From positions 1 to 64,000 of the forward strand of contig CASDPF010000008.1 of NCBI GenBank assembly GCA_949282215.1: a DNA stretch of 64,000 nt, read 5' to 3'. The stretch comes from an uncultured bacterium (GTDB taxonomy: Bacteria > Cyanobacteriota > Vampirovibrionia > Gastranaerophilales > Gastranaerophilaceae). The notes under the pieces were generated by a model that worked only from the letters and a program-made list of their open reading frames with translations, was not told where the DNA came from and made no database searches. Positions within the stretch are counted from its first letter, which is position 1; each line of letters begins with the position of its first letter. Shown here one piece after another: positions 1-64,000 of the stretch. A program made the translations under genes and the position numbers.

Positions 1-1
1 T

Positions 2-202
2 TATGAACACGAAAAATATTTATATGACCAAGCAATCCAAGATATAAATGCGAAAATAGAAATAATACAAGCCCAAGATAAGAATTTGGAATTACGCTTA
101 AAACAGTTAGATACAGAACAGGATGCAATATCAACCGAAATGGATGCAGTATCAAAAGTAATCGAAAAGAATACAGAAAGTACTTTCAAAACTTTCGGTT
201 AA
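2..202 (+). CDS. C-terminal fragment of a coiled-coil protein (starts before the window)
   Basis: Only the last 66 codons lie in the window, open from base 2 to TAA at 200-202. The fragment is rich in Glu, Gln, Lys and Asp with hydrophobic residues at heptad-like spacing (for example LELRLKQLDTEQ), so a long alpha-helical coiled coil is likely. It has no Cys and no membrane segment. It ends in STFKTFG. I do not recognise a named family. The overlapping minus-strand ORF at 1-189 looks like a shadow of this frame. Confidence 0.6.
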   Translation, partial: YEHEKYLYDQAIQDINAKIEIIQAQDKNLELRLKQLDTEQDAISTEMDAVSKVIEKNTESTFKTFG

Positions 203-304
203 TTGCTCTAATTACCAAAGAATTTTAAATATTTACTGCATTTAAAGTTATTCGTTAATTGCGGTAAGTTAAATATATATTAATTTCCTTTCCCTTTTTT
301 CCTT

Positions 305-338
305 ACGACTTTTTTAGAAGTCGTTTTTTATTTTTTTT
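305..338 (+). terminator. Rho-independent terminator
   Basis: ACGACTT and AAGTCGT form a 7-bp stem around a 6-nt loop, followed at once by a run of T. It follows the coiled-coil gene ending at 202 and probably ends its transcript. Confidence 0.8.
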
Positions 339-436
339 GCAGTTTACATTTCTTAATAGTTTCTAAAATAAAGTAAATTTCTTTGAGTATTTAAACTTTA
401 TATATATGTTGGGAAATAAATTTGGGGATACTAGTT

Positions 437-652
437 ATGAAAGATTGGGAAAATGACTATGCTGCGTCTTTGATTTACCAAGATTTAGCTGATTGTTCGC
501 TCGGTGTATATCCCGTAGCAGCTGAATTAGAAAAACCTAAGAAAGTCAAAAATGCCGCAAAACTTGAAGATGAAAATGTTGTTAATGTAAATGTATTGAA
601 AAAAGTAAGTATTTTCTTATTTTTGTTTATTACATTGGTAACTACGGTTTAG
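437..652 (+). CDS. Small protein with C-terminal membrane anchor
   Basis: Encodes 71 residues. I chose ATG 437 over the in-frame TTG at 422 because TGGGGATA at 423-430 is correctly placed as its ribosome-binding site. The first 50 residues are polar (MKDWENDYAASLIYQDLADC at the N-terminus). The last 18 (SIFLFLFITLVTT) are strongly hydrophobic, so this looks like a tail-anchored protein. It ends 14 nt before the next gene, which also has a YQDL stretch near its N-terminus; the two are probably co-transcribed and may work together. Function unknown. Confidence 0.6.
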   Translation: MKDWENDYAASLIYQDLADCSLGVYPVAAELEKPKKVKNAAKLEDENVVNVNVLKKVSIFLFLFITLVTTV

Positions 653-666
653 TTGTTGGAGTTATT

Positions 667-1356
667 ATGAATTCACCAGATGTAAAACCATTTATGTATC
701 AAGATTTGATGAGCGGTAGCAATAGTTTGTTACCTCCTTTAGGAATGCCTGTCGGTATGTATCCTACTAATTTTCTTGGTACTGTGCATTTACAACCTCA
801 GCCTGATGGTGATAAATTTCTTAGAATGCAGGAAAAAGATAGATCTGAAAGAAATGCATTTTTGGTTTCTCTTGCGGCTTTAGCAGTAATTGGTACATCT
901 GCAGCTTTATTATTTAAAGGTAAAATGGATTTTAAAGGACTTTTGAGTTCAATTACTTCACCTTTTAAATCTGCAGGTAAAGCAGTTAATTCAGGATGTA
1001 GTGCAACCGGTTCTGTGATTTCTGAAGCGGGTAAAAAATCTAAAAACGGACTAAAATCTTTAGGCTCCACTATAGGTAAAGGATTTAAAAAATTTGGCGG
1101 ATTTATTATTCTACCGTTTGTATTATTTGGCAAAGGGGTAAAAAAATTAGGTAAAGCAATAGCTTCGCCGTTTAAATTTCTAAAGGAAGGGTTAAACAAG
1201 ATTTTTAAGCGAAAACCTAAATCTGAACCGATACAAATAAAAGGTGTATTAGAACCGCCTAAAAACACAGGTGGTGCGACTACTCCTGCGGCTAATACCG
1301 GAGAGGTCTTAACTCCTGATAGAATTATAATGCCAGATGGTAGTGTTGTTCAATAA
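667..1356 (+). CDS. Lys/Gly-rich protein with one membrane segment, unknown function
   Basis: Encodes 229 residues. The N-terminal 60 residues are soluble and Pro-rich. A hydrophobic segment near residues 64-83 (FLVSLAALAVIGTSAALLF) is followed by a strongly basic Gly/Lys/Phe-rich region with repeated patterns of the type GKGFKKFGG, KGVKKLGKA and SPFKFLKEG. The C-terminus is Pro/Thr/Ala-rich. The repeated short amphipathic KGxKKxG units suggest membrane-surface contact. A start at 667 follows TTGGAG. No named family recognised. Probably an operon with the preceding small gene. Confidence 0.6.
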   Translation: MNSPDVKPFMYQDLMSGSNSLLPPLGMPVGMYPTNFLGTVHLQPQPDGDKFLRMQEKDRSERNAFLVSLAALAVIGTSAALLFKGKMDFKGLLSSITSPFKSAGKAVNSGCSATGSVISEAGKKSKNGLKSLGSTIGKGFKKFGGFIILPFVLFGKGVKKLGKAIASPFKFLKEGLNKIFKRKPKSEPIQIKGVLEPPKNTGGATTPAANTGEVLTPDRIIMPDGSVVQ

Positions 1357-1394
1357 TTTATAAAGATTATAAGTTTTCTTTTATCAGTCTTGAG

Positions 1395-1428
1395 ATTAAA
1401 GATTATTCATGATAGAATAATCTTTAAT
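1395..1428. repeat. Perfect inverted repeat between two genes
   Basis: The arms ATTAAAGATTATTC and GAATAATCTTTAAT pair over 14 bp around a 6-nt loop. There is no T run after it, so it is either a weak terminator for the preceding gene or an operator or processing hairpin upstream of yajQ. Confidence 0.5.
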
Positions 1429-1472
1429 TAGTATAGAATAATTCTGTATCAAAGGTAAGAAGGGGGCAAATT

Positions 1473-1973
1473 ATGGCAAAGGAATGCAGTTTTGATGTTG
1501 TATCAGAATTTGATAAACAAGAGCTTTTAAATGCTGTTGATCAAGTAAAAAGAGAAGTAGGGTCGAGATTTGATTTAAAAGATTCTAATTCTGAGATAGA
1601 ACTTGAGGCAGATAAAGCTATTATAATTACAACAAATGACGAAATGAAGTTGAGAAATATTTATGATATTTTGCAATCAAAATTAGTAAAAAGAAATCTC
1701 AGTACAAGAATTTTAGATCCTCAAGGCGTTGAAAATGCTTTAGGAGGAAGGGTTAAGCAGACTTACAATTTGAAAAAAGGTCTAACTCAAGAATTAGCAA
1801 AGAAAATCGTAGCAGATATCAAAGAATCAAAAATTAAAGTTCAAGCATCTATTCAAGGAGATCAGGTAAGGGTTTCCGGAAAAGATAAAGATGACTTGCA
1901 AGCTGTGATAAAGATGCTTAGAGGTAATGAGGAAAAATACGATTATCCGTTGCAATTTACAAACTACAGATAG
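1473..1973 (+). CDS. yajQ: YajQ-family nucleotide-binding protein (DUF520)
   Basis: Encodes 166 residues, the normal length for YajQ. It starts CSFDVVSEFDKQELLNAVDQ and carries the family stretches SRFDLK, ENALGGRVKQ and QGDQVRVSGKDKDDLQ. YajQ proteins have two ferredoxin-like folds; some members bind cyclic di-GMP and act as regulators, though the role in most bacteria is unsettled. The ATG follows a clear AAGGTAAGAAGGGGG ribosome-binding site. A bidirectional terminator follows. The gene stands alone, so context adds nothing on function. Confidence 0.93.
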   Translation: MAKECSFDVVSEFDKQELLNAVDQVKREVGSRFDLKDSNSEIELEADKAIIITTNDEMKLRNIYDILQSKLVKRNLSTRILDPQGVENALGGRVKQTYNLKKGLTQELAKKIVADIKESKIKVQASIQGDQVRVSGKDKDDLQAVIKMLRGNEEKYDYPLQFTNYR

Positions 1974-1980
1974 GAAAAAA

Positions 1981-2003
1981 GACCGCAAATGCGGTCTTTT
2001 TTA
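1981..2003. terminator. Bidirectional terminator between yajQ and pilin gene 1
   Basis: GACCGCA and TGCGGTC form a 7-bp GC-rich stem, with A residues before and T residues after. It can end both the plus-strand yajQ transcript and the convergent pilin transcript. Confidence 0.85.
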
Positions 2004-2699
2004 TTTTATTTGAAACGGATAGTTTTTTGGAATTTTCCATCCGTTTCTTCTGATAAGTTCTGTACAACTCGTTCTTTTTTCAATGCATTGATCCATTATA
2101 TCTTGATTAGTGTACCTTTTTAATCCATTAAAAGGTTCTACTCCGGTTTTTGTATCGTATATAAATTTATTATCCTCAATTCCTGTAGCTCGCATTTCAA
2201 ATACGAATAATTCAGATCCATAACGCTGTTTTTCATCGTTAGTACCTCCGCTCATCATTGCAGTGTATGCTCCATAATGTTTGTGTGCTTTTACTATGTA
2301 CGTAAATACTCTGCCATAAGAAAATACTGCCATGTCCCCAGAGGGTAAATATATTCCGACAAACCTATCATCATCTTTTTTTGAATATCCTTGATTTCCA
2401 ACTTTCTTATAGTAACCGCATTCATAGCGAATAGTTTTAAGATATTTATTTAAGTATTTTTTGTAGAATTCACAAGAATTGTCACTGAATTCCCAGTATC
2501 TTTGTTCTCCATTTTCTAGTTCAGAGGCTTTGAATGCTTGATTAATGGTTGTATAAAATCTGGCTAATCCAGTTTCAAGCATTTTTTGTCTGTGTTCTTG
2601 TATAATAGCGGGTAATGTCATTGCTGCTACAATTCCTATAATTCCAAGTGTAATAAGAACTTCCGCAAGTGTAAATCCTTTTAGTTTAATTTGTAGCAT
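2001..2699 (-). CDS. Type IV pilin-like protein 1 (prepilin-type N-terminal domain)
   Basis: Encodes 232 residues. ATG 2699 is chosen over an in-frame TTG at 2714 because TTGGAG sits just before it. The prepilin signal is MLQIKLKG|FTLAEVLITLGIIG: a short basic leader, Gly at -1, Phe +1 and Glu +5, expected to be cut and methylated by a PilD-type prepilin peptidase. The single hydrophobic helix is followed by a globular domain with four Cys that could form disulfides. It lacks the DxNGxxxPN motif of the other eight paralogues, keeping only RYGSELFVFE. The C-terminus (GWKIPKNYPF) resembles those of paralogues 3, 7 and 9. Divergent from an XRE regulator. A minor pilin or pseudopilin role is inferred. 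Confidence 0.88.
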   Translation of the reverse strand: MLQIKLKGFTLAEVLITLGIIGIVAAMTLPAIIQEHRQKMLETGLARFYTTINQAFKASELENGEQRYWEFSDNSCEFYKKYLNKYLKTIRYECGYYKKVGNQGYSKKDDDRFVGIYLPSGDMAVFSYGRVFTYIVKAHKHYGAYTAMMSGGTNDEKQRYGSELFVFEMRATGIEDNKFIYDTKTGVEPFNGLKRYTNQDIMDQCIEKRTSCTELIRRNGWKIPKNYPFQIK

Positions 2700-2733
2700 T
2701 AATAAAATCTCCAAAAATAAAGTATCTATTTAT

Positions 2734-2762
2734 ATTATATAGTATATAGCTTTAATAGTCAA
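2734..2762 (-). promoter_or_regulatory. Sigma70-type promoter of pilin gene 1 with overlapping palindrome
   Basis: Read on the minus strand: TTGACT, a 17-nt spacer and TATAAT, about 35 nt before the pilin start codon. A 13-bp palindrome, TATATAGTATATA at 2736-2748, overlaps the -10 box and spacer and is a candidate operator for the divergent XRE protein. AT-rich palindromes arise easily by chance in this genome, so the operator part is weaker than the promoter. Confidence 0.65.
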
Positions 2763-2833
2763 TTAAAATATAAACTTTTACATTATTTTTGTGTTTGTGT
2801 TTTTATCAAATAATTTTAAAGAGGTTAATAAAA

Positions 2834-3148
2834 ATGTCAGATTTTAAAAAGCTTCTTGGGAAAAAAATACAATCGATACGTAAATCAAAAAATTTAACTC
2901 AAGAAAAACTTGCAGAGCTAATAGATATAGAAACTCCCAGTCTCAGCTATCTTGAAACCGGTAAGTATGCACCATCAATCGAGACTTTACAAAAATTATC
3001 TCAAGTATTGAGAGTAAAGCCTTGGGAGTTTTATTATTTTGATGAAATTTCCGAAGAAGAAATGAAAGATGAAATAATAAAAGCCCTTGACGATAATCAA
3101 AAGCTTTTAAAAACAATTTATTATTTTTATAAATCACTGGAATATTAA
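2834..3148 (+). CDS. XRE-family helix-turn-helix regulator, divergent from pilin gene 1
   Basis: Encodes 104 residues from ATG 2834, which has AGAGG before it; the upstream in-frame start at 2789 gives an unlikely hydrophobic extension. Residues 7-62 are a Cro/C1-type HTH ([20 protein letters not shown], then [16 protein letters not shown] as the recognition-helix region). A C-terminal tail of about 40 acidic and aromatic residues could be a dimerisation or sensing part. Its divergent position suggests control of pilin 1 and itself. Its last 4 nt overlap panD, which is convergent. Confidence 0.88.
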
Positions 3149-3498
3149 TGATTAGTGATTTTGTTATTTTCGTCAACCATAACTATAGTTGGTTTATAAT
3201 TTTCAAGTTCTTCAGGGTCAAGACTTGCATAAGATACAATAATCACTTTATCACCCGGTTGAACTTTTCTTGCAGCTGCACCATTTAGACATATACAGCC
3301 TGAATTAGGTTTCCCTTTTATTACGTAAGTCTGAAATCTTTCGCCATTGTTAATATCTAAAATATCAACCTTTTGCCATTCTTTAATTTTTGCGGCTTTC
3401 ATTAGTTTTTCATCAATTGTAATAGAGCCTACATAATTTAAGTTTGCGTCAGTAACTGTTGCTCTGTGTATTTTTGAAAATAAAAATTCTTGTAACAT
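3145..3498 (-). CDS. panD: Aspartate 1-decarboxylase proenzyme
   Basis: Encodes 117 residues, the usual length. PanD converts L-aspartate to beta-alanine for pantothenate and coenzyme A. The self-cleavage site is visible as NYVG|SITID, Gly24-Ser25, where Ser becomes the pyruvoyl group. Other family stretches are KIHRATVT at the start, [20 protein letters not shown] and [10 protein letters not shown]. No other pantothenate gene is nearby. The stop overlaps the end of the convergent XRE gene by 4 nt. Confidence 0.96.
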
Positions 3499-3587
3499 AA
3501 TCCTCTTTATAGTTATTGTTTTAAATAACTTTCCTTTATTTATATTTCTTCAACCAGAATTTTATATCAAACAAAATAAAAAAAAAA

Positions 3588-3615
3588 GACCGATTTTAAA
3601 TCGGTCTTTTTTATA
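3588..3615 (-). terminator. Terminator of speD, usable in both directions
   Basis: GACCGATTT and AAATCGGTC form a 9-bp stem, with a run of A on the left and T on the right. It lies 20-30 nt after the speD stop on the minus strand. Confidence 0.8.
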
Positions 3616-3634
3616 TAAATCATCTTAAAATTTA

Positions 3635-4090
3635 TTAATCAACTAATTGTTGCATAATTTCAAAAGGTTTTTCGGCAACTCTCATTGTTTCTTCATTAAT
3701 GATACCTCTTTTTAGTTCAGTGAAAGTTGCTTTTCTTGAATTGAATTTTTCTTTCAAAAATTCGTAAGAAATTTTAGGGTCGCATTTATCTCCGCATGTA
3801 AATAAATCTACGGCAGCATAACCAAGTTCAGGCCAGGTATGGATAGCAAGATGGCTTTCTGAAATAATAACTACTCCTGAAACGCCATAAGGATTGAACA
3901 TGTGGAAACATTTTTGGACAATAGTAGCACCACATTCAAGGGCGGCATCCACCATGTACTTTTCTACTTTATCAATACTATTCAATGTGTTTGGGTCACA
4001 TTCAAAAAATTCTGCTAAAACGTGTTGTCCTAAGTGGATTTCTTTTGTACCGTTTTCCTTAAACGCTGTAAATGGTGATGTTATTGCCAA
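3635..4090 (-). CDS. speD: S-adenosylmethionine decarboxylase proenzyme
   Basis: Encodes 151 residues of the short prokaryotic (SpeH-type) class. It makes decarboxylated AdoMet, the aminopropyl donor for spermidine. The maturation site lies in [13 protein letters not shown]: cleavage is expected between Glu78 and Ser79, Ser79 becoming the pyruvoyl cofactor. HxGxH-type and Cys residues (LFTCGDKCD) agree with the family. The only start that fits is TTG at 4090, with AGGAGG about 9 nt upstream. A shorter ORF starting at an ATG 5 nt earlier overlaps this start in another frame (separate entry). No spermidine synthase gene is in the window. Confidence 0.94.
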
Positions 4091-4095
4091 TTCAT
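4081..4095 (-). promoter_or_regulatory. Four-codon ORF (MNWQ) overlapping the speD start
   Basis: On the minus strand GGAGG is followed 4 nt later by ATG AAT TGG CAA TAA, in a different frame from speD, whose TTG start lies inside it. Ribosomes bound at the shared Shine-Dalgarno sequence could start at either codon, so the tiny ORF could lower or tune speD translation. The sequence is clear; the function is inference. Confidence 0.4.
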
Positions 4096-4309
4096 GTGCC
4101 TCCTTTTATACAATGTATATTTACCTACTAATAATTGCTTTCGCAATAAACATATTACAATAAAAATTAAAAAATTTGTAAATTTTACACTTTTTAAATA
4201 TTATTTTACAAAAATTTTACATTTAATATGCCTGAAAATAAGATAAATTGTATCATTCACAAAGGTGATATTTATTAATATTTGTTAATAAAATATAGTT
4301 TATAAAAAT

Positions 4310-4337
4310 TTGCAGAGAATTTTTTTTGTTATACTAT
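4310..4337 (+). promoter_or_regulatory. Promoter of the response regulator gene; leaderless mRNA likely
   Basis: TTGCAG, a 16-nt spacer and TACTAT end 6 nt before ATG 4344, so transcription should begin at or next to the start codon. No Shine-Dalgarno sequence is present. Confidence 0.5.
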
Positions 4338-4343
4338 ATCGAT

Positions 4344-5042
4344 ATGAGTAAAATATTGGTTATTGATGATGATTCAGCAATAAATGAGCTTATAAAAGTT
4401 AATTTGGAGTTAGACGGGCATAAAGTTATACAGGCCTTTGACGGGACTACTGGTTTTGCTTTGTGTAAGCAGGAGTTGCCGTCATTGGTTGTATTAGATG
4501 TTATGATGCCTGAAGTTGACGGATTTACTGTAGCACAAAGAGTAAGGAAAAATCCTGAAACTTCTGAAATTCCGATTTTAATGCTTACTGCTCTTTCTCA
4601 GCTTGATGATAAAGTAAACGGATTTAATATCGGTGTAGATGACTATTTGGTAAAGCCATTTGAGATGGAAGAATTAAAGGTCAGAGTGAGGGCTTTGTTA
4701 AAACGTGCAAAACAAATTCCGGTATCAGCTTCTACCAGAGAGATTTTGACCTTAGGTGAAATTACATTGTTGCCCGAAACCTATTCTGTAAAAATTGGAG
4801 AAAAGCAGGCTAAATTAACTCCAATAGAATTTGATATATTTAATTTGCTTTTCCAGAATTATGGGAATATGGTATCTTCTGCTCAAATTTTAAAAGATAT
4901 TTGGGGATATTCCCCTGATGATGATATTGAAACTATTAGAGTTCATATTCGTCATTTAAGAACAAAATTAGATAAAATTTCTAATGGTAAAAAATATATA
5001 GAAACTATTTATGGTGGCGGTTATAAGTTAAATATTGAATAG
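4344..5042 (+). CDS. OmpR/PhoB-family response regulator (orphan)
   Basis: Encodes 232 residues from ATG 4344; an upstream TTG at 4326 is less likely. Residues 1-120 form a receiver domain with the acidic pair Asp8-Asp9, phospho-acceptor Asp52 (LVVLDVMMPEVDG), Thr82 and Lys104 (LVKPFEMEE). Residues 135-230 form a winged-helix DNA-binding domain ending in ETIRVHIRHLRTKLD and YGGGYKLN. The sequence resembles cyanobacterial RpaA/RpaB-type regulators. No histidine kinase is adjacent, so the signal is unknown. It may be translated from a leaderless mRNA. Confidence 0.93.
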   Translation: MSKILVIDDDSAINELIKVNLELDGHKVIQAFDGTTGFALCKQELPSLVVLDVMMPEVDGFTVAQRVRKNPETSEIPILMLTALSQLDDKVNGFNIGVDDYLVKPFEMEELKVRVRALLKRAKQIPVSASTREILTLGEITLLPETYSVKIGEKQAKLTPIEFDIFNLLFQNYGNMVSSAQILKDIWGYSPDDDIETIRVHIRHLRTKLDKISNGKKYIETIYGGGYKLNIE

Positions 5043-5224
5043 TTGTTTTCAATCGATTTTAATATTGTAAAAGTTATTTTTGCTTTATGCAGAGAGCTTT
5101 TTATTGGCATTTGCCTTAAACTTTCTTTGTTATAATAAGGATTATAATGTATAAGTTAACTATATTGATTATTAAATTTTCAATCTATGCATAATTATCC
5201 TGTAAGATTTATAATCTAAATGGA

Positions 5225-5440
5225 ATGAGAATGAAAGTACTGGCTATAATAAAATCGTTAATAGCACAAGAAGCTACTACTATGACTAAAGTTTCAGAGC
5301 GTTTGAGTATCGAGAAAAACAGAGATCTTTCAATGAATAATTTGTCAAGAAAATTAAGGGCTGAAACTATAAAATATGTAGAAGTAGAGGATATTGCAGA
5401 TCTTTTGGGGTATGATATTAAATTTATAAAGCGAAGATAA
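5225..5440 (+). CDS. Small HTH-like protein, relative of the gene at 49456
   Basis: Encodes 71 residues (69 if ATG 5231 is used). The pattern is a helix, a turn (TMTKVSERLS), a central NNLSRKLRAETIKYVEVEDI and a C-terminal LLGYDIKFIKRR. It aligns in arrangement with the product at 49456-49671, which is divergent from pilin gene 6, so both probably belong to one small DNA-binding family related to XRE proteins. It has no pilin neighbour. It ends 2 nt before the era stop, in convergent orientation. Confidence 0.6.
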   Translation: MRMKVLAIIKSLIAQEATTMTKVSERLSIEKNRDLSMNNLSRKLRAETIKYVEVEDIADLLGYDIKFIKRR

Positions 5441-5442
5441 CG

Positions 5443-6336
5443 CTATTCATTGTTTTGTTGATAACCGAAGTTTTTAAGTGCAGACTGTTTTTTTCTCCAA
5501 TCTTTTTCAACTTTTACTTCAAGTCCCAGAAATACTTTTTTATCCACTATGTTTTCAAGGTCAATACGAGCTTCTGTTCCTATTTTCTTTAGTAAATTCC
5601 CGTTTTTACCTATTAAAATACCTTTTTGGCTCTTTGTTTCGCAGTAAATTGTTGCATAAATCCTGTCAATATCATCATTTTCCTGATATTTTTCGACTTT
5701 TACTGCAACAGAATGCGGGATTTCATCAGAGGTATTAATAAGAATTTTTTCTCTTATTATTTCTTCTGTTACATCTCGCATTGTCTCTTCGGTTACGATA
5801 TCTTCAGGATAAAGTAAATCTCCTTCAGGAAGATGTTTGAATATGTTTTTAATAAGAGTATCAATATTTCTTCCTGTTTTAGCGGAAATTTTAACTATCG
5901 GGTAATTTTTTTTAAATAAAGTTTTGTAAGTGAGCAAGTTTGATTCAATTTTTTCAATTTTCTTAGTTTTGTCAACTTTGTTCATTACGATAATTACAGG
6001 GATATCGGTTTTAAGGATATTTTCAGCAATCCATTTATCTCCTTTTCCTGCAGGTTCAGAGCCATCTACGAGAAACAAAATTAAATCAGCATCAGGAACT
6101 GCAATTTTAGCTTCATCAAGTAAAAATTCTCCCAGTTTATTTAATGGTTTGTGAACTCCAGGAGTATCAATAAATACAATCTGACCTTCTTTTGTTGTGT
6201 AAACACCTTTTATTCTCTTTCTGGTTGTTTGAGCTTTATCAGTAGCTATTACAATTTTTTGTCCGAGAATTTGGTTAAGAAGAGTTGACTTCCCGACATT
6301 TGGTCTTCCTATTATTGCTGTAAATCCGCTTTTCAT
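5443..6336 (-). CDS. era: GTPase Era
   Basis: Encodes 297 residues from ATG 6336; an upstream in-frame ATG at 6375 would add 13 unlikely residues, and neither has a strong ribosome-binding site. Era binds the 3' end of 16S rRNA and helps assemble the 30S subunit. The GTPase motifs are GRPNVGKS (G1), DTPG (G3), NKVD (G4) and SAKTG (G5). The C-terminal KH domain carries GILIGKNGNLLKKIGTEAR. Length and domain order are normal. Confidence 0.96.
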   Translation of the reverse strand: MKSGFTAIIGRPNVGKSTLLNQILGQKIVIATDKAQTTRKRIKGVYTTKEGQIVFIDTPGVHKPLNKLGEFLLDEAKIAVPDADLILFLVDGSEPAGKGDKWIAENILKTDIPVIIVMNKVDKTKKIEKIESNLLTYKTLFKKNYPIVKISAKTGRNIDTLIKNIFKHLPEGDLLYPEDIVTEETMRDVTEEIIREKILINTSDEIPHSVAVKVEKYQENDDIDRIYATIYCETKSQKGILIGKNGNLLKKIGTEARIDLENIVDKKVFLGLEVKVEKDWRKKQSALKNFGYQQNNE

Positions 6337-6438
6337 ATAACATATCTTAACATAAAAGTATCTTTTTTTTAACATAATGGCAATTTTTTGTAACTTAATG
6401 TATTATATATATGTGTAGGGAAATTTGATGGATTTAAA

Positions 6439-8787
6439 ATGAAGATAAAAAATCGCAAAATCGGTTTGGTTTTACTGCTAAGTCTAAGTCTATTTTCTTC
6501 CGTATCTGTTATTGCGGATTCTAATGCTTTGACACAGCTGGATATAAGAAAGAATAATTCATCTTCATCAGCTGTTGATGTGACTCTATACACAACAATT
6601 CCTTACAATGACAGTGTTGCGGTAACAAAAAAATCTGATAATAAGTATGTAATATTGATGCCGAATGTTTCGAGTTCTTCCAACCGTACACCGGATTTGT
6701 CGGGATTAAAGGATGTGATATCAGGCGTAGATGTAAAATCCGTTAATGATGGTTCCGGCAGTTATACTAAAGTTACTTTAACAACGACAAAACCTATAAA
6801 CATCAAAACCCATACACAAAAAAGTCTTCCTGTAACAGAAGGACAGAAAGCTTATCGTACGTTATTGACTCAAAATAATAATTACAAAAATATAACAGTT
6901 AGTAAAAATACAGAAAAAACTGAGTCAAAGACTTCCGCTGCGGTTGATAAGACTTCTGCAAAAGTAATAGCCAAGCCTGCGGTTAAGCCGGTGCAAGAAA
7001 ATAAAAATCAGCTTGCGAAAACTGCATTGGCAAATAAAGCAAATACAAATAGCGGTGTGCAAAAACCTGTTAATGTCCAAACATTGAAAAAAGATACAAA
7101 AACAGTTCAAAAACAGGTTAAAAATTTGCCTCAAAACAATAGCTTATTATCGGAAAAACCTGTTTTAGCAGCTAAAAATGCAACAAATGATTCTGATAAA
7201 AAGATCCAAGATGCAGTAAAAGCAACTCCTGCAACTGCTGTGATTAATGAAGCATCTGTATCAGTACCACAAAATGAAGCTACAATAGACAATTACAATA
7301 ATACCGGAAGGATTCCATCAAATATGCCGATAACTTTAGCAATGATTTTTGTTCCTATATTAGGACTATTCTTTTTATTTAAACTTATTAAGTCTTCAAT
7401 GCAAAATTCTGTGCTTTTAAAGAAAGCGTTTATTTCAAATATAAATAACAAACAAGAGCCTGTAAAAGATTATGACTCAATTATTAGTGCAGATATGAAT
7501 TGGCAGGAAAAATACCAAAAATTTGTAGCTGTTTCTAATGCAAATTATGAAAAGGCTCCTAAAAAATTGGCTTCTGAACGAATGGATACGAACAGTAATT
7601 TGGCGGTTGTGTCTTCAGCAGAGCCAGTAGAGGTAGAAGCACCTAAACATATAGCAGAAATTAAAGTTCCTGTACAAAATTCTGCACCTGCAGTTAAAAA
7701 CATACAAGCAAAATCCAAAAAATCAAAAGTAGAAATTAGTGAGGCAGTAAAAGAAATGGAAAGACAAATTAGTAAGCTTGAGGCAGAAAATGCTCAAAAA
7801 GAATCAGTTCCTGTAATAAAAGAGGAACCTATTGATATGTCCGAAGCTGAATATCTTGAAAGCCTTGAAAAGATGCTTCATGAATCTCCGAGTGTCGAAA
7901 AAACTGATTTAGATGATAATTCTATACTAAGAGAGTTAGAACAGAATTTTAAAGATATTACAGTTCAAAGTGAAGATAATACTATTACATCTAAAATGTC
8001 AGAAGTTTCCAAAGTTTCAAAAGTAAAGAAATTAAAGGCATTTGCAAATAATCAAATTTTAGAAGAATCACACAGAAATAGACCGTTGCCTAAAACAAAA
8101 GAAGAAGTTGTACGTGCTGTTAATAAAGAAGGAAGACATGTTAATCTCGGGTATTCAAAGCTTCATTCAAATCCGAGATTGCTGGAGGGTGCTAATTTAA
8201 GTGCAGCTGATTTAATTGCGAAAAGTAATCGTTTCTTACCAAATCCGACTCCATTGAATTTTAAACAAAAGACAAAAGATACTCAAGTGGTAACTCAGAA
8301 AACTAAATCAATAGAGCCTGTAAACGATAAGGGATATACGATGGCGACAATTGATGAGTTCTTTGCATTGTCTGATGACCAAAGTAAAGTGACAGCATCA
8401 ATAGAGTTGTCAAACAAAGTAGCAGGCAGTCTTGCTAATATTAAACCATCTATAAAAATGCAGAAAGCTACACCGAAAAAGATGACTAATCCTATTGCTC
8501 AGCTGAAGTCTGAATCTCAAGAAAGTTATTTGAATGGATTAATTGTAAAATCAGGTTTTAATATAGATAAAGATAAAGGATTTTATCTGGTAAATCTTGA
8601 TGGTGAGATGGCTCTTGTCGGTAGGATAAAAGAAGAAATCTTTGTTCTTAAAAAGTTTGATCGCCCTATAGAAAAGCCTTTACAAGTAAGAAAAGATAAT
8701 CCGAATGTGTATATGGTTAAAACCGACGGGTTCAGATCCCTTGTGGAAGTTAGTGACAACAAAATGGGTGTATTAATCGAGCTGTAG
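6439..8787 (+). CDS. AMIN-like envelope protein with central membrane segment
   Basis: Encodes 782 residues. A signal peptide (LVLLLSLSLFSSVSVIA) is followed by about 110 residues with the look of an AMIN domain (beta-rich, VDVTLYTTIPYND and YTKVTLTTTKPINI), a fold that often binds peptidoglycan or the divisome. Then come a low-complexity Lys/Ala/Gln linker, a hydrophobic segment near residues 298-318 (ITLAMIFVPILGLFFLFKLI), and a long charged region with a probable coiled coil (EAVKEMERQISKLEAENAQ). The last 90 residues look globular. It ends 7 nt before the solute-binding protein gene. A cell-envelope scaffold role is inferred. Confidence 0.7.
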   Translation: MKIKNRKIGLVLLLSLSLFSSVSVIADSNALTQLDIRKNNSSSSAVDVTLYTTIPYNDSVAVTKKSDNKYVILMPNVSSSSNRTPDLSGLKDVISGVDVKSVNDGSGSYTKVTLTTTKPINIKTHTQKSLPVTEGQKAYRTLLTQNNNYKNITVSKNTEKTESKTSAAVDKTSAKVIAKPAVKPVQENKNQLAKTALANKANTNSGVQKPVNVQTLKKDTKTVQKQVKNLPQNNSLLSEKPVLAAKNATNDSDKKIQDAVKATPATAVINEASVSVPQNEATIDNYNNTGRIPSNMPITLAMIFVPILGLFFLFKLIKSSMQNSVLLKKAFISNINNKQEPVKDYDSIISADMNWQEKYQKFVAVSNANYEKAPKKLASERMDTNSNLAVVSSAEPVEVEAPKHIAEIKVPVQNSAPAVKNIQAKSKKSKVEISEAVKEMERQISKLEAENAQKESVPVIKEEPIDMSEAEYLESLEKMLHESPSVEKTDLDDNSILRELEQNFKDITVQSEDNTITSKMSEVSKVSKVKKLKAFANNQILEESHRNRPLPKTKEEVVRAVNKEGRHVNLGYSKLHSNPRLLEGANLSAADLIAKSNRFLPNPTPLNFKQKTKDTQVVTQKTKSIEPVNDKGYTMATIDEFFALSDDQSKVTASIELSNKVAGSLANIKPSIKMQKATPKKMTNPIAQLKSESQESYLNGLIVKSGFNIDKDKGFYLVNLDGEMALVGRIKEEIFVLKKFDRPIEKPLQVRKDNPNVYMVKTDGFRSLVEVSDNKMGVLIEL

Positions 8788-8794
8788 GCTTGTT

Positions 8795-9967
8795 ATGTTA
8801 AAAAAAATTATAATATTTCTATTAGTTGCAGGGAGCTTATGCTTATGTGCCGGTGCTTTGTTTAATAATAAAAAAGCATCAGGAAAGACTGCTATCACAT
8901 TTGCTAGCTGGGGCTCTAAGTCTGAAGTCGATATTCTAAAGCCTATTTTGAATGATTTTGAAAAACAAAATCCTAATTTAAAGATTAATTTTATGCATAT
9001 TCCGCAGAATTATTTTCAAAAAATCCATCTGTTATTTGCTTCTAATACTGCACCTGATGTGATTTTTATAAATAATTTAAATTTGCCGATATATGCGAAT
9101 GCAGGAGTTTTAGAGGATTTAACCAATTCTGATATTAATTTGAATGAATTTTACGAAAAATCTTTAGACGCAATGACTTGGAATGGTTGTTTATATGCAA
9201 TTCCAAGAGATGTTTCCAATCTTGTAATTTACTATAATAAAGATATTTTTGATAAGAATAATATGGCGTATCCGAATTCGGATTGGACAATGGATAAATT
9301 TTTAAAAATTGCACAAAAATTAACTGAACGCCCAAAAGTTTTCGGAATAAGCTTTGAGGAGGATTCTTTATTTTATTTACCTTATTTGATGAGCGAAGGT
9401 GGCGGAATTCTTTCTGATGATTTACGTAAAGAAATTATAAATGATTATAATTCTCAAAAAGGTTTAATGTTTTATGCGGATTTAAGAAAAAAATATCATG
9501 TTGCACCTCAAAAGTCTGAAAGTGCAAGTGCCACAATGGCTCAACTGTTTTTGCAAGAGCGTCTTGCGATGCATTTATCGGGTCGATGGTTAGTTCCGAA
9601 GTATAGAGAGGAAGCTCATTTTGATTGGGATATAGCTACTTTCCCTAAAGGTTCAGCAGGCAGTGTCGTTCCTCTTGATGCCTCTGGCTGGGCCCTTGCT
9701 AAATCTTCTAAGCATAAGTCGGAAGCTATATTGTTGATTAAATATTTGTCCTCAAAAGAAAATATAGACAAAATGACTCAAAGCGGATTGATTGTTCCTG
9801 CAAGAATTGATAGTGCAAATTCTGAGTATTTTTTTGATGGAAAAAAACCTAAAAATGCAAAAGTTTTTCTTGATGTAGTACAAAACTCAAAGCCCACTCC
9901 TGTGTCAGTAAATTACAATGAAATTAACGATAAAATAAAAGAATACACCGAAAAAATATTTAACTAA
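8795..9967 (+). CDS. Extracellular solute-binding protein, sugar ABC type (family 1)
   Basis: Encodes 390 residues. A hydrophobic signal (IIIFLLVAGSLCLCAGALF) contains a possible lipobox Cys. The mature part has the family 1 pattern: ITFASWGSKSEVDILKPILN, ASNTAPDVIFIN, YAIPRDVSNLVIYYNKDIF, and DASGWALAKSSKHKSEAILL. It would deliver an oligosaccharide or similar solute to an ABC importer, but no permease or ATPase is adjacent. Translation is probably coupled to the preceding envelope protein (7 nt gap). The substrate cannot be read from sequence. Confidence 0.85.
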   Translation: MLKKIIIFLLVAGSLCLCAGALFNNKKASGKTAITFASWGSKSEVDILKPILNDFEKQNPNLKINFMHIPQNYFQKIHLLFASNTAPDVIFINNLNLPIYANAGVLEDLTNSDINLNEFYEKSLDAMTWNGCLYAIPRDVSNLVIYYNKDIFDKNNMAYPNSDWTMDKFLKIAQKLTERPKVFGISFEEDSLFYLPYLMSEGGGILSDDLRKEIINDYNSQKGLMFYADLRKKYHVAPQKSESASATMAQLFLQERLAMHLSGRWLVPKYREEAHFDWDIATFPKGSAGSVVPLDASGWALAKSSKHKSEAILLIKYLSSKENIDKMTQSGLIVPARIDSANSEYFFDGKKPKNAKVFLDVVQNSKPTPVSVNYNEINDKIKEYTEKIFN

Positions 9968-10190
9968 AATTCTTTCTGTCGAACAATTTATCAAAATCAA
10001 TGTTTAATGCGTTCATAATTTCAATTATGACGGTTAGAGAAGTGTTAGTTTCCCCACGTTCAATTTTACCGAGATGTTGTCCGAAGCCTAATCCTATTTT
10101 TTCTGCTAGAGCTTCTTGGGAATAACCGGCACGGTGTCTTTCAGCTTTTAAATTACGTCCGAATTCTTTCAAAATTTCTTTTTTATCCAT
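9960..10190 (-). CDS. XRE-family regulator, divergent from pilin gene 2
   Basis: Encodes 76 residues from ATG 10190, chosen because MDKKEILKEFGRNLKAERHR aligns with the starts of the other pilin-linked XRE proteins. The HTH spans residues 10-65 (GYSQEALAEKIGLG, then QHLGKIERGETNTS). TATGAT lies 7 nt before the ATG on the minus strand with no Shine-Dalgarno sequence, so the mRNA may be leaderless. An 11-bp palindrome, ATACAATGTAT, overlaps the start, suggesting autoregulation. The 3' end overlaps the solute-binding protein gene by 8 nt. Confidence 0.88.
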   Translation of the reverse strand: MDKKEILKEFGRNLKAERHRAGYSQEALAEKIGLGFGQHLGKIERGETNTSLTVIIEIMNALNIDFDKLFDRKNFS

Positions 10191-10262
10191 ACAATGTATC
10201 ATAACAATTGACAAAATGCAATCTACATTATATAATATCTCATATGCACTAAATAGAGTGTA
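10189..10262. promoter_or_regulatory. Candidate operators flanking the pilin 2 promoter
   Basis: ATACAATGTAT at 10189-10199 is a perfect palindrome over the XRE start. TGCACT and AGTGTA at 10245-10250 and 10257-10262 form an imperfect dyad just downstream of the predicted pilin transcription start. Either could be the XRE binding site; the two differ in sequence. Confidence 0.4.
10208..10236 (+). promoter_or_regulatory. Consensus sigma70 promoter of pilin gene 2
   Basis: TTGACA, a 17-nt spacer and TATAAT match the consensus at every position, 36 nt before the pilin start codon. Confidence 0.85.
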
Positions 10263-10272
10263 AGGAGGGACG

Positions 10273-10992
10273 ATGAATATCAAAACTAAAGCTTTTACTT
10301 TAGCTGAAGTATTGGTTACTCTGAGTATAATTGGTGTAGTAGCTGCGATGACGTTACCGACTTTAGTACAAAAGCAACAAGATAAAATTATGGTAAATAG
10401 ATTAAAAAAAGTATATTCAGAGCTTCAGCAAGTTTATCAAAGTCTGTCTACAGAATATGGTAGTCCTGCAAATTGGGGAATTGGTGGTACGGATAAAATG
10501 CGTTATGTAAAATTATTTTCAACAAAAATGAAATTTACGAAAATATGTGCTCCAATGCAAGAAGGCTGTTGGTATAATGGTATTGTTAAAAATTTGAATG
10601 GTGCTAATGTCGCAAATTTATTAAGTAGAGATATTTATTCTACTGCAGTATTGAGTGATGGTACAACAATTGCATTTGCTGAAGTTCCTGATTCAGGATG
10701 TGACGATTACGACAAAAATGATAGGCTGTGTTCTCAGATTGTTGTAGACTTAAATGGTTTTCAAAAGCCAAACCAAAATGGGTACGATATATTTCATTTT
10801 TTATTGTTGAGCGATAGACTTATTCCAAGAGGGTGGCCTTTTGCTGAAAACGTTGGAAATGGCGTTACGACTTTCGAAAAATATTGTTATAACTACGGTC
10901 ATGCTTGTACTGCGTGGGTTTTGATTAATGAAAATATGGACTATAAATATTGTAAAGATTTAAGCTGGGATGGCAAGACTAAATGTAAATAA
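10273..10992 (+). CDS. Type IV pilin-like protein 2
   Basis: Encodes 239 residues. AGGAGGG lies 5 nt before the ATG. The prepilin signal is MNIKTKA|FTLAEVLVTLSIIG with Ala at -1 and Glu +5. The globular part holds the paralogue signature VDLNGFQKPNQNGYDIFHF (DxNGxxxPNxxGxDxF), which may be a calcium-binding loop as in GspG-type pseudopilins, and at least eight Cys in closely spaced pairs. The C-terminus (SWDGKTKCK) differs from the GWxIKDDYPW ending of some paralogues. It has its own promoter and a divergent XRE regulator. No assembly ATPase, platform protein or prepilin peptidase gene is in the window. Confidence 0.9.
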   Translation: MNIKTKAFTLAEVLVTLSIIGVVAAMTLPTLVQKQQDKIMVNRLKKVYSELQQVYQSLSTEYGSPANWGIGGTDKMRYVKLFSTKMKFTKICAPMQEGCWYNGIVKNLNGANVANLLSRDIYSTAVLSDGTTIAFAEVPDSGCDDYDKNDRLCSQIVVDLNGFQKPNQNGYDIFHFLLLSDRLIPRGWPFAENVGNGVTTFEKYCYNYGHACTAWVLINENMDYKYCKDLSWDGKTKCK

Positions 10993-11002
10993 TTGGGATT
11001 TA

Positions 11003-11011
11003 TGATAAAAT
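11003..11011 (+). promoter_or_regulatory. Extended -10 promoter of rsmI
   Basis: TG-A-TAAAAT ends exactly 6 nt before ATG 11018. No Shine-Dalgarno sequence lies in between, so the transcript is probably leaderless. Confidence 0.5.
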
Positions 11012-11017
11012 TTCTAT

Positions 11018-11830
11018 ATGAAAGAATATGATTTTTATATAGTTCCAACCCCTATCGGAAACCTTGGTGATATTACTAATCGTGCAATTGAAACATTAAA
11101 AATGGTCGACGTGATAGCTTGTGAAGATATGCGGGTTACACAAAAACTCCTTAATCATTTTGATATCAGAACAAAATGTATTTCTTATCACAAGTTTAAT
11201 GAAAAAGAGCGGCTTGAATCTTTTTTAGAAATTATAAAATCAGGCAAAAAAATGGCTCTGGTTTCAGATGCAGGCACCCCTTTATTTTGCGATCCTGGGG
11301 CAATTCTTGTAAACGAATTAAGAAAAAATAATGTGAGTATAACTTCACTCCCCGGAGCTAATGCTCTTGTAACTTTTCTTTCTCAGGTGCCAAGAGAGGG
11401 GGAAGAATTTACTTTTGTCGGTTTTTTACCTAAGACAAAATCTCAAGTGCTTGATGTATTAAAAAAATCAAAAAGAAGCGATATAATATTTTATGAATCA
11501 CCTAACAGATTAATGAATACTCTGGAAATTATATCTGAATATAATCCAAATACTAAAGTTGCAATCGGACGAGAGCTTACGAAAGTATTTGAAGAGGTTA
11601 TTATTGATGATATAGAAAATGTTATCAAACATTTTAAAAATAATATTCTGAAAGGTGAAATTGTCGGAATGATATATAAATCATGCGTAAATGAGGATGG
11701 TCTGGATTTGGATGAAAAAATTGATGCACTTAAGAAAAAAGATTTTAAAGCAAAAGATATTTCCGTAATTCTTTCGACTTTGTATAACCTTAATAAAAAT
11801 GAGGTCTATGAGCGGATTGTAAAGGATTAA
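11018..11830 (+). CDS. rsmI: 16S rRNA (cytidine-1402-2'-O)-methyltransferase
   Basis: Encodes 270 residues of the tetrapyrrole-methylase fold. RsmI adds the ribose methyl at C1402 of 16S rRNA using AdoMet. Motifs: IVPTPIGNLGDIT near the start, ALVSDAGTPLFCDPG (AdoMet loop), LPGANALVTFLSQ and IIFYESPNRL. The C-terminal 50 residues are a small helical extension common in the family. It is 25 nt after pilin 2 but appears to have its own extended -10 promoter. Confidence 0.95.
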   Translation: MKEYDFYIVPTPIGNLGDITNRAIETLKMVDVIACEDMRVTQKLLNHFDIRTKCISYHKFNEKERLESFLEIIKSGKKMALVSDAGTPLFCDPGAILVNELRKNNVSITSLPGANALVTFLSQVPREGEEFTFVGFLPKTKSQVLDVLKKSKRSDIIFYESPNRLMNTLEIISEYNPNTKVAIGRELTKVFEEVIIDDIENVIKHFKNNILKGEIVGMIYKSCVNEDGLDLDEKIDALKKKDFKAKDISVILSTLYNLNKNEVYERIVKD

Positions 11831-11870
11831 TATGTATATAAATATTAAGTTTTTTACTTTAAAGTGTTTG

Positions 11871-11879
11871 TGATATAAT
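11871..11879 (+). promoter_or_regulatory. Extended -10 promoter upstream of bamA
   Basis: TG-A-TATAAT lies 36 nt before the TTG start of bamA. It probably drives the bamA-skp-udp run of genes. Confidence 0.5.
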
Positions 11880-11915
11880 GTTTATACAAGAGGAAGATTT
11901 AAGGGATTAATTCTG

Positions 11916-13838
11916 TTGAAAATAAACAACAAAATATATAAGCTTATAATTTCAATAATGATAGTTGCGGTCTGCCCTTTATATTCATTTGCCGCAGATG
12001 ATTTCTGGGGCGGCGATGTTAGTATACCCCCGACAGATGCTCCTTCTGCAAATCTTTCCGCTCAAAAAAACGAAAAGGTTTTAAAAGATGTAGAAATTCA
12101 TGGACTAAATGTTCTTTCTCCCGATATGATTAAGGATAAGATTCATTTAAAAGCAGGTGATACCTATAATAGAGATACTGTCCAAGCAGATTTGAGAAGT
12201 ATATATGAAACAGGCTATTTTACTGAAAAAATGAGAGCTATCCCTGTTAATAATTCTGATGGCACAGTTACGTTAAAATTAATCCTTGAAGAAAATGCCC
12301 CTGTTACCGATTTTACAATAGAAGGAAATACGGTAGTCTCAACAGAAGAAATCCTTACCCCGCTTTTGGATATGAAAGGAAAGCCCCAAAATATTGCTCA
12401 ATTGAATTCAGCAATAGCTAAAATCCAAGAGATTTATACCTCAAAAGGCTATATATTAGCACGTGTATCGTCAGTAACGGATGACCCTGACGGTACTATT
12501 AATATTGAAATCAAAGAAGGTACCATTAATTCAATTGCAATTTCAGGTAACGAAAAGACAAAAGATTTTGTAATTGAACGTAATGTCTTGGTAGAGCCAG
12601 GCATGGTATATAATGAAAACCAAGTTAAGGAAGACTTGGTAAGACTATATGCTACTCAAGCATTTAAGGATGTTACTCGTGAAATTGAGCCTTGTGAAGA
12701 AGATCCTGATACCTACGATATAACTATAAATGTTCAAGAGCAGCGTACGGCAAGTATTTCTGTCGGTGGTGGTCTTGATTCTGTGACTGGTGTATTCGGC
12801 TCATTGGGTATCGCAGATAACAACTTTAGAGGCCGAAACCAAAGAGTTTCATTGAGCGGGCTTGTGGGGTCTGGTGTAATACTTAATGATGCATCTATTC
12901 AAAGACGTATGAATATGCAATTTGAATTGAGCTTCTTTGAACCGCATTTTTTGAATGCTGATACTTCTTTGATGAGCAAGATATTCTATCGTGATTTTGG
13001 TAGCTATCAGGTGCCACTTGCTATTGAAAGACGTATTGGCGGCGAGGCTACTGTTGCACACAGATTTAAGAAAAACAAAAACTTAACATCTACATTCTCT
13101 CTTGGAGTTGAACATATTGACTTAAGAGAGGGGGATTTTGATAAGATAGCAGGATTGTTTAACCGTTATAATATTCCTATTTCCGAACGTGCAAATCAGT
13201 TGGAAGGCGGTTTGTTTATGTCATTAAGTCCTGCTCTTATTTATGATACAAGAGAGGGTGGAGTTGTTACAAGAAAAGGTACTTTGGCAAGTTTAAGATT
13301 TTCTGAAGATATCGGATTGATAGATTTTGATAAAACTCATGGAAAATTGCAAGGTATGATAAAACAATATATTCCTGTCGGTAAAAAATCTTCATTCTCA
13401 CTTATGGCAAAAGCCGGCGGGAAAATTCACGGGGACAATATGCCTGATGTAATGGCATATCGATTAGGTGGTCCTTATACAATTCGAGGATTTAAAATGA
13501 GTGGTGTAGGTACAGGTGATGCTTTTGTTATGGGATCAGCCGAATTTGCTACTCCAATTCCATTCTTGGATAGAACAAGACTTGCAAAAAAAGTTAAATT
13601 TCTTGATAATGTAAGATTGACGGCTTGGATGGATGCAGGTAAAATATTTAATAACACACTTGCAGATACATTGTATGATCGTCCGGGATATGCGGTTGCA
13701 GCAGGTGTCGGTATAAAACTTTATATTCCGGGAATGGGACCTTTGTCAATCGATTATGGTATTCCGCTTACCAATCCGGGTGAAAACGGTAACAAAGGCG
13801 GTTACTTTACGTTTGGTGTAGGTGATTTAATTTACTAG
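11916..13838 (+). CDS. bamA: Outer membrane protein assembly factor BamA (Omp85)
   Basis: Encodes 640 residues; start is TTG 11916 with AAGGG upstream, which preserves a proper signal peptide (KLIISIMIVAVCPLYSFA). Three POTRA domains follow (about residues 52-130, 130-205 and 205-290), the number seen in cyanobacterial Omp85 and fewer than the five of proteobacteria. The C-terminal half is a 16-strand beta barrel with GGPYTIRGF (the lid/VRGF motif region) and an aromatic last residue (GVGDLIY). It inserts beta-barrel proteins into the outer membrane, so this cell is diderm. The skp gene follows 19 nt later. Confidence 0.95.
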   Translation: MKINNKIYKLIISIMIVAVCPLYSFAADDFWGGDVSIPPTDAPSANLSAQKNEKVLKDVEIHGLNVLSPDMIKDKIHLKAGDTYNRDTVQADLRSIYETGYFTEKMRAIPVNNSDGTVTLKLILEENAPVTDFTIEGNTVVSTEEILTPLLDMKGKPQNIAQLNSAIAKIQEIYTSKGYILARVSSVTDDPDGTINIEIKEGTINSIAISGNEKTKDFVIERNVLVEPGMVYNENQVKEDLVRLYATQAFKDVTREIEPCEEDPDTYDITINVQEQRTASISVGGGLDSVTGVFGSLGIADNNFRGRNQRVSLSGLVGSGVILNDASIQRRMNMQFELSFFEPHFLNADTSLMSKIFYRDFGSYQVPLAIERRIGGEATVAHRFKKNKNLTSTFSLGVEHIDLREGDFDKIAGLFNRYNIPISERANQLEGGLFMSLSPALIYDTREGGVVTRKGTLASLRFSEDIGLIDFDKTHGKLQGMIKQYIPVGKKSSFSLMAKAGGKIHGDNMPDVMAYRLGGPYTIRGFKMSGVGTGDAFVMGSAEFATPIPFLDRTRLAKKVKFLDNVRLTAWMDAGKIFNNTLADTLYDRPGYAVAAGVGIKLYIPGMGPLSIDYGIPLTNPGENGNKGGYFTFGVGDLIY

Positions 13839-13857
13839 AAATAAATGGAGGTATTAT

Positions 13858-14313
13858 ATGAAAAAACTTGGACTGGCAGCTTTGGTTTTATTAGGCGGTA
13901 TGGTTCTTTCTATGAGTAATCAGGCTTTAGCAGGCGGGGTTGGATATATTGATTATCAAAAAGTTCAAGCATCTTATCCGTTAGCTCAACAAGCTGTAAA
14001 GGAAGTTGATGCAAAGGCTTTGGAATTACAGCAGTATATGGTGGATAAAGAAAAACAGTACAAAGCTTTGGATACACCTTTGAAAAAACAAAATTTTGAA
14101 GATGCTACAGCTAGAGAGTTTAATGCTAAACAAGAAGCTTATTTGAAACTTAAATCTCAAAAGGAAGAGCTTGTGTTCAATAAAATTCAGGCAGCTGCAA
14201 AACAGGTTCTTGTAGAACAAAAGCTTGATGCCATCGTTGACTTTAGAGTTATCTTTGTAGGTGGTGTGGATATTTCAGATTTGGTAATTCAAAAGTTAAA
14301 AGCATCTAACTAG
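13858..14313 (+). CDS. Skp/OmpH-family periplasmic chaperone
   Basis: Encodes 151 residues. The signal peptide ends at QALA|GG. The mature start VGYIDYQKVQASYP is typical of Skp/OmpH (the usual form being xGYVDxxKV). The middle is a long charged coiled coil (KALELQQYMVDKEKQYKALD), forming the prongs of the trimeric chaperone. The C-terminus returns to the small body domain (AIVDFRVIFVGGVDISDLVI). It carries unfolded outer membrane proteins to BamA. Strong AAATGGAGG ribosome-binding site; in one run with bamA. Confidence 0.92.
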   Translation: MKKLGLAALVLLGGMVLSMSNQALAGGVGYIDYQKVQASYPLAQQAVKEVDAKALELQQYMVDKEKQYKALDTPLKKQNFEDATAREFNAKQEAYLKLKSQKEELVFNKIQAAAKQVLVEQKLDAIVDFRVIFVGGVDISDLVIQKLKASN

Positions 14314-14328
14314 TCAGCAGGAGTTAGT

Positions 14329-15093
14329 ATGAATTATTCTGAAAACGGGGAACAATATCATATTGGGCTAAACAAGGGTGATGTTGGTAAATACGTGCTT
14401 TTACCTGGAGATCCTAAACGTTGTAAGTTGATTGCAGAATATTTTGATGATGCAAAACTTATAGCTGACAAGCGTGAGTTTACAACTTATACTGGTTATC
14501 TCAACGGGGAAAAGGTTAGTGTTACATCAACCGGTATTGGTGGTGCCTCTGCTGCTATCGCGTTGGAAGAATTGGTAAATATTGGAGCTGATACTTTTAT
14601 TCGAGTTGGAACTTGCGGTGGAATTCAACCTGATGTAAAAGGTGGCGATATAGTGATTGCAACCGGTGCAATCAGGATGGAAGGGGCAAGTAAAGAATAT
14701 GCTCCTATCGAATTTCCGGCTGTTGCTGACATAGATATCGTTAACGCTTTAATAAAGGCATCAGAAAATCTTCATTGTGATTATCATACAGGAATTGTCC
14801 AATGTAAGGATTCTTTCTATGGACAGCATAATACTTCTCAAATGCCTGTGAGCTACGAACTTGAGAATAAATGGGAGGCTTGGAAACGTTTGGGGTGTCT
14901 GGCTTCAGAAATGGAATCTGCAGCTTTATTTATAGTTTCAAGTTATCGCAGGGTTAAGACAGGATCGGTATTTCTAACTGTGGCAAATCAGGAACGAGAA
15001 AAACTCGGGTTAGAAAATCCTGTAGTACATGATACGGATATGGCAATAAAGACAGCAATTGAGGCTTTAAGAGTTCTTATTCAAAAAAAATAA
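14329..15093 (+). CDS. udp: Uridine phosphorylase-type nucleoside phosphorylase
   Basis: Encodes 254 residues, the normal size for this fold. It splits uridine and phosphate to uracil and ribose-1-phosphate. Motifs: [10 protein letters not shown] (phosphate site), [28 protein letters not shown] and [10 protein letters not shown] (ribose-binding Met-Glu). The base-specificity region fits uridine better than purine substrates, but specificity is inferred. It is 15 nt after skp, so likely in the bamA transcript although functionally unrelated. Confidence 0.88.
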
Positions 15094-15109
15094 GAATTAA
15101 GGGGAAAAT

Positions 15110-16588
15110 ATGTTCAAGAATAATAAAATGCAGTATATAATAAGAAGTTGTTCAAGTGAAAATGTTCAAGAACTACAAAATCTTTTGAATGAAATGTCTA
15201 TGAATGGCTGGGAATTATATAGTATGAATGAGGTCGAAACTGATGACGGCTTCAAATATAACTGTATCTTTATGTCTGAGTTAAAGCCTGATAAAGAAGA
15301 AAATAACGGTGATATTATCAATATATCTTCATTTAAGAGTCAGATGGAAAAAATGCTTTCGCCGAAAATGTCTCCTTATGACGATTGTGTAGATATTCAA
15401 TTGAAAATCAGAAGTCAGCAAAATAAAATTAATAAAATCAAAGAAGAATTGGAAAAAGAAGCTCCCGCGTCTGTTGGTAGGAAGAAACTTAATGATAAAA
15501 TTTCAGCAGGTTTGAAAGAGTTAGAACTTTTGAGAGCAGACTTAGCAAAAGCTACATCTCCTGATGTTATGTATTCAAGACTTTATGAAGAAAAATTGTC
15601 TATAAATTTAAGTGAAGAATTGCTAGGTTATGTTGATAATGAGAGCGATATTCAGGAAGAAGCTTTATTGTCAGCTACTGTTCATACTCGTTTGAAATTA
15701 ACTGATGAGTTGGGATATATTATTCCAAAAATTTTATTCAAAGATGATGAAACTCTTAATCCTTATGAATTTAATATAAAAGTAAGAGGTTATGAAGTCG
15801 TTAGGGCTTTGGTTTATCCGAATTATAAAATGTTTTTTGAAGATGAAATTCATCTTGATAAAAAATTAAAAAATTCAATTTATGATACTGATATAATTAC
15901 AGGAAGAAAAATTGTTTGGATTGAACGTAGTCAGACAAAAGATTTTTGGGAAAAAGGTCTATCCGGTGCTGAATATATCGCAAGAATTTTAAAGTTTGCA
16001 GTTGTAAAATATGTTGATGAATTGTTGGATTATTCAGATATTGAAAAATATATTGATGTTGTAAGCGAGAGAAATCCTTATTTGGTTGAGAATGTAATCC
16101 CTGATTTTATTTCACTTTCTGATTTGCGTTTTATTTTAACAAGTTTAATTAGAGAACAGGTTTCGGTAAAAGACATTACATATATATTTGAAAGAATTAA
16201 TGATTTTGCAGAAGATTGTCCTAAATCAGAATTATTAAAAAAATTAAGAATAGCTTTGTCACGTCAAATTTGCAGACGCCAAATAAATCAGGACGGTGTA
16301 ATTCCTGTATTTGAAGTTTCAGATAAAACGTTAGAAGCCTTTATGCCAAGTTTTGAGGAAGATGATGATTTTATAATAAAAATAGATGGAGATTTTGCAG
16401 AAAAGTTAGCAGAAAAAATTCAAAAAAAAGCAAAACAAAATGGTGTTACATCAGTAAAATTGCTTGTGCCTATGGAATATAGACATTTGTTTTTTACATT
16501 GCTATCTAATTATATTAATGATATAACAGTTTTATCAAGAGAAGAAATAGGATGTAACTATCCTATAGAATTAATCACCAGTATCTAG
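15110..16588 (+). CDS. Soluble FlhA C-terminal-like (FHIPEP cytoplasmic domain) protein
   Basis: Encodes 492 residues with no membrane segment. Residues 1-60 resemble a DUF4177 domain (MNGWELYSMNEVETDDGFKY). Residues 105-160 are a probable coiled coil. From about 165 on the protein follows the cytoplasmic domain of FlhA/SctV export-gate proteins: LSINLSEELLGYVD, LTDELGYIIPKILFKDDETL, NIKVRGYEVVRALVYPNYKM, YVDELLDYSDIEKYIDVV, LSDLRFILTSLIREQVSVKD, and a final VLSREEIGCNYPIELI. The transmembrane export-gate half is absent and no flagellar or secretion gene is nearby, so a flagellar role is doubtful. The nature of its partner is unknown. It starts 16 nt after udp. Confidence 0.72.
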   Translation: MFKNNKMQYIIRSCSSENVQELQNLLNEMSMNGWELYSMNEVETDDGFKYNCIFMSELKPDKEENNGDIINISSFKSQMEKMLSPKMSPYDDCVDIQLKIRSQQNKINKIKEELEKEAPASVGRKKLNDKISAGLKELELLRADLAKATSPDVMYSRLYEEKLSINLSEELLGYVDNESDIQEEALLSATVHTRLKLTDELGYIIPKILFKDDETLNPYEFNIKVRGYEVVRALVYPNYKMFFEDEIHLDKKLKNSIYDTDIITGRKIVWIERSQTKDFWEKGLSGAEYIARILKFAVVKYVDELLDYSDIEKYIDVVSERNPYLVENVIPDFISLSDLRFILTSLIREQVSVKDITYIFERINDFAEDCPKSELLKKLRIALSRQICRRQINQDGVIPVFEVSDKTLEAFMPSFEEDDDFIIKIDGDFAEKLAEKIQKKAKQNGVTSVKLLVPMEYRHLFFTLLSNYINDITVLSREEIGCNYPIELITSI

Positions 16589-16620
16589 CAAATTTTATAT
16601 TTAGGAGTTTTAAGAATAGT

Positions 16621-18591
16621 ATGAAGGTAATGAGTGTATTGAGTGCATATAATGCACCTGTTTTCCAAAGACGTTTACGAGAAAATGAAAAGCAAGAATA
16701 TCGTCAGGATACCTTGCAGAAAGCATTTGATTATCTTGGGATAAAAGAAATGGCTCTAATCATGCATGGGGCATCTTTTCCTGTAGAATCACAGGATTTC
16801 GGAGTTGGGTCGCCATATTCTAAAAACGCACAGGATGTTATCAAGCTGGAAATGCTCCACGGATTTAATAATAATCAACTGGGACCTAACGGTAAATTAT
16901 CAAAAGCTGATGTGTCACCTTATAAATCAACAGTTTTTGCAAGAAATGAATTATTTATTGATTTGAAAGCTTTAAAAAATGATGAATATGCTAATATTCT
17001 GGGTGATAAGTCTACAAATAATTTGTTATCATTACTTGAAATTAAGTATAAAAATGACGGTAAAAATTACGCATATTCAAAGTTCTATGATGCCTTTGAA
17101 AATTATGACATAGCTTTAAATACGGCTTATGATAATTTTCAAAAAAAACTTTATGACAAGGATGAAAAAGCTCTCAAATTGAATTCTGAGTTTAATGAAT
17201 TTAAGCAAAATAACAAAAACCGTTTAATGAAAGAAGGTTTGTTTAAAGTTTTGAGCAAGACTTATGGCAGCGGTGATTTCAGAGTTTGGGATAATCCGAC
17301 AGATAAAAATTTGGTTAATCTGTTAAGAAAACGTGATCCGGAAGCTATTGAGAGGTATAATTATCTTACTGCAAAATTTAAAAAAGAAATTAATGTTTAT
17401 AAATTTGAACAGTTTATAGCTGATAAACAAATTAAAGAAAATAAAGAATTTAGGAAAGAAAATAATTTTAAATACATAAGTGATATGTTAGTCGGCTTTT
17501 CAGAATGTGATGAATGGATAAATAAGGATGCATTTCTTGAAAATTGGAGATTAGGGTGCCCTAATGGAGGTACTTACGGTCCTCAAATGTGGGATGTGCC
17601 TGTCTTAGATCCGAATAAATTATTTAATGAAGATGGATCTTTGGGAATTGCAGGAAAACTGTTAAAAGAAAAGATTGACAGAGCCTTAGAGGATTGTGAA
17701 AATGTAAGGATTGACCATGCATTAGGGCTTATAGATCCTTATGTCTATGATGAGGATACTGTTGAAATAATAAACGGAAAATTATCTGATAAATTTAGGG
17801 CCGGTAATATTTCACATCTGGGGCTTGACCCGAATTGTAATTATAAACAAATAATAGAGAAAATAATTTTGCCATCAATGAAAGAGCATGGATTGGAACC
17901 TCAAGATGCAGTTTGGGAAGATTTGTCAAATAACGACGGTACCTGGTTCAATGAAGTTTATAAGAATAAACATAATCTTCCTGGTATCACCCAGCTTGAA
18001 TTTTCACGTTCAGAAGGTTCTTCTCGTAAAAATTGGGCATTGTTGGGTTCACATGACAGTCAGCCTGCATTAAAGCTTTTAAATGAACAGGAATGGGCAA
18101 GAAACCATTCGGCTTGGGAACCTCAGTATTTAGCAGGATTTTTACATTGGGATAAATTTGAACGTGCTCAAGAACGTGATGAATTCTGTCAAAGAATTGC
18201 AAATAATAACCTCGACAGAGTTAAAGCTAAGTTTGCTGAATTATTTATGAATTCTGAAAAAATTCAGATTTCATTTGCTGATTTCTTTGGATTAGATAAA
18301 GTTTATAATTATGGCGGTAAAAACGTTGATACAAACTGGAAATTGAGATTATCAAAAGATTATGAAGATGCTTATTATAAAAATCTTTCCAGTGATAATC
18401 CTACAGCATTGAATCTTCCTGAAATTTTGAAAATAGCCGTTAAAGCACAAATGGACAGGGAATATATCCAATATAAGAATGGCGGACAAGGTGATGCTGA
18501 GAAATTTAAACTTGACTTGAAGACAAAAATGCAGCCATTACTTGAAAGATTAGATAAATTTACAGCAATATTGAAAGAAAAAGAAGATTAG
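16621..18591 (+). CDS. Divergent GH77 4-alpha-glucanotransferase-like protein
   Basis: Encodes 656 residues. GH77 (MalQ) features can be followed: VGSPYSKNAQ and SPYKSTVFARNELFIDL near the start, NGGTYGPQMWDVPVLDPNKL (the GQLWG-like stretch), ENVRIDHALGLIDPYVY (nucleophile Asp in RIDH), a GSHDSQPAL stretch in place of GTHDN, and a TNWKLRLSKDY ending. The enzyme would move maltodextrin units during glycogen or maltodextrin use. No signal peptide is seen, so it should be cytoplasmic. The family fit is clear but distant. The ribosome-binding site (AGGAG) is unusually far from the ATG. Confidence 0.75.
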   Translation: MKVMSVLSAYNAPVFQRRLRENEKQEYRQDTLQKAFDYLGIKEMALIMHGASFPVESQDFGVGSPYSKNAQDVIKLEMLHGFNNNQLGPNGKLSKADVSPYKSTVFARNELFIDLKALKNDEYANILGDKSTNNLLSLLEIKYKNDGKNYAYSKFYDAFENYDIALNTAYDNFQKKLYDKDEKALKLNSEFNEFKQNNKNRLMKEGLFKVLSKTYGSGDFRVWDNPTDKNLVNLLRKRDPEAIERYNYLTAKFKKEINVYKFEQFIADKQIKENKEFRKENNFKYISDMLVGFSECDEWINKDAFLENWRLGCPNGGTYGPQMWDVPVLDPNKLFNEDGSLGIAGKLLKEKIDRALEDCENVRIDHALGLIDPYVYDEDTVEIINGKLSDKFRAGNISHLGLDPNCNYKQIIEKIILPSMKEHGLEPQDAVWEDLSNNDGTWFNEVYKNKHNLPGITQLEFSRSEGSSRKNWALLGSHDSQPALKLLNEQEWARNHSAWEPQYLAGFLHWDKFERAQERDEFCQRIANNNLDRVKAKFAELFMNSEKIQISFADFFGLDKVYNYGGKNVDTNWKLRLSKDYEDAYYKNLSSDNPTALNLPEILKIAVKAQMDREYIQYKNGGQGDAEKFKLDLKTKMQPLLERLDKFTAILKEKED

Positions 18592-18609
18592 ATTTTTGTT
18601 ACGAAAATA

Positions 18610-18641
18610 GCCTCCTAACTAATATTAGGAGGCAATTTTTT
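18610..18641. terminator. Bidirectional terminator
   Basis: GCCTCCTAA and TTAGGAGGC form a 9-bp stem around a 6-nt loop, followed by AATTTTTTA. It ends the glucanotransferase gene and may also serve the convergent gene at 18656-19468. Confidence 0.85.
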
Positions 18642-18655
18642 ATTGTCGAAATCTT

Positions 18656-19468
18656 TTATTTATCTTGAGCCATTCCTGCTTGAAAGCCTGGAACACAAAG
18701 GAATAAAGGTACTGTATTTGTAATTGCTGTAGATATTTTAGATTTATCTGCCATTAGAGAAACTGCCATTCCTATATCATCGACATGCGGTGCAAAATCG
18801 GTCTTTTTGATATGTCTTTCAACTTTTTTATGGAATACTTTTTCATTTATAAAGTTTGAAAATTTATTTCCGGTAAGAATTCCAGCCCCAAGTGCAACGA
18901 GAGTCATTGCTGCAGAAGGCATACATTTTAGAGCTTTATTTGTGTATTTTACAGCTTTTCCATCTCCTGAAAGTTGCGGAACTTTACTTAGTATTTGTCT
19001 TTTATTTTTATCATATAAAACCGAAACGCCTTTTACGAAAGCTACAGGGATACATACATTGCCTACAAATTGATTTATAGCTTCTCTTATTTTAGCTTTA
19101 AAATTTTTCTTTTCATCAATTATTGTTCCTGCTGTTAAACCTCCGGCAATAGAGCCTCCCGCAAGTCCTAAGATTTCCCATTCTTCAAGTTTTATTAGTT
19201 TTCTATCAGGCTGTTTTTTATCATACAATTTTATTAAAGCCCAGTCCTTTACAGGTGTTTTAAGAATTTTGGAAGGATTAATAGAAAAACCTTGCTTTTT
19301 AGCGATAATTGCATAAGCTGCTCCTACACCTAATGCTGAGGCTATGGTGACTGCAGGTTTTAATTTTGGTTGGTTATTGTTGCTTTTGCCATTGCTTTTT
19401 TGTTTTATATTATTTTGCTTAAACGATTGATTATAATTATTTATAACACTAGAGATATTAATTGGCAT
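18656..19468 (-). CDS. Lineage-specific membrane protein, unknown function
   Basis: Encodes 270 residues from ATG 19468, which has AAGGTGA just upstream. After a polar Asn/Gln/Lys-rich N-terminus there are four or so hydrophobic stretches: AVTIASALGVGAAYAIIA, ILGLAGGSIAGGLTAGTII, CIPVAFVKGVSV and AAMTLVALGAGILTGN. The Gly/Ala-rich helices resemble those in the products at 19662, 43307 and 43833, so these may form a loose family. I do not recognise a named domain. Divergent from the gene at 19662. Confidence 0.6.
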   Translation of the reverse strand: MPINISSVINNYNQSFKQNNIKQKSNGKSNNNQPKLKPAVTIASALGVGAAYAIIAKKQGFSINPSKILKTPVKDWALIKLYDKKQPDRKLIKLEEWEILGLAGGSIAGGLTAGTIIDEKKNFKAKIREAINQFVGNVCIPVAFVKGVSVLYDKNKRQILSKVPQLSGDGKAVKYTNKALKCMPSAAMTLVALGAGILTGNKFSNFINEKVFHKKVERHIKKTDFAPHVDDIGMAVSLMADKSKISTAITNTVPLFLCVPGFQAGMAQDK

Positions 19469-19661
19469 TTTTATCACCTTCAATTCAATTGTATCAAAAA
19501 CACTGAATAAAAAACATTGTTATTTTACTTGAAAATTTTAACATTTCTTAAACGCATTTGTATACAACAATCGTGTAACAAAATTTTAATAAAAAGGTGA
19601 ATGGGGGCAAAAAAAATTTTTCAGCAATATTTAAAAATTTGTTAATCCGGACGAAATTTAT

Positions 19662-21272
19662 ATGGAAATAAAAGTAACACCAAATCAAACATTAAAAGAT
19701 TTCAGCTATGGACGAAAATTTGTAAAAGGGTTGGCAAGTCGTTCAATAGCACCTGTTATTTTGCTTGAGGCTTTTGTAGAAGCAGGAAGAACCTATCAGG
19801 CATATCAACGTGGTGGATTTACCGAGGCAAGAGAACGGCTTACTGAAGAAATGATTGGTGCAGCTTTTTGGTTTAGTGGAGTGCCGTTATTTAACAGTTT
19901 GATAGATAAATTTGTCGGGAAACGAATTTATAAACTTCCTGAAACTGATTTTGATACAGGAAAGGATGCTTTACGTAATCCTGTTAAAAATTATTTGAAA
20001 AAATTCGCGAATGAATTGAAGTTTAATCCTGAAAAAGCTGAGAAAGTTATTGCCGGTTATAAATTCGGCAAAGTCCTTACAAGTATTATTCTTGCAAACT
20101 GCTTGGTCGGTTTTGTATTACCAAAGGTCAATCAGGGAATTACAAAATACATAATGAAGAAAAACACTAATTCGTCTGAACAAAAGTCTGACGTGACTGC
20201 AAAGGGTGCAGTAATCAGTAAACCTACTGTCAAAGTTTCAATGGATGATTTTGTAAATAAAGATAAAAAAGATAATAAAAACAAAGAGGTATCATTCGGA
20301 GCAATTTCGCCTCAAACATTAATGTCATTGGCATACAGTTTTGAGAATAATCCTAAATATCAGCTTTTATCTACTGATATGGGTGTATGGGTTGGTAGAG
20401 GTGTTTGTGCAAGAAATTCCCACGAGCGTACTGAAGTATTATTTAGAGATATTTCATCCAGTTACTTTTATATGTTTAATATGCCTGTGATTGCCGCAAT
20501 ATTAAATAAAATTCAAGATGGAAAAACTACCAGACTTGATCCTGTTGCCGCAAAACAGGTAAATGACCATTTGAATGAAGTCTTAAAAGTTAATGGCGGA
20601 ATGATGGAGGCTGATGCTTTCAAGAAATTTGTATTAGGAAATCCTGATAATAAAGCATTTATTACTCCTGGTATATCCAAAATTCTGCGTGAAAATAACG
20701 GAGTAATCGAACTTGAGGAATTTATAAATCTTCTTCCTGATGTGAAAGCAAGATATCCTGAGGCTGACATTGTAAAATTTGAAAAATTAGCTAAAGGTAT
20801 GTCAGAATTACAGCCGAAACTTGCAGGTAAAGCTATGTTGTCAGAAAAACAAATAATAGATGTCTTTACTGATGGTGCAATAAATATGCCTGAATTCTTG
20901 AAAAATGTATTCAGATGCTCTACTTCTGACCAGAATTTGTTTACCGGAAAAATGAGTGAGTCCGTATTTGATAAAGAATTATCATTTATATCAAGAGAAA
21001 CATTCTCCAAAAAACAAAAAGAAATAGAAATTTATATAGAAACTGTCCTTAAAAAAGCAAAAGACGGCAAAATCACAAAAGATATATTAAATAAGGTGTG
21101 CCGTGAAAATTATATGAAAAATGCCTTTAACTGGGGACTTGGATTTGCAGTATCTGCTGCATTCTTATCAACATTTATTCCGAAAATTCAATACTGGATT
21201 ACAAGAAAAGTTACCGGCAGTAATGCATTCCCTGGAACTGCTGATTATTCAAATGAAAAGAAAAATAAATAG
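19662..21272 (+). CDS. Large lineage-specific protein with terminal membrane segments
   Basis: Encodes 536 residues. Hydrophobic stretches occur near residues 25-35, 68-80, 145-160 (LTSIILANCLVGFVLP) and 500-515 (WGLGFAVSAAFLSTFIP). Between residues 195 and 225 is a charged linker ending in KEVSFGAISP. The central part (residues 225-450) looks globular and helical with several Asp/Glu-rich loops. The architecture, with paired membrane ends around a soluble core, suggests an envelope or inner-membrane-associated protein. No catalytic motif found. Confidence 0.6.
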   Translation: MEIKVTPNQTLKDFSYGRKFVKGLASRSIAPVILLEAFVEAGRTYQAYQRGGFTEARERLTEEMIGAAFWFSGVPLFNSLIDKFVGKRIYKLPETDFDTGKDALRNPVKNYLKKFANELKFNPEKAEKVIAGYKFGKVLTSIILANCLVGFVLPKVNQGITKYIMKKNTNSSEQKSDVTAKGAVISKPTVKVSMDDFVNKDKKDNKNKEVSFGAISPQTLMSLAYSFENNPKYQLLSTDMGVWVGRGVCARNSHERTEVLFRDISSSYFYMFNMPVIAAILNKIQDGKTTRLDPVAAKQVNDHLNEVLKVNGGMMEADAFKKFVLGNPDNKAFITPGISKILRENNGVIELEEFINLLPDVKARYPEADIVKFEKLAKGMSELQPKLAGKAMLSEKQIIDVFTDGAINMPEFLKNVFRCSTSDQNLFTGKMSESVFDKELSFISRETFSKKQKEIEIYIETVLKKAKDGKITKDILNKVCRENYMKNAFNWGLGFAVSAAFLSTFIPKIQYWITRKVTGSNAFPGTADYSNEKKNK

Positions 21273-21275
21273 ATA

Positions 21276-21956
21276 TCACCAAGGATAGTCTTTTTTTATT
21301 TTCCAACCATCTATTAAAAGCATTTCACCACAAGTAAGACCGGCTTTATCTTTTGTGCAACCAAGACTATTTGTAATTAACTCATCCCTTGTAAGTCCGT
21401 GTCCAAAAAAGAATATTCCTGGTCTGTTAAATTGATGATAGTTGTCTTCCATTTTTTCGCAGGATAATGTCATTATAAAAATATCTTTTCCATACATGTT
21501 AGGTTTGTTATAGCCGTTTAAGTCAATATTTATGTGAACATGACTATTGTCTTGTTTTTGCATTGCAAGCATCGTTCCGTCATTTATTAGAATTTTTACC
21601 CAATAAGATTTATTAGGATTATCATCATATATAGTTCCGTTTATTTGGAAAGCTCCATCTTTGTTCCAACAGCCGGTTTCATATTTACAGTTTTTAGTAT
21701 ATTTAAAATTGTATCCAATATATTGCTCAAAAAAATCTAATGTATCCAAAGCCCAATCCCAAGTTGTAATATCTCCATATTTTGCAGTTGACATATTGAT
21801 AGTTTCACTTAGCAGGGTATATGTTTTTTTTAACCGTGTTATAGTTTGTTTTTTTTGATAGTTAAGTACCAATGTCGGTAAAGTCATTGCCGCTACAATG
21901 CCTATAATTCCGAGCGTTATCAATACTTCTGAAAGTGAAAATGCAAAATATTTCAT
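21276..21956 (-). CDS. Type IV pilin-like protein 3
   Basis: Encodes 226 residues from ATG 21956 (AGAGGA upstream); the longer in-frame start at 22022 would put the prepilin signal 20 residues inside. The signal is MKYFA|FSLSEVLITLGIIG with Ser in place of Thr at +2. Paralogue motifs: NIDLNGYNKPNMYGKDIF and the C-terminal IDGWKIKKDYPW. Four Cys in the globular domain. It ends 3 nt after the convergent gene at 19662-21272. Divergent XRE regulator. Confidence 0.9.
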   Translation of the reverse strand: MKYFAFSLSEVLITLGIIGIVAAMTLPTLVLNYQKKQTITRLKKTYTLLSETINMSTAKYGDITTWDWALDTLDFFEQYIGYNFKYTKNCKYETGCWNKDGAFQINGTIYDDNPNKSYWVKILINDGTMLAMQKQDNSHVHINIDLNGYNKPNMYGKDIFIMTLSCEKMEDNYHQFNRPGIFFFGHGLTRDELITNSLGCTKDKAGLTCGEMLLIDGWKIKKDYPW

Positions 21957-21993
21957 TGTTATCCTCTTAGATATATATATATAATTATTTAGA

Positions 21994-22022
21994 ATTATAT
22001 ATTTATGTAATTGTATTGTCAA
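21994..22022 (-). promoter_or_regulatory. Consensus sigma70 promoter of pilin gene 3
   Basis: On the minus strand TTGACA, a 17-nt spacer and TATAAT match the consensus at every position. Alternating AT tracts flank it on both sides; no clear non-AT operator was found. Confidence 0.82.
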
Positions 22023-22041
22023 GCATTATACATATATATAT

Positions 22042-22272
22042 ATGAATATAGATATGACAAAAGATGAACTTTTAAAAAAATTTGGGTTAAATGTCAAGTT
22101 TGCAAGAATGAGAAAAAATCTTACCCAAGAGCAATTGGCAGAAATGATGGATATTCATTGGACTTATGTTGCTAAAATAGAGACAGGCAGGATAAATATG
22201 TCTTTGGGAAAAGTCTTAGAACTTGCAAAGGTTTTGAATATAGATATAAATAAATTATTGTATATTGAATAG
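22042..22272 (+). CDS. XRE-family regulator, divergent from pilin gene 3
   Basis: Encodes 76 residues from ATG 22042, or 72 from ATG 22054; the second aligns better with the XRE protein at 9960-10190 (MTKDELLKKFG against MDKKEILKEFG). Nearly the whole protein is a Cro/C1-type HTH: MRKNLTQEQLAEMMDIHWTY, then VAKIETGRINMSLGKVLELA. No Shine-Dalgarno sequence precedes either start. Position suggests it represses or activates pilin 3 and itself. Confidence 0.87.
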   Translation: MNIDMTKDELLKKFGLNVKFARMRKNLTQEQLAEMMDIHWTYVAKIETGRINMSLGKVLELAKVLNIDINKLLYIE

Positions 22273-22330
22273 CAATAATTGCTTGTAAAAAATTTTTGCC
22301 TGTGAGATAATCTTGTCAGAAGGGCAGGCC

Positions 22331-22954
22331 ATGTCGAACGTTTTAGTTTATACATTAGACGGTAAAATTTATATTAATTTGACAAACAGATGTACAAATG
22401 ATTGTATTTTTTGTCTTCGAAATGACAAGGATGATGTATGCGGACAGAAATTATGGTTAGATAATGAGAATTCAACCGCAACAGATGTAATAGAGCAGTT
22501 TGAAAAAATATACTCTAATGCTTCTTCGAGTGATGTTATTTTTTGCGGATATGGTGAACCTATGTTAAAGTTTGATGTTCTTAAAGAGGTTGCACAATAT
22601 ATAAAAGCAAAATACCCGAATATAAAAATTCGTATCAATACAAACGGGCATGCAAATTTTGTAAATAAAAGGAATGTTGTACCTGAGCTAAAAGGGCTTA
22701 TTGATGAGTTTTCAGTCAGCTTAAACGGCTCAACAAAAGATGAATATAATGAATTATCTCAACCAAAGTTTGATGAAGCTTATGAAGAGGTTAAAAAGTT
22801 TATAAAAGCTTGTGCAGATGAGAACATTTCAGTTGTTGCAAGTGTTGTCGAAGGATACAAAGGCAGGCATCTTGATTTAGAAAAGTGCGAGCGGATTGCA
22901 AAAGATCTTGGTGCAAAGTTTAGAGTGAGAGAGTGGATTGTAAACGGATATTAG
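22331..22954 (+). CDS. Radical SAM protein, TatD-linked type
   Basis: Encodes 207 residues from ATG 22331 (AGAAGGG upstream). The cluster motif is CTNDCIFC (CxxxCxxC), which binds a 4Fe-4S cluster and AdoMet. Further landmarks are CGYGEPMLKFDVL, RINTNGHANF and FSVSLNGSTKDEYNEL. The short length and these stretches fit the family of small radical SAM proteins usually found beside tatD. No tatD is in the window and the substrate is unknown. Confidence 0.85.
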   Translation: MSNVLVYTLDGKIYINLTNRCTNDCIFCLRNDKDDVCGQKLWLDNENSTATDVIEQFEKIYSNASSSDVIFCGYGEPMLKFDVLKEVAQYIKAKYPNIKIRINTNGHANFVNKRNVVPELKGLIDEFSVSLNGSTKDEYNELSQPKFDEAYEEVKKFIKACADENISVVASVVEGYKGRHLDLEKCERIAKDLGAKFRVREWIVNGY

Positions 22955-22973
22955 AAATTGAAAGGAAATAGTT

Positions 22974-23390
22974 ATGTTAGTACAAAACATCACAAACTCA
23001 CAATTAAATCCACGAAACTTTCAAGGTCGAATTGATGTAATTCCAGGTAATTTGAGTTATGAGCCTGCAAAAAATCTTAGAAAAGCCTATAATGTATTGT
23101 CGGAAATGATTAAAGATAAGCCTTATAATCTGTATGTTAGGCAAGAATATAAATATAATGACATTAGTATGATAGTTCAAACTGAAAAAGATTTTATAAG
23201 AAATAAAGGACTTAAAGTGGAAGGTGTGTTTTCAGCCAATGATGATTCTTTCGAAAGTACGGCAAAATCTATAGTCAAATCTTATGACGAGGATTTTGAA
23301 AAGCAATCAATGCCATTAAGTAAAAAGATTAAAAAAGGCTTAGACATAATAGGACATAAACTTTTAAAAGCATTAGAAATAGAAGAATAA
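22974..23390 (+). CDS. Small lineage-specific protein with N-terminal NFQG motif
   Basis: Encodes 138 residues. The N-terminus (SQLNPRNFQGRIDVIPG) carries the F-[KQR]-G motif seen in several unrelated proteins here. The rest is soluble and mixed alpha/beta with many Lys and Asp; there is no Cys and no membrane segment. It starts 19 nt after the radical SAM gene with GAAAGGAAA before the ATG, so they may share a transcript. Function unknown. Confidence 0.55.
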   Translation: MLVQNITNSQLNPRNFQGRIDVIPGNLSYEPAKNLRKAYNVLSEMIKDKPYNLYVRQEYKYNDISMIVQTEKDFIRNKGLKVEGVFSANDDSFESTAKSIVKSYDEDFEKQSMPLSKKIKKGLDIIGHKLLKALEIEE

Positions 23391-23433
23391 AATAAATATG
23401 AGAACTTAAAACTTACGAAGAAAGGACGAAAAA

Positions 23434-25605
23434 ATGACTTTGTTAGACAAAATTATGAAACCGAAATCAATAGCGGTTATCGGTGCTTCTACAAAAGAAC
23501 ATACAATCGGTTCTGATATTATGAAACGATTGCAAGAATACAATTTCAACGGAAAAATTTATCCGGTAAACCCTAAAGGCGGAATTATTGAAGGTTTACA
23601 AGCTTATACTTCAATTTTGGAAGTTCCCAATGAAGTTGATTTAGCAATTATTGTTGTAAATGCTAAATTTGTACTTTCAACCGTTGATCAATGCCATGAA
23701 AAAGGAATTAAAGGTTTGTGTATTATTACAGCAGGTTTTAAAGAAACAGGTGCTGAAGGTGCAGAACTTGAAAAACAATTGGTAGAAAAGATTAAAGAAT
23801 ATGGAATGAGATGTGTAGGGCCTAACTGTTTAGGCGTTGTAAATACTCACCCTGATATCAGAATGGATGGATGTTTTGCTGAATCTCTTCCTGAACGCGG
23901 AAATATTGGTTTCGTATCTCAATCAGGAGCTTTGGGCGGCGGTATTTTAAATATTTTAAAAGACCTTAACCTTGGTTTTGCTCAATTTATTTCAATCGGT
24001 AACCAAGCTGATGTAAATGCTGAAACTGCTATTGAATATTGGGAAAATGAAGAAGATGTTGAACAAATTCTTCTTTATATGGAATCAATTCAAAATCCTG
24101 CAAATTTCAGAAGATTAGCTTCAAGAATTACCAAGAAAAAACCTATCTTGGCTTTAAAAGCAGGACGTTCTGCTGCAGGTGCTTCAGCTGCATCATCTCA
24201 CACAGGTTCTTTAGCTGGTGCTGATAAGGCTGCTGCTGCATTATTAAAACAATCAGGTGTAATTAGAGAATTTTCTTTGAAAAACTTATTTTCTACAGCT
24301 AAAGTTTTTGCTAACTGCCCGATACCAAAAGGTGATAGAGTAGCTATCATTACAAACTCAGGCGGTCCTGGTATTATGGCAACAGATGCTGTATGTGAAT
24401 ATGGTATGCAGATGGCTAAAATTTCTGATGCTACAAAAGAAAAATTAAGAAGCTTTTTACCATCAGCAGCATCGGTTAAAAACCCTATCGATATGATTGC
24501 TTCAGCTCCTATCGAGCACTATAAACAAACTTTGGAAACTGTTATTGCTGATGAAAATGTTGATATGATTATTACAATCTATCTTCCATTCTTAGGATTG
24601 AAAGATATTGATGTTGCTAAAGCATTAATGGAAATCAAAGCTAAAAATCCTCAAAAACCTGTTATTGGTGTATTTATGACTAAGAGTGAATTCTTTACAA
24701 AGATTTCTGAAATGGATGTAAATATGCCATTCTTTATGTATGCAGAAGAAGCTGCTGACGGCTTGAACAGATTAAATCAACAAAGACTTTGGATGGAAAG
24801 ACCGGAAGGTAAAATTCCTTGCTACGATGTAGACAGAGCTAAAGTTGAAAATATTATTAAAAAATCATTATCAGAAGGCAGAGCTCAGCTTACTACATTA
24901 GAATCAATTGATGTATTGCAGGCTTATGGAATCAGAGCTTGTAAATACGGATTAGCAACTAACGAAGAAGAAGTTGTTGAACTTGGTAATTCTATCGGAT
25001 ATCCTGTTGTAATGAAAATGACTTCAAAAACTACTTCTCACAAAACAGATGTAGGCGGTGTAGTTGTTAACATCAAGTCAGAAGAACAATTAAGAAAAGA
25101 ATACAAAGGATTACTTGAAAGACTTGAAGCAAAAGGATTGTTAGAAGGCCTTGAAGGTGTAATCATTCAAGAAATGGTAAAAGGTAATCGTGAAATGGTT
25201 TGCGGTATCGCAACCGATCCTCAATACGGACCGATGATGATGTTCGGTTTGGGCGGTGTGTTCGTTGAAGTTATGAAAGACGTAACTTTCAGAATTGCTC
25301 CTTTGACAGATATTGATGCGGAAGAAATGATTAAGTCAGTTAAAGCATACAAATTGTTAGAAGGTGCAAGAGGCACAAAACCTGCACAAATTGACCAAAT
25401 TCAGGAAACTTTATTGAGATTATCTCAATTAGTAAGCGATTTCAAATTCATTGATGAACTTGATATTAACCCATTGTTAATTTCGGAAGCTACCGGTGAA
25501 GGCATTGCTGTTGACGGACGTATAAAAGTAAGAATGGAAGAAGCTAAAGCTGCTCTCGGATGTTCTTGCGGATGCGGTTCAGTTACTTGTTCTTGCGGAA
25601 AGTAG
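23434..25605 (+). CDS. ADP-forming acyl-CoA synthetase (fused subunits) with Cys-rich tail
   Basis: Encodes 723 residues. Order: CoA-binding domain (residues 1-130, PKSIAVIGASTKEHTIGSDI), succinyl-CoA-ligase-like domain (about 145-290, with the phospho-His region ASSHTGSLAGADKAA), a linker, then an ATP-grasp domain (about 480-700, GYPVVMKMTSKTTSHKTDVG and MMMFGLGGVFVEVM). Such enzymes convert acetyl- or acyl-CoA, ADP and phosphate to the acid, CoA and ATP, a common fermentative ATP source. The last 15 residues, CSCGCGSVTCSCGK, hold six Cys and look like a metal-binding tail not normal for the family. Codon use is the cleanest in the window, suggesting high expression. Confidence 0.9.
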   Translation: MTLLDKIMKPKSIAVIGASTKEHTIGSDIMKRLQEYNFNGKIYPVNPKGGIIEGLQAYTSILEVPNEVDLAIIVVNAKFVLSTVDQCHEKGIKGLCIITAGFKETGAEGAELEKQLVEKIKEYGMRCVGPNCLGVVNTHPDIRMDGCFAESLPERGNIGFVSQSGALGGGILNILKDLNLGFAQFISIGNQADVNAETAIEYWENEEDVEQILLYMESIQNPANFRRLASRITKKKPILALKAGRSAAGASAASSHTGSLAGADKAAAALLKQSGVIREFSLKNLFSTAKVFANCPIPKGDRVAIITNSGGPGIMATDAVCEYGMQMAKISDATKEKLRSFLPSAASVKNPIDMIASAPIEHYKQTLETVIADENVDMIITIYLPFLGLKDIDVAKALMEIKAKNPQKPVIGVFMTKSEFFTKISEMDVNMPFFMYAEEAADGLNRLNQQRLWMERPEGKIPCYDVDRAKVENIIKKSLSEGRAQLTTLESIDVLQAYGIRACKYGLATNEEEVVELGNSIGYPVVMKMTSKTTSHKTDVGGVVVNIKSEEQLRKEYKGLLERLEAKGLLEGLEGVIIQEMVKGNREMVCGIATDPQYGPMMMFGLGGVFVEVMKDVTFRIAPLTDIDAEEMIKSVKAYKLLEGARGTKPAQIDQIQETLLRLSQLVSDFKFIDELDINPLLISEATGEGIAVDGRIKVRMEEAKAALGCSCGCGSVTCSCGK

Positions 25606-25622
25606 TTAAGTTCGTTATTCGA

Positions 25623-25653
25623 AAAGACCGGCCATTTTGACCGGTCTTTTTTA
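25623..25653 (+). terminator. Rho-independent terminator of the acyl-CoA synthetase gene
   Basis: AAAGACCGG and CCGGTCTTT can pair with a short interior loop, followed by TTTTTT. Confidence 0.85.
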
Positions 25654-25684
25654 CCCTTTTTTTTAATAATCGATTGGAGGAAGT

Positions 25685-25930
25685 ATGGTAAAAATTTATC
25701 CTAAGTTAGTTGCGGCTATAGGTGCAACTAAGGATAGAAAGTATATTAATAAATTTGCAAAAGGTAAAATTCAAGAGTCAGACCTGTTATATAACAGTCT
25801 TGTGAAAAAATCAGGCCCTCCAGCAAGCACTGTTCAAGAAAAAGTTAATAGTTGGTTTAAAGCATATAATGCTAATCTTGAAAAAATTAAGTGGATTGAA
25901 GAGATTAAAAATCAATTTAAAGGAAAATAG
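25685..25930 (+). CDS. Small basic protein of unknown function
   Basis: Encodes 81 residues, rich in Lys and predicted helical (YINKFAKGKIQESDLLYNSL). The ribosome-binding site TTGGAGGAAGT is strong. There is no Cys, signal peptide or membrane segment. Size and basicity would allow nucleic-acid binding, but nothing specific supports that. Confidence 0.55.
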   Translation: MVKIYPKLVAAIGATKDRKYINKFAKGKIQESDLLYNSLVKKSGPPASTVQEKVNSWFKAYNANLEKIKWIEEIKNQFKGK

Positions 25931-26021
25931 TTTTTATATTGTAAATTTTTCTTAATGAACTAACAAAAAATATCTTTAGCAACATAATATAAATATGTGG
26001 TCAAAAGATAAGGGTTAGTGT

Positions 26022-26657
26022 ATGAAAGTTTCACGTATAAGAGTGAATTCGACTCCTCAATTTCAGGGGGAAAAGACTAAAAAAGCAATGCGAAATACTG
26101 CAGGAGCAGCAGCCATAGCATTAGCAACAGCAATGCCTATGGAAAATGCTGACGCTCAGTTGATTATTCCACAGCCACAAATTCCGCCTATTACATACTA
26201 TCAAGGTTACATTCCGCAAACAACTGCTTATGATGTACCTGATTGTTTTATTTACGGTGATGTAAGAGAGTTTGATTATGATAAGTCGCTAAGACAAACT
26301 TTTGATGAAATTGATGCTAAAGGTAATCAAAATGGTGTTCTTTCTGTGAATGAGGTTATTGCAGCAGACAGAGATAATTGGAATGCTACTCATCTGTATC
26401 CATATAACGCATATCAATTAAATCATACAGTAAGTACCTTTAATCTTGTATCAACTATGTATAATGAAGAAGGTTCCAGTCATAAAAGTATTAATTTCAG
26501 AGAATATAAAAAAATAATGAATGATTATATGCAAGCAAGAAATATTAATACATTTTTTAATTTATTGAGAATGATAACAATTCCTCGAATTGTTTGTCCG
26601 CCGCCACCGCCGCATCATCATCATCCGGCTCCGCCGCCACATAGACACAGGCATTAG
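26022..26657 (+). CDS. EF-hand-like protein with His/Pro-rich C-terminus
   Basis: Encodes 211 residues. The N-terminus has the FQG motif (STPQFQGEKTKK) and then an Ala-rich hydrophobic stretch (AAAIALATAMPM) ending in a possible cleavage site near ADAQL. A Pro/Tyr/Gln-rich segment leads to FDEIDAKGNQNGVLSVNEVI, which follows the EF-hand loop pattern with Asp, Asn and Glu at ligand positions. The last 20 residues are almost all Pro and His (PPPPPHHHHPAPPP, then HRHRH), likely to bind Ni, Zn or Cu. Function unknown. G-tract leader 1 begins immediately after its stop. Confidence 0.6.
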   Translation: MKVSRIRVNSTPQFQGEKTKKAMRNTAGAAAIALATAMPMENADAQLIIPQPQIPPITYYQGYIPQTTAYDVPDCFIYGDVREFDYDKSLRQTFDEIDAKGNQNGVLSVNEVIAADRDNWNATHLYPYNAYQLNHTVSTFNLVSTMYNEEGSSHKSINFREYKKIMNDYMQARNINTFFNLLRMITIPRIVCPPPPPHHHHPAPPPHRHRH

Positions 26658-26659
26658 TA

Positions 26660-26688
26660 TTGAATTTTTATAATAAATTTGTTAAAAT
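26660..26688 (+). promoter_or_regulatory. Promoter of G-tract leader 1 / pilin gene 4
   Basis: TTGAAT, a 17-nt spacer and TAAAAT. The same hexamers and spacer length occur in front of leader 3. It starts 3 nt after the preceding stop codon. Confidence 0.6.
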
Positions 26689-26720
26689 AAGACTATCAAA
26701 TAAAAAAGATAGTCTTATTT
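26689..26720. repeat. Inverted repeat just downstream of the leader 1 -10 box
   Basis: AAGACTATC and GATAGTCTT pair over 9 bp with a 10-nt loop, then ATTTT. It could be the terminator of the preceding gene or an operator covering the transcription start. Leader 3 has a repeat in the same place; leader 2 does not. Confidence 0.55.
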
Positions 26721-26736
26721 TGCAAAAGGAGGATGT

Positions 26737-26787
26737 ATGCAAAAACAGCTAATAGATAGAATTTCGGGGGGGGGGGCTGCCGACTAA
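26737..26787 (+). CDS. Leader ORF 1 containing the G11 run
   Basis: A 16-codon ORF, MQKQLIDRISGGGAAD, with a strong AAAGGAGG ribosome-binding site 4 nt upstream. The eleven-G run encodes three Gly (GGG) codons and flanking bases. The bases encoding DRIS plus the G run are identical in all three leaders. With one extra G (or a -1 ribosomal shift) the reading frame would instead continue to TGA at 26868-26870, giving a 44-residue peptide very similar to the equivalent in leader 2. Function as a regulatory leader peptide is inferred. Confidence 0.6.
   Translation: MQKQLIDRISGGGAAD
26766..26776 (+). repeat. Homopolymer run of 11 G in leader 1
   Basis: An unbroken G11 in an AT-rich genome, preceded by GATAGAATTTC. 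Runs of this length are prone to slippage in replication, transcription and translation. The same length occurs at 51770 and 58548. Confidence 0.9.
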
Positions 26788-26922
26788 CAGTTAGGACAAG
26801 CATTTCCGACTTAGACCTCCGATTAGATGAAAAAGAGCTGAGAAGTAAGCCGTGCCAGAAGACACGGTGATTTTTGATGCAAAATTTCTAAAAAGCATGT
26901 AATAAAAACAAACGGAGGATTT
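26788..26922 (+). promoter_or_regulatory. Pilin 4 leader RNA: anti-Shine-Dalgarno switch region
   Basis: CCTCCG at 26816-26821 lies 39 nt after the G run and can pair either with the G run (CGGGGG) or with the pilin ribosome-binding site CGGAGG at 26913-26918. A hairpin with arms CCGTG and CACGG and an 8-nt loop lies between at 26850-26867. From the G run to the hairpin this leader is nearly identical to leader 2, with a 38-nt block without any change. I do not recognise a known riboswitch class. Confidence 0.6.
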
Positions 26923-27726
26923 ATGAAAAAGAGAAATGCTTTTACATTGGCAGAAGTGCTTATTACATTAGGAATAATAGGTGTTGTTGCAGCTATGACA
27001 TTACCTGCACTTATAAATAAAACAAAAAACAAAAAATTGCATACAGCATTTTTAAAAACCTATGCTGAACTAAATCAGGTAGCGATGTTATTCAAGGCCG
27101 ATTACGGAATAACAGTCCCGGAAGCAGTGACAAATAGTGGAGGTATAATGCGAGAAAATAGTAAGAAGATAATAGCTTATTATAAAGGTGCTAAGTCTGT
27201 TAATTCTGGAGGTCAGGGCACTGATGACGGCGAAGGTAATTATCTTGCATTTTATTCATTGAGTACATTAAATGGCAAATCTTATTCAGGGGGTGCAAAT
27301 ACAAGCGGAAGAAATTCTTCTTTTTTCTGTGATTCTTCAGCTTTTACACCTACTCAATCCGGAGCTATAATGATATTTAATGATGCACCACGTGTGGAAG
27401 GTCAAAATGGACCTGTTGTCTGTGTAGATATAAATGGTAAGAAAAAGCCTAACCGTTATGGAATAGATTATTTTATGTTTATTTTTACACTTGACGGACG
27501 GGTTATTCCTGTGGGACAGGAGCATAAAGACAATCCTCCTGTATGTAACAGTGCATCAGGTTCTTGTGTTAATTTTAATAATGTAGGGCCTGAGTATTGT
27601 TCTAATACATCAAATGATATTTCAAAAAATACATCTTGTGCTTATTATGCACTGACAAATACGCACCCGACAAAAGAGGGAAAAGATTACTGGACAGATT
27701 TTTTAGGCGAGGTATACAGCAGATAA
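26923..27726 (+). CDS. Type IV pilin-like protein 4 (G-tract leader type)
   Basis: Encodes 267 residues, the longest of the pilin-like set. The start ACGGAGGATTTATG is identical in the three G-tract genes. Prepilin signal MKKRNA|FTLAEVLITLGIIG. The globular part has VDINGKKKPNRYGIDYFMF, a Gly/Ser/Asn-rich region near residues 110-130 and eight Cys, most in the last 130 residues. No divergent regulator is present; control probably lies in the leader. The stop codon touches the ftsL stop codon (0 nt gap, convergent). Confidence 0.9.
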   Translation: MKKRNAFTLAEVLITLGIIGVVAAMTLPALINKTKNKKLHTAFLKTYAELNQVAMLFKADYGITVPEAVTNSGGIMRENSKKIIAYYKGAKSVNSGGQGTDDGEGNYLAFYSLSTLNGKSYSGGANTSGRNSSFFCDSSAFTPTQSGAIMIFNDAPRVEGQNGPVVCVDINGKKKPNRYGIDYFMFIFTLDGRVIPVGQEHKDNPPVCNSASGSCVNFNNVGPEYCSNTSNDISKNTSCAYYALTNTHPTKEGKDYWTDFLGEVYSR

Positions 27727-28182
27727 TTAATATCCGATAGCCCAGTTAACGGTTGATGATAAAGTTTTTTGAGGTTCTACGTTGACATTTGCAGATACTG
27801 CCGGAACCTCAATTACTTTTGCTGCTTTTTGAAGTAAATTATATTGAGTCATTCTGTTATCAACATTATTAAATGATTTCAAACGATCTAAATGGTTTTG
27901 TAACTCTGCATTTTCATCATTTAGTGTAGTGACCTGACGACTTAGTGTATTTAATGTAATTTCATTACACATTTCGAAGTAATAGCTAACGAAGGCGACG
28001 ATTACAAACACGCCTAAAATTCCACATAATGTTGCATTTACCTTCCTTATAGCCATTTCTTTGTATGTATTCTCCTTGTGAAAATAACCTTCGATAACCG
28101 GTGCTTGCTGTATAGGATTTGCTGTATAATCCTGATGTACATAAGAATAATTAATATCTTGTCTTACTCTTGCTGTATTCAA
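27727..28182 (-). CDS. ftsL: FtsL-like cell division protein
   Basis: Encodes 151 residues with the FtsL plan: a cytoplasmic N-terminus of about 50 residues, one membrane segment (LCGILGVFVIVAFVSYYF) and a periplasmic leucine-zipper-like coiled coil (LSRQVTTLNDENAELQNHLD). It follows rsmH by 45 nt, the classic ftsL place in the division and cell wall cluster. FtsL works with FtsB and FtsQ to activate septal wall synthesis. Sequence identity in this family is always low, so the call rests on plan and position. Other dcw genes are not here. Confidence 0.78.
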   Translation of the reverse strand: MNTARVRQDINYSYVHQDYTANPIQQAPVIEGYFHKENTYKEMAIRKVNATLCGILGVFVIVAFVSYYFEMCNEITLNTLSRQVTTLNDENAELQNHLDRLKSFNNVDNRMTQYNLLQKAAKVIEVPAVSANVNVEPQKTLSSTVNWAIGY

Positions 28183-28227
28183 CTTTTTTCCCCAACTGTT
28201 TAATTTAAATTACAAACTGTCCCAAAA

Positions 28228-29157
28228 TTAATTAATACATCTTGCGATTCTTAATTTTGCACTTCTCGATGGCGGATTTTCAGAAATCTCTTCTTCCGAT
28301 GCCGTAATCGGTTTTTTATTAACAAGCTCCAGTTTTGGTGGCGGGCATGTACAAATCATTTGATTTTTTTCGCAATGACACCGCTGTGAATGGTACTTGA
28401 ATAAGTGTTTCACTATCCTATCCTCCAATGAGTGAAAACTTATTACACTTATTATAGCACCAACGTCAAGTAAATCCAACACATCATTTAAAGTATTTTT
28501 AACATTTTGTAACTCTTGATTTACTTCAATTCTGATTGCCTGAAATACCCTTGTTGCAGGGTGAATAGAGCTTTTAACGTGTGGTGTGCTTTTTACTATT
28601 AAATCAGCTAATTCTGTAGTTGTTTCAATTTTTTTTGCTTTTCTCTGCTCAATTATAGCTTTAGCTATCCTTTTGGAAAACCTTTCTTCTCCGTATTCTG
28701 AGAATATTCTTACCAGTTCATTTTCATTGTAACCATTCACAACGTCATAAGCTGAAAAGTCAGAATTCTGATTAAAACGCATATCAAGCGGAGCTTCTTT
28801 TGAAAATGAAAATCCACGCTCAGCCTTATTAAACTGATGATATGAAGCACCTAAATCAAACAGCACTCCACCTGTTATTTTTTCTATTCCTAATGAATGT
28901 AAAACTTTTTTAATATTCGTATAAGAACTTTTTATAATTGTTAAGTTTTTGTAACCTTCTAATCTTTTTGAAGCAGCTTCAATAGCTTCATCATCTATGT
29001 CAAAAGCGATTAATCTCCCATCAGGGGATATTCTTTTTAGGATAAGCTCACTGTGTCCGCCTCCGCCAAGTGTACAATCAACGTATATAAGACCGTTTTT
29101 GCACTCCAATGCATCTACGGCCTCTTGTTTCATAACTGTATAGTGCTTAAATTCCAT
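28228..29157 (-). CDS. rsmH: 16S rRNA (cytosine-1402-N4)-methyltransferase
   Basis: Encodes 309 residues, normal length. RsmH (MraW) methylates N4 of C1402 in 16S rRNA, the same nucleotide whose ribose is methylated by the rsmI product at 11018. Motifs: HYTVMKQEAVDAL, VDCTLGGGGHSELIL (AdoMet loop), GVLFDLGASYHQFN, RGFSFSKEAPLDMRF and ISFHSLEDRIVKH. Followed by ftsL. Confidence 0.97.
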   Translation of the reverse strand: MEFKHYTVMKQEAVDALECKNGLIYVDCTLGGGGHSELILKRISPDGRLIAFDIDDEAIEAASKRLEGYKNLTIIKSSYTNIKKVLHSLGIEKITGGVLFDLGASYHQFNKAERGFSFSKEAPLDMRFNQNSDFSAYDVVNGYNENELVRIFSEYGEERFSKRIAKAIIEQRKAKKIETTTELADLIVKSTPHVKSSIHPATRVFQAIRIEVNQELQNVKNTLNDVLDLLDVGAIISVISFHSLEDRIVKHLFKYHSQRCHCEKNQMICTCPPPKLELVNKKPITASEEEISENPPSRSAKLRIARCIN

Positions 29158-29179
29158 ACCAGAATTTTAGCACAAAAGA

Positions 29180-29374
29180 TTATACGTGTACAAAACCTTC
29201 CAGTCCGTAATCATCGAAGATTTCTAAGAATTTGTTGTAAGTAAACACCTGTGAATTTCCGTCTGAGTCTGTAATTTCAATTAATTTGTTAGCTTCTGCA
29301 TTTTCTATAACATTAGCTATTGCATCGACTTCATTCTCAATTTGTTCTTTCGTTGAAATGAATTGTATATCCAT
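29180..29374 (-). CDS. Small acidic protein, tandem paralogue of the gene at 29396
   Basis: Encodes 64 residues. The C-terminal half, VFTYNKFLEIFDDYGLEGFV, matches in arrangement YTYAKFVEIYDEQGLDGFLY of the neighbouring product. It is highly acidic, without Cys or membrane segments. Good GGGAGACAT ribosome-binding region. The family is unknown to me. Confidence 0.6.
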   Translation of the reverse strand: MDIQFISTKEQIENEVDAIANVIENAEANKLIEITDSDGNSQVFTYNKFLEIFDDYGLEGFVHV

Positions 29375-29395
29375 AAGATGTCTCCCTGTCTGTCT

Positions 29396-29644
29396 CTAGT
29401 GGTATAAAAAGCCGTCAAGACCTTGTTCGTCATAAATTTCTACAAATTTAGCGTATGTGTAGATTTTTGTATTTTCAGGTTTGTTTTGGTCCATAACAAG
29501 AATTCTGCCGTTACTGATTTTAGAGTCGAGTTTGTTAATAAAGTCCACCATTGAGTTTAAATAACTTTCATTAGCCAAATCTTCTACAGTAACATTTTTC
29601 AGAAAGTGAAAATCTCTTTCATTAAATGTAATTTGTTCGCCCAT
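29396..29644 (-). CDS. Small acidic protein, tandem paralogue of the gene at 29180
   Basis: Encodes 82 residues. It shares the last 21 residues' pattern (Y-x-K-F-x-E-I-x-D-x-x-G-L-x-G-F) and a preceding ILVMDQN/LIEITDSD strand with the next gene downstream, 21 nt away. The pair looks like an old tandem duplication in one transcript. AAGGAG lies before the start. Function unknown. Confidence 0.6.
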   Translation of the reverse strand: MGEQITFNERDFHFLKNVTVEDLANESYLNSMVDFINKLDSKISNGRILVMDQNKPENTKIYTYAKFVEIYDEQGLDGFLYH

Positions 29645-29745
29645 AAATTACTCCTTGAATAACCTGTTACGCTGTATCTCCTATTACGGAAATTAAATAA
29701 AATTTCTTTAAAGTAATTTGATATTTGTAAAGAAAAGTTTACAAA

Positions 29746-29786
29746 CAAAAAGAGTTGAATTCTAATATAGAATTCAACTCTTTTTG
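29746..29786. terminator. Strong bidirectional terminator
   Basis: AAAAAGAGTTGAATTCTA and its complement form a very long, nearly gap-free stem ending in TTTTTG. It lies downstream of gltX on the minus strand and upstream of the small acidic genes. Confidence 0.8.
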
Positions 29787-29808
29787 TTTATTTATTATTA
29801 ATTTGCTT

Positions 29809-31278
29809 TTATACAGGTTGTTTCATTGCATTTTTTACACGGTGGAAAGTTTTATCTTTGCCGATAATAGCCAAAATTGCAGTCATATCAGCACCGCAAA
29901 TTCTTCCTGTAACTGCAGCTCTTATTGCCCACATTGTGACTTTTGGCTTGATACCCTTTTCTTTATAGTAGCCTCTGAAAGCTTCAAGTTTTTCGTGAAG
30001 ATTTTCTTCAGTCCATTCCCAATCTTTAGCTTGTTCCATAAATGTCTTTAGAACATCTTGTGAAACTTCAGTATCAAGGGTTTCTTTAGCTTTTTCATCG
30101 AATTCAACATCCTGACCAAAGAAATAAGGAACTGCCTCTGTTATATCAGAAAGAAGAGTTAACGGCTCATAAGTTACCTCAACCATTCTTGTATATTGAG
30201 CATCTGTAAGCTCACTCAAGTCATATTTTGTCAAATACGGTTTAAGTCTTTCTTTTAATTCAGGAATAGAAAGCATTTTGATGTAATGGCTGTTCATCCA
30301 GTTCAATTTGTCGTATTCGAAAATTGAATTAGATGAAGAAATTTCATTAATTCTGAAATCCTGAGCGATTTCATCGACGGTTTTAATTTCCTGTCCGTCA
30401 GATGGAGCCCAGCCAAGTAATGCTACAAAGTTTATAAGTGCATCTGTTAAGTAGCCTTTTTCAACGAATTCTGAAACTGCAGTAGCTCCGTGACGTTTAG
30501 AAAGTTTACTTCTGTCAGGTGCAAGAATCATCCCTAAGTGACCAAATCTTGGAACTTCAGCTCCTAATGCTTCAAAAATCAAGATTTGTTTGAATGTATT
30601 AGAAATGTGATCTTCACCTCTGATTACGTGTGAAATCTTCATAAGCATATCATCTATTACAACTGCAAAGTTGTAAGTTGGGGTGCCGTTTGATTTCATT
30701 ATTACGAAATCACCCAAAAGATCTGTATCCATATGAAGTTCACCTTTTACAAGGTCATCAAATTTCAATATAGAAGAATCGTGAAAAGCTTTTTGAGCTT
30801 TAGCAATGTTAAATCTGATTGCAGGTTTTCTTCCTTCTGCACGTAATTTAGCTTTTTCGTCTTCTGTTAAGTTTTCGCATTTTTTAGAATATACGTAAGG
30901 TTTTTTATTTTTTGTAGCTTCTTCTTTTTCTGCTTCTAATTCTTCAGGAGTACAGAAGCATTCATAAGCAAAACCTTTGTCTAAAAGTTCTTGTACATAC
31001 TTAGGATAGATGTCAAATCTTTCAGACTGAGTATATGGTCCGTAAGGACCGCCTACATCAGGACCTTCATCCCAATTAAGCCCCAGAGCTTTCAAGCTGT
31101 CAAAAATATTGTTAATGTAAGCTTGGCTTGTACGCTCAGCGTCGGTATCTTCAATTCTTAAAACAAATTTGCCGTGATTTTTCTTTGCAAATAAGTAGTT
31201 AAATAAAGCTGTTCTTGCTGTTCCAACGTGTAAATTTCCGCTTGGAGACGGAGCAATTCTGACTCTAACTTCGTTCAT
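29809..31278 (-). CDS. gltX: Glutamyl-tRNA synthetase
   Basis: Encodes 489 residues from ATG 31278, preceded by GAGGA; the ORF extends upstream to 31344 but lacks family residues there. It charges tRNA-Glu, and in organisms without GlnRS also tRNA-Gln. Class I motifs: RIAPSPSGNLHVGTART (HIGH-like) and DRSKLSKRHGA (KMSKS-like). CFCTPEELEAEKEEA marks the zinc-binding-like insert with only part of the Cys set. Length and domains are normal. Confidence 0.97.
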   Translation of the reverse strand: MNEVRVRIAPSPSGNLHVGTARTALFNYLFAKKNHGKFVLRIEDTDAERTSQAYINNIFDSLKALGLNWDEGPDVGGPYGPYTQSERFDIYPKYVQELLDKGFAYECFCTPEELEAEKEEATKNKKPYVYSKKCENLTEDEKAKLRAEGRKPAIRFNIAKAQKAFHDSSILKFDDLVKGELHMDTDLLGDFVIMKSNGTPTYNFAVVIDDMLMKISHVIRGEDHISNTFKQILIFEALGAEVPRFGHLGMILAPDRSKLSKRHGATAVSEFVEKGYLTDALINFVALLGWAPSDGQEIKTVDEIAQDFRINEISSSNSIFEYDKLNWMNSHYIKMLSIPELKERLKPYLTKYDLSELTDAQYTRMVEVTYEPLTLLSDITEAVPYFFGQDVEFDEKAKETLDTEVSQDVLKTFMEQAKDWEWTEENLHEKLEAFRGYYKEKGIKPKVTMWAIRAAVTGRICGADMTAILAIIGKDKTFHRVKNAMKQPV

Positions 31279-31347
31279 TTTAAATCCTCGATTTCTTTTA
31301 TATTTCGCACCTATTATCCTAGCACGCACAGGTTTTAATTTCAAGGT

Positions 31348-32061
31348 TTAATCAAGAATATAAAGAGGTGAGCAGCCCCATCCGGTTCCGTTTTTGCAAT
31401 CTTCTTCATAGTTGTCTCTTGTTAGTGTTACTGTAGTTTTGTTGCAACTGTTTGGCACAGCTTTATTTTGTGATCTGTTAAAAAATTCTGGAGAAAATCT
31501 TTTAGGATTTAATATAAAATAAAATATATCACGTCCAACAATATTGGGTTTTTGGTATCCGTTTACATCTATTAATATTTGATTGCCGCAAGTGTAAAAT
31601 ATTAACGTTCCATCCGTAAGTTGCATTGATAATGCAGAATAGCTAGGATTAGACTTATATTCAACCCCTTTCTTATCTTGCCATTTATCATCTTTATGCC
31701 AATAAGTTTGTCCTGTACGTGGCCATTCGTTAGTATTTCCATAAGTACCAGTTCCGTCTGTGAATTTCATAGAATCAATATCTTTAGGACATGCAATTCC
31801 TGAATTTAGTGTCTTTAGTTCTTTTTGCATTCTACAAAAGTACTTTGGCATTTGCATCCAGTTTACACTTTCATAGGTTTGTCCTTCTGCTATATATGCA
31901 CGTTGCATTGCTTGTGAAATAGTTGAATATTGCTTTTTAAATGCGCTCTTAAATTGCTTGTCTTGAATGTTTGTAATTACTGTAGGTAGTGTCATTGCCG
32001 CCACTATACCAATAATTCCTAGTGTTATTAGTACCTCAGCTAATGTAAACGCTTTTTTCAT
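31348..32061 (-). CDS. Type IV pilin-like protein 5
   Basis: Encodes 237 residues. AAGGAGG lies 5 nt before ATG 32061. Prepilin signal MKKA|FTLAEVLITLGIIG. The signature is LIDVNGYQKPNIVGRDIFYF. Six Cys. The C-terminus ends GCSPLYILD, resembling paralogue 6 (GCASYILTNGD). It lies 3 nt downstream of the gltX ORF limit and is transcribed the same way as gltX, but with its own promoter, divergent from a ribbon-helix-helix gene. Confidence 0.9.
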   Translation of the reverse strand: MKKAFTLAEVLITLGIIGIVAAMTLPTVITNIQDKQFKSAFKKQYSTISQAMQRAYIAEGQTYESVNWMQMPKYFCRMQKELKTLNSGIACPKDIDSMKFTDGTGTYGNTNEWPRTGQTYWHKDDKWQDKKGVEYKSNPSYSALSMQLTDGTLIFYTCGNQILIDVNGYQKPNIVGRDIFYFILNPKRFSPEFFNRSQNKAVPNSCNKTTVTLTRDNYEEDCKNGTGWGCSPLYILD

Positions 32062-32077
32062 AGTGCCTCCTTATTTG

Positions 32078-32106
32078 AATATAACATATTGCACATATAA
32101 ATACAA
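32078..32106 (-). promoter_or_regulatory. Promoter of pilin gene 5
   Basis: On the minus strand TTGTAT, a 17-nt spacer and TATATT, 17 nt before the start codon. Its -35 box overlaps the palindrome at 32105-32121. Confidence 0.6.
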
Positions 32107-32121
32107 GTGTAATTTACACTT
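32105..32121. promoter_or_regulatory. Perfect 17-bp palindrome, candidate operator of the RHH protein
   Basis: AAGTGTAA-T-TTACACTT is perfectly symmetric. It overlaps the pilin -35 box on one side and, on the other, a candidate -35 (TTTACA 32113-32118, 17-nt spacer, AATAAT 32136-32141) for the RHH gene. One bound protein could thus control both genes. Confidence 0.65.
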
Positions 32122-32198
32122 TTATTTATAAATGAAATAATAGTGTGTTTTTAAACTGATTAATCGTGTGTAGAATTACAGGATGAAGGGAGATCTGT

Positions 32199-32366
32199 AT
32201 GTTTAATATTGAAAAGCCTGAGATGGTCAATAAGACTTTCAGGTTGCCGGCTGAATTAGTAGAACGTTTAAGTACTGTCGCACAAAACAAGGGTGTGTCT
32301 TTGAACAATCTTGTAAAGCAGTGCTGTGAATATGCGTTGAGTCAGCTTGCTGATAGTGATAAGTAA
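32199..32366 (+). CDS. Small ribbon-helix-helix DNA-binding protein
   Basis: Encodes 55 residues from ATG 32199 with AAGGGAG before it. MVNKTFRLPAELVERLSTVA and GVSLNNLVKQCCEYAL follow the ribbon-helix-helix plan of Arc/CopG-type proteins: an N-terminal beta strand (KTFRLP) and two helices. Such proteins bind palindromic operators as dimers or tetramers. Divergent from pilin gene 5, so it replaces the XRE proteins found next to other pilin genes. Confidence 0.8.
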   Translation: MFNIEKPEMVNKTFRLPAELVERLSTVAQNKGVSLNNLVKQCCEYALSQLADSDK

Positions 32367-32447
32367 ATGCATATTTTAGTGTGTTTTTTTTGTCGCGTCT
32401 TTAGTGGTGACAATTTGGGATTTTTAATGCTTGATATTTGCGTTTTG

Positions 32448-32456
32448 TGATATAAT
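32448..32456 (+). promoter_or_regulatory. Extended -10 promoter of the gene at 32463
   Basis: TG-A-TATAAT ends exactly 6 nt before ATG 32463, with no Shine-Dalgarno sequence between. A leaderless transcript is likely. Confidence 0.55.
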
Positions 32457-32462
32457 TAAGAT

Positions 32463-33248
32463 ATGAAGAGAGTTCTATTGGTTTTAATAATTTTGTTGCT
32501 GGGAGTACCAAGCTATAGTGCGGAGGAAGATGTGAAGCTTCCGAATATCTTCATATGGTCTTTACCTGAGGATAAGGATGTATCTCCTGATGAAATTACA
32601 AGCTCTAATGAAAATGATGAAGTTACGCTTATTCCCGAAGTGGATAGCATTCCTGCAAAAGGGTATATTGAATTTATTGAAGATAATGCTGATACGGTTT
32701 ATTTGGATGAAAATAGTAATAATGCTTTAAATCTGCGTGTCCCTCAAAAGTTTAATTCATCTAAGCTTGTGGATAGTAAAAAAATTCAGGGAACAAAAAA
32801 ATATTCACTTTACAGTCAAGAGGAATATAGTATTTCACCACAATCCGTGCAGTCAGTTGCAAAGATGGGTAATTTTTCCCTCGGAACTTTATATAATACC
32901 GGTATTGATACATCTCAACTGGAACGTTCGACGACATTGTTTACAAGATATGACAGCAAGCATTTTGCAATTAGTTCTGCTTTTAAGAAAAATAATTTGA
33001 CTGCCTACGGGCTTGTTACAGATAATTTTTATCTTGCTCCTGAATTAAAGTTTAATAGAGTTTTTGCCTTTTCTCCGATATTGTCATCCGATATAACAAG
33101 AAATCGCAGGAAAGGCGAGCTTGTTTTATCAATTAGTCCCGATAAAGAAGAACGAATGAAATTAGAGTTTGGGGCAGGTACTACCTATGATGTTAATAAC
33201 GACAGATCTTGGTCGCAGGTTCGTTTTAATACTAAATTTCAATTGTAA
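32463..33248 (+). CDS. Secreted, possibly outer-membrane beta-barrel, protein
   Basis: Encodes 261 residues. The signal peptide is MKRVLLVLIILLLGVPSYSA. An acidic N-terminal region of about 90 residues is followed by about 130 residues of alternating polar and hydrophobic strands (KHFAISSAFKKNNLTAYGLV, then NRRKGELVLSISPDKEE) ending in VRFNTKFQL, a pattern typical of beta barrels. No Cys. No named family recognised. An envelope role is inferred. Confidence 0.62.
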   Translation: MKRVLLVLIILLLGVPSYSAEEDVKLPNIFIWSLPEDKDVSPDEITSSNENDEVTLIPEVDSIPAKGYIEFIEDNADTVYLDENSNNALNLRVPQKFNSSKLVDSKKIQGTKKYSLYSQEEYSISPQSVQSVAKMGNFSLGTLYNTGIDTSQLERSTTLFTRYDSKHFAISSAFKKNNLTAYGLVTDNFYLAPELKFNRVFAFSPILSSDITRNRRKGELVLSISPDKEERMKLEFGAGTTYDVNNDRSWSQVRFNTKFQL

Positions 33249-33264
33249 ATTTATTAAAATATAA

Positions 33265-33293
33265 TTGAATACTTCTGTGTTTTCTTTTATAAT
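33265..33293 (+). promoter_or_regulatory. Promoter of the ftsB-TPR operon
   Basis: TTGAAT, a 17-nt spacer and TATAAT, 25 nt before the GTG start. Confidence 0.7.
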
Positions 33294-33318
33294 TTGATTA
33301 AGATACAAGGAGTTTCCC

Positions 33319-33786
33319 GTGGAAATTAACAGAGGTGAAAATTTACCTAAAAAAGTAACTGTTGAGAAAGAAAACAGCAAGCTGCAAGTTGATTCGCTTG
33401 CCGCAAGATCTCGTAAAAAAAGTAAAAAACATAAACGGAAAATTGGCGTTTATTATTCTTTTTTAACCTTTGTATTGCTATTTTGTCTTGTTCAGGTAGG
33501 GTTTGGGGCGATATTAAATGTATCTAAAATAATTGCATATAAGGCAAAAATTAATACTATGGAAAAAGTTCGTGATGAAGCTGAAGCAAGAAATAAAGAA
33601 TTGAAAAGTGATATTAAACAATTCTCAAGGACTTCAAGTTTGGAAGAGATTGCCAGAAATAATTTAAAAATGGCTGGTGAGGATGAAGTGTTGGTATTAA
33701 TTAATAATACTAATAATCAGGATGTTAAAGATAAAAAAGCTAAACATAAGAAAAAAGTTGAAAATAAGGAAAATACGGAGCAATAA
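33319..33786 (+). CDS. FtsB/DivIC-like septum formation initiator
   Basis: Encodes 155 residues; start is GTG 33319 with AAGGAG 7 nt before. A basic cytoplasmic part (SRKKSKKHKRK) leads to one membrane segment (FLTFVLLFCLVQVGFGAIL) and a coiled coil (INTMEKVRDEAEARNKELKS) followed by LEEIARNNLKMAGEDEVLVL, the usual FtsB/DivIC ending. A Lys-rich tail follows. It works with FtsL and FtsQ at the septum. It is coupled to the TPR gene by an overlapping TAATG. Confidence 0.82.
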   Translation: MEINRGENLPKKVTVEKENSKLQVDSLAARSRKKSKKHKRKIGVYYSFLTFVLLFCLVQVGFGAILNVSKIIAYKAKINTMEKVRDEAEARNKELKSDIKQFSRTSSLEEIARNNLKMAGEDEVLVLINNTNNQDVKDKKAKHKKKVENKENTEQ

Positions 33787-35345
33787 TGCAGGATAATGAA
33801 GCAGTTAATTATATAAAAAGAGCTTTTGACTTAAAGTCTCAGGAATGTTATAAACAGGCTATTGAGATGCTTTATAAGGCTTTGGAAACAGAGTCTGATA
33901 ATGTTGAAATTCTTTATCAAATAGGAGAGTTGTATTTTTTATTACATAATTACGATAGGGCAATGCAATATGTTGAAAAAGTTTTGCAAATTAATGAGTT
34001 GCATATTCCATCGTTAAAAATGCAATGCGAAATTTTCCAAAGACAAGGCTTGTATAATGAAGCATTAGTTTCTGCAAAATCGGTTTACCATAAAGATGAA
34101 AATTCAAAAAATTTGAAAGATATAATCAGAATTTTAGGTAAACTTAATAAAGTCGAAGAAATCGAACGATATCAAGATAAAATGGATAAAGAATGTATTT
34201 ATGAATATGCTCTTGCTTGCTATAAGAATGGAGACGCTGAAAAGGCGAAGAGTTTGATTTCCGAAAATTTGGAAGAAAATGAAGATTCTAAAGTTCTTCT
34301 TGGAAAAATTTATTTCGACTCTAATGATTTTGATAAGTCCAGAGAAATCTTTGAATCTATGAAAATGTCTAAAAATCCTGAAGTTCTTAATTATCTCGGA
34401 TTATTTGCTTTAGAAGATATGAAATTTATAGATGCGATAAAGTGTTTTTCGCAAGCATCGAGTATTTCCAAAAATAATCCTGTATATTGGTATAATCTTG
34501 CAAATGCATATTTTTTCAACGGCTGGCAGGATGAGGCTGTTAATTCATATTTAAAAGCTATTGTGCTTGAACCTGAAAATCTCGATTACAGATATTCTTT
34601 AGCTTATCTTTACTATGAGATGAAAAAGTTTGATAAGGCTCAAAAAGAAATAGATATTATCCTTTCAAAAAATGAAAAACATAATCAGGCAAGAGTTATA
34701 AAAGCATTGTTAAAATTGAATAATAAGGATTATCTTGGTGCTGAAAGAATTTTAGAAGAAAATTTGAAATCAGGATGTTCAGATGCGTTTACTTTAGTGT
34801 CTTTGGGAAAAGTCTATAACGAATTAGAAAATTTTGATAAGGCTGAGCAAATACTAAAGTCTGTTATTGAACAAAATCCTGAAAATATAAATTATATAAG
34901 TGATTTAGCTGATGTATATATCAAAGAGAAAAAATATGATGATGCTATTGAGCTTGTAAAAAAAGTTATAGATGAAAATGAAAAGTATATTTACGGGTAT
35001 ATTTTAGGTGCAAAAATCGCTTATTTGAAAGGCGATTTAGAAAAAGCAAAAGAATTTGCTCAGGATTCAATTTCATTAGATATAAATTGTGCTGAGGGTT
35101 ATTACTATCTTGCATTGGTTCGAAAGTCCGAACAGGATTATGATGAGGCTGTAGAATGTATGAAAAGAGCTATTATGTATGATTTAAATAATGCAAAGTA
35201 TTATGCAGAGATGAGTAATATTTATAAGCTTAAAAATGATATGAAAACTGCTCTTGAATACATAAAAGAAGCCGAGAGTATTGATGAATCTGTTGAATAT
35301 AAAATTATGTATAAAGAATTAGCTTCATTAAACAGATTAAAGTAA
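33786..35345 (+). CDS. Tetratricopeptide repeat protein
   Basis: Encodes 519 residues composed almost wholly of TPR units, about 13 by eye, with the usual W/L-G-Y-A-F-A-P spacing (for example AIEMLYKALETESDNVEILY, EAVNSYLKAIVLEPENLDYR and EAVECMKRAIMYDLNNAKYY). No signal peptide or enzyme domain. TPR solenoids mediate protein contacts. The start codon overlaps the stop of the ftsB-like gene, so the two are translated together and a division-related or envelope-assembly scaffold is plausible. Confidence 0.85.
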   Translation: MQDNEAVNYIKRAFDLKSQECYKQAIEMLYKALETESDNVEILYQIGELYFLLHNYDRAMQYVEKVLQINELHIPSLKMQCEIFQRQGLYNEALVSAKSVYHKDENSKNLKDIIRILGKLNKVEEIERYQDKMDKECIYEYALACYKNGDAEKAKSLISENLEENEDSKVLLGKIYFDSNDFDKSREIFESMKMSKNPEVLNYLGLFALEDMKFIDAIKCFSQASSISKNNPVYWYNLANAYFFNGWQDEAVNSYLKAIVLEPENLDYRYSLAYLYYEMKKFDKAQKEIDIILSKNEKHNQARVIKALLKLNNKDYLGAERILEENLKSGCSDAFTLVSLGKVYNELENFDKAEQILKSVIEQNPENINYISDLADVYIKEKKYDDAIELVKKVIDENEKYIYGYILGAKIAYLKGDLEKAKEFAQDSISLDINCAEGYYYLALVRKSEQDYDEAVECMKRAIMYDLNNAKYYAEMSNIYKLKNDMKTALEYIKEAESIDESVEYKIMYKELASLNRLK

Positions 35346-35350
35346 AAAAT

Positions 35351-35378
35351 TTGTCCTGAAAAAATATATTATTATAAT
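35351..35378 (+). promoter_or_regulatory. Promoter of the putative protease gene at 35432
   Basis: TTGTCC, a 16-nt spacer and TATAAT, about 54 nt before the start. Confidence 0.5.
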
Positions 35379-35431
35379 ATAATTATGAGTATGTTCTCCT
35401 GTGAAAATTATGATTGGGGGTAGTAAGAAGT

Positions 35432-36112
35432 ATGAGATGGAAGAGTATTATAAGTTTATTATTAATAACGCAATTAGCAGCGATTACACCGGCGTTTTCA
35501 AAGTCAAAAAAAGATGAGATTGTGATACCTAAAAATTTTCCTGCAAAATATACTGCAGAATATGTTGAAAGGATAACACCTGAATATAAAGCTATCGGTA
35601 AAGATTTTATTTTCTATGTAGCTTTGGATATGCTGAAAGGCACTAATGGAGAGTTTTCAAGAAAAGCTATTTTGGGAAATAATCTTTCTCAAAAACCTGT
35701 AAAAATTGAGTTTAAAGATTTGGGATTAATAAATCCGGATTATGCATCATTTGATGCTTTAGGTTGGAAGAAGGGGAAAAATCTGTATATTTACATAAAC
35801 CCTCGACACAAAGATGCACCTCCCGGAGCATTGGCCGCATTGTTAGCTCATGAAGCATTACATCAGGATGAGTATAATTCTATAGCAGAAGAAACTTATG
35901 CATGGACAATGGAGGCTGCAGTCTGGTGCGAGATATTGAATGTTTTTCCTGAAAGTGATGAAAATCTTCATCCTTTAGTAAATAGAGAAAATACCCTAAA
36001 AAAACTCTTTGAGAAAGGAAATTATACAAATAAATATATAAAAAAGACAGTTCAATCAAATGAAGGGTATAAGAATTTACCGTCGACCTCGCCCGGATTT
36101 GAAGATTTGTAA
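35432..36112 (+). CDS. Putative secreted zinc metallopeptidase (HEALH)
   Basis: Encodes 226 residues from ATG 35432; an in-frame TTG at 35414 is less likely. Signal peptide IISLLLITQLAAITPAFS. The motif LLAHEALHQDEYN contains HExxH, and 13-14 residues on the stretch SIAEETYAWTMEAAVW offers a Glu as a third zinc ligand, as in gluzincins. The short length and lack of a known prosequence make the family uncertain. It could act on envelope proteins. A terminator follows. Confidence 0.65.
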   Translation: MRWKSIISLLLITQLAAITPAFSKSKKDEIVIPKNFPAKYTAEYVERITPEYKAIGKDFIFYVALDMLKGTNGEFSRKAILGNNLSQKPVKIEFKDLGLINPDYASFDALGWKKGKNLYIYINPRHKDAPPGALAALLAHEALHQDEYNSIAEETYAWTMEAAVWCEILNVFPESDENLHPLVNRENTLKKLFEKGNYTNKYIKKTVQSNEGYKNLPSTSPGFEDL

Positions 36113-36120
36113 GTTTGTGA

Positions 36121-36144
36121 ACGCCGGCATAAAGCCGGCGTTTG
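36121..36144 (+). terminator. Rho-independent terminator
   Basis: ACGCCGGC and GCCGGCGT form an 8-bp GC-rich stem with a 5-nt loop, followed by a weak T-rich stretch. Confidence 0.7.
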
Positions 36145-36229
36145 TGTAATTTGTTCAGAATTTAAATAATTAATCGGGTTACATAAAAAGTATATTGATT
36201 ATATAAATTCATTGGTGTTAAATATTCGT

Positions 36230-37477
36230 ATGAAAAGAAAAGAGTTATATATTTTTATTGCGATAGTTTTGGTGTTGGTAGCTATTAATATGCTTGTTAT
36301 GAATACAAATAACAATAGTTTGTATTCATCAGAAGAAGAATTGCTTAATAAAAGTTATGTATCATCACAAAAACTTTTTGATAATATCTGGTCAGAAGTA
36401 AAGGATAATTATTATGACCCTACACTAAATCATCAACAATGGAAATATTGGAAAGAACATTATCACGGTCGCATAAAAACAGATGAAGATGTAAAAGTCG
36501 CAGTAGATTCAATGCTGGCGAGCCTTGACGACCCTTATTCAAGATATATGACAAAAAGTGAATATTCTGATCAAAATACCTCAATAAGTTCAAAAATTAC
36601 AGGAATTGGTGTAAATATAGCGGCAATTGCCGGAAAAATTCAGATTATAAACGTAATTGACGGGACTCCTGCTCAAAGTGCAAATTTACAGAATGGAGAT
36701 ATAATCCTTGATATTGATGGCAAAGATGCAAACGGGCTTTCAATTTCAGAAGTTGCTAATTTGGTCAGAGGTCCTGAAAATACTTCTGTTAAACTTACTA
36801 TTTTGCGAGATAAGGATAAACTGGTAAAAAATGTTTTACGAAAAGAAATAAAAATTAAATCAGTAAAAAGTTCTGTCGATAAAAATATAGGCTATATTCA
36901 GATTACAAGTTTTATAGCTTCTACAACGCCAAATGAATTTTTGGAAGCATTAGAAAAAACAAAAGATACTGATGGATTAATTATTGATTTACGTGGAAAT
37001 ACCGGAGGGTTGTTGCCTAATGCAATATTTATTGCTAATTTATTTATTCCTGAGGGTAAATTAGTAAGTATAGTAGGCAGAAATGGTTATCGTTACGATA
37101 TACAAGCTCAAAATACGGATTTTGGTGTGGAAAAGCCTGTAGTTGTCTTGGTCGATGGAGCTTCAGCTTCTGCAAGTGAAATTTTATCAGGTGCATTGAA
37201 GGATTACCACAAAGCAACTATTGTCGGAACAAGGACTTATGGAAAGGGAATGGTTCAAAAAATTATTCCAATGCCTAATGAGACAGGACTTAATTTAACT
37301 GTTGCAAAATATTTAACTCCATCAGGTTCCGATATAAATGAAAAAGGTATAAAACCTGATGTAGAAGTTCAGTTTACAGCACAAGATATCAGAAATAAAA
37401 ACGATGTACAATTAAGTGAAGCAAAGAAATTACTATCAAGAATGCTAACTGAAAATAAATGCTGTTCTGCAAAATAA
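36230..37477 (+). CDS. S41-family C-terminal processing peptidase (CtpA-type)
   Basis: Encodes 415 residues from ATG 36230. An N-terminal membrane anchor (ELYIFIAIVLVLVAINMLVM) puts the enzyme outside the inner membrane. A PDZ domain covers about residues 120-205 (GIGVNIAAIAGKIQIINVID). The peptidase domain has the substrate-binding LIIDLRGNTGGLL, catalytic Ser in DGASASASEILSGAL and catalytic Lys in TRTYGKGMVQ. Such enzymes trim C-termini of periplasmic proteins, including wall hydrolase regulators. TTAAAT lies 6 nt before the ATG and there is no Shine-Dalgarno sequence. Confidence 0.93.
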   Translation: MKRKELYIFIAIVLVLVAINMLVMNTNNNSLYSSEEELLNKSYVSSQKLFDNIWSEVKDNYYDPTLNHQQWKYWKEHYHGRIKTDEDVKVAVDSMLASLDDPYSRYMTKSEYSDQNTSISSKITGIGVNIAAIAGKIQIINVIDGTPAQSANLQNGDIILDIDGKDANGLSISEVANLVRGPENTSVKLTILRDKDKLVKNVLRKEIKIKSVKSSVDKNIGYIQITSFIASTTPNEFLEALEKTKDTDGLIIDLRGNTGGLLPNAIFIANLFIPEGKLVSIVGRNGYRYDIQAQNTDFGVEKPVVVLVDGASASASEILSGALKDYHKATIVGTRTYGKGMVQKIIPMPNETGLNLTVAKYLTPSGSDINEKGIKPDVEVQFTAQDIRNKNDVQLSEAKKLLSRMLTENKCCSAK

Positions 37478-37496
37478 ATTTGTGACAGTTGGCTCA

Positions 37497-37524
37497 TTGA
37501 CAATTATTTTGTCTGAAATATAAT
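37497..37524 (+). promoter_or_regulatory. Near-consensus promoter with no ORF downstream
   Basis: TTGACA, a 16-nt spacer and TATAAT, 20 nt after the ctp stop codon. The only features downstream on this strand are two hairpins, the second a terminator at 37624-37649. Confidence 0.75.
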
Positions 37525-37530
37525 TTTACT

Positions 37531-37649
37531 ATGGAATGAAGAATAGCCATGTGGCTATTTTGAAAAAGAAGTTATTCATAGCACAATTTTGTATAAAAAG
37601 ATAGTTTTGCATACTTGACTTATGCGGTTCTTTGGAACCGCTTTTTTTT
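37531..37649 (+). ncRNA. Candidate small non-coding RNA (about 120 nt)
   Basis: The predicted start near 37531 and the terminator ending near 37649 bracket a transcript without a usable ORF (the first ATG is followed one codon later by TGA). It contains a hairpin with arms AATAGCCA and TGGCTATT at 37542-37559, an AT-rich single-stranded middle and the terminal hairpin. It does not show the conserved bases of SRP RNA, 6S RNA, tmRNA or RNase P RNA. Both ends are predictions from sequence only. Confidence 0.5.
37624..37649 (+). terminator. Strong Rho-independent terminator
   Basis: GCGGTTC and GAACCGC form a 7-bp stem with a TTTG loop, followed by eight T. The T run touches the 3' end of the convergent zinc-ribbon gene. 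Confidence 0.88.
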
Positions 37650-37902
37650 ACAAATTTTTATTCATAAAAAAGTTTTTATAACGTAAATCCTTTTTATTAA
37701 CTACGAGTCCGCATTTTGAACAGGCTAAGGTTTCACCTGTTGAGTCTATTGGCATAAAAATATGCTCGCAATTTTCAGGGTTTTCATCATCTTCAGGAAT
37801 TTCTTCGAGCGGATTAAGTGCTTCATTTTTGTCATGTTCTTCAAGCACCTCTCTAAATCGGTCTTTTTGAAAGTACTTTACAATCAGTTCAATAAAATAC
37901 AT
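37648..37902 (-). CDS. Small zinc-ribbon-like protein
   Basis: Encodes 84 residues. An acidic first half (LEEIPEDDENPENCEH) is followed by ETLACSKCGLVVNKKD, so Cys-x-His and CxxC groups could hold a zinc ion. It begins 2 nt after the cdd stop and is probably in the same transcript. Function unknown. Confidence 0.6.
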   Translation of the reverse strand: MYFIELIVKYFQKDRFREVLEEHDKNEALNPLEEIPEDDENPENCEHIFMPIDSTGETLACSKCGLVVNKKDLRYKNFFMNKNL

Positions 37903-37904
37903 TT

Positions 37905-38285
37905 TTAAAGTATAAAACCTTTCGGAAATATTTCACAGAATTTTGTTATTTCTAATGAATTTTCGCCTTCTGTGATTATATCCATATCTTCAGATGCGAA
38001 CTCTGTCATGACTTGTCTGCAAGCTCCGCAGGGATAGCAATGCTTTTCATTTGGTGAGTATATTGCTACTGCAGTTATTTTCCGTTCTCCATCCGCAATT
38101 GCACTGCCTATAGCATTTCTTTCCGCACAGATTGTAAGTCCGAAACTTGAATTTTCAAAATTACAACCAGTGTATATTTTATTATTTTCTGTGAGAACGC
38201 ATGCTCCCACTTTGAATTTTGAATATGGGGCATATGCTTTTTCACTTGCTTCTTTAGCTTTTTCCAGTAACTCGTTGTAATCCAT
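37905..38285 (-). CDS. cdd: Cytidine deaminase
   Basis: Encodes 126 residues of the small tetrameric class, starting at ATG 38285 with AAGGAG before it; a GTG at 38303 lies within the ribosome-binding region. It deaminates cytidine to uridine. Zinc site: TICAERNAIGSAI (Cys plus catalytic Glu) and YPCGACRQVMTEF (two Cys). The udp product at 14329 could use the uridine formed. Runs into the zinc-ribbon gene. Confidence 0.96.
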   Translation of the reverse strand: MDYNELLEKAKEASEKAYAPYSKFKVGACVLTENNKIYTGCNFENSSFGLTICAERNAIGSAIADGERKITAVAIYSPNEKHCYPCGACRQVMTEFASEDMDIITEGENSLEITKFCEIFPKGFIL

Positions 38286-38364
38286 GCGATTCTCCTTTGA
38301 CACTTACTTTTAGTTTAATTGATAAAATTTAAATAGTAATCCCTTACACGTATGAAAATTTGTG

Positions 38365-38373
38365 TGATACAAT
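38365..38373 (+). promoter_or_regulatory. Extended -10 promoter of the gene at 38380
   Basis: TG-A-TACAAT ends exactly 6 nt before ATG 38380. No Shine-Dalgarno sequence is present, so the mRNA is probably leaderless. Confidence 0.55.
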
Positions 38374-38379
38374 AAAGAT

Positions 38380-39198
38380 ATGAAGAAAATTTTAATGCGT
38401 TTTATATTAATAATTTTTTGTGTTTTTATATCGGCTAAAGCGTATGCATTAACTTATAATGTTGTAGTATTGCCTGCTGATATATTGAGAGTTTGCGAAA
38501 ATTATTATTGTTATCCTGAAGTATCAGAAATTATATCAAATGATTTGATATCTTATTTCAATTCTTCTGATAAGATAAAGTCGCCCTCATTACAAGAAAT
38601 AAGAAGAATTCTTGCTCAAAATCCGAGTTTAAAATCAGCAGTGAAGTCTTCTATGGATAAATTCAGTTCTCGAGGAAATGTCGATTTTCAGTCTATGAAA
38701 CAGTTAGCAAGGATGTTCTCTGCTAATTCTGTTTTGTTAATTTCAAATAGTGTTGCAACTGAAAATTCCTCAAGGAATAGGAGTGTATGGGAAATTTTAG
38801 AACTATCCAGTGCCTTAAATATTTCATATCCGTATACAATGGAGACTGATGCGGTATTGCTGGATACAGTAAATGATTTAGTTATGTGGCGTGGCGGATA
38901 TTCAAAAATATTAAATTCCTCTGACGGAAGTTTTATTGCACAAAAAGCATCTCAAAGCTATGCAAAATATGCTTATCTACAAGCTTATTCAAAGGACATA
39001 TTATCTAAGACTATCGGACAAAATGTTGTTTTAAGATTTTTCCCTAAATCTGTAACGCCTGTGCTTAACACAAAAGAAATAAAGCCGTCGGGAAATTATT
39101 TCAGGTATGAAAGCTCAAATCCTTCAGCCGGTAAATTAGATGATAAACTTGAAGAGCCGTTAGAACATGATTATGGCGAGATGATTTACGGCATATAA
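38380..39198 (+). CDS. Exported protein of unknown function
   Basis: Encodes 272 residues with a signal peptide (RFILIIFCVFISAKAYA). The mature part begins LTYNVVVLPADILRVCENYY and is mixed alpha/beta; a pattern of the kind LARMFSANSVLLISNSV, with a later VNDLVMWRGGYSKIL, recalls periplasmic nucleotide-free Rossmann-like or TolB N-terminal-like domains, but not convincingly. Two Cys near residues 39 and 44 could pair. Its 3' end overlaps the convergent small gene by 13 nt. Confidence 0.6.
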   Translation: MKKILMRFILIIFCVFISAKAYALTYNVVVLPADILRVCENYYCYPEVSEIISNDLISYFNSSDKIKSPSLQEIRRILAQNPSLKSAVKSSMDKFSSRGNVDFQSMKQLARMFSANSVLLISNSVATENSSRNRSVWEILELSSALNISYPYTMETDAVLLDTVNDLVMWRGGYSKILNSSDGSFIAQKASQSYAKYAYLQAYSKDILSKTIGQNVVLRFFPKSVTPVLNTKEIKPSGNYFRYESSNPSAGKLDDKLEEPLEHDYGEMIYGI

Positions 39199-39491
39199 GG
39201 TGACTTTGGCTTTTCGTTAAATTTAGCTTGCGGTCTTGGTGATAGTGCATCTTGGGAGGTCTGCATTGGTAATACGTCAGGTCTGTTTGGTTCAGTCGGA
39301 TTAGTATTTTTTAAATTATCAAAATTAGCATTTACTCCATCCCCTTTGGATTTGTCCATTACAGGGCTTCTTTCAACTTGGACTTGTGTAGTAGCTGCTA
39401 TATCATCAAGTTCTTCTATTCTTGCTTTTGTATCAATAACTGCAACAAACAAAACTGTTAATATAGCTGTTAATATTAGAAAGTTTTTCAT
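39186..39491 (-). CDS. Small membrane-anchored or secreted protein, Pro/Asn-rich
   Basis: Encodes 101 residues. An N-terminal hydrophobic segment (FLILTAILTVLFVAVI) is followed by an unstructured-looking stretch rich in Asn, Pro, Asp and Gln (NLKNTNPTEPNRPDVLP). AGGAGCGAT precedes the ATG. Function unknown. Confidence 0.6.
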   Translation of the reverse strand: MKNFLILTAILTVLFVAVIDTKARIEELDDIAATTQVQVERSPVMDKSKGDGVNANFDNLKNTNPTEPNRPDVLPMQTSQDALSPRPQAKFNEKPKSPYMP

Positions 39492-39642
39492 TTTATATCG
39501 CTCCTTTTTTGTATATTCTAATCTTTCCTATAAAAAATAAATCGGACAAAATAGTAATTATTTGAGCTAAATATAAACACTTGCACAATAGCAGGAACGA
39601 TGATAATATGTAGTTGTATATAAAAGTTAGTGAGAGGGAAAT

Positions 39643-39813
39643 ATGGCAAGATTGATAAGACCAACATGGGCAATCAGATGTGTTCAATCAGGATGTAAAA
39701 CTCTTTTTGAAGTTGCAAAATTAGAAGACGGTAAACAACAAGAGGTTGTATGTCCTAATTGTGGTGAACACTATGTGTATCCGATTACAGAAGAGGATGA
39801 AAAGAACTCTTAG
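39643..39813 (+). CDS. 56-residue zinc-ribbon protein
   Basis: ATG 39643 follows GAGAGGGAA. The product, MARLIRPTWAIRCVQSGCKT and onward, has two pairs of Cys: CVQSGC and VVCPNCGEHYVYPI, a classic four-Cys zinc ribbon. The rest is acidic. It ends 5 nt before the radical SAM gene and is probably co-transcribed with it. Function unknown. Confidence 0.7.
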   Translation: MARLIRPTWAIRCVQSGCKTLFEVAKLEDGKQQEVVCPNCGEHYVYPITEEDEKNS

Positions 39814-39818
39814 TCCTT

Positions 39819-40736
39819 ATGTTTAATGGTACTGATAAACGCTATAATCAGTATAGTGCTTATTTAAAAAATAAATTCGGCGTCAAGGTCTATAAAATAA
39901 CTCTTGATGCCGGTTTTTCATGTCCAAATCGTGATGGTACGATTTCTACAGGCGGTTGTATATTTTGTGATGATGGGGGAAGTTTTTCTCAGGCTCATTC
40001 TAATCTTCTATCAATCGAAGATCAGATAAATGTCGGAATGAAGACTTTGCATGATAGATTTAAAGCTGAAAAATATATGTCATATTTTCAGGCTTATTCA
40101 AATACGTATAAACCGGTTAAAGAGCTTGAAAAAATTTATGACTCTGCTCTTGGCAATAAGGATATAGTGGGAATTTCTATAGGTACTCGTCCTGATTGTA
40201 TTGATGATGAAAAATTAGATTTAATATCAGGTTATACAAAAGATTATTATACTTGGATTGAATATGGTCTTCAATCTGTTCATGATAAGACATTAAGGCG
40301 AATTAACCGCGGGCATGATTTTGATTGTTTTTTAAGAGCTTATGAAAAGACAAAAGAAAAGAATATAAATGTTTGTGTCCATGTTATATTTGGACTTTGG
40401 GAAACGCATAATGAGATTATGGAGACTGCAAAAAAGCTTGCAGAACTTGAAATTGACGGAGTAAAAATTCACATGCTTTGTGCTCTTGAAAATACTAAAT
40501 TAGCAAGTCTTTATACTCAGGGCGAAATTGATTTTATGAGTGAGGAAGAATATGTACAGACAGTTTGTGATTTTTTGGAATATTTACCAAAAACTACAAC
40601 TATTCACAGACTTGCAGGTAATGGTTTGAAGAAAAATTTAATAGCTCCAAGATGGCTTGGTGCTAAATTGGATTGTCTTAATAAAATAGACAGAGAACTG
40701 ATTAAAAGAAATTCATTTCAGGGTATAAAAAATTAG
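39819..40736 (+). CDS. Radical SAM protein, YhcC type (TIGR01212)
   Basis: Encodes 305 residues. The cluster motif has the spacing of this family: CPNRDGTISTGGCIFC, with the last three Cys-positions CxxxxxxxxxCxxC. Other landmarks are YFQAYSNTY, GISIGTRPDC, YGLQSVHDKTLRRINRGH and VIFGLWETHNEI. Members are widespread but their substrate is not established. Follows the zinc-ribbon gene by 5 nt. Confidence 0.92.
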   Translation: MFNGTDKRYNQYSAYLKNKFGVKVYKITLDAGFSCPNRDGTISTGGCIFCDDGGSFSQAHSNLLSIEDQINVGMKTLHDRFKAEKYMSYFQAYSNTYKPVKELEKIYDSALGNKDIVGISIGTRPDCIDDEKLDLISGYTKDYYTWIEYGLQSVHDKTLRRINRGHDFDCFLRAYEKTKEKNINVCVHVIFGLWETHNEIMETAKKLAELEIDGVKIHMLCALENTKLASLYTQGEIDFMSEEEYVQTVCDFLEYLPKTTTIHRLAGNGLKKNLIAPRWLGAKLDCLNKIDRELIKRNSFQGIKN

Positions 40737-40882
40737 TTTACAAATACGTAAAAATGTGTAATAATAGTTTTGCGAAAAGGAGCTTTGTAAAGAATTATTA
40801 AACTAATTTGTACAAAGAGCAAAAAAATTATTTTATGTTTTTTAAAGCATCCGAAAAATAATATAATTTGGAGTAGTAGATT

Positions 40883-41569
40883 ATGTTAAGCATTCAGCCT
40901 AGATTCACGCAAAGATTGCAGTCTCAGTTATCATTCAGGGGAGAATATGATTATAATTCGTATGATGGTAATGAAAATGATACTGGTTTGACTGAACAAG
41001 ACAAAGATTTATTGAGTTTAAAAGAGGATTTGAGTTCATTAAATCATGGGCTGCAAAAATATGAAGATAAAGTCCAAAAACTAAAACCTGTTACGAAAGC
41101 TCTATGTTTAGTTGGTTCGGGAGCTTTGATGGGTGTAGGTACAAAGTTAGGCTGGAATGAGACTGGCAGATTGTTAAAAAAAGTACTTACAAGTAATTCT
41201 GTAGTTAAATTTAAGGGCAGACTTGGCAAAATTGGTGAAAAAATTGCTACAGGATTTAAAAAATTTAGGGATGAAAAGTTTGCTAAAACTCCTGTAGGAG
41301 AAGCAGTTCTTGCTATATTTAAAATGCTCGGTGAAACTAAACCTGCAATGTTTGTAAAAAATAACCTTGCAAAGTTGAAAAAAGTTAAACCTGAGGCTAT
41401 CTCAGATACAACAGGTGATATAGTTGCATTTTCAACCGGTGCATCTACTACTATTGTTGGTGCTATGCCTGAAAAAGAAAAGAAAAAAATAAAAGATATT
41501 TCTGAAGATATTGATTTTAATAACGATTATAGCAATGAGGCAGATTATGACTACAATGACGAGTATTAA
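40883..41569 (+). CDS. Lineage-specific protein with SFRG motif and possible membrane segment
   Basis: Encodes 228 residues. The N-terminus (LQSQLSFRGEYDYNSYDGNE) has the F-[KQR]-G motif. A Lys-rich helix region with one weak hydrophobic stretch (ALCLVGSGALMGVGTKLG) follows, then basic amphipathic segments and an acidic Asp/Tyr/Asn tail (NDYSNEADYDYNDEY). Overlaps the next gene by 23 nt. Function unknown. Confidence 0.55.
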   Translation: MLSIQPRFTQRLQSQLSFRGEYDYNSYDGNENDTGLTEQDKDLLSLKEDLSSLNHGLQKYEDKVQKLKPVTKALCLVGSGALMGVGTKLGWNETGRLLKKVLTSNSVVKFKGRLGKIGEKIATGFKKFRDEKFAKTPVGEAVLAIFKMLGETKPAMFVKNNLAKLKKVKPEAISDTTGDIVAFSTGASTTIVGAMPEKEKKKIKDISEDIDFNNDYSNEADYDYNDEY

Positions 41570-42077
41570 TCCTACAAATCTAATAAGTCAATATCAAAAC
41601 AAACCTAAAAGAGTTTCTCCTGAGAAAAAGGAGGAAATTCGAGATGGTGTTGTTGCCGGTGGAGCTGTAGGTGCCGGTTATACTGCCGTTAGAAAAAATG
41701 CTCTTAATATGATAAAAGAAACAGAAACTGCTTGCAAAGCCGGAAAAGCTGCAGCAGCAGCTAGGGCGGCTAATGCGGCAAAAGGTAGTGCAGGCCTGTT
41801 TGCAGGGCTGAAAAATAATGCAAAAGTTATTACAAAAAATTTAATAACTAAACTTGACGCTATAAAAACTTCGAAATATATAAAACCAATAATAAATAAC
41901 AGATTGACTCGTGCGGCTTGCGGGGCTTTTGGTGGTTTTCTTGCTGTATGTATATTGATTTCAGGAATTGGGACTTTGTACAATAATTCAATTAAAATGG
42001 CAAATCACTATGTTCCAAGGGTTGCAGACCGATTTAATCGGTTGTCGGATAGGTTAGAAAAGAATAAGGAAGATTAG
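41547..42077 (+). CDS. Small Ala-rich membrane protein
   Basis: Encodes 176 residues from ATG 41547, which has GAGG 8 nt before it inside the previous gene. An Ala-rich helix (GKAAAAARAANAAKGSAG) is followed by a clear membrane segment (CGAFGGFLAVCILISGIGTL). The overlap with the preceding gene suggests coupled translation. The minus-strand ORF opposite it is a shadow of the Ala codons. Confidence 0.58.
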   Translation: MTTMTSINPTNLISQYQNKPKRVSPEKKEEIRDGVVAGGAVGAGYTAVRKNALNMIKETETACKAGKAAAAARAANAAKGSAGLFAGLKNNAKVITKNLITKLDAIKTSKYIKPIINNRLTRAACGAFGGFLAVCILISGIGTLYNNSIKMANHYVPRVADRFNRLSDRLEKNKED

Positions 42078-42107
42078 TTTTATAATGTTGTATTAATTTA
42101 AGTCTTG

Positions 42108-42116
42108 TGCTAGACT
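42108..42116 (+). promoter_or_regulatory. Extended -10 promoter of folP
   Basis: TG-C-TAGACT ends exactly 6 nt before ATG 42123, with no Shine-Dalgarno sequence. A leaderless transcript is likely. Confidence 0.5.
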
Positions 42117-42122
42117 TCCTTT

Positions 42123-43259
42123 ATGCAAGAATTTTTGATAAAAGATATTACCTCAAATGATGTTAAATCCGAAATAGCCTATATAGGATTTGATAAATCT
42201 TATTTGGCAAAAGCTGTCGATAAATTTAATTACAAAAATATCAAAGTATATGGTCTGACCCCTGCACAGGCAAATATATTGAAACAAACTGCCTTGAGTG
42301 TTGGTGCGGATTGTGCGACACATAGGGAGGTTATAACAGGTAAAATAGAAAAATCTGATTGTATTTTAGGTGGAAGTTTTGCTCAGATAAGAAAAATTGC
42401 TGATAAATTAAAATTTCAGCCTTTAAATTTAAAATCGCTTGGTTCAATTCTATCAGATAACTTGGCTGGAATGTCCCATAAAACTAAAATAATGGGAATA
42501 TTGAATATTACAGAGGATTCATTTTCTGATGGGGGGATTTATTTAGATCCGACAAAAGCATTTGAACATTTTAAAGAAATGGTGAACGATGGAGCTGATA
42601 TTATAGATATAGGAGCTGAATCTACAAAACCTTATTCAGAACCTGTAGATCCTCAAATTCAACTGGAACGTATTTTGCCGATTTTAGATTTGGTAAAAAA
42701 AGAAAAAATTAAAGTTCCAATTAGTATAGATACTCGCAGTTCATTGGTTGCAGAAAAGTGTATAAAGGCCGGTGCAAAAATAATTAATGACGTATCAGGA
42801 ATGACTTATGATTGGTGCATGGCTGATGTGGTTGCTAAGTATGGAGTTTATGTTATCATCCAACACACCAAAGGTATCCCTCAAAATATGCAAGATAAGC
42901 CTATGTATAAAAATTTAATGGATGATATTTATTTAGATTTAGTTCAAAAAATTGATTTTGCGGAAACTAAAGGTATAGCAAAAGATAAGATTATTATTGA
43001 TCCGGGTATTGGATTTGGAAAAACTAGAGAGCATAATTTCGAGATTTTGAGAAGGTTTGAAGAATTACAAGTCTTAGGTTGTCCGATATTGCTCGGGCTT
43101 TCAAGAAAGAGTCTTTTAGATATGCAATATGAGGACAATCAGACTAAAGATATTTTTACGGTAGCTCTTAATTCAATAGCAATTGAGCATAATGTGGATA
43201 TTATCCGTGTGCATAATGTAAGATTACATAAACAGCTTATTAAAATGTTAAATGTATAG
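42123..43259 (+). CDS. folP: Dihydropteroate synthase with N-terminal extension
   Basis: Encodes 378 residues. Residues about 118-378 are the DHPS barrel: IMGILNITEDSFSDGG, DIIDIGAESTKPYSEP, SIDTRSSLVAEKCI, INDVSGM, IIDPGIGFGKT and LLGLSRKSLLD. It joins para-aminobenzoate to the pterin pyrophosphate in folate synthesis. The first 110 residues are an extra domain (VYGLTPAQANILKQTALSVG, SDCILGGSFAQIRKIADKL) not present in the standard 270-280-residue enzyme; some anaerobes have a similar extension of unknown role. Confidence 0.93.
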   Translation: MQEFLIKDITSNDVKSEIAYIGFDKSYLAKAVDKFNYKNIKVYGLTPAQANILKQTALSVGADCATHREVITGKIEKSDCILGGSFAQIRKIADKLKFQPLNLKSLGSILSDNLAGMSHKTKIMGILNITEDSFSDGGIYLDPTKAFEHFKEMVNDGADIIDIGAESTKPYSEPVDPQIQLERILPILDLVKKEKIKVPISIDTRSSLVAEKCIKAGAKIINDVSGMTYDWCMADVVAKYGVYVIIQHTKGIPQNMQDKPMYKNLMDDIYLDLVQKIDFAETKGIAKDKIIIDPGIGFGKTREHNFEILRRFEELQVLGCPILLGLSRKSLLDMQYEDNQTKDIFTVALNSIAIEHNVDIIRVHNVRLHKQLIKMLNV

Positions 43260-43306
43260 CAAAAAAGTTTATTTAGGGGTTTTAGTCTACCGGATGATTA
43301 ATAGAA

Positions 43307-43858
43307 ATGATTATAAAGAGTAAAAGCATCGGAAAATTTGTTGATTATTCAGGGAGAAAGCTTAATGCCCCGCAGCAGGCACTAATAATGGGAGCATCAG
43401 CTGTTCTTTTTCAGCCTTATATAAACAGAAAAAACAAACGCCTTGATGACGATACAAGAGATATGGCGGTAGCTCGTTCAATAGGAAAGTGTATTGTAGC
43501 GAATTCTTCTGATTTTTTGGCTCGTGTTGTTTCTATTTTTGCTGTTGCAAAATTATCTAACTATATAACAAAGTCCGATAAAAATAATGAAGATTTGGTG
43601 ACAGAATTAACTCCTAAATCGAAATTAGATATATTTGCACCTAATATGAAAGAAAATTTTGAACCTAGAACTAATAAAGAGTTATTAAAAGATATAAAAT
43701 CCTACAGATATGCAATGGGAGCATTGCTTGCAACAGGTTTTGCAGTGTTCTTAAAGACAACTATAGAGCTTCCATTCACTAAAAAACTTACTGATTATTT
43801 TTATAAAAGAGAAAAATTAAAAAAGGAAATCCATGATAAAACCGACGGGAATAAGTAG
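43307..43858 (+). CDS. Lineage-specific membrane protein
   Basis: Encodes 183 residues. Hydrophobic parts: ALIMGASAVLFQPYI, DFLARVVSIFAVAKLSNYI and YAMGALLATGFAVFLKTTI. Similar short Gly/Ala membrane helices followed by charged loops occur in the products at 18656 and 19662. The 3' end overlaps the next gene by 26 nt. No domain recognised. Confidence 0.55.
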   Translation: MIIKSKSIGKFVDYSGRKLNAPQQALIMGASAVLFQPYINRKNKRLDDDTRDMAVARSIGKCIVANSSDFLARVVSIFAVAKLSNYITKSDKNNEDLVTELTPKSKLDIFAPNMKENFEPRTNKELLKDIKSYRYAMGALLATGFAVFLKTTIELPFTKKLTDYFYKREKLKKEIHDKTDGNK

Positions 43859-44474
43859 TTTTAATAATTATATATTTAAAAATTATGCAAAAGACAGCAG
43901 TAAATTACTTGTGCATGTCGGAACCGGTGTAACAGTAATCGGGGCATCTGCACAGGTCGGTATGCTGCTTGCAGATAAAGATATTGAGGGGCATACTAAA
44001 AAATATCTTGTAAATCAGGAGATAATTACATCAGGCTGTTGTATCGGGCTATATTATACAATTTGTGACGGTACAAGGCGTCTTACCAATAAGATTTTAG
44101 AGCAAGGAAAATTTTTAACTGAAAAAATCGCCTTATCAATTGCGTCTTTAAATGACGAAAACAAAAACCCTAAAGTTTCACAATGGAAAGATGTTTTTAC
44201 TAAAGATGAGTTAAAAAAAGGCATATCCAATAATTTAGAGCATATTCAAGATACAAAGATATATAAAAATACTGCGGATAGTTTAAAACCTCAATTGTTT
44301 GAATATTCTCAAAAAATTTTAGAATCATTCAGAGGTTTTAAAAATGGAGTAAGTGTTTTAGCGGTATTAGCTGCATCAATCTTTGCTGGAAATATTGCAG
44401 GACCGGTTTTAGGAAACATTATTGCTTCTTTACCCGCAAAAAAAGATTGTAAAATTCAGCCTTGTGGAAAATAA
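43833..44474 (+). CDS. Lineage-specific membrane protein
   Basis: Encodes 213 residues; AAAGGA 6 nt before the ATG lies within the previous gene, so translation is coupled. Membrane stretches: LLVHVGTGVTVIGASAQVGM, near residues 65-80 (TSGCCIGLYYTI) and VSVLAVLAASIFAGNIAGPV. It probably works with its overlapping neighbour. No domain recognised. Confidence 0.55.
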   Translation: MIKPTGISSFNNYIFKNYAKDSSKLLVHVGTGVTVIGASAQVGMLLADKDIEGHTKKYLVNQEIITSGCCIGLYYTICDGTRRLTNKILEQGKFLTEKIALSIASLNDENKNPKVSQWKDVFTKDELKKGISNNLEHIQDTKIYKNTADSLKPQLFEYSQKILESFRGFKNGVSVLAVLAASIFAGNIAGPVLGNIIASLPAKKDCKIQPCGK

Positions 44475-44498
44475 ATATTTACATGTAATAATTAAATT

Positions 44499-47321
44499 AT
44501 GTTAGATAAAATTGTAATAAAAAGTGCTAAAGAACATAATTTAAAAGATGTCTCACTGGAGATTCCTAAAAATGAGCTTATAGTCTTTACGGGGGTTTCA
44601 GGTTCCGGTAAAAGTTCACTTGCTTTTGATACTATTTTTGCAGAAGGGCAAAGACGCTATATCGAGAGTCTTTCAACATATGCAAGACAGTTTTTAGGGC
44701 AGATGGATAAGCCTGATGTTGAATATATAGACGGACTTTCTCCTGCAATTTCAATAGACCAAAAATCTACCAGTAATAATCCGCGTTCAACTGTTGGAAC
44801 AGTTACTGAAATTTATGATTATTTAAGGCTTTTATATGCGAGAGTGGGTACTCCTTTTTGTCCTGAATGCGGTGCTGAAATTAAGCCTCAAACTATTGAT
44901 GAGATAGTCAATAGTATTTTAAAACTCGGTGAAGGTACTAAAATTCAGATATTAGCCCCGATTGCACGAGGTAAAAAAGGTGAATTTGTTTCAACATTCG
45001 AAGAATTGCGTCAGGAAGGTTTTGTTAGAGTAAAAGTTGATAACGAAATATATAATCTTGATGAAGATGAGATAAAATTAAGTAAGACTCAAAAACATGA
45101 TATTTTCGTAGTAGTAGATAGAATTGTCGTAAAAGCAAGTGCTCAATCACGTATAGCAGATAGTGTGCAGATTGCATTAAAAAAAGCTGACGGGATTGTT
45201 GTGATTGATGTGATAGGTGATAAAGAGATTATTTTCAGTGAAAAACTCTCTTGTCCGCATTGCAATATTAGTTTTGAAGAGTTAGCTCCCCGAATATTTT
45301 CATTTAATGCCCCATACGGAGCTTGCGAAAGATGCGGAGGTCTTGGTGCGGATTTTGTAATTGACCCGAATTTAATTGTTCCTGATAGAAAAAAGTCCTT
45401 GAGTGACGGTGCAATTTATCCTTGGTCAAGAACTTCTACTTCATACTATGAAGATGTTTTAAATTCAGTATGCGAGCATTATGGAATTAATATGGATACC
45501 CCGTTTGAGGAATTATCTCAAGAACAACAGGATATTATTTTATATGGTGGAGATGATTTAGTAAAATTCAGAGTACAAAAATTCGGTACACACAGATATG
45601 AGACAAAATATCATAGGTTTTCAGGTGTTATTCCGTTTTTGGAAAAAAGATATAACGAATCCTCAGGTGAATATTGGCGAGAAGAAATTGAAAAATATAT
45701 GGTAACTACACCTTGCCCGAAATGTGGTGGTGCAAGATTAAAACCGTTCCCGCTTGCGGTAAGGATAAAAGGTAAAAATATATATGAATTTACTTTAATG
45801 CCTGTGGATGAAGCCCTAAATTTTATAAACGATTTGTATTTAGAATTGAGTGAGTATCAGCTTCACATTGCAAAACAAATTCTTGACGAAATACGTGCAA
45901 GATTAAAATTTCTTTGTGATGTCGGTCTTGCTTATTTAAATCTTGCAAGACGAGCTGGGACGTTGTCTGGAGGCGAAGCTCAAAGAATAAGACTTGCGAC
46001 CCAGATAGGAAGCGGTTTATCAGGTGTATTGTACGTCTTGGATGAACCCTCAATCGGCTTACATCAAAGAGATAATGATAGATTAATTAAGACCTTAATA
46101 AAATTACGTAATCTTGGAAATACCTTGATTGTAGTTGAACATGATGAAGATACTATGCGTAATGCTGATTATATAGTTGATATAGGTCCAAAAGCCGGTA
46201 TAAACGGCGGTAAAATTGTTGCTCAAGGCTCGTTACAAGATATCATAAACTGTAAAGAATCCTTGACCGGTCAATACCTTAGCGGAGAAAAACAAATTCC
46301 TGTGCCTGAAAAAGTAAGAGAAGGTAATGGAAAGTTTTTACATGTAAAAAATGCATATCTGAATAACCTAAAACATATTGATGTAGATATTCCGCTTGGG
46401 AAAATTGTTGTTTTGACAGGGGTGTCAGGTTCAGGAAAATCCACATTAATGCAGAGTTTAATCTATGAATATGCCCTGCATAAAGTTAGAGGAAACAAAC
46501 CAAAACCACAAGGTGTTGAAGAAATAACAGGCTTTGAAAATATTGATAAAATTATTGATATTGACCAATCCCCAATAGGTCGAACTCCACGTTCAAACCC
46601 TGCAACTTATACTGATTTGTTTACTCATATTAGGGATTTGTATTCCAAAACTAATGAAGCAAAAGTCCGCGGTTATAAGCCCGGAAGATTTAGTTTTAAT
46701 GTAAAAGGCGGACGCTGTGAGGCTTGTAAAGGTGATGGCGTTAATAAAATAGAAATGAATTTTTTATCCGATGTATATGTAAAATGTGCGGTATGTAAAG
46801 GTAAACGTTATAACAGAGAAACTCTTGAAGTGAAATATAAAGGCAAAAATATTTCAGAAGTCCTTGATATGAGTGTAAAAGAGGCTCTTGAATTTTTTGA
46901 AAACGTACCTTCCATCAGAAATAAACTTCAAACGCTTAATGATGTAGGGCTTGATTACATAAAACTTGGTCAAAGTGCCACGACTCTTTCCGGTGGAGAA
47001 GCTCAGCGTATTAAACTCGCATCTGAACTCACAAAACGTGCAACAGGCAAAACTCTATATTTGCTTGATGAGCCTTCAGTTGGTCTGCATTGGGCGGATT
47101 TGGATAAATTGATTAAAATAATTCAACAGCTTGCAGACCAAGGAAATACTATTTTAATAATTGAACATAATCTTGATTTGATAAAAGTCGCAGACTATAT
47201 TATTGATTTAGGGCCTGAAGGCGGTAATGCGGGTGGTCAAGTCGTTGCAACAGGCACTCCTAAAGAACTTGCAAATAATAAAAAATCGGTCACAGGACAA
47301 TATCTAAAAGGTGTTCTATAA
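44499..47321 (+). CDS. uvrA: UvrABC excinuclease subunit A
   Basis: Encodes 940 residues, the normal length. UvrA finds bulky DNA lesions and loads UvrB. Two ABC ATPase halves: Walker A GVSGSGKSSLAFDT and GVSGSGKSTLMQ, signature LSGGEAQRIRLA and LSGGEAQRIKLA, with zinc fingers CPECG/CPHC/CERCGG and CEACKG/CAVCKG. AATAAT lies 6 nt before the ATG and no Shine-Dalgarno sequence is visible, so the mRNA may be leaderless. Confidence 0.98.
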   Translation: MLDKIVIKSAKEHNLKDVSLEIPKNELIVFTGVSGSGKSSLAFDTIFAEGQRRYIESLSTYARQFLGQMDKPDVEYIDGLSPAISIDQKSTSNNPRSTVGTVTEIYDYLRLLYARVGTPFCPECGAEIKPQTIDEIVNSILKLGEGTKIQILAPIARGKKGEFVSTFEELRQEGFVRVKVDNEIYNLDEDEIKLSKTQKHDIFVVVDRIVVKASAQSRIADSVQIALKKADGIVVIDVIGDKEIIFSEKLSCPHCNISFEELAPRIFSFNAPYGACERCGGLGADFVIDPNLIVPDRKKSLSDGAIYPWSRTSTSYYEDVLNSVCEHYGINMDTPFEELSQEQQDIILYGGDDLVKFRVQKFGTHRYETKYHRFSGVIPFLEKRYNESSGEYWREEIEKYMVTTPCPKCGGARLKPFPLAVRIKGKNIYEFTLMPVDEALNFINDLYLELSEYQLHIAKQILDEIRARLKFLCDVGLAYLNLARRAGTLSGGEAQRIRLATQIGSGLSGVLYVLDEPSIGLHQRDNDRLIKTLIKLRNLGNTLIVVEHDEDTMRNADYIVDIGPKAGINGGKIVAQGSLQDIINCKESLTGQYLSGEKQIPVPEKVREGNGKFLHVKNAYLNNLKHIDVDIPLGKIVVLTGVSGSGKSTLMQSLIYEYALHKVRGNKPKPQGVEEITGFENIDKIIDIDQSPIGRTPRSNPATYTDLFTHIRDLYSKTNEAKVRGYKPGRFSFNVKGGRCEACKGDGVNKIEMNFLSDVYVKCAVCKGKRYNRETLEVKYKGKNISEVLDMSVKEALEFFENVPSIRNKLQTLNDVGLDYIKLGQSATTLSGGEAQRIKLASELTKRATGKTLYLLDEPSVGLHWADLDKLIKIIQQLADQGNTILIIEHNLDLIKVADYIIDLGPEGGNAGGQVVATGTPKELANNKKSVTGQYLKGVL

Positions 47322-47331
47322 TTTGTATATA

Positions 47332-47360
47332 TTGACGCTTTTTATAAGATATGTTATTAT
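47332..47360 (+). promoter_or_regulatory. Promoter of the tandem exported protein genes
   Basis: TTGACG, a 17-nt spacer and TATTAT, 33 nt before ATG 47394. Confidence 0.65.
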
Positions 47361-47393
47361 TATTAATATAATGTTATTATCAGGAGATTTAGT

Positions 47394-48011
47394 ATGAAAA
47401 AAATATTATCAGGTATAATAATTATGCTCATGATGGCTTTCGGTCAGTCTGTTATGGCAAAAACTGTTCCAGTAGAAGCAATGACATCTTTTTCAGCAAC
47501 TAATCCTCCTGATACAATGATTATTAAGGTTAAAAGTAATATTCAGGTTACTGATGATATTGTGCTTTTTGAAAACTTCTTGGTTAGAGGAAAAATTGCA
47601 ATGCAGCAAAACGGTGCGTTTGCTTTTATTCCATATAGTTATGTAAATATTCATAATGAAGAAGCTCAATTTCAACCGCAAACTTATGGTTCGTTTGCAG
47701 GGATGTTAAATAATGGTCAGGTTGTACCAGCTAAGGCTCCTCTTACGATTAATAAAGGTCAATTGTTTGTCTTGAATTTTAAAGATGTTCAAAAAGCTGA
47801 TAACAGCAAGGTTAATGAAAATCTATCAGGTTCACCTTCAGAAGTATTAATAGACGTTTTTGTTCCGGCTACTGAAGAATCTCAAAGACCTTTTAGTGCA
47901 AATTTACCTGGGATACCATTAACAGATTTGCCGACAATGGATGCTACTAACCGATATAATCCTGCTATGCCTTTGAGAAGCATTTTAGAACAACGTGAAT
48001 TTTTAAGATAA
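47394..48011 (+). CDS. Exported protein, paralogue of the next gene
   Basis: Encodes 205 residues. Signal peptide ILSGIIIMLMMAFGQSVMA. The mature start VPVEAMTSFSATNPPDTMII is similar to LHVQSLSSFSTLEPPQYMVF in the gene 18 nt downstream, and both continue with a beta-rich region (VRGKIAMQ/VKAKISEI, FAFIPYSYVN/FRIIPVAYID). It has a Pro-rich tail. A strong AGGAGATTT site precedes the ATG. Periplasmic or outer membrane location inferred. Confidence 0.65.
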   Translation: MKKILSGIIIMLMMAFGQSVMAKTVPVEAMTSFSATNPPDTMIIKVKSNIQVTDDIVLFENFLVRGKIAMQQNGAFAFIPYSYVNIHNEEAQFQPQTYGSFAGMLNNGQVVPAKAPLTINKGQLFVLNFKDVQKADNSKVNENLSGSPSEVLIDVFVPATEESQRPFSANLPGIPLTDLPTMDATNRYNPAMPLRSILEQREFLR

Positions 48012-48028
48012 TATTTTGGTGATAATTA

Positions 48029-48625
48029 ATGAAAAAAATAATTTTATCTATTGGGTTGGCTGTGTTTTTGTGTGTATCGCCCGCTTGGGCAGAGAGGCTT
48101 CATGTTCAGTCTTTGAGCAGCTTTTCGACTTTAGAACCTCCTCAATATATGGTATTTAAAGCTTTAAATGCTATAGAGTTGAGTTCTGATGTAAAATTGT
48201 GGGGTGGGTATGTAGTTAAGGCTAAAATAAGTGAAATTATTCCGCCTAAAAGATTAAAACGAGATGCTTCTTTTAGAATTATTCCTGTCGCATATATAGA
48301 TTTGGATGGTAATGAATATAGTATAAATGAGGAATTTGTCGGTAAATATTCTCCAAAATTTGAATTGGATAAAGGTGAATTAGCCAAAAATGCAGCGTTG
48401 TCTGTTGGAAACTATTTCTTTAAAGGCTTGAGTTTAGGATATCATGCTGTAGAAGGTGTGGTTAAAAATGAAGAGGGAAATCGTGCAAAATCCAGTGTTG
48501 TTTCTGTATACAAAAACTCACCGCTTTCTTATGTTGAAAATGGTGAACAGCTTGAAATAAAAGATGGCGATTTGTTCTCATTTACTTTTAAGACAAGTGA
48601 TAATGATGACGAAGATGATGAGTAA
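48029..48625 (+). CDS. Exported protein, paralogue of the preceding gene
   Basis: Encodes 198 residues with signal peptide ILSIGLAVFLCVSPAWA. The shared core (residues 22-95) matches the preceding product as described there; the rest differs and ends in a very acidic tail (DNDDEDDE). The pair looks like a tandem duplication that has diverged. Function unknown. Confidence 0.65.
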   Translation: MKKIILSIGLAVFLCVSPAWAERLHVQSLSSFSTLEPPQYMVFKALNAIELSSDVKLWGGYVVKAKISEIIPPKRLKRDASFRIIPVAYIDLDGNEYSINEEFVGKYSPKFELDKGELAKNAALSVGNYFFKGLSLGYHAVEGVVKNEEGNRAKSSVVSVYKNSPLSYVENGEQLEIKDGDLFSFTFKTSDNDDEDDE

Positions 48626-48645
48626 AGATTATTAAAACTTTTTCT

Positions 48646-49341
48646 TTATTTTTGTAAGTATTTCATGTCGCCGTTTGTTAGAATATATGATGCACATCCC
48701 CAACCTTCTGAGCCTGCTTTACAGTCATCCATTTTGTGAGGTCCAATCGTATTTTTAAGAATTATAAATGAAAATGTGTCTTTTCCTATAGTATTAGGCG
48801 GATTTTTACCGTTTACGTCAAGCCATATTGTACCACAGGAAGTTGTATATCCACCATCGGTACCTTTGCATGGAGAGTTAGGTGTGTAGACATCTCTTCT
48901 CATCCACATATAACTTCCGTCGCTGAGAATAACTTTATAATACCTTTTATCTGAATCGTAGTTAACCTGATTACCTCCATCTAAACGTTTGTACACTCCA
49001 CTTCCAATACATCCGCTCTCATTTCCGCAGTCTTTGCTAATTTTTAAATAAGGTTTGAAATAATTGAAAAGGTTATTACTCCTCAGACTACTCAGAGGGT
49101 CTTCTCCATTTTCAGCTTCATTGTCATTTTCAATAAAATCCCATTCATCAACGTATCCGTGATCTTTTATAGCCATCAAAAGTGCTTGATTAATTAATGA
49201 ATAGAATTTTTTGACTTTTGTTACTGTCACTCGCTCTTGATATTTATTAACTACACTTGGTAAAGTCATTGCTGCGATTATTCCTATGATGCCTAAGGTT
49301 ATAAGTACTTCTGCTAATGTAAATGCAGATTTCGATTTCAT
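48646..49341 (-). CDS. Type IV pilin-like protein 6
   Basis: Encodes 231 residues from ATG 49341, with AGAGGTG before it; GTG 49350 is within the ribosome-binding region. Prepilin signal MKSKSA|FTLAEVLITLGIIG. Signature WLDVNGKNPPNTIGKDTF. The globular part has six Cys, including CGNESGC, and a C-terminal GCASYILTNGDM like that of paralogue 5. Divergent from a small HTH-like gene. Confidence 0.9.
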   Translation of the reverse strand: MKSKSAFTLAEVLITLGIIGIIAAMTLPSVVNKYQERVTVTKVKKFYSLINQALLMAIKDHGYVDEWDFIENDNEAENGEDPLSSLRSNNLFNYFKPYLKISKDCGNESGCIGSGVYKRLDGGNQVNYDSDKRYYKVILSDGSYMWMRRDVYTPNSPCKGTDGGYTTSCGTIWLDVNGKNPPNTIGKDTFSFIILKNTIGPHKMDDCKAGSEGWGCASYILTNGDMKYLQK

Positions 49342-49370
49342 TATATTCACCTCTCTGTTTTTAAAATATT

Positions 49371-49404
49371 TATATTCGAATGTAAGTATTCATATACGAA
49401 TATA
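49371..49404. promoter_or_regulatory. Inverted repeat downstream of the pilin 6 -10 box, candidate operator
   Basis: TATATTCG at 49371-49378 and CGAATATA at 49397-49404 are perfect complements 18 nt apart. They cover the predicted transcription start of pilin 6, a good place for a repressor. Confidence 0.55.
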
Positions 49405-49433
49405 ATAATAAATTATTTCATATAAAAAGTCAA
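49405..49433 (-). promoter_or_regulatory. Promoter of pilin gene 6
   Basis: On the minus strand TTGACT, a 17-nt spacer and TATTAT. Confidence 0.7.
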
Positions 49434-49455
49434 TATAGGCTATAATCATTCTATT

Positions 49456-49671
49456 ATGAATACTAGGCAGAAAATTAAAATGCTTGCTGTTTCACGGGGT
49501 ATGACCTTGAAAAAATTAGCTGAAAAATTAAGCGAAGTTTCGGCTCAAGAATATTCATACAACAGTCTTCTTGGAAAATTGAACAGAGAGAGTCTTTCCT
49601 TGAAAGAGGCTGAGATGATTGCCGAAATCCTAGAGTATAAACTTGAGTTTTGCGACTTAAACAGAAGATAA
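49456..49671 (+). CDS. Small HTH-like protein, divergent from pilin gene 6
   Basis: Encodes 71 residues. The order is a first helix (QKIKMLAVSRGMTLKKLAEK), a turn with SYNSLLGKLNRESLSLKEAE, and a final helix and strand (MIAEILEYKLEFCDLNRR). It shares this plan with the product at 5225-5440. TATAAT lies 9 nt before the ATG. Divergence from pilin 6 suggests control of that gene, as with the XRE proteins of other pilin pairs. Confidence 0.72.
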   Translation: MNTRQKIKMLAVSRGMTLKKLAEKLSEVSAQEYSYNSLLGKLNRESLSLKEAEMIAEILEYKLEFCDLNRR

Positions 49672-49678
49672 ATAAAAA

Positions 49679-49712
49679 AGAGCTTGCACCATTGTGCAAG
49701 CTCTTTTTTTAC
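49679..49712. terminator. Bidirectional terminator
   Basis: AGAGCTTGCAC and GTGCAAGCTCT form an 11-bp stem with a 4-nt loop, A-rich on the left and T-rich on the right. It ends the HTH gene and the convergent rpsB-tsf transcript. Confidence 0.9.
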
Positions 49713-49725
49713 GTTTTAAAATTTA

Positions 49726-50589
49726 TTAGCCTTTGATTTGGCTCATAACTTCATCAGCGAAGTTTTCTTGACGTTTTTCAAGTCCTTCACCAAGCATATA
49801 TCTAGTGAAACTTTCAACATTCATTTTGCCTTCAATCAATTGACCAACTGTAACATCAGGGTTTTTAATGAATGGTTGTTCAAGAAGAACTCTTGATGCC
49901 ATAAGTTTGTTTACACGACCTTCAACAATTTTTGCTCTGATAGCTTCAGGTTTTTTCTGAAGATCTTCTTTACCCATTTCAATTTCAGTTTCATGGTCAA
50001 TAACTGATTGAGGAATTTCTGATCTTGAAATGAATTCAGGGGCACTTGATGCAATATGTAAGCAAATATCATTCATCAATTCTTCATCTTTTTTATCAGT
50101 TTTCAAAAGAACACCGATTTTACCGTTGTGAACGTAAGATGCTGTATTGCCTTCATAACGGATAAATCTTCTGAAAGTAATTTTTTCACCGATTGAAGCG
50201 ATTTTTTCTTTAATAACTTCTGAAATAACTTTTCCGCATTTAGGACAAGTTGAAGCAAGAAGGGTATCAACATCAGCAGGGTTTGTTTTAGCAACAACTT
50301 CAGCAAGACCTGCTGTTAATTCTTTGAATTCTTCATTTTTAGCAACGAAGTCAGTTTCGCAGTTAACTTCAACCATAGCTCCACAATCTGCTTGGATAGA
50401 AGTAGCGATAAGCCCTTCAGCTGCAATTCTGCCCATTTTTTTATCAGCAGAAGCTATACCTTTTTGGCGAAGAACTTCCATTGCTTTTTCCATATCACCG
50501 TCAGTTTCAACTAATGCTTTTTTAGCATCCATCATACCTGCACCAGTCTTATCACGAAGTTCTTTAACCATTTGAGCTGTAATATTCAT
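49726..50589 (-). CDS. tsf: Elongation factor Ts
   Basis: Encodes 287 residues. EF-Ts exchanges GDP for GTP on EF-Tu. The N-terminal UBA-like domain (VKELRDKTGAGMMDAKKALV) and VEVNCETDFVAKN are diagnostic. A CPKCGK stretch near residue 114 gives a CxxC pair that is not usual for EF-Ts. Downstream of rpsB, the usual order. Confidence 0.97.
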   Translation of the reverse strand: MNITAQMVKELRDKTGAGMMDAKKALVETDGDMEKAMEVLRQKGIASADKKMGRIAAEGLIATSIQADCGAMVEVNCETDFVAKNEEFKELTAGLAEVVAKTNPADVDTLLASTCPKCGKVISEVIKEKIASIGEKITFRRFIRYEGNTASYVHNGKIGVLLKTDKKDEELMNDICLHIASSAPEFISRSEIPQSVIDHETEIEMGKEDLQKKPEAIRAKIVEGRVNKLMASRVLLEQPFIKNPDVTVGQLIEGKMNVESFTRYMLGEGLEKRQENFADEVMSQIKG

Positions 50590-50613
50590 TATAATTCTCT
50601 CCTTTTTGGTTGT

Positions 50614-50680
50614 CCGCTCTGTACATTAGCGGAGGTTGTATTAATAAGAGGTGAGGCCTTTCCATCAGCCCCGCCTCTTA
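50614..50680 (-). other. Two hairpins between rpsB and tsf
   Basis: Next to rpsB, TAAGAGG with inner bases and CCTCTTA (50645-50680) make a stem of about 12 bp with one mismatch. Next to tsf, CCGCT and AGCGG (50614-50632) make a 5-bp stem. Neither has a T run on the transcribed strand, so they are not typical terminators; they may tune the rpsB to tsf ratio by processing or attenuation. Confidence 0.5.
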
Positions 50681-50689
50681 TGATAACAA

Positions 50690-51469
50690 TTATTCTGCTT
50701 TAGCTTCTTCTTTAACTTCAGCTTCTACGCCGGCATCTTCAGCTTTAATTTCTTCAATTTTAGCTTTTTGGTTAGCGTTGTTTTCTCTTAGTTGTTTACC
50801 TTCAAGAACAGCGTCAGCCAATTTAGAAGTGATTAATTTGATAGAGCGGATAGCGTCATCGTTACCAGGGATAACGTAATCAATACCATCCGGATTAGCA
50901 TTTGTATCAGCTAAGCAGATTACTGGAATACCCAATTTGTTAGCTTCTTGAATTGCGATTAATTCTTTGCCTTGGTCAATGATAAAGATAAGGTCAGGAA
51001 GTCCTCTCATATCTTTAATACCGCCCAAAGTTTTGCTTAATTTACCTAATTGTCTGTTTAATTGAGCAATTTCTTTTTTAGGTAATTTATCAGCGTGACC
51101 TGAAGCAATAAAATCTTCCAATTCTTTTAATTTGTTAACACGGCCTCTGATAGTTTCAAAGTTAGTAAGCATACCGCCCAACCATCTTCTGTTGATATAG
51201 TATGCACCTGATCTTTGAGCTTCTTCAGCTACAACTTCAGCTGCTTGTTTTTTAGTACCAACGAATAATACGTTTTTATTACGAGCTGCGAATTCTCTTA
51301 CAACAGCATAAGCTTCGTCTAATAAGTCAGAAGTTTTACGTAAATCAAGAACGTAAATACCGTTTCTAGCTCCGTAAATATACGGTTTCATTTTAGGGTT
51401 CCATCTTTGAGTTTGGTGTCCGAAGTGAACGCCTGCTTCTAAAAGTTCAATCATAGATGCTACTGGCAT
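50690..51469 (-). CDS. rpsB: 30S ribosomal protein S2
   Basis: Encodes 259 residues. Family stretches: [84 protein letters not shown] and [19 protein letters not shown]. The tail is Glu/Ala/Lys-rich. AAGGAG precedes the start. First gene of rpsB-tsf. Confidence 0.98.
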
Positions 51470-51684
51470 CGTTTTTCTCCTTATGTTAATTGAGTACTAC
51501 GGGCTATAAAGTTTCATCCTGCGGGTGTTTGATTAAACCATTTTTGCCATTATAACAGCGGAGTGGATTAATATTTCCGCCCAATCTCGGACTAGGGCTA
51601 AACCTATCAAACATAAATAGCCAATAATATAATAATATAAACATGCTCTTATGCAAATATATTATTGCTGTTTGTTAACCTGTA
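51470..51684 (-). other. Region upstream of rpsB, possible mRNA leader
   Basis: About 215 nt without a gene. On either strand there are short GC-rich complementary pieces (GCGGA with TCCGC at 51560-51581; GCCC with GGGC nearby), unusual in AT-rich intergenic DNA, so a structured rpsB leader is possible. I do not recognise a known S2-binding leader, and I find no tRNA cloverleaf. Confidence 0.3.
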
Positions 51685-51713
51685 TTGAAAAATGTCTTTA
51701 AATAATTTATAAT
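51685..51713 (+). promoter_or_regulatory. Promoter of G-tract leader 2 / pilin gene 7
   Basis: TTGAAA, a 17-nt spacer and TATAAT, 27 nt before the leader ORF. Unlike leaders 1 and 3 there is no inverted repeat between this promoter and the leader ORF. Confidence 0.75.
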
Positions 51714-51740
51714 GAATATGACAGTAGTAAAGGAGGACGT

Positions 51741-51791
51741 ATGCAAAAATCGCTGATAGATAGAATTTCGGGGGGGGGGGCTACCAACTAA
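51741..51791 (+). CDS. Leader ORF 2 containing the G11 run
   Basis: A 16-codon ORF, MQKSLIDRISGGGATN, with AAAGGAGG 4 nt upstream. With one extra G or a -1 shift the frame stays open to TGA at 51872-51874, giving a 44-residue peptide whose C-terminal part (LTVRTSISDLDLRL, then KPCQVTR) closely matches the shifted product of leader 1. Of about a dozen base differences downstream of the run, three are silent in that frame and some others are conservative, so the evidence for selection on the peptide is only suggestive. Confidence 0.6.
   Translation: MQKSLIDRISGGGATN
51770..51780 (+). repeat. Homopolymer run of 11 G in leader 2
   Basis: Identical length and identical upstream 11 bases (GATAGAATTTC) to the runs in leaders 1 and 3. 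Confidence 0.9.
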
Positions 51792-51929
51792 CAGTTAGGA
51801 CAAGCATTTCCGACTTAGACCTCCGATTGAACAAGAAAGAGCTGAAAAGCAAGCCGTGCCAAGTGACACGGTGAATTTTGATGCGAAAATTTTGAAAATA
51901 GGTAATCAAAATATAAAGACGGAGGATTT
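51792..51929 (+). promoter_or_regulatory. Pilin 7 leader RNA: anti-Shine-Dalgarno switch region
   Basis: CCTCCG at 51820-51825 lies 39 nt after the G run and matches both the run and the pilin ribosome-binding site CGGAGG at 51920-51925. The hairpin arms CCGTG and CACGG lie at 51854-51871 with an 8-nt loop. The layout and spacings equal those of leader 1. Confidence 0.6.
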
Positions 51930-52631
51930 ATGAAAAAGAAAAATGCTTTTACCTTAGCAGAGGTACTGATAACGTTAGGAATAATCGGGATAGTAGCAGC
52001 AATGACATTACCGACATTGATTGAAAAACATAAAAAACAAGTGACAGTTAATAAATTAAAAAGGAGTTATACTACAATATCTCAAATGTTCAACATGGCA
52101 AGAAAAGATTATGGAGATCCTAATGAATGGAGTTTTGAGTTTGGAGAACTAAATTCTAACAGTTTTATAGAAATTTTACCCAGAATTGCAAATACTTATT
52201 TTTTGCCATATTTGGATGTTATGGATAATTGCGGAATTTCTTGTTCAAAAATACCAAATAATTATAAATATTTAAATAATAGTCTTATTAATCAATTTCA
52301 TAGAAATCTGTATTATACAATTTTCCTAAAAGATGGTTCTATTCTGTTTTTTTCTGTTAATAATAATGGTGTAGAATTATATGATTTGATAGTAGTAATT
52401 GATATCGATGGTATAAAAGGAGAAAATACTATGGGGAAAGATGTATTTTCTTACTATTTAAATACAAAAACTGTTGCAAAAAGTAATTTTTGGGGATTAA
52501 CGGGTACAAATGTTAAACGAGAATCTCTTTTAAATGATGGCAGGGGGTGTAATAAAAATGGCTTGGGTCAGTATTGCGGAGCTTTAATTCAGTATGATGG
52601 TTGGGAAATAAAGGATGATTATCCTTGGTAG
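51930..52631 (+). CDS. Type IV pilin-like protein 7 (G-tract leader type)
   Basis: Encodes 233 residues after ACGGAGGATTT. Prepilin signal MKKKNA|FTLAEVLITLGIIG. The signature is degenerate but present (VIDIDGIKGENTMGKDVFSY). C-terminus YDGWEIKDDYPW, shared with paralogues 3 and 9. It has four Cys. No divergent regulator. A terminator follows directly. Confidence 0.9.
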   Translation: MKKKNAFTLAEVLITLGIIGIVAAMTLPTLIEKHKKQVTVNKLKRSYTTISQMFNMARKDYGDPNEWSFEFGELNSNSFIEILPRIANTYFLPYLDVMDNCGISCSKIPNNYKYLNNSLINQFHRNLYYTIFLKDGSILFFSVNNNGVELYDLIVVIDIDGIKGENTMGKDVFSYYLNTKTVAKSNFWGLTGTNVKRESLLNDGRGCNKNGLGQYCGALIQYDGWEIKDDYPW

Positions 52632-52637
52632 TATAAA

Positions 52638-52668
52638 AAAGCCGCCGAATTATCGGCGGCTTTAAATT
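52638..52668. terminator. Bidirectional terminator between pilin 7 and ahcY
   Basis: AAAGCCGCCGA and TCGGCGGCTTT form an 11-bp stem with a 4-nt loop. Confidence 0.9.
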
Positions 52669-52670
52669 TA

Positions 52671-53951
<1,281 letters not shown>

Positions 53952-54118
53952 TTAATTTTTAACAATAAAATTATAGAAATTAAAAAACTTAATAGCAACA
54001 ATTTGTAATGTTTTCTTTAAAATAAAGTTTATTTATGTAAAAATTTCTTAATATAATGGTTTAGTGTGGCAAACTTTTGTATTTACGTTTGTTATATCGT
54101 TAGAAATAAGGAGTGTTT

Positions 54119-57100
54119 GTGAAAGTAAGTTTAGAAAAAAATAATGCCTCTCAAAATGTTGCATTTAAAGGATTTAAACCGGTAAAATCAGATCTCGGAC
54201 ATAACATGCTCGAGTTTAATTATACGTTTGATGATCATAATTACGATTGTTATTTAGAGCTTTGTGCTTTGGATGATGACGGAAATGGTAATTATAAAAA
54301 TAGCCGGGCTTTGAAAAATTTCGAAAAAAATGTATTGTCTTATAAGCTCCAGTGCGGACCTAATAGAATCAGTCTGCCGGCAGAATATAATTTAAATGAA
54401 GATACTCCTTTCGGATATCATTATAGACTTACCGAAAAAAATAATCCTGATCATACATTGGAATATGGTGTTGATGCAGGAGATATAATTGATTTCAGAA
54501 ACGGAAACGAACATTCCCACTTGATTTTTAATGTTATTACACCGGGTGCGACAAGAGGTACAAGAGGCGGATCCGGTATTTTAGCTATACCTGATTCATA
54601 TAATGCTATGTATGCCTATGATAAGGATGGCAATATTGTTCCGAATATTAAATACTTAGATGCAGTTAAATCAACTAAACATTTTTCAAATAAAGTGGGA
54701 GGTTCATTAGCAGGTATTGAGCATGATTTAGAAGCCGGAAAATTAGATCAGTACTCAAAAATATTTCTTACACCTTTTGCTACAGATGATAGTTTGACCC
54801 CACATTCTTATTGGGGAAAAAATTTCTTCCAAATTGCCCAATCACTAGGTAATATAGATAATTATGAATCTTTACAGAAAAAATTATTTGTTCGTGATAA
54901 AAATTTAGTTTCTGATGCCGCTTTATGTAATGAGGGATTGGAAGGTATTCATTTTCAACATATATTGAAATGGGGCAAAAAATCTTATGCTTATAATTGG
55001 TTTAGAGCTGATTTATCTCAAGCACCTTTAGGTTTGGGTGTAATGAGTAAGAATAAAGCATTTATAACTCATAAAGTTATTAATTCCCCATATTTGTTTA
55101 CTCAACAGCCTTCGGGTAAAATAACCTGGAAAAAAGCTCCTGTATGGAATGGAAAAGGGGAACAAGGTAATAAATATGATCCTAAGAGTCCTACTTATGT
55201 CCAAGTTATTGATAACAGTTTAACTCAAGGTACAGAAAGTAATAATAATACGAAGCTTTTAAAAGATTATTCAAGAAAAGATACAGGTAATCCTTATGAA
55301 AAAGTTACCCATAACGATACTGTAATTCTATATCACCATGAAATAAACCCTGAATTTTATCTTGATAACGTAAAACGCTTAAATGAATTAAATGCATCAA
55401 GACCTGATGGTCATTACTTGCAAATGAGTTCTTATGAAGCTGCAAAAATTCTTACAAAATTTGAATACTTTAATTATGAAGGTAAATTCGAAGGAAATAA
55501 GGAAGATTGGGATGCTAACGTTGACGTTGCAAAATTAAATTATTCTTTCTCAAACTATAATTCAGCTTATATGAAAGAACACGTCCCTATTGAAAAACGT
55601 AATCAATATAAAGCAATGATAAAACGTAAAAATAATGAAGTAAAAGATTATGCAATTACTTCTGCTCAATATTGGACAAGAAAAACTAATCAAATTCTGA
55701 ACTTATATGTTGCTCAGAACCTTAAAGCAAATGACTTGAGAAATTCTGAAGATGCAATGAAGGCAATTCATAAAAATATCAAAAATGGTAAGTTGCCTGC
55801 TTCTTTAGAATTTGAGTTGAATGATAATATAATTAAAAATGTGTTAAGCGGCGTATATAATCTTAAAGGAGCGAAAGATAACGATAATTTTGATGAAATA
55901 GTAATCAAAAATATGATGGATTTACCTCTCGATTCAATTGAATTTGGGGATAATATCGCAGCAGTATTTGCATCACCTTATCTTACTAAACGTGCAACTG
56001 ATGAAAAACAAATCGGTGTTTCAAGATATGATTTGATGAAACAAGACAACCCGCATTTAACTCCTGAGTATAAAAATGCATATACCAAAATGAATAATTT
56101 GTATCAAGGTGAAATGTATGAGTTTGCACAGGATATTATAAATCGACTTGAAGAAAAACTTTCAAAAGAGCAAGTTTTATCCTCTTATACTAATGCAACA
56201 AAATACGGAAAATTTGTAATTCCTATTATAGCTCCGGAGATTGCAAAATTTGCCATTGTAAAAGGTCTATTTCCGGATGCAGAGGTGAAAATTAAGCCTG
56301 ATGGCGGTATTGCTTATGATTACGAAAAATTAAAAAATACATCATTACAGGCATTGAGTATTTATCCTACTTGTCCTGAAGATGAAGCTCTGTCTTTAAT
56401 AAATCGTTTAAGAGGAAAAGATTTAACTCATAAAGGTATTCCTGCAATAAGTGATGAAGATAGGAAAATTCTTGTAGATTCTTTATACAAAATGCTTAAA
56501 GATACAAATCTTTCAAGTTTCAGAATGGCAGAAATGCTTGTAGATAGAGCACAAGGCGGTCTGGATTGGAGAATAGATGCAGCAAAAGATATTGCAGATA
56601 AAGAATCTTTATTAAATAAAAAGACAACTTTTGAAAAAAGTTGGAATCAGGTTATAGATTTTTGGAAAATGTTTGCCCAAAATATTTATAAACAAAATCC
56701 AAATTCATATCTTGTAGCCGAAATTACTGATGTCGGTAAGTTGTATGATAAAGGTGCAGGTTGGGCTTCGGCTAAATACTATAACCAAAAAGACGTGCTG
56801 ATGAAGTTTTTACGTGAAACCGGAGTCACAGCAGCGGCAAACTATGAATATTTCTTTTCTGATGTTGCCGGTATTTTCTCAAAAAGTTATGAAAAATATG
56901 AAGATCGCGGCGTATTCCAGAATAGTAAAATTCATGAACTGTTAAAGAAAAACGGAGCGGACTTTTTACATTCAGGACCTTTAGGATCAATTCTATATTC
57001 ATATACTTTTGTCGATAACCATGATAAGCCAAGAGCATTGCATATGATGGCTCTTGACAGTCAATTGTTCTATTCTCCTCATTTAAATACAAATACTCAT

Positions 57101-58426
57101 AACAAGGGTATTGATAGTGTGGAATACAGAGAAAAAGAAAAGGCTTATAGAGTATTAAATAATAAATTCTTTGGCAATGTAGAAAAACAAGATGTTGATA
57201 AATTTAACTTTATGAGAAAAAGTACAAAAGCAATTGCGATGGGTGATGCTTTGAATAATGCTTTTGGGCGTGCTCTTGAAAATTTGGAGCATAAAGGTAT
57301 TATTGATGGTGCAAAAAGAGATAATATCTATCAAGCAGTAGCTCAATCAATAAGTGATTTGGCTAATGGAAAATATCTCGGAAAAACATTTGAAGCTGAT
57401 GCTTTTGGTACAAGACCTTTTGATATAACAATTGAAACTGTAATGAGACAAGCAAAAGCTAAACATGGTCTTTCAATAGACAAAGATACCGAAAATAAAA
57501 TAAAAGAAAAAACTTTCTATATGTGTTTAGATCCTGCAATTTCAAAATTGCTCGGAATTATGAAGTTCTTAGTTGCATTACCTGGTATTCCAACAATGTT
57601 CGCAGGGGATGATATAGCATCTACAGGTTATGAAGAATTAACTCGTAATATATATCTGCAAAACCGTTCTGTAATACATCATGAATGGTTGGAAGATGAG
57701 CCTCATGGTATTGATTTTGTCAAGTCACATAAGGCTGAATTCGATGCGATAATGGGATTACGCAGACGTCCGGAACTTAATGCTCTTAATGATGGTGCTC
57801 CATTTCTTTTGAATTTACAAGGCGGTAAAATTTCTCAAGATGGTAAGGATATAGAAGTTAAATTACCTGCAATTTTACGTCATAGTACAGATGGAAGAAT
57901 GACTGTTTCCTTGTTTAATACCGTTGGTGTAACTCACGATTTCGACAAATATAATGTCCCAAATCAATATACTGTTGAAATTGGCGGGATAAATCTTGAT
58001 TATGATGAATATGGTGATAAGACAGGTCTAAAAGCAGGCTTGCCTGAGGGAACTGAATTTGTAAATGCAGCAAACCCGAATGAAAAATTTGTTGTGAAAC
58101 GGGAAGGTAAGCACTATTATATTTCTCATTATAATGACAAGGATCCAATTATATTAAAAGATAATATTTTGGTTCTATATCATGTGCCGCAGCATGTTCA
58201 AACTCAAATTGATAAATTTAATGAATTAAAAGCGGCAATCAAGTCCCCAAATAATGTACATGAAAATACGTTTAAGAAAATAAAACAGATGGCTGCTGCC
58301 GATAAGACTTCATTCTCAGGCAGATCCGCTCAATTGTATAATCCTCAATATAATTTTGTATCAAAACCTTATATGCAGCAGAAAAAAGCTGAAACAGGCT
58401 CTAAATTATCTTTAATTGCAAGATAG
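54119..58426 (+). CDS. Very large GH13-family (alpha-amylase-like) protein
   Basis: Encodes 1435 residues from GTG 54119, chosen because AAGGAG sits 5 nt before it. An N-terminal FKG motif (ASQNVAFKGFKPVK) and a beta-rich domain resembling a family-48-type glycan module come first. GH13 landmarks come late: LDWRIDAAKD with nucleophile Asp820, YLVAEITDVGK with acid/base Glu868 and YTFVDNHDKPR with Asp969. The region of about 300 residues before them is an insertion relative to common amylases. LPGIPTMFAGDDIASTGYEE follows. No signal peptide, so it should act in the cytoplasm, perhaps on glycogen-like polymer with the GH77-like enzyme. Exact reaction unknown. Confidence 0.8.
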   Translation: MKVSLEKNNASQNVAFKGFKPVKSDLGHNMLEFNYTFDDHNYDCYLELCALDDDGNGNYKNSRALKNFEKNVLSYKLQCGPNRISLPAEYNLNEDTPFGYHYRLTEKNNPDHTLEYGVDAGDIIDFRNGNEHSHLIFNVITPGATRGTRGGSGILAIPDSYNAMYAYDKDGNIVPNIKYLDAVKSTKHFSNKVGGSLAGIEHDLEAGKLDQYSKIFLTPFATDDSLTPHSYWGKNFFQIAQSLGNIDNYESLQKKLFVRDKNLVSDAALCNEGLEGIHFQHILKWGKKSYAYNWFRADLSQAPLGLGVMSKNKAFITHKVINSPYLFTQQPSGKITWKKAPVWNGKGEQGNKYDPKSPTYVQVIDNSLTQGTESNNNTKLLKDYSRKDTGNPYEKVTHNDTVILYHHEINPEFYLDNVKRLNELNASRPDGHYLQMSSYEAAKILTKFEYFNYEGKFEGNKEDWDANVDVAKLNYSFSNYNSAYMKEHVPIEKRNQYKAMIKRKNNEVKDYAITSAQYWTRKTNQILNLYVAQNLKANDLRNSEDAMKAIHKNIKNGKLPASLEFELNDNIIKNVLSGVYNLKGAKDNDNFDEIVIKNMMDLPLDSIEFGDNIAAVFASPYLTKRATDEKQIGVSRYDLMKQDNPHLTPEYKNAYTKMNNLYQGEMYEFAQDIINRLEEKLSKEQVLSSYTNATKYGKFVIPIIAPEIAKFAIVKGLFPDAEVKIKPDGGIAYDYEKLKNTSLQALSIYPTCPEDEALSLINRLRGKDLTHKGIPAISDEDRKILVDSLYKMLKDTNLSSFRMAEMLVDRAQGGLDWRIDAAKDIADKESLLNKKTTFEKSWNQVIDFWKMFAQNIYKQNPNSYLVAEITDVGKLYDKGAGWASAKYYNQKDVLMKFLRETGVTAAANYEYFFSDVAGIFSKSYEKYEDRGVFQNSKIHELLKKNGADFLHSGPLGSILYSYTFVDNHDKPRALHMMALDSQLFYSPHLNTNTHNKGIDSVEYREKEKAYRVLNNKFFGNVEKQDVDKFNFMRKSTKAIAMGDALNNAFGRALENLEHKGIIDGAKRDNIYQAVAQSISDLANGKYLGKTFEADAFGTRPFDITIETVMRQAKAKHGLSIDKDTENKIKEKTFYMCLDPAISKLLGIMKFLVALPGIPTMFAGDDIASTGYEELTRNIYLQNRSVIHHEWLEDEPHGIDFVKSHKAEFDAIMGLRRRPELNALNDGAPFLLNLQGGKISQDGKDIEVKLPAILRHSTDGRMTVSLFNTVGVTHDFDKYNVPNQYTVEIGGINLDYDEYGDKTGLKAGLPEGTEFVNAANPNEKFVVKREGKHYYISHYNDKDPIILKDNILVLYHVPQHVQTQIDKFNELKAAIKSPNNVHENTFKKIKQMAAADKTSFSGRSAQLYNPQYNFVSKPYMQQKKAETGSKLSLIAR

Positions 58427-58435
58427 ATTATTATA

Positions 58436-58464
58436 TTGAATATGATTAAAATATATGCTAAAAT
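58436..58464 (+). promoter_or_regulatory. Promoter of G-tract leader 3 / pilin gene 8
   Basis: TTGAAT, a 17-nt spacer and TAAAAT, the same hexamers as for leader 1, starting 9 nt after the preceding stop codon. Confidence 0.6.
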
Positions 58465-58505
58465 TAATAGAGAAATATTTATTATTTCTCTATTAATTTT
58501 TATGG
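58460..58505. repeat. Long inverted repeat at the leader 3 transcription start
   Basis: Arms of 18 nt at 58460-58477 and 58483-58500 are perfectly complementary around a 5-nt loop and end in TTTTT. The left arm overlaps the -10 box. As in leader 1, it could be the terminator of the preceding gene or an operator. Confidence 0.65.
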
Positions 58506-58518
58506 AAAGGTGGAATAT

Positions 58519-58578
58519 ATGCGTAATACAGTTGTAGATAGAATTTCGGGGGGGGGGGTAGCTGCTTACAAGCTGTAG
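58519..58578 (+). CDS. Leader ORF 3 containing the G11 run
   Basis: A 19-codon ORF, MRNTVVDRISGGGVAAYKL, with GAAAGGTGG upstream. With one extra G or a -1 shift at the run there is no stop before the pilin gene, so the leader ORF and the pilin gene would be read as one 314-residue protein. In leaders 1 and 2 the same shift ends at a TGA just after the hairpin. Confidence 0.6.
   Translation: MRNTVVDRISGGGVAAYKL
58548..58558 (+). repeat. Homopolymer run of 11 G in leader 3
   Basis: Same length and same preceding GATAGAATTTC as in leaders 1 and 2, although the sequence further downstream is much diverged. Confidence 0.9.
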
Positions 58579-58697
58579 AGCGTCTTTTTCCTTTATGCCT
58601 CCGCAAAATAAACGAAAAATTTACTGTGTCATTAGGCACGGAGTTTTGCAGTGCAAATTCTTTTGAAATGATAGAAAAATTTTATAACGGAGGATTT
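58579..58697 (+). promoter_or_regulatory. Pilin 8 leader RNA: anti-Shine-Dalgarno switch region
   Basis: CCTCCG at 58598-58603 is again 39 nt after the G run and can pair with the pilin ribosome-binding site CGGAGG at 58688-58693. The hairpin is CTGTG with CACGG at 58624-58641: one arm changed C to T, which keeps pairing as a G-U, and the loop is again 8 nt. Much of the remaining sequence differs from leaders 1 and 2, so the kept elements are probably functional. Confidence 0.62.
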
Positions 58698-59462
58698 ATG
58701 AAATCGAAAAAAGCTTTTACGTTAGCTGAGGTTCTAATTACGCTCGGCATAATCGGGATAGTAGCGGCTTTGACAATACCGCAGCTAATAAAAGATTATA
58801 AGGGGAGGGGTTTTGAGACGCAATTTAAAAAAGCTTATAACATAGCTCAACAGGTTATTATGTCTGCTAAAAACGATGTTGGGGTAGGTAATTTTACTTC
58901 TTTTTGTGTATCTTACACCGAAGATTCCGGATATTATAACAGTAATATATGTTATAGAGCTTTGTCAAAGGCTTTAAGCGGTGTCGAGACAAAGAGTACG
59001 TATATTTATGATCCAAAATATCAGATAAAAAGAGATGATGAGATAAGGACTTATAATAACAGGCAGGAAGCCACTATTTCTTCAATTGCAGGTTTTGGTA
59101 ATTTATGGCAATTATACAAAAATAAGGATGGAGCATTAATGCAATTTTCAATAATTGAGGGTAGAGTCTATATATCGATTGATACAAACGGATTGAATAA
59201 GCCTAATCAATTAGGTCATGATATTTTTGTTATGTATACAGATAGTCGAGATAGAGTGGTAGGAAACAAGCAATCAAGGCTATATACAGACGAAGAACTT
59301 GATAATATGGATTTTGAACACGAATATGACAAAGAACGTGCAGGAAATCCTTGCAGTGCAAAGTCTAATCAGAAAGCAAACGGAATAGGGTGTTCCTGGT
59401 ATGCAATAAATGATATAAATCCTGATACCGGAAAAAACGGTTATTGGAAGAATTTACCTTAA
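58698..59462 (+). CDS. Type IV pilin-like protein 8 (G-tract leader type)
   Basis: Encodes 254 residues from ATG 58698 after ACGGAGGATTT; the in-frame GTG at 58626 would bury the prepilin signal. Signal MKSKKA|FTLAEVLITLGIIG, with AALTIPQL where most paralogues have AAMTLPTL. Signature SIDTNGLNKPNQLGHDIFVM. It has five or so Cys and ends GCSWYAINDINPDTGKNGYW, resembling paralogue 4 near its end. The 3' end overlaps the convergent maf gene by 9 nt. Confidence 0.9.
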   Translation: MKSKKAFTLAEVLITLGIIGIVAALTIPQLIKDYKGRGFETQFKKAYNIAQQVIMSAKNDVGVGNFTSFCVSYTEDSGYYNSNICYRALSKALSGVETKSTYIYDPKYQIKRDDEIRTYNNRQEATISSIAGFGNLWQLYKNKDGALMQFSIIEGRVYISIDTNGLNKPNQLGHDIFVMYTDSRDRVVGNKQSRLYTDEELDNMDFEHEYDKERAGNPCSAKSNQKANGIGCSWYAINDINPDTGKNGYWKNLP

Positions 59463-60011
59463 AAGTTTTTCAACGGCTTTTGGGCATAGCCCAATTATAT
59501 TTTCAAGACTGCCGGTGTATGATTTTATATATCCCTTCGGCATTTCTTGTATTCCGTATGAGCCAGCCTTATCAAGCGGCTTGTAATTTTTAACGTAATA
59601 CTCTATTTGCTCATCAGTTAATTTTTCAAATTCAACTTCACTTGTGACAGCTTGCTTTTTTATTTCTCCTGATTGTGTGTTTATCACCACAATAGCTGTT
59701 ACTACTTGGTGTTTTCTGCCGGAAAGTTTTTTTAGCATTTCAACAGCACCACTTTCATTGTCAGGTTTTCCGAGTATTTTATTATCTAACACTACAACAG
59801 TGTCGGCTCCGATAATTTTACAAGGCTCTTTTACTAAGGGCACTACTGCACGGGCTTTATTTTCAGCTAAACTCTCAATAAATTCATAAGAAAAATCCGT
59901 CTTCGTATGATCTTCAATATACGGTGACGGAATGACTTCAAATTGATAATTACATTGTTTTAAGATATTTTGTCTTCTGGGAGAAGAAGACGCCAAGATA
60001 ATTTTTCCCAT
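59454..60011 (-). CDS. Maf-family nucleoside triphosphate pyrophosphatase
   Basis: Encodes 185 residues from ATG 60011 (AAGGA upstream; the ATG at 60020 is too close to it). Maf proteins hydrolyse dTTP, UTP or modified nucleotides to the monophosphate. Motifs: IILASSSPRRQNIL, AENKARAVV, IIGADTVVVLDNKILGKP and DKAGSYGIQE. The GADT and KAGSYGIQ stretches fit the dTTP/UTP subgroup (YhdE type). Subgroup is inferred. Confidence 0.93.
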   Translation of the reverse strand: MGKIILASSSPRRQNILKQCNYQFEVIPSPYIEDHTKTDFSYEFIESLAENKARAVVPLVKEPCKIIGADTVVVLDNKILGKPDNESGAVEMLKKLSGRKHQVVTAIVVINTQSGEIKKQAVTSEVEFEKLTDEQIEYYVKNYKPLDKAGSYGIQEMPKGYIKSYTGSLENIIGLCPKAVEKLLR

Positions 60012-60068
60012 AGCTAACATTCCTTTTTCTTTTATTTTATCAGAAACAATGAATGTTAAAACTTTTTA

Positions 60069-60308
60069 TTAGTACCCTTGCGGAGCCCTTTGATATCTTG
60101 CGTTTTTAGCATTTACAGCATAGCAGGCAATATTCAAACGCTGTTTGAGTATCATCATATTTCGATACATACTCCCATAATCATTCATGGCTCCCATCAT
60201 TTTATCAGGGTCTACCATTGATTCCATATTGTCATGGTTGTCAACCTTTTCTTCTGCATATTTTTTGACCAACAGTTGGTCAATGTAGTCTTCAGCACCT
60301 ATTGCCAT
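60069..60308 (-). CDS. Small soluble protein of unknown function
   Basis: Encodes 79 residues. GGGAGG 7 nt before ATG 60308. It is Met- and Asp-rich in the middle (MESMVDPDKMMGAMNDYGSM) and ends in a basic RYQRAPQGY. No membrane segment. The shape (short helical protein with a Met-rich turn) recalls small pilus- or flagellum-associated chaperones, but there is no real evidence for that. Confidence 0.6.
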   Translation of the reverse strand: MAIGAEDYIDQLLVKKYAEEKVDNHDNMESMVDPDKMMGAMNDYGSMYRNMMILKQRLNIACYAVNAKNARYQRAPQGY

Positions 60309-60498
60309 GTGAATGACCTCCCTAAATAGTGTGTATATCCTTTTTTCCTATGAGAAAGAGTGTGTAGTAATATCCTAAATATTCCTTATGTATATACTAA
60401 GTATTTTATTCCACAAAAATTGCCTTTTTTATCTTGATTTATTAAGAAATGTTAAAATAAGTTTTTTAGAGGACTTATTTTTATAGTTAGGTTTTATA

Positions 60499-62157
60499 AT
60501 GTTTTCTATGAAAGAGATTAAGATAGTATCGCCGGTAAAAAAGCCTGAAGATATTGAATTGTTTTCGCATGAGACATCTTGCAGAGAGTATTATGTCTAT
60601 TATAAGAAGTTTTTAAACAACAATTTTGAGTATGTAAAGGAATTTGTACAGACTGCTAAAAAAAATGATTGCAGAATTTATATAAATTTTAAACACGATA
60701 TTACGGAAGAAAATTTGCCTGAGATAAAAAAAATGTTGAAGTTCCTTAAAACGGCAGGCATTGATGGGATTTTTATTAACAGTTTTGCAATTCTTGAGGC
60801 TATAAAGGTTTTTAACTTACCGTTTAAGGTGATTGTTGATTCTTATTTTGATATCCATAATATTGCAGGGATCGATTTTATCAGCAATTTTCATAAGGTT
60901 GATGAAATTATTATTACAGAAGAAATTTATATGAAAAATATTGCTAAAATAAAGAAATATACTAATCTTCCTTTAGCCATAGATACTGATAATTTACCTT
61001 GGTGTGCTGAGGATATAAAAAAGTTAAAGGCAATAGATAAGGTCGTAATTAAAGGAAAGTTTGCAAATTCAGAGGAAATTTTAGAAGCAATAGAATTAAT
61101 TGAAAAAATCTTAGCAAAACCTAAACTTTTTAAGACTCAAAAACTTCCGTTTAAGCATGTGAGAAAAAGCATATATCAAACAAATCATTTTTCAGGCGAG
61201 ATGGTATCAGCTGAGGGAAAGGATTTTAAATTCAGTCGGAATATTCAAAATTTTGAATGGGATATAAAACGTCCGAGAATAAGCAAGGATATATCATTTG
61301 TTCCTAGAGAGGATTTTAAAATTAATCTGCGATTATCTGAATTGGAACAGTTGAGAGAATTAGAAAAATACATTAAAAAAATAGGGTTTAATCCTGTTGA
61401 TTCAATAGAATATGGAGAAATTCTTTCAACAAGTGATCTTTCTACAAGCAGTTTTAATGAGATAATTACAAAGGTTAAAAAGTTTTGTGTAAAGCACGAT
61501 ATAAAATTTCAACTTTCGACACCAAGAATATTGATAGAAAGAGATTTTGACAGAGTATATGAGTATGTAAAACAGCTTTTACTGACAGAGCCTATTCCTT
61601 CATCTCTAATAATAAATAATATCGGATACTTTTGGCTCGTTATTAATGATACAGATTTAGAGGATATTCCGATAGAAATAGGGCAGGGGATTAATTTACT
61701 TAATAGTATGTCTATAAAGTGTTTGAATAATTTAGCACCGATAGATGCTATTGATTTTACCTCTTTTACAGATATGGATAGTGCTATTAAAACGGTCAAA
61801 AAGATTAAAAATATAATCCCTAACCGCAAATATACAATCGCAGGGAACATAAGAGTTCCGAGCTTGGGATTATGTCCGTTGAATAATGATAGTGCGATAA
61901 TTTCAAGACTTTCCTGCCAAGCCCCTTGTCATAAAGGCGGATATGCTCTGAAAGATCCATCATTGAATAAAATTTACCCGTTCACCTGTGATGGCTTTTG
62001 CAGAATGCATATGTTCGAAGATAGAATTTTGGAAGATTTTTCAAATGTTGATATACTGCATAAGGCAGGTATAAACGAATTTATTTTTGATTTTTCAGCA
62101 CTGAATGCAAAATATGTTCCGGTTTTGTTAAATAAATTTTTTACGTCAATAAACTAA
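60499..62157 (+). CDS. Peptidase U32-family protein
   Basis: Encodes 552 residues. A first TIM-barrel-like part (residues 1-210, IYINFKHDITEENLPEIKKM and AGIDGIFINSFAILEA) is followed by a second (residues 280-540). Near the C-terminus SLGLCPLNN, SRLSCQAPCHKGGYAL and PFTCDGFCRMHMFED give five Cys in the arrangement of U32 proteins now known to carry a 4Fe-4S cluster (UbiU/UbiV, RlhA and TrhP types), which modify RNA or ubiquinone rather than cut protein. The substrate here is unknown. Low sequence similarity to the named members. Confidence 0.75.
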   Translation: MFSMKEIKIVSPVKKPEDIELFSHETSCREYYVYYKKFLNNNFEYVKEFVQTAKKNDCRIYINFKHDITEENLPEIKKMLKFLKTAGIDGIFINSFAILEAIKVFNLPFKVIVDSYFDIHNIAGIDFISNFHKVDEIIITEEIYMKNIAKIKKYTNLPLAIDTDNLPWCAEDIKKLKAIDKVVIKGKFANSEEILEAIELIEKILAKPKLFKTQKLPFKHVRKSIYQTNHFSGEMVSAEGKDFKFSRNIQNFEWDIKRPRISKDISFVPREDFKINLRLSELEQLRELEKYIKKIGFNPVDSIEYGEILSTSDLSTSSFNEIITKVKKFCVKHDIKFQLSTPRILIERDFDRVYEYVKQLLLTEPIPSSLIINNIGYFWLVINDTDLEDIPIEIGQGINLLNSMSIKCLNNLAPIDAIDFTSFTDMDSAIKTVKKIKNIIPNRKYTIAGNIRVPSLGLCPLNNDSAIISRLSCQAPCHKGGYALKDPSLNKIYPFTCDGFCRMHMFEDRILEDFSNVDILHKAGINEFIFDFSALNAKYVPVLLNKFFTSIN

Positions 62158-62163
62158 AAATAT

Positions 62164-62403
62164 CTAAAACTTGAAATCAAAACCTTCTAATAACTCGCTT
62201 GGGGTTATATTTAGAGCATTAGCAATTTTTACAAGCGTTGAAAATTTCAAATCCACAAGACCATTTTCAATTCTGCTTTGCGTTGCAGAAGTAAGCAAAA
62301 GGCTTTTAAATGCAAATTCATTAAGAGACATTTTTTTTTGCATACGAAGCTTTTTGATGTGTTGCCCGAATAATTGTAACAATTTTTCATTCTGCTGTTG
62401 CAT
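62164..62403 (-). CDS. XRE-family regulator, divergent from pilin gene 9
   Basis: Encodes 79 residues. The HTH runs from residue 12 to 68 (HIKKLRMQKKMSLNEFAFKS, then LLTSATQSRIENGLVDLKFS). On the minus strand TATAAT ends 7 nt before the ATG and there is no Shine-Dalgarno sequence, so the mRNA is probably leaderless. The start region overlaps the pilin 9 -35 box and a partial palindrome, so it likely controls both genes. Confidence 0.88.
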   Translation of the reverse strand: MQQQNEKLLQLFGQHIKKLRMQKKMSLNEFAFKSLLLTSATQSRIENGLVDLKFSTLVKIANALNITPSELLEGFDFKF

Positions 62404-62426
62404 ACATGTAATTATAGTGGCATAAT
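62398..62426 (+). promoter_or_regulatory. Promoter of pilin gene 9
   Basis: TTGCAT, a 17-nt spacer and CATAAT. The -35 box lies within TTGCATACATGTAA (62398-62411), a relative of the downstream palindrome. Confidence 0.55.
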
Positions 62427-62437
62427 TCTTTTATCTA

Positions 62438-62451
62438 TTACACGTATGTAA
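62438..62451. promoter_or_regulatory. Candidate XRE operator TTACACGTATGTAA
   Basis: The site has perfect TTACA/TGTAA arms around 4 bp. A near copy, TTGCATACATGTAA, is at 62398-62411. Together they form the inverted pair CATACATGTAA and TTACACGTATG (10 of 11 complementary). One copy covers the pilin -35 box and the regulator's start, the other the pilin mRNA start. Confidence 0.6.
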
Positions 62452-62466
62452 CACTAGGAGGATAAT

Positions 62467-63174
62467 ATGAAAAAAGCATTTACATTAGCAGAGGTATTGA
62501 TAACATTAGGTATAATTGGAATAGTTGCAGCGATGACAATGCCAACATTAATTGAAAAACATAGAAAACATGAATATGCTATAAGGGCTAAAGAGGCTTA
62601 TTCTATTATGTCTCAGGCAATAAAGTTGTCAGAGGTAGAAAATGGTGATGTAAAGTACTGGGAGACAAATTTAAGTGGTTCTCATAGTTTTAAAAACACG
62701 GATATGTTTTACAAAAAATATATATTACCATATTTAAAGGGCTACAAATATTGTGCTTCTGGCAAGTCAGAGGATACAAAAAAGAAATGTGGGCTTGCAC
62801 CACTTACAGCATCGCATACTTATTTTTTGAATAATGGAGTTGCGATAGCTTTACAACCAATGATCGGTAGTTCTGATACGATTTTTAATTTAAGTATGGA
62901 TGTAAATGGACCGTTGGGACCAAATAAATTGGGTAATGACCACTTTCAATTTTATCTATACAAAAAGTATGGAAAACTTGCCCAAATACGTGAAACTTCA
63001 GGTTTTACGGGAAATGAAATATTGCAAGGAAAAGAAGTCGTGATAGATGGTACATTACATTATGTTTCCTGTAAAAAATCTAAATCAGATGACGATGATT
63101 ACTATTATCGTCATGGTTGTACCGCTCTATTAATTATGGATGGTTGGGAATTAAAAGATGATTATCCGTGGTAA
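62467..63174 (+). CDS. Type IV pilin-like protein 9
   Basis: Encodes 235 residues. AGGAGG lies 7 nt before the ATG. Prepilin signal MKKA|FTLAEVLITLGIIG. MSQAIKLSEVENGDVKYWE is close to INQAFKASELENGEQRYWE in paralogue 1, so these two are the nearest relatives. Signature SMDVNGPLGPNKLGNDHFQF. C-terminus MDGWELKDDYPW. Four Cys. Divergent XRE regulator. Confidence 0.9.
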   Translation: MKKAFTLAEVLITLGIIGIVAAMTMPTLIEKHRKHEYAIRAKEAYSIMSQAIKLSEVENGDVKYWETNLSGSHSFKNTDMFYKKYILPYLKGYKYCASGKSEDTKKKCGLAPLTASHTYFLNNGVAIALQPMIGSSDTIFNLSMDVNGPLGPNKLGNDHFQFYLYKKYGKLAQIRETSGFTGNEILQGKEVVIDGTLHYVSCKKSKSDDDDYYYRHGCTALLIMDGWELKDDYPW

Positions 63175-63267
63175 AATATTATTTTTTTCTTAAGTTTCTT
63201 TAAAAATCCCTATGTCCATGCTAGAATTTAGGCATATAGTACCAACTTTGGAGAGGAAATTTTTATA

Positions 63268-64000
63268 ATGCTTGATTTTTTATTGAAAATACTAGGCGAT
63301 CCTAATGAAAAAAAAATAAAAAATATGATGGGGATTGTCGATCATATAAACGCTTTGGAACCTCAGTTCGCGGCAATGAGCGATGATGAGTTGCGTGCAA
63401 AGACGGATGAATTTAAAGAAATTCTTGCAAAACGACCGACATCAAACGATTTTAAGACCGATAGAAAGTTAGAAAAAGAAGCATTGGATAAGCTTTTGCC
63501 TGAAGCATTTGCTACAGTGAGAGAAGCAGGCAAAAGAGTTTTAAATATGCGACACTTTGATGTACAGTTAATTGGCGGATACTTCTTGCATAACGGTCAT
63601 ATTGCTGAAATGAGAACCGGTGAAGGTAAAACTCTTGTAGCGACTCTTCCTGCATACTTGAATGCCCTTACAGGTAAAGGTGTTCACGTAATCACAGTTA
63701 ACGACTATCTTGCTAAACGTGACAGTGAATGGATGGGTAAAATATACAAATTTCTTGGACTTTCAGTTGGTGTGATTCTTTCAGGCGGTCGAACAATGGA
63801 AGATTTTGCGGCGAAAAAAGCTGCTTATGATTGTGATATCACTTATGGCACAAACAATGAGTTCGGGTTTGATTATCTGCGTGATAATATGGCACAAAGT
63901 GCTGATGCTCTTGTTCAAAGACCTTATAATTATGCAATTATAGATGAAGTTGACAGTATCTTAATTGATGAAGCAAGAACTCCTTTAATCATTAGCGGTC
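63268..64000 (+). CDS. secA: Protein translocase ATPase SecA (5' part; continues past the window)
   Basis: The first 244 codons are present. SecA drives export of preproteins through SecYEG. Seen here: [20 protein letters not shown], the nucleotide-binding [20 protein letters not shown] (Walker A), [35 protein letters not shown] and the DEAD-type [20 protein letters not shown] (Walker B). GGAGAGGAA precedes ATG 63268. The gene is cut by the window edge, not broken. Confidence 0.97.

Follow-up and report, generated by a model that had tools for sequence, protein, structure and literature searches.

Gonococcal pilE G4 antigenic variation involves a G-rich element upstream of the pilin gene, and in attenuation of the E. 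coli pyrBI type, translation of a leader ORF into the terminator region lifts termination. The leaders described here differ from pyrBI in that control would be exerted by DNA tract length and not by nucleotide levels. They differ from pilE in carrying a single G11 run inside an ORF that is presumed to be translated. Silent, pilS-like donors, which at pilE are cassettes without promoters, were not evident here, since nearly every copy had its own promoter-like site and most showed a −10-like sequence, a Shine-Dalgarno sequence and a start codon.

The closest mechanistic precedent is found in S. gallolyticus pil1 and pil3, for which it was shown experimentally that changes in GCAGA repeats lengthen a leader peptide into a terminator and switch the pilus on (PMC3894217). 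A sequence-only reading of the DNA studied here had stated that nothing like its arrangement was described, which this precedent contradicts. As in pil1/pil3, a simple repeat lies inside a leader ORF 5′ of a pilus gene; the common repeat length gives a short peptide ending 5′ of an RNA structure and a frame change gives a longer one (PMC3894217). In our comparison the present arrangement differs from known pil1-type control in its repeat, which is poly-G and not GCAGA, in a start-site antisense element and in its genome-wide scale. The leader family of the window (the whole 64,000-nucleotide stretch analysed) appears to mask the pilin start by this element without a clear terminator, whereas leaders of the genome G007 have a predicted one; there are at least 62 copies in one genome, and the pilins are type IV-like and belong to Gastranaerophilales.

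Poly-G contingency loci, such as those of Campylobacter and meningococcal hmbR/hpuAB (PMC3786947), likewise have a long G tract in the frame of a surface gene, with single-base changes setting the frame. The tracts described here share with poly-G phase variation a homopolymer of at least 8 nt in a coding region whose frame decides the product. Unlike the loci of PMC3786947, nearly all loci of a genome shared one out-of-frame state with an early stop, tract lengths were unusually constant, MutS was present, and the leader copies would act on a downstream gene. A literature search found no paper combining Gastranaerophilales and phase variation, nor one on pilin phase variation in Gastranaerophilales.

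Leader layout and pairing at the pilin start

All the elements that had been listed for the first leader (promoter-like site, Shine-Dalgarno sequence, 16-codon ORF, G11, CCTCCG, hairpin and CGGAGG) were found in the sequence (Table 1). Two further copies in the window had the same layout, as the sequence-only reading had noted; its count of three leaders fell short, as at least 62 leader-type copies were present in the genome from which the window comes (the source genome). Runs of eight or more G were far above chance in the window, the three G11 tracts giving 12 overlapping matches against a shuffle mean of 0.19. No Rfam family (riboswitch, attenuator) matched at gathering score anywhere in the 64-kb window. 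Directly after the promoter-like site, where the transcript is expected to begin, copies 1 and 3 each had a strong hairpin and then a T run (26685-26720 and 58460-58500).

Table 1. Leader and pilin features of the three copies in the window
Feature	Copy	Position	Strand	Basis or remark
Promoter-like TTGAAT-17-TAAAAT with TG	1	26660..26688	+	
Leader-ORF Shine-Dalgarno AAGGAGG	1	26726..26732	+	kept in the 62-copy alignment
Leader ORF (uORF), 16 codons, MQKQLIDRISGGGAAD then stop	1	26737..26787	+	
G11 tract	1	26766..26776	+	
Antisense element AAGCATTTC...CCTCCG, complementary to pilin start region	1	26798..26821	+	folding, duplex energies
AAGCATTTC part of antisense element	1	26798-26806	+	
CCTCCG, exactly 39 nt 3′ of G11	1	26816-26821	+	
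Hairpin CCGTG/CACGG	1	26850..26867	+	folding
Pilin CGGAGG (26913-26918), start codon and codons 4-7	1	26913..26941	+	pairs with antisense element
Prepilin-type gene, 267 aa, ATG at 26923	1	26923..27726	+	N_methyl PF07963, E 3e-6
Leader ORF, 16 codons	2	51741..51791	+	
G11 tract	2	51770..51780	+	
Antisense element	2	51802..51825	+	
Hairpin	2	51854..51871	+	
Prepilin-type gene	2	51930..52631	+	
Leader ORF, 19 codons, MRNTVVDRISGGGVAAYKL then stop	3 (divergent)	58519..58578	+	
G11 tract	3	58548..58558	+	
CCTCCG of antisense element, also 39 nt 3′ of tract	3	58598..58603	+	
Hairpin CTGTGTC/GGCACGG, equal place, other sequence	3	58624..58641	+	folding
Prepilin-type gene	3	58698..59462	+	G12 would make leader ORF continuous with gene

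Folding of copy 1 revealed that the pairing exceeds the CCTCCG/CGGAGG helix, as AAGCATTTC also pairs with pilin codons 4-7 (−37.2 kcal/mol, z −4.0; the z values of copies 2 and 3 were −2.6 and −1.1). The conserved element AAGCATTTC...CCTCCG repeats in antisense the region where the pilin starts, namely its Shine-Dalgarno sequence and codons 4-7. When 84 distinct copies were folded, CCTCC/GGAGG was essentially 100% paired and the second helix mostly paired, and the duplex between leader and start in the window family reached −19.2 kcal/mol against −10.3 kcal/mol for shuffled leaders. A further match, CTCCAATT to AATTGGAG, was seen at L053 of the source genome. The window-family hairpin was a weak terminator candidate (−8.3 kcal/mol, poor T run).

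The two-way, mutually exclusive pairing that had been proposed held in part: a helix between the G run and CCTCC lay within 1.6 kcal/mol of the main helix in copy 1, but it is a minority state, with a computed probability of 0.15 against 0.85 for CCTCCG:CGGAGG. The run thus seems to act mainly by setting the reading frame, and hence the site where the ribosome stops, and not as a pairing partner; for stalling on Gly codons, the other control suggested, no evidence was found. Run length as the likely control of pilin output was supported. Covariation of CCTCCG with the ribosome-binding site, on which the sequence-only reading had staked the pairing, was looked for in the leader family and was nearly absent, because both arms were almost invariant. 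RNAalifold on the leader alignment returned the hairpin only.

A second leader family, found in G007, shared no clear sequence with the window family beyond the uORF. Its tract is followed first by TTTGCGAAT and then by a hairpin (−11.6 to −14.2 kcal/mol), TTTTTT and GGAGATTCGCAAATG. The hairpin and TTTTTT form a predicted intrinsic terminator. These leaders had no CCTCC; TTTGCGAAT is antisense to the G007 pilin start, and the duplex of leader and start had an energy of −18.0 kcal/mol against −11.0 kcal/mol when shuffled. Leaders and starts swapped between the families paired more weakly (−14.9 and −10.2 kcal/mol versus −19.2 and −18.0 kcal/mol); this comparison serves in place of the covariation that the window family lacks.

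Copy number, reading frames and tract lengths

The source assembly (2.19 Mb, 45 contigs) contained 89 tracts of nine or more G, of which 81 lay just 5′ of a prepilin FTLAEV motif, and at least 150 pilin-type genes with N_methyl. Across Gastranaerophilaceae, tracts were abundant (0 to 116 per genome); they were scarce in the other sampled families of the order, at 0-5 per genome and up to 6 in one. Many contigs end at most about 300 bases from a G tract (for example C33, C36, C39 and C41 of G028), so these loci break assemblies and the pilin counts are probably underestimates.

Two arrangements were distinguished. Leader-type genes have the tract in a uORF apart from the pilin, which is started independently; in fused-type genes the pilin itself is extended at its N-terminus, and the extension holds the tract. 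Leader copies were also present outside the source genome, as had been predicted, and were collected from the source genome, G003, G007 and GTDB records, with one genome per species (92 copies, 68 distinct). CCTCC stood exactly 39 nt from the tract in 92/92 copies, which upholds the claim of an anti-Shine-Dalgarno element at fixed spacing to the run; one-base deviations of CCTCC at this distance occurred in only two of the 68 distinct copies. A similarity search with leader DNA beyond G000, G003 and G007 gave only short matches, to the pilin start or the spacer. The GTDB loci L138, L164, L192 and L228 seem to be loci already represented by G003.

The conserved block extends from the uORF through the pilin N-terminus, and the sequence outside it is unrelated between copies. 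Within it, the Shine-Dalgarno sequence, ATG and G11 of the leader ORF were conserved (62-copy alignment), and 56/63 leaders of the source genome had a −10-like sequence at most 75 nt from the uORF. The run was uninterrupted in at least 62 copies although adjacent bases vary freely. A single clear interrupted tract was seen, GGGGGAGGGGG at L441 (C13:102200-102900 of the source genome); its total length was still 11, making it a naturally locked allele, held in the frame with the stop. An extended −10 promoter-like sequence, TGTTAAAAT, was present between hairpin and pilin in about a third of the leader copies (16 in the source genome and 13 in G003, e.g. L036, L052 and L408), and may yield leader-free pilin transcripts that bypass the leader.

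In all 68 distinct leaders the assembled G11 frame reached a stop within 9-20 nt of the tract (at nt 9, 12, 15 or 18), always 5′ of the antisense element, which occupies nt 22-45. A second frame was open through this element in 68/68, and would be reached with G12 in 63 of them and with G10 in 5. The G10-open frame of L045, L186 and L388 continues into the pilin, so that these copies appear to bridge the leader and fused types; L305 is likewise a bridging copy with the open frame still fused. In G007 the open frame crosses TTTGCGAAT and ends in the 3′ arm of the predicted terminator.

Tract length differed in only 9-19% of leader pairs of the source genome (0.90 and 0.95 identity bins) and in 0% of those of G003. 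Close paralogs that differ were few (L422/L436, L301/L318 and the L276 pair), most pairs being equal. Of L422 and L436 of G007, with 97% flank identity, one had G12 (closed) and the other G11 (open), adjacent copies at L429 showed the same two lengths and states, and of the near-identical fused pair L301/L318 one was off and one on. Length deviants among the amplified leader copies were more often G10-like, and the ON length of the amplified window copies may be G10 or G12. Deletions in the flanks were offset by one extra G in two cases (L089 and L403). A count of stop-creating single variants per frame in the leader set (a stop-avoidance test) favoured no frame.

MutS_I was encoded in 34/36 genomes, including the source genome, so there is no general loss of repair; missing mismatch repair was accordingly rejected as the cause of poly-G abundance.

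Among the fused genes of six genomes, 119/136 were out of frame, the offset being a single G in nearly every case, and 17/136 (12.5%) were in frame; the fused layout was present in a seventh genome, G015, too. The shift needed was constant in direction within each genome, namely one G fewer in the source genome (16/20), G010 (20/22) and G021 (19/24) and one G more in G033 (41/50). The frame leading to FTLAEV contained no stop, in some genes over 60-100 codons. In the source genome and G033 the assembled frame stops at most five codons from the tract in nearly all fused genes while the third frame usually does not, so that two frames look designed, one to stop and one to be fused; G021 lacked this contrast. 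In one fused subtype the tract edge shifted, yet the tract always ended equally far from the ATG. At L332, L343 and L345 of G021, one long linker (SKLSRATSITPRATIELRS...) common to several genes lay between tract and pilin, resembling a dispersed repeat captured in frame.

Tract length as a proposed switch, and other readings

We consider it probable that the leaders act by slipped-strand phase variation of the leader ORF, which would open a translational (or terminator) block. Ribosomes would enter the short ORF, which has a separate promoter and Shine-Dalgarno sequence, and translate across the run of G. In the assembled G11 state the ribosome would halt 9-20 nt past the run, 5′ of the antisense element, and the pilin start would stay hidden (OFF). 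Slippage of the run to G12, or to G10 in older copies, would open the frame through the antisense element, and a ribosome in that frame would unfold it and allow pilin translation (ON). In G007 the open frame also enters the predicted terminator, and the closed frame would leave transcription terminated; for most of the family's remaining pilins, the open frame is simply joined to the pilin. The assemblies directly show which parts are present and conserved, how the frames run, which segments are complementary and where close paralogs differ in tract length. From these we infer uORF translation, repression by the fold, activation by ribosome passage and switching of tract length within a population.

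This reading is supported by the 81/89 tracts 5′ of a prepilin motif, the frames, the 39-nt spacing, the duplex energies, the open frame of the G007 leaders through antisense element and terminator, the fused pilins (119/136 out of frame, 17 in frame), the paralog pairs of unequal length, the flank deletions offset by an extra G, the tracts in surface-type genes such as Stealth, and S. gallolyticus pil1. It is weakened by the constant tract lengths, the presence of MutS, the near-absent covariation, the hairpin-only RNAalifold result, the lack of a favoured frame, length deviants that are more often G10-like and the possible TGTTAAAAT bypass. Constant lengths together with MutS do not point to simple hypermutability: either selection strongly favours the closed state, or a gene stored one G off yields product in its own right.

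The latter possibility leads to the main rival, programmed frameshifting, in which genes are stored one G off, RNA polymerase slippage or ribosomal frameshifting yields a small, steady fraction of pilin, and the conserved stop after the run is the in-frame terminator. We regard this as unlikely, yet it would account for the 119/136 fused genes that are off, the constant direction per genome, the early stop mainly in the assembled frame, the constant paralog lengths with MutS present, and the constant ATG-to-tract-end distance beside a variable tract edge. A conserved slippery run with a conserved off-by-one relation was indeed found, but a single fixed direction of shift was not, G033 requiring one more G where the other genomes require one fewer. 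The 17 in-frame genes, the near-identical paralogs of differing length and the glycan-type genes with equal tracts, which look like ordinary contingency loci, also speak against it. In its widest form, to which we give the same low weight, whole Gastranaerophilaceae pilin repertoires would be one G off and made by programmed slippage, with the direction reversed between genera and the leader versions coupling the shift to opening of the masked start or terminator.

The remaining explanations are less probable. Antisense repression may be real but answer another signal (temperature, a protein or an internal promoter), with the poly-G ORF a relic of fused ancestors; the bridging copies with an open frame still fused and the promoter-like sequence 3′ of the hairpin in many copies fit this, but a relic is improbable given the conserved uORF start and Shine-Dalgarno sequence and a run kept intact amid freely varying bases, with L441 the sole clear interruption. 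A rheostat, in which pairing of the run with CCTCC or ribosome stalling at its Gly codons would free the pilin site to a degree set by run length or the level of Gly-tRNA, could draw on the alternative helix and the fixed spacing; it is a little more doubtful still, and the fused genes, whose tract has no CCTCC partner and acts through frame, and the G007 leaders without CCTCC speak against it. Least probable is a DNA recombination element, in which the run and the conserved block would promote gene conversion among the pilins, a role that the G-quadruplex plays at gonococcal pilE: a conserved block bounded by unrelated sequence and contigs that frequently end at tracts speak for it, but the strict frame relations would be left unexplained.

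If phase variation is the mechanism, then with dozens of such loci any one cell would express only a small and changing part of its pilin set, with which the 12.5% of fused genes in frame agree. An abundant uncultured gut lineage would then possess phase-variable pilins in very large number (at least 150 pilin-type genes, 81 tract-controlled, in 2.2 Mb), with most of the fused pilins missed or truncated by gene callers. Leader-peptide phase variation would also have arisen more than once, the translational version hiding the start by an antisense copy.

G tracts in other genes

Poly-G tracts were also found outside the pilin genes. L072 of G000 and L394 of G003 (G11 at 1502) are Stealth-family (capsular phosphotransferase-like) genes with G11 just 5′ of CR1; both are shifted from the reading frame by a single G and resemble ordinary contingency loci. 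GT-D-like glycan genes at L055, L131 and L418 had G9-G13 near the C-terminus or N-terminus; of the tandem paralogs at L131, the one with G11 was out of frame and the one with G10 in frame. In G025, contig C18 carries at L292 and L293 clustered genes, methyltransferases among them, whose G10-G14 tracts in some cases sit at the 3′ end of the gene, a use of poly-G that differs from that in the pilin leaders.

Follow-up and report, generated by a model that had tools for sequence, protein, structure and literature searches.

The window analysed here is a stretch of 64,000 nucleotides from an uncultured bacterium of the family Gastranaerophilaceae (contig CASDPF010000008.1, positions 1 to 64,000). 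A leader located at positions 51685 to 51930 precedes a prepilin gene, and this focal locus lies between rpsB and a downstream gene whose product is presumably adenosylhomocysteinase-like. The leader contains a short upstream open reading frame (ORF) with its own Shine-Dalgarno sequence that encloses a tract of 11 G; this ORF is absent from the earlier note on this DNA. The features of the focal locus are the following.

51685..51713, forward strand: sigma-70-like promoter TTGAAA-17-TATAAT, with 11 of 12 consensus matches, unchanged at the same site in the sister genome G003 (locus alignment)
51730..51736, forward strand: Shine-Dalgarno sequence AAGGAGG of the upstream ORF, at which the conserved unit starts (sequence and 61 aligned leaders)
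51741..51791, forward strand: upstream ORF MQKSLIDRISGGGATN*, with ATG at 51741 (translation at the assembled tract length)
51770..51780, forward strand: G11 tract within the upstream ORF (sequence)
51820..51825, forward strand: anti-RBS CCTCCG, complementary to the pilin ribosome-binding site (RBS) and also able to pair with the G tract
51854..51871, forward strand: hairpin CCGTG-8 nt-CACGG (arms at 51854 and 51867), between the anti-RBS and the RBS
51920..51925, forward strand: pilin RBS CGGAGG (sequence)
51930..52631, forward strand: prepilin gene of 233 aa with ATG at 51930 (N_methyl PF07963, E 1.2e-6, 28.3 bits)
52638..52663, forward strand: terminator-like hairpin 3' of the focal pilin, kept at the same site in G003, where the pilin body is not kept

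The 11 G, the CCTCCG motif 39 nt past the last G, the hairpin with an 8-nt loop and the RBS CGGAGG, all reported in the earlier note, were re-measured and found as described, and the spacing of the focal leader is that of leader 1 (G tract from 26766). A block of 38 nt said to be identical to leader 1 was not recovered at that length; the longest identical blocks are 42 nt and 27 nt, and the 27-nt block contains the G tract. The focal leader had been called a second copy. The repeat is real, but the total is not two: three leaders are present in the window and 61 complete leaders in the genome. Nine overlapping nine-G matches were counted in the window against 0.02 expected, and chance is therefore excluded. 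The other two leaders in the window and their genes are located as follows.

26737..26925, forward strand: leader copy 1, from upstream ORF start to pilin start, with G11 at 26766-26776 (sequence)
26923..27726, forward strand: prepilin gene behind leader 1 (pilin-motif match)
58519..58700, forward strand: leader copy 3, divergent, with G11 at 58548-58558 and the same 39-nt spacing to the anti-RBS
58698..59462, forward strand: prepilin gene behind leader 3 (pilin-motif match)

With 12 G, the upstream ORF of leader 3 would enter the pilin in frame. Another five pilin genes of the window were examined, and none is preceded by a leader of this type. By eye, copies 1 and 3 have terminator-like hairpins between leader and promoter-like site (26686-26717 and 58462-58500), and none is seen between the promoter and the leader of the focal copy.

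The 2.19 Mb genome to which the window belongs contains 92 tracts of at least 8 G, comprising 70 of 11 G, 10 of 10 G, five of 12 G, three of 8 G, and two each of 13 G and 9 G. Two classes of locus were distinguished. Class A is the focal type, with a separate upstream ORF, CCTCC and a pilin start of its own, whereas class B consists of sister genes in which the tract lies inside the prepilin leader peptide. A script identified 61 complete class A leaders in this genome, two further leaders having been dropped at contig ends; its pattern was not fitted by L082, L085 and L086, tracts at or near contig ends. Several contigs of the genome (C1, C19, C24, C25, C28, C32 and C33) start or stop in or near such tracts, and the copy number is for this reason probably a lower bound. 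The class A plan consists of a short ORF with a G tract, CCTCC about 39 nt beyond the tract, in most cases a hairpin, the pilin RBS and the prepilin gene. The upstream ORF nearly always has a strong Shine-Dalgarno sequence, and its usual start is missing in two of the 61 leaders (L017 and L052). The tract is 11 G in 57 of the 61, 10 G in three and 12 G in one; in the 12-G case one T fewer precedes the tract, so that the frame is unchanged. At least 150 prepilin-motif matches were found in the same genome.

The leader pattern was detected in 19 of 39 genomes searched, every one within the family of the window, and was absent from the 15 genomes that belong to other families of the order. A class A search of 21 relatives, made with a pattern that also matched unlike sequences, gave 36 counts in G003, one in G007 and a divergent one in G002, while two matches in G018 appear unrelated. 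A poly-G tract is also found at the start of a non-pilin ORF, SVDIVYLWVDGSDPEII... (L050, contig C11 of the same genome, around 20722), which is out of frame as assembled and whose product we take to be like a sugar-phosphate transferase; this locus suggests that the switch proposed below may not be limited to pilins. Another tract (L094, G005:C13) precedes a 514-aa ORF with a secretion-signal-like start and is one G out of frame. Covariance models gave no Rfam match near the gathering score for the leader, and a known RNA family was rejected on this ground. An assembly or two-colour poly-G artefact was rejected because flanks and frames are conserved across many genomes. Judging by titles and abstract openings, none of the papers listed on pili or homopolymers in Gastranaerophilales or on pilins in Melainabacteria describes such leaders, and phase variation in Gastranaerophilales and at least four of five wider topics gave no papers.

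With the tract as assembled, the class A ORF stops a few codons past the G run, ahead of CCTCC. Some other tract length opens the ORF through CCTCC in all 91 leaders of this genome and its relatives. As assembled, 87 of the 91 are closed and four are open, all four being G003 leaders at 12 G (4 of 34 in that genome). Most class A leaders open with one more G. The divergent leaders L023, L075, L118 and L128 open with one G fewer, and so does L041 from its MQKADIELISGGG start, by reading, the script having taken another start. The homopolymer tract is one whose change in length shifts an ORF into or out of frame, a feature of phase-variable (contingency) loci. A conserved peptide in the read-through frame was rejected as a candidate in view of spacer indels and substitutions.

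Class B was examined at 93 loci of 10 relatives. Outside G019, 62 of 77 tracts (9 to 14 G) exceed by one G the length that would put the pilin in frame, seven are off the other way and eight are in frame. Fewer loci are in frame than the one third expected (8/77, p 5e-6), and one out-of-frame state outnumbers the other (62 versus 7, p 4e-12); both p values are too strong because rows within one genome are related. In G019, 15 of 16 tracts have exactly 8 G and one more G is needed. Among 18 classified class B loci of the window's own genome, 14 need one G fewer, three need the other change and one is in frame. For 53 genes that are out of frame, the median distance from tract to stop is 2 codons in the actual frame and 9.7 in the third frame (p 2e-5), the stop of the actual frame coming earlier in 41 of them. 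From this regular frame relation and the early stops, the default out-of-frame state is old and kept, which fits a default-OFF slippage switch or programmed frameshifting alike. One and the same flank was found with 13, 12 and 11 G in G021, tract lengths being assembly consensus values with one genome per species. Open frames for MutS (874 aa) and MutL (589 aa) are present, and loss of mismatch repair as a cause of tract change was rejected accordingly. MutL was not found in G014 despite a 98% complete genome, in which poly-G leaders are present.

Folding calculations predict control of pilin translation by the anti-RBS, in which the G tract competes with the pilin RBS for CCTCC. The median cost of opening the pilin RBS was 3.2 kcal/mol for the free leader, 7.1 with a stopping ribosome, 1.1 with a read-through ribosome and 3.0 for shuffled sequences (57 of 61 leaders, four skipped); the focal leader gave 3.4, 8.1 and 1.1 kcal/mol for the free, stopping and read-through states, respectively. 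A simpler footprint gave 3.2, 6.5 and 1.1 kcal/mol for 52 of 54 leaders of the same genome, with stopping and read-through states at least 2 kcal apart in 42 of the 52 and the pattern failing in 10, and 3.1, 6.6 and 0.9 kcal/mol in G003, with such a separation in all 34 leaders. The values for leader 3 (1.3 versus 0.8) depend on the assumed footprint and count against the switch. Covariation analysis of 18 chosen divergent leaders yielded 15 further pair types against 11.0 in shuffled data (reached in 0 of 500; score in 3 of 500), a moderate degree of covariation. RNAalifold counted zero compensatory pairs in 20 leaders, and the overall fold of the focal leader was no better than that of shuffles (z -0.99). 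Swapping the RBS between loci lowered pairing for a set of 32 minority arms alone (14 of 300 swaps reach the observed value); for the full set of 97 leaders it did not (81 of 300).

The earlier note had proposed that the leader is more conserved than the protein it precedes. This holds among paralogs, for which leader identity is 0.795 (nt) and protein identity 0.237 (aa) in 53 class A genes of the genome. Four-fold sites of the N-terminal codons in these genes are 0.417 identical (chance 0.323), and the 100 nt upstream of the leader are 0.34 identical, which is near chance. Between species, the order is reversed at the same site. Flank-matched sites in relatives comprise 22 pairs, nearly all from G003. 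At 13 of the 22, body aa identity is 0.82-0.96, while the leaders have a median identity of 0.816 versus 0.801 for all cross pairs; same-site leaders have a mean rank of 0.33 instead of 0.5, and exchange is thus not total. N-terminal four-fold identity is 107/172 versus 616/810 in the body (p 3e-4). In 12 pairs, identity is 0.88 in the upstream non-coding stretch from -300 to -100 and 0.74 between hairpin and RBS. Leader variants are specific to species, one occurring in 17 of 54 leaders of this genome versus 0 of 34 in G003, and another in one and 14, respectively. Some leaders, among them leader 1 and the L041 leader, appear to have been passed on together with their gene, each of these two being near the top rank for its partner.

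At eight of the 22 matched sites, including the focal locus, the pilin body is different (<0.6 identity); two of these eight are without a matching downstream flank. In G003 the promoter at the focal site is unchanged, identity is 0.85 for the leader and 0.36 for the pilin body, and the last pilin codons and the terminator are nearly identical. Since promoter, gene end and terminator are alike and the body is unlike, the pilin at the focal locus was most likely replaced in one species or the other. Replacement of a segment with both flanks kept, the pattern of gene conversion, was found at the focal site and at flank-matched sites. In other relatives, the focal site contains a divergent leader with 9 G (G002) or a class B pilin (G010). 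No pilin was found there in G004, G009 and G012, which have longer stretches at this position, or in G007, which has 269 nt only and no room for a gene.

Three explanations had been offered for the similarity of the leaders, namely recent spreading, gene conversion between leaders and selection on the RNA. Gene conversion is supported for most loci by the reversed order between species, body above leader, and by same-site leaders (about 0.82) that are close to unrelated pairs (0.80); selection on the leader RNA is supported also. Plain recent spreading by duplication is insufficient, given that leader similarity is independent of pilin similarity (Mantel test, observed value matched or exceeded by 108 of 500 permutations). 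Equal rates of divergence of leader and gene had been named as the outcome that would speak against special conservation or exchange; between species, leader and gene do not diverge together.

The preferred reading, with a probability of about 0.58, is that the leader is a slippage-prone translational switch for the prepilin gene and that leaders are exchanged between dispersed pilin loci by recombination. The anatomy, the frames and the exchange were established by comparison of sequences. With 11 G, the short ORF ends ahead of the CCTCC anti-RBS, and another tract length carries it through. In the folding prediction, an early-stopping ribosome would cover the G tract and CCTCC would pair with the pilin RBS (OFF); a read-through ribosome would disrupt CCTCC and free the RBS (ON). 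Tract length would change by replication slippage in living populations, the default state is probably OFF, and copying of G11 leaders may help to reset tracts to OFF. Leaders are swapped between loci, often with the pilin start and sometimes with most of the pilin, while promoter, flanks and terminator stay. A wider proposal, which must be regarded as tentative, is a self-resetting variable-pilin system of dozens of default-OFF poly-G loci that are turned ON by slippage and returned to G11 by leader conversion. The same homology would swap whole bodies, consisting of the leader and N terminus at one end and the C-terminal codons at the other, with the G tract perhaps starting the exchange.

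Programmed frameshifting or transcriptional slippage, by which a constant share of products would shift frame on a fixed tract and give steady low pilin expression, is an unlikely but serious alternative. Out-of-frame tracts are far more regular than random phase would give (62 of 77 loci need exactly one G fewer and 15 of 16 in G019, at 8 G, one more), the actual frame stops a median of 2 codons after the tract versus 9.7 for the third frame, and MutS and MutL are present. A further point against the switch is that ON takes one more G in most class A leaders and one fewer in most class B genes. The paralogs behind this regularity are not independent, however, and four G003 leaders stand at 12 G. 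The switch is preferred over frameshifting because identical flanks carry 13, 12 or 11 G in G021, in-frame states exist (8/77) and the direction of the shift is not constant between gene types and genomes. The class B layout, with the tract in the prepilin leader peptide, is also that of a slippage switch.

A purely regulatory RNA element, in which an RBS switch made of the G tract and CCTCC would respond to a signal or an sRNA without heritable switching, is improbable. Its merits are that G11 is held more tightly in class A (57/61) than in class B (10/18, p 5e-4), that the tract and the RBS compete for CCTCC, and that an sRNA is known to target a G repeat in the leader of an mRNA (PMC8295292). 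Against it, another frame of the upstream ORF is open across CCTCC in 91 of 91 leaders, the class B tract lies within the coding frame, and no Rfam match was obtained. Shared ancestry alone, that is, recent duplication of the family with a leader slower to change and no exchange, would account for leaders that are alike within one genome and in one sister species. It is very improbable, since same-site G003 leaders are little closer than random pairs even where flanks and bodies match, leader and body similarity are uncorrelated, and the between-species data already point to leader trees in conflict with pilin and flank trees. Equally little weight is given to a leader that serves mainly as a recombination handle for the shuffling of pilin bodies, with an incidental effect on translation. 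The focal site, where promoter and gene end are kept and leader, N terminus and body differ, agrees with such a handle, but the conserved ORF, its stop, the anti-RBS spacing and the covariation are not needed for homology.

Several elements of the proposed switch have counterparts in known systems. In the phase variation of Neisseria pilC and opa, the repeat tract lies in signal-peptide codons and the leader is cleaved, so that the mature protein is unaffected; the focal type differs in its separate pilin start and predicted RNA switch. Antigenic variation of gonococcal pilE proceeds by gene conversion near a G4, one expression locus being fed by silent partial copies. Here too, pilin segments are exchanged between dispersed copies with a G-rich element upstream, which is a G11 tract in the leader instead of a G4; no single expression locus and no set of silent partial copies were noticed here. 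In leader-peptide translational attenuators and translational coupling, upstream ORF position decides whether the downstream RBS is free, whereas the deciding variable here would be a heritable tract length. The gut commensal Bifidobacterium breve has an out-of-frame pilin with a G10-G11 tract and measured length mixtures (PMC9187656). The tract of this sortase pilus likewise joins a signal-bearing upstream ORF to the pilin ORF, the annotated state being out of frame and slippage giving the pilin. Where that species has two loci of sortase pili (PMC9187656), dozens of type IV-like prepilin loci are present here, and in the focal type an anti-RBS comes after a separate upstream ORF that contains the tract. 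The Helicobacter pylori tlpB leader (PMC8295292) resembles the present one in its homopolymeric G repeat, the length of which sets expression; control there is by the trans sRNA RepG and here would be by a cis CCTCC and an upstream ORF.

If the preferred reading is true, an uncultured gut relative of Cyanobacteria would possess a very large set of switchable surface proteins. The design of the switch would be tract-length control of read-through across an anti-RBS, combined with leader exchange, and could be tested in sequencing reads and with reporters. The question of how gut commensals vary their surface would then become directly testable in this lineage.

Follow-up and report, generated by a model that had tools for sequence, protein, structure and literature searches.

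A guanine tract in a short leader ORF as a probable one-base switch for a large prepilin family of an uncultured gut Gastranaerophilaceae bacterium

Our results show that, in a 64,000-nt window of DNA from an uncultured bacterium of the Gastranaerophilaceae (contig CASDPF010000008.1, positions 1 to 64,000; the window is the whole stretch analysed), three prepilin-like genes are each preceded by a leader in which a run of 11 Gs sits inside a short leader ORF that has a Shine-Dalgarno sequence of its own and a start codon 29 nt upstream of the tract. Leaders of this kind recur throughout the 2.19-Mb genome to which the window belongs (G000), and each is probably a one-base translation switch, that is, a form of phase variation, for the prepilin gene that follows, working through a leader ORF whose translation would unmask the Shine-Dalgarno sequence of that gene.

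The third leader had been described in a preliminary description as a diverged copy that keeps GATAGAATTTC joined to G11, an exact 39-nt spacing to CCTCCG, a hairpin and CGGAGG. All of these are present, and alignment with leaders 1 and 2 confirms that leader 3 is mostly diverged from both and nonetheless keeps the blocks of the layout. The hairpin loop is 8 nt as stated, and the C-to-T change in the stem does still pair, as a one-sided U-G wobble. The RNA layout of that description thus stands; what it missed is the leader ORF, the stop codon in the resting frame and the complementarity of CCTCCG to the prepilin Shine-Dalgarno sequence. The features of leader 3, with the basis of each in brackets, are:

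58506..58513, + strand: Shine-Dalgarno sequence of the leader ORF, AAAGGTGG (sequence)
58519..58578, + strand: leader ORF at G11, 19 codons, MRNTVVDRISGGGVAAYKL, then TAG (sequence; stop at +20 past the tract)
58537..58558, + strand: frame-setting tract, GATAGAATTTC at 58537-58547 and G11 at 58548-58558 (sequence, shuffle counts)
58559..58597, + strand: 39-nt stretch of fixed length from tract to CCTCCG, holding the resting-frame stop (sequence; family spacing count)
58598..58603, + strand: CCTCCG, predicted partner of the prepilin Shine-Dalgarno sequence (base counts, folding)
58624..58641, + strand: hairpin of five pairs, CTGTG at 58624-58628, loop TCATTAGG at 58629-58636 (8 nt), CACGG at 58637-58641 (sequence; family conservation)
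58688..58693, + strand: CGGAGG, prepilin Shine-Dalgarno sequence (sequence)
58698..59462, + strand: prepilin-like gene with ATG at 58698, 254 aa, N_methyl PF07963 (profile match)

Those of leaders 1 and 2 are:

26737..26787, + strand: leader ORF of leader 1, MQKQLIDRISGGGAAD, stop TAA, with tract G11 at 26766-26776 (sequence, frames)
26816..26918, + strand: leader 1, CCTCCG at 26816-26821, hairpin at 26850-26867, CGGAGG at 26913-26918; the G12 frame ends at 26870 (sequence, frames, covariance model)
26923..27726, + strand: prepilin-like gene of leader 1, 267 aa (profile match)
51741..51791, + strand: leader ORF of leader 2, MQKSLIDRISGGGATN, stop TAA, with tract G11 at 51770-51780 (sequence, frames)
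51820..51925, + strand: leader 2, CCTCCG at 51820-51825, hairpin at 51854-51871, CGGAGG at 51920-51925; the G12 frame ends at 51874 (sequence, frames, covariance model)
51930..52631, + strand: prepilin-like gene of leader 2, 233 aa (profile match)

The genes behind the leaders are prepilin-like by matches above cut-off to both N_methyl (PF07963) and TIGR02532. The three leaders are the sole places in the window with runs of ten Gs (6 overlapping matches against a shuffle mean of 0.00), and likewise with the exact form of GATAGAATTTC. With up to two mismatches this sequence occurs 52 times in the window against 46.5 in shuffles, which is no excess; it was therefore rejected as a stand-alone motif, what is unusual being its exact form joined to the G-run. 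A covariance model was made from 24 other leaders (leader 3, L086, L098 and L099 were omitted, deliberately or for poor alignment) for the region that opens immediately ahead of CCTCC and ends at the prepilin ATG. It recovered leader 3 in the 64-kb window at E=1.8e-9 and found leaders 1, 2 and 3 with nothing else below E=0.5. No Rfam family matched the window at its gathering score.

Two other prepilin-like genes of the window have no preceding G-run (48646-49350 on the minus strand and 62467-63174 on the plus strand), and the latter shares with the prepilin of leader 2 a weak, sub-cut-off match to DUF6613. A 1437-aa protein (54113-58426) ends about 270 nt before the prepilin of leader 3; it has no Pfam match, and by eye it holds stretches that we take to resemble alpha-amylase family enzymes. 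Leaders 1 and 3 have, immediately upstream of the leader ORF, inverted repeats followed by T-rich sequence (26689-26716 and 58466-58494); these are absent upstream of leader 2 and are perhaps terminators of the upstream gene; across the family they precede 32 of 103 leaders against 19 of 103 in one shuffle, a weak excess.

That family of 103 leaders was gathered by G-run and hairpin, independently of spacing, and its most constant feature is the distance from tract to CCTCC, which lies at exactly +39 in 98 leaders. Three more carry a one-letter variant at that position (L047, CCTAC; L086, CCTCT; L096, TCTCC). The 39-nt stretches themselves fall into 13 clusters at 70% identity, copies from the sister species included, and insertions and deletions are frequent downstream of CCTCC. 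The proposal that the layout is functional and goes beyond duplication is supported by this spacing. Homologues that have lost the spacing, which had been named as evidence against a functional layout provided that their gene is normally expressed, do exist, at two of the 103 leaders: L120, with a 34-nt deletion, and L166 (in G010), with TCTCC at +30. The support from the hairpin proved weaker than claimed. The CCGTG hairpin is almost invariant across the family, and in the family alignment neither the hairpin nor the helix between CCTCC and the Shine-Dalgarno sequence shows compensatory base changes. Covariation as proof of the hairpin was thus dropped; a hairpin this invariant leaves no room for it, and the evidence for it is its conservation. 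A structure common to all 39-nt stretches is not claimed, as their foldings vary among copies.

The role of CCTCC is suggested by the bases around its presumed partner. In counts over copies that are related and not independent, the base before the prepilin GGAGG is C in 84 cases, T in 14 and A in 4 (n=102), that before the GGAGG of the leader ORF is A in 80, T in 9 and C in 1 (n=90), and CCTCC is followed by G in 89 of 98. The C before the prepilin GGAGG matches the G after CCTCC, so a sixth base pair seems to be favoured as well; the background available for the GGAGG context within the loci, 5 non-prepilin and 9 other prepilin genes, is too small for comparison. When RNA that begins at +24 and extends 25 nt beyond the ATG is folded, CCTCC is predicted to pair with the prepilin Shine-Dalgarno sequence with a mean of 0.97 over 97 leaders, and the latter is unpaired at 0.013. 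The predicted unpaired value rises to 0.26 when the six bases are scrambled, and to 0.56 when the RNA starts at +60, as it would behind a ribosome that has passed.

The leader ORF gives a reading-frame meaning to the tract. In 97 of 101 leaders its start codon, with a Shine-Dalgarno sequence, stands exactly 29 nt upstream of the tract. At the observed G11 the ORF ends at +11 past the tract in leaders 1 and 2 and at +20 in leader 3, and at G10 it ends at +18 and +3, respectively. At G12 it stays open in leaders 1 and 2 to +94, beyond CCTCCG and just beyond the hairpin, and in leader 3 it is open from 58519 to 59462, through CCTCCG and into the prepilin gene. The same holds at a tract length n of 11 in strongly diverged leaders too, where the leader ORF terminates between +11 and +20 and an alternative frame continues beyond CCTCC. 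Two of the 103 leaders have no start; of the other 101, 95 have an observed frame that closes ahead of CCTCC and six have one that stays open: L015, L186 (second copy), L198 and L199, all with G12 in the sister genome G003, together with L120 and L166. Within G000, no leader with an intact layout rests in the open frame, the sole open one being L120 with its 34-nt deletion.

In all ten clusters tested, the three with an open observed frame having been excluded from the 13, the resting frame has met a stop by +23 and an alternative frame runs on past CCTCC; a shuffled 39-nt stretch gives the same closed and open pattern with a probability of 0.21-0.36 per cluster. The open frame is n+1 in the main group, leader 3, L081 and L096, n-1 in L086, L099, L117 and L174, and both in L098 and L165. 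The open frame differs among clusters yet CCTCC is kept, which argues for a role of this segment as nucleotides and not as peptide; for the same reason a peptide function of the open frame was judged unlikely.

These elements can be joined into the following mechanism. Ribosomes would start on the short leader ORF and enter the G-run at about the tenth codon. At the resting length of 11 Gs, and in most copies also at 10, they would reach a stop codon no more than about 20 nt on, before CCTCC; the downstream mRNA would then fold, CCTCC(G) would pair with (C)GGAGG, and the gene would be off with its Shine-Dalgarno sequence hidden. If the tract slips by one G, the open frame would carry ribosomes through CCTCC, the helix would be held open and the gene would be on. 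In leader 3 the open frame would additionally fuse the leader ORF to the prepilin frame. We infer both the slippage of the DNA in cells and the resulting change of expression; near-identical leaders of different gene copies do differ in the tract, with 10, 11, 12 or 13 Gs. In L111, one T is missing beside the tract and one extra G is present, so that the frame is preserved.

The repertoire in G000 is large. There are 89 tracts of at least 9 Gs, of which 86 count as distinct after removal of those with flanks equal to those of another tract, also across genomes. Their lengths are 67 G11, 10 G10, 5 G12, 2 G13 and 2 G9, and a prepilin motif lies no more than 600 nt downstream of 79 of them; four of the seven others are at a contig edge. 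The genome holds at least 150 N_methyl matches. The leader model has 68 matches in G000 and 39 in its sister genome G003; G002 follows with 5, G007 and G010 with 2 each, and G006 with 1. It found no match in the other 7 of the 13 genomes of the genus, in 46 genomes outside the genus, or in viral contigs. G-runs are common across the family, at 0 to 116 per genome, and genomes tested from other families have few, from 0 to 6.

Beyond residue 35, the 55 complete leader-class ORFs of G000 fall into 52 clusters when grouped at 70% identity and into 46 at 50%, and 48 of them link at 30%, so that the leader-class prepilins are one family, and a very diverse one. Five of the leader-class ORFs are shorter than 150 residues (L031, L036, L041, L111 and L117), as though a further frameshift or stop had interrupted them. 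One G11 tract (L104, tract at 602; G000:C11:20722) lies in a non-prepilin gene whose observed frame is closed and whose G10 frame is open; its downstream frame, VYLWVDGSDPEI, presumably belongs to a protein resembling Stealth-type sugar-phosphate transferases. At L178 (G000:C13:102565) the tract reads GGGGGAGGGGG and is interrupted, which would lock it at the resting length. Contig ends often fall at tracts (C1:12, C19:29 and C32:2 in G000, and also in G015 and G025), and copies have therefore probably been missed or collapsed in such assemblies. A genome of another family of the order, G063, which is 78% complete, has 88 N_methyl matches and no G-run of 9 or more, and looks like a prepilin expansion that lacks the switch.

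Many prepilin genes carry the tract in their own first codons, and this direct class would be a simpler form of the switch. It was sampled in G000 and G010 (both of genus g1), G015, G021 and G033, with 10 loci each from G010, G015 and G021 and 11 regions of G033, and was restricted to genes with a good Shine-Dalgarno sequence, 500 nt of downstream sequence and a prepilin motif within 170 codons. Among the 40 genes from four genera, 4 are in frame and 36 out of frame, where one third would be expected in frame (p=0.0006), and 30 of those out of frame need one G less against 6 that need one more (direction p=7e-5). Counted by 24 flank groups, 19 need one G less, 4 one more and 1 is in frame. Most tracts of g1 and G015 rest at 11 Gs; the ten G021 loci have 12 to 14, most often 13, with the same offset as g1 and G015, and G033 has similar starts with G10 (out of frame) and G11 (in frame). 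More broadly, G010, G015, G021 and G033 (loci L124-L134 and L213-L242) hold tens of G-tracts of 9 to 14 residues, many at the starts of prepilin-like genes, which points to a family-wide pilus phasome.

Genome-wide, roughly 80 diverse prepilins would have an off state in the consensus, and each would lie a single base away from on. A stronger proposition is that these prepilins are silent by default and exactly one G from expression, that in most of them the frame of the leader ORF decides whether the Shine-Dalgarno sequence is unmasked, and that the off-by-one length, too, is kept in place, with the result that any one cell samples few pilins; we offer it tentatively, as a possibility that falls a little short of an even chance.

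By two features the loci resemble contingency loci: a homopolymeric tract, of about 8 residues or more, lies in or before a surface-protein gene, and its length determines in which frame the gene, or a control element, is read, as judged from the frames. The uniformity of the tract is odd for a hypermutable sequence and counts against phase variation, since exactly 11 Gs are present in 89 of the 103 leaders and in both species for three between-species counterparts (clusters L081/L210, L098/L211 and L099/L212). The closed frame of every intact leader of G000 counts against it as well. Two opposite biases of direction, the main leader group having one G too few and the direct class one G too many, are likewise not predicted by phase variation with free drift. 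Either the off state is strongly favoured with a narrow length equilibrium, or the tract is a recoding site. A missing MutS was rejected as a cause of the tracts, as MutS1 is present in G000.

The oddly uniform resting lengths make recoding the main rival, under which RNA polymerase or the ribosome would slip on the G-run at a set rate and give constant low expression from DNA of fixed length. We consider it unlikely. The G11 count kept between species would suit it, as would the one-way offset of the direct class, which is also seen at the G021 loci resting mostly at 13; however, the direction of slippage needed differs within one genome, +1 G for the main leader group and -1 G for the direct class, near-identical leaders carry natural G10, G12 and G13 alleles, and the glycine tRNAs found have the ordinary anticodons TCC, CCC and GCC, no odd glycine tRNA being present in the 28 loci scanned, out of 30 drawn from 44 tRNA matches. 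In Bifidobacterium breve, the available part of the report describes pilus genes with G-tracts that are out of frame as annotated, in which productive slippage is mostly the loss of one G and deep sequencing traces the tract change to replication slippage (PMC9187656), and this favours a narrow equilibrium over recoding. A frame switch could also act on transcription, with an early leader stop exposing the RNA to Rho or the CCGTG hairpin acting as terminator. Polarity past an out-of-frame stop is described for Bifidobacterium pilus genes in the part of that report available (PMC9187656), and many leaders have a T-rich stretch after the hairpin, but the stem has just five or six pairs, the T-run is short, and both CCTCC and the C before GGAGG would be left unexplained; we rate this as somewhat less probable even than recoding.

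Two further explanations would make the frame irrelevant or incidental. The G-run could be the target of a C-rich small RNA, as RepG targets the tlpB leader in Helicobacter pylori according to the portion of that work available (PMC8295292), and a G11 leader common to tens of genes would suit a single trans regulator. This is very improbable, given that the frame behaviour is conserved where the sequence is not and that the frame of the prepilin ORF in the direct class clearly depends on the tract. We give just as little credence to the leader being an anchor for recombination or gene conversion that shuffles prepilin genes and has no role in switching: near-identical leaders do precede very different prepilins (the 52 clusters among 55 proteins noted above), but the fixed spacing, the frame logic and the Shine-Dalgarno complementarity of diverged leaders would go unexplained. 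Such an anchoring role may exist beside the switch.

The translation switch that we favour has partial parallels in known systems. In erm-type translational attenuators, a leader ORF precedes a masked Shine-Dalgarno sequence and the position of the ribosome decides expression, a drug stalling the ribosome. The present leaders likewise have a leader ORF and a Shine-Dalgarno sequence that is predicted to be masked, and the ribosome position would be decisive in them too, but the length of the G-run in the DNA would set the position of the stop in place of a stalling drug. The sortase-pilus switch of B. breve, as far as the available part of its report describes it, is similar in having a G10-G11 tract near the start of a pilus gene, an annotated state that is out of frame and a gut habitat (PMC9187656); it comprises two loci with fused ORFs, whereas here tens of prepilin genes are involved, and the tract of the leader class, placed in a leader ORF apart from the prepilin gene, would affect that gene by way of its Shine-Dalgarno sequence. 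Campylobacter poly-G contingency loci are likewise frame switches of surface functions, and in the accessible part of the PhasomeIt study Campylobacter jejuni has 18-39 phase-variable genes per genome (PMC6321876). From the same part, tracts there are mostly inside genes of mixed function and most commonly G9, whereas here nearly all serve one family and G11 is the most common (PMC6321876). The RepG/tlpB system also has a variable G-repeat in an mRNA leader, but the available portion of its description presents graded control by a small RNA and no reading-frame switch (PMC8295292). Within the Gastranaerophilales, ordinary type IV pilus genes have been described for a termite-gut member, according to the part of that paper available (PMC5877343); the literature searched, with most subscription papers outside it, yielded no report of phase variation in this order and no description of such a leader.

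If this reading is correct, an uncultured gut lineage, a gut relative of the cyanobacteria, would possess a very large phase-variation repertoire on its pili drawn from a single family, and most of these prepilins would look switched off or damaged in assemblies of such genomes. It would also provide a contingency tract that lies outside the gene it controls and works through translation of a leader, and a testable case of how the length of a tract, its resting state and the position of the ribosome are adjusted to one another.
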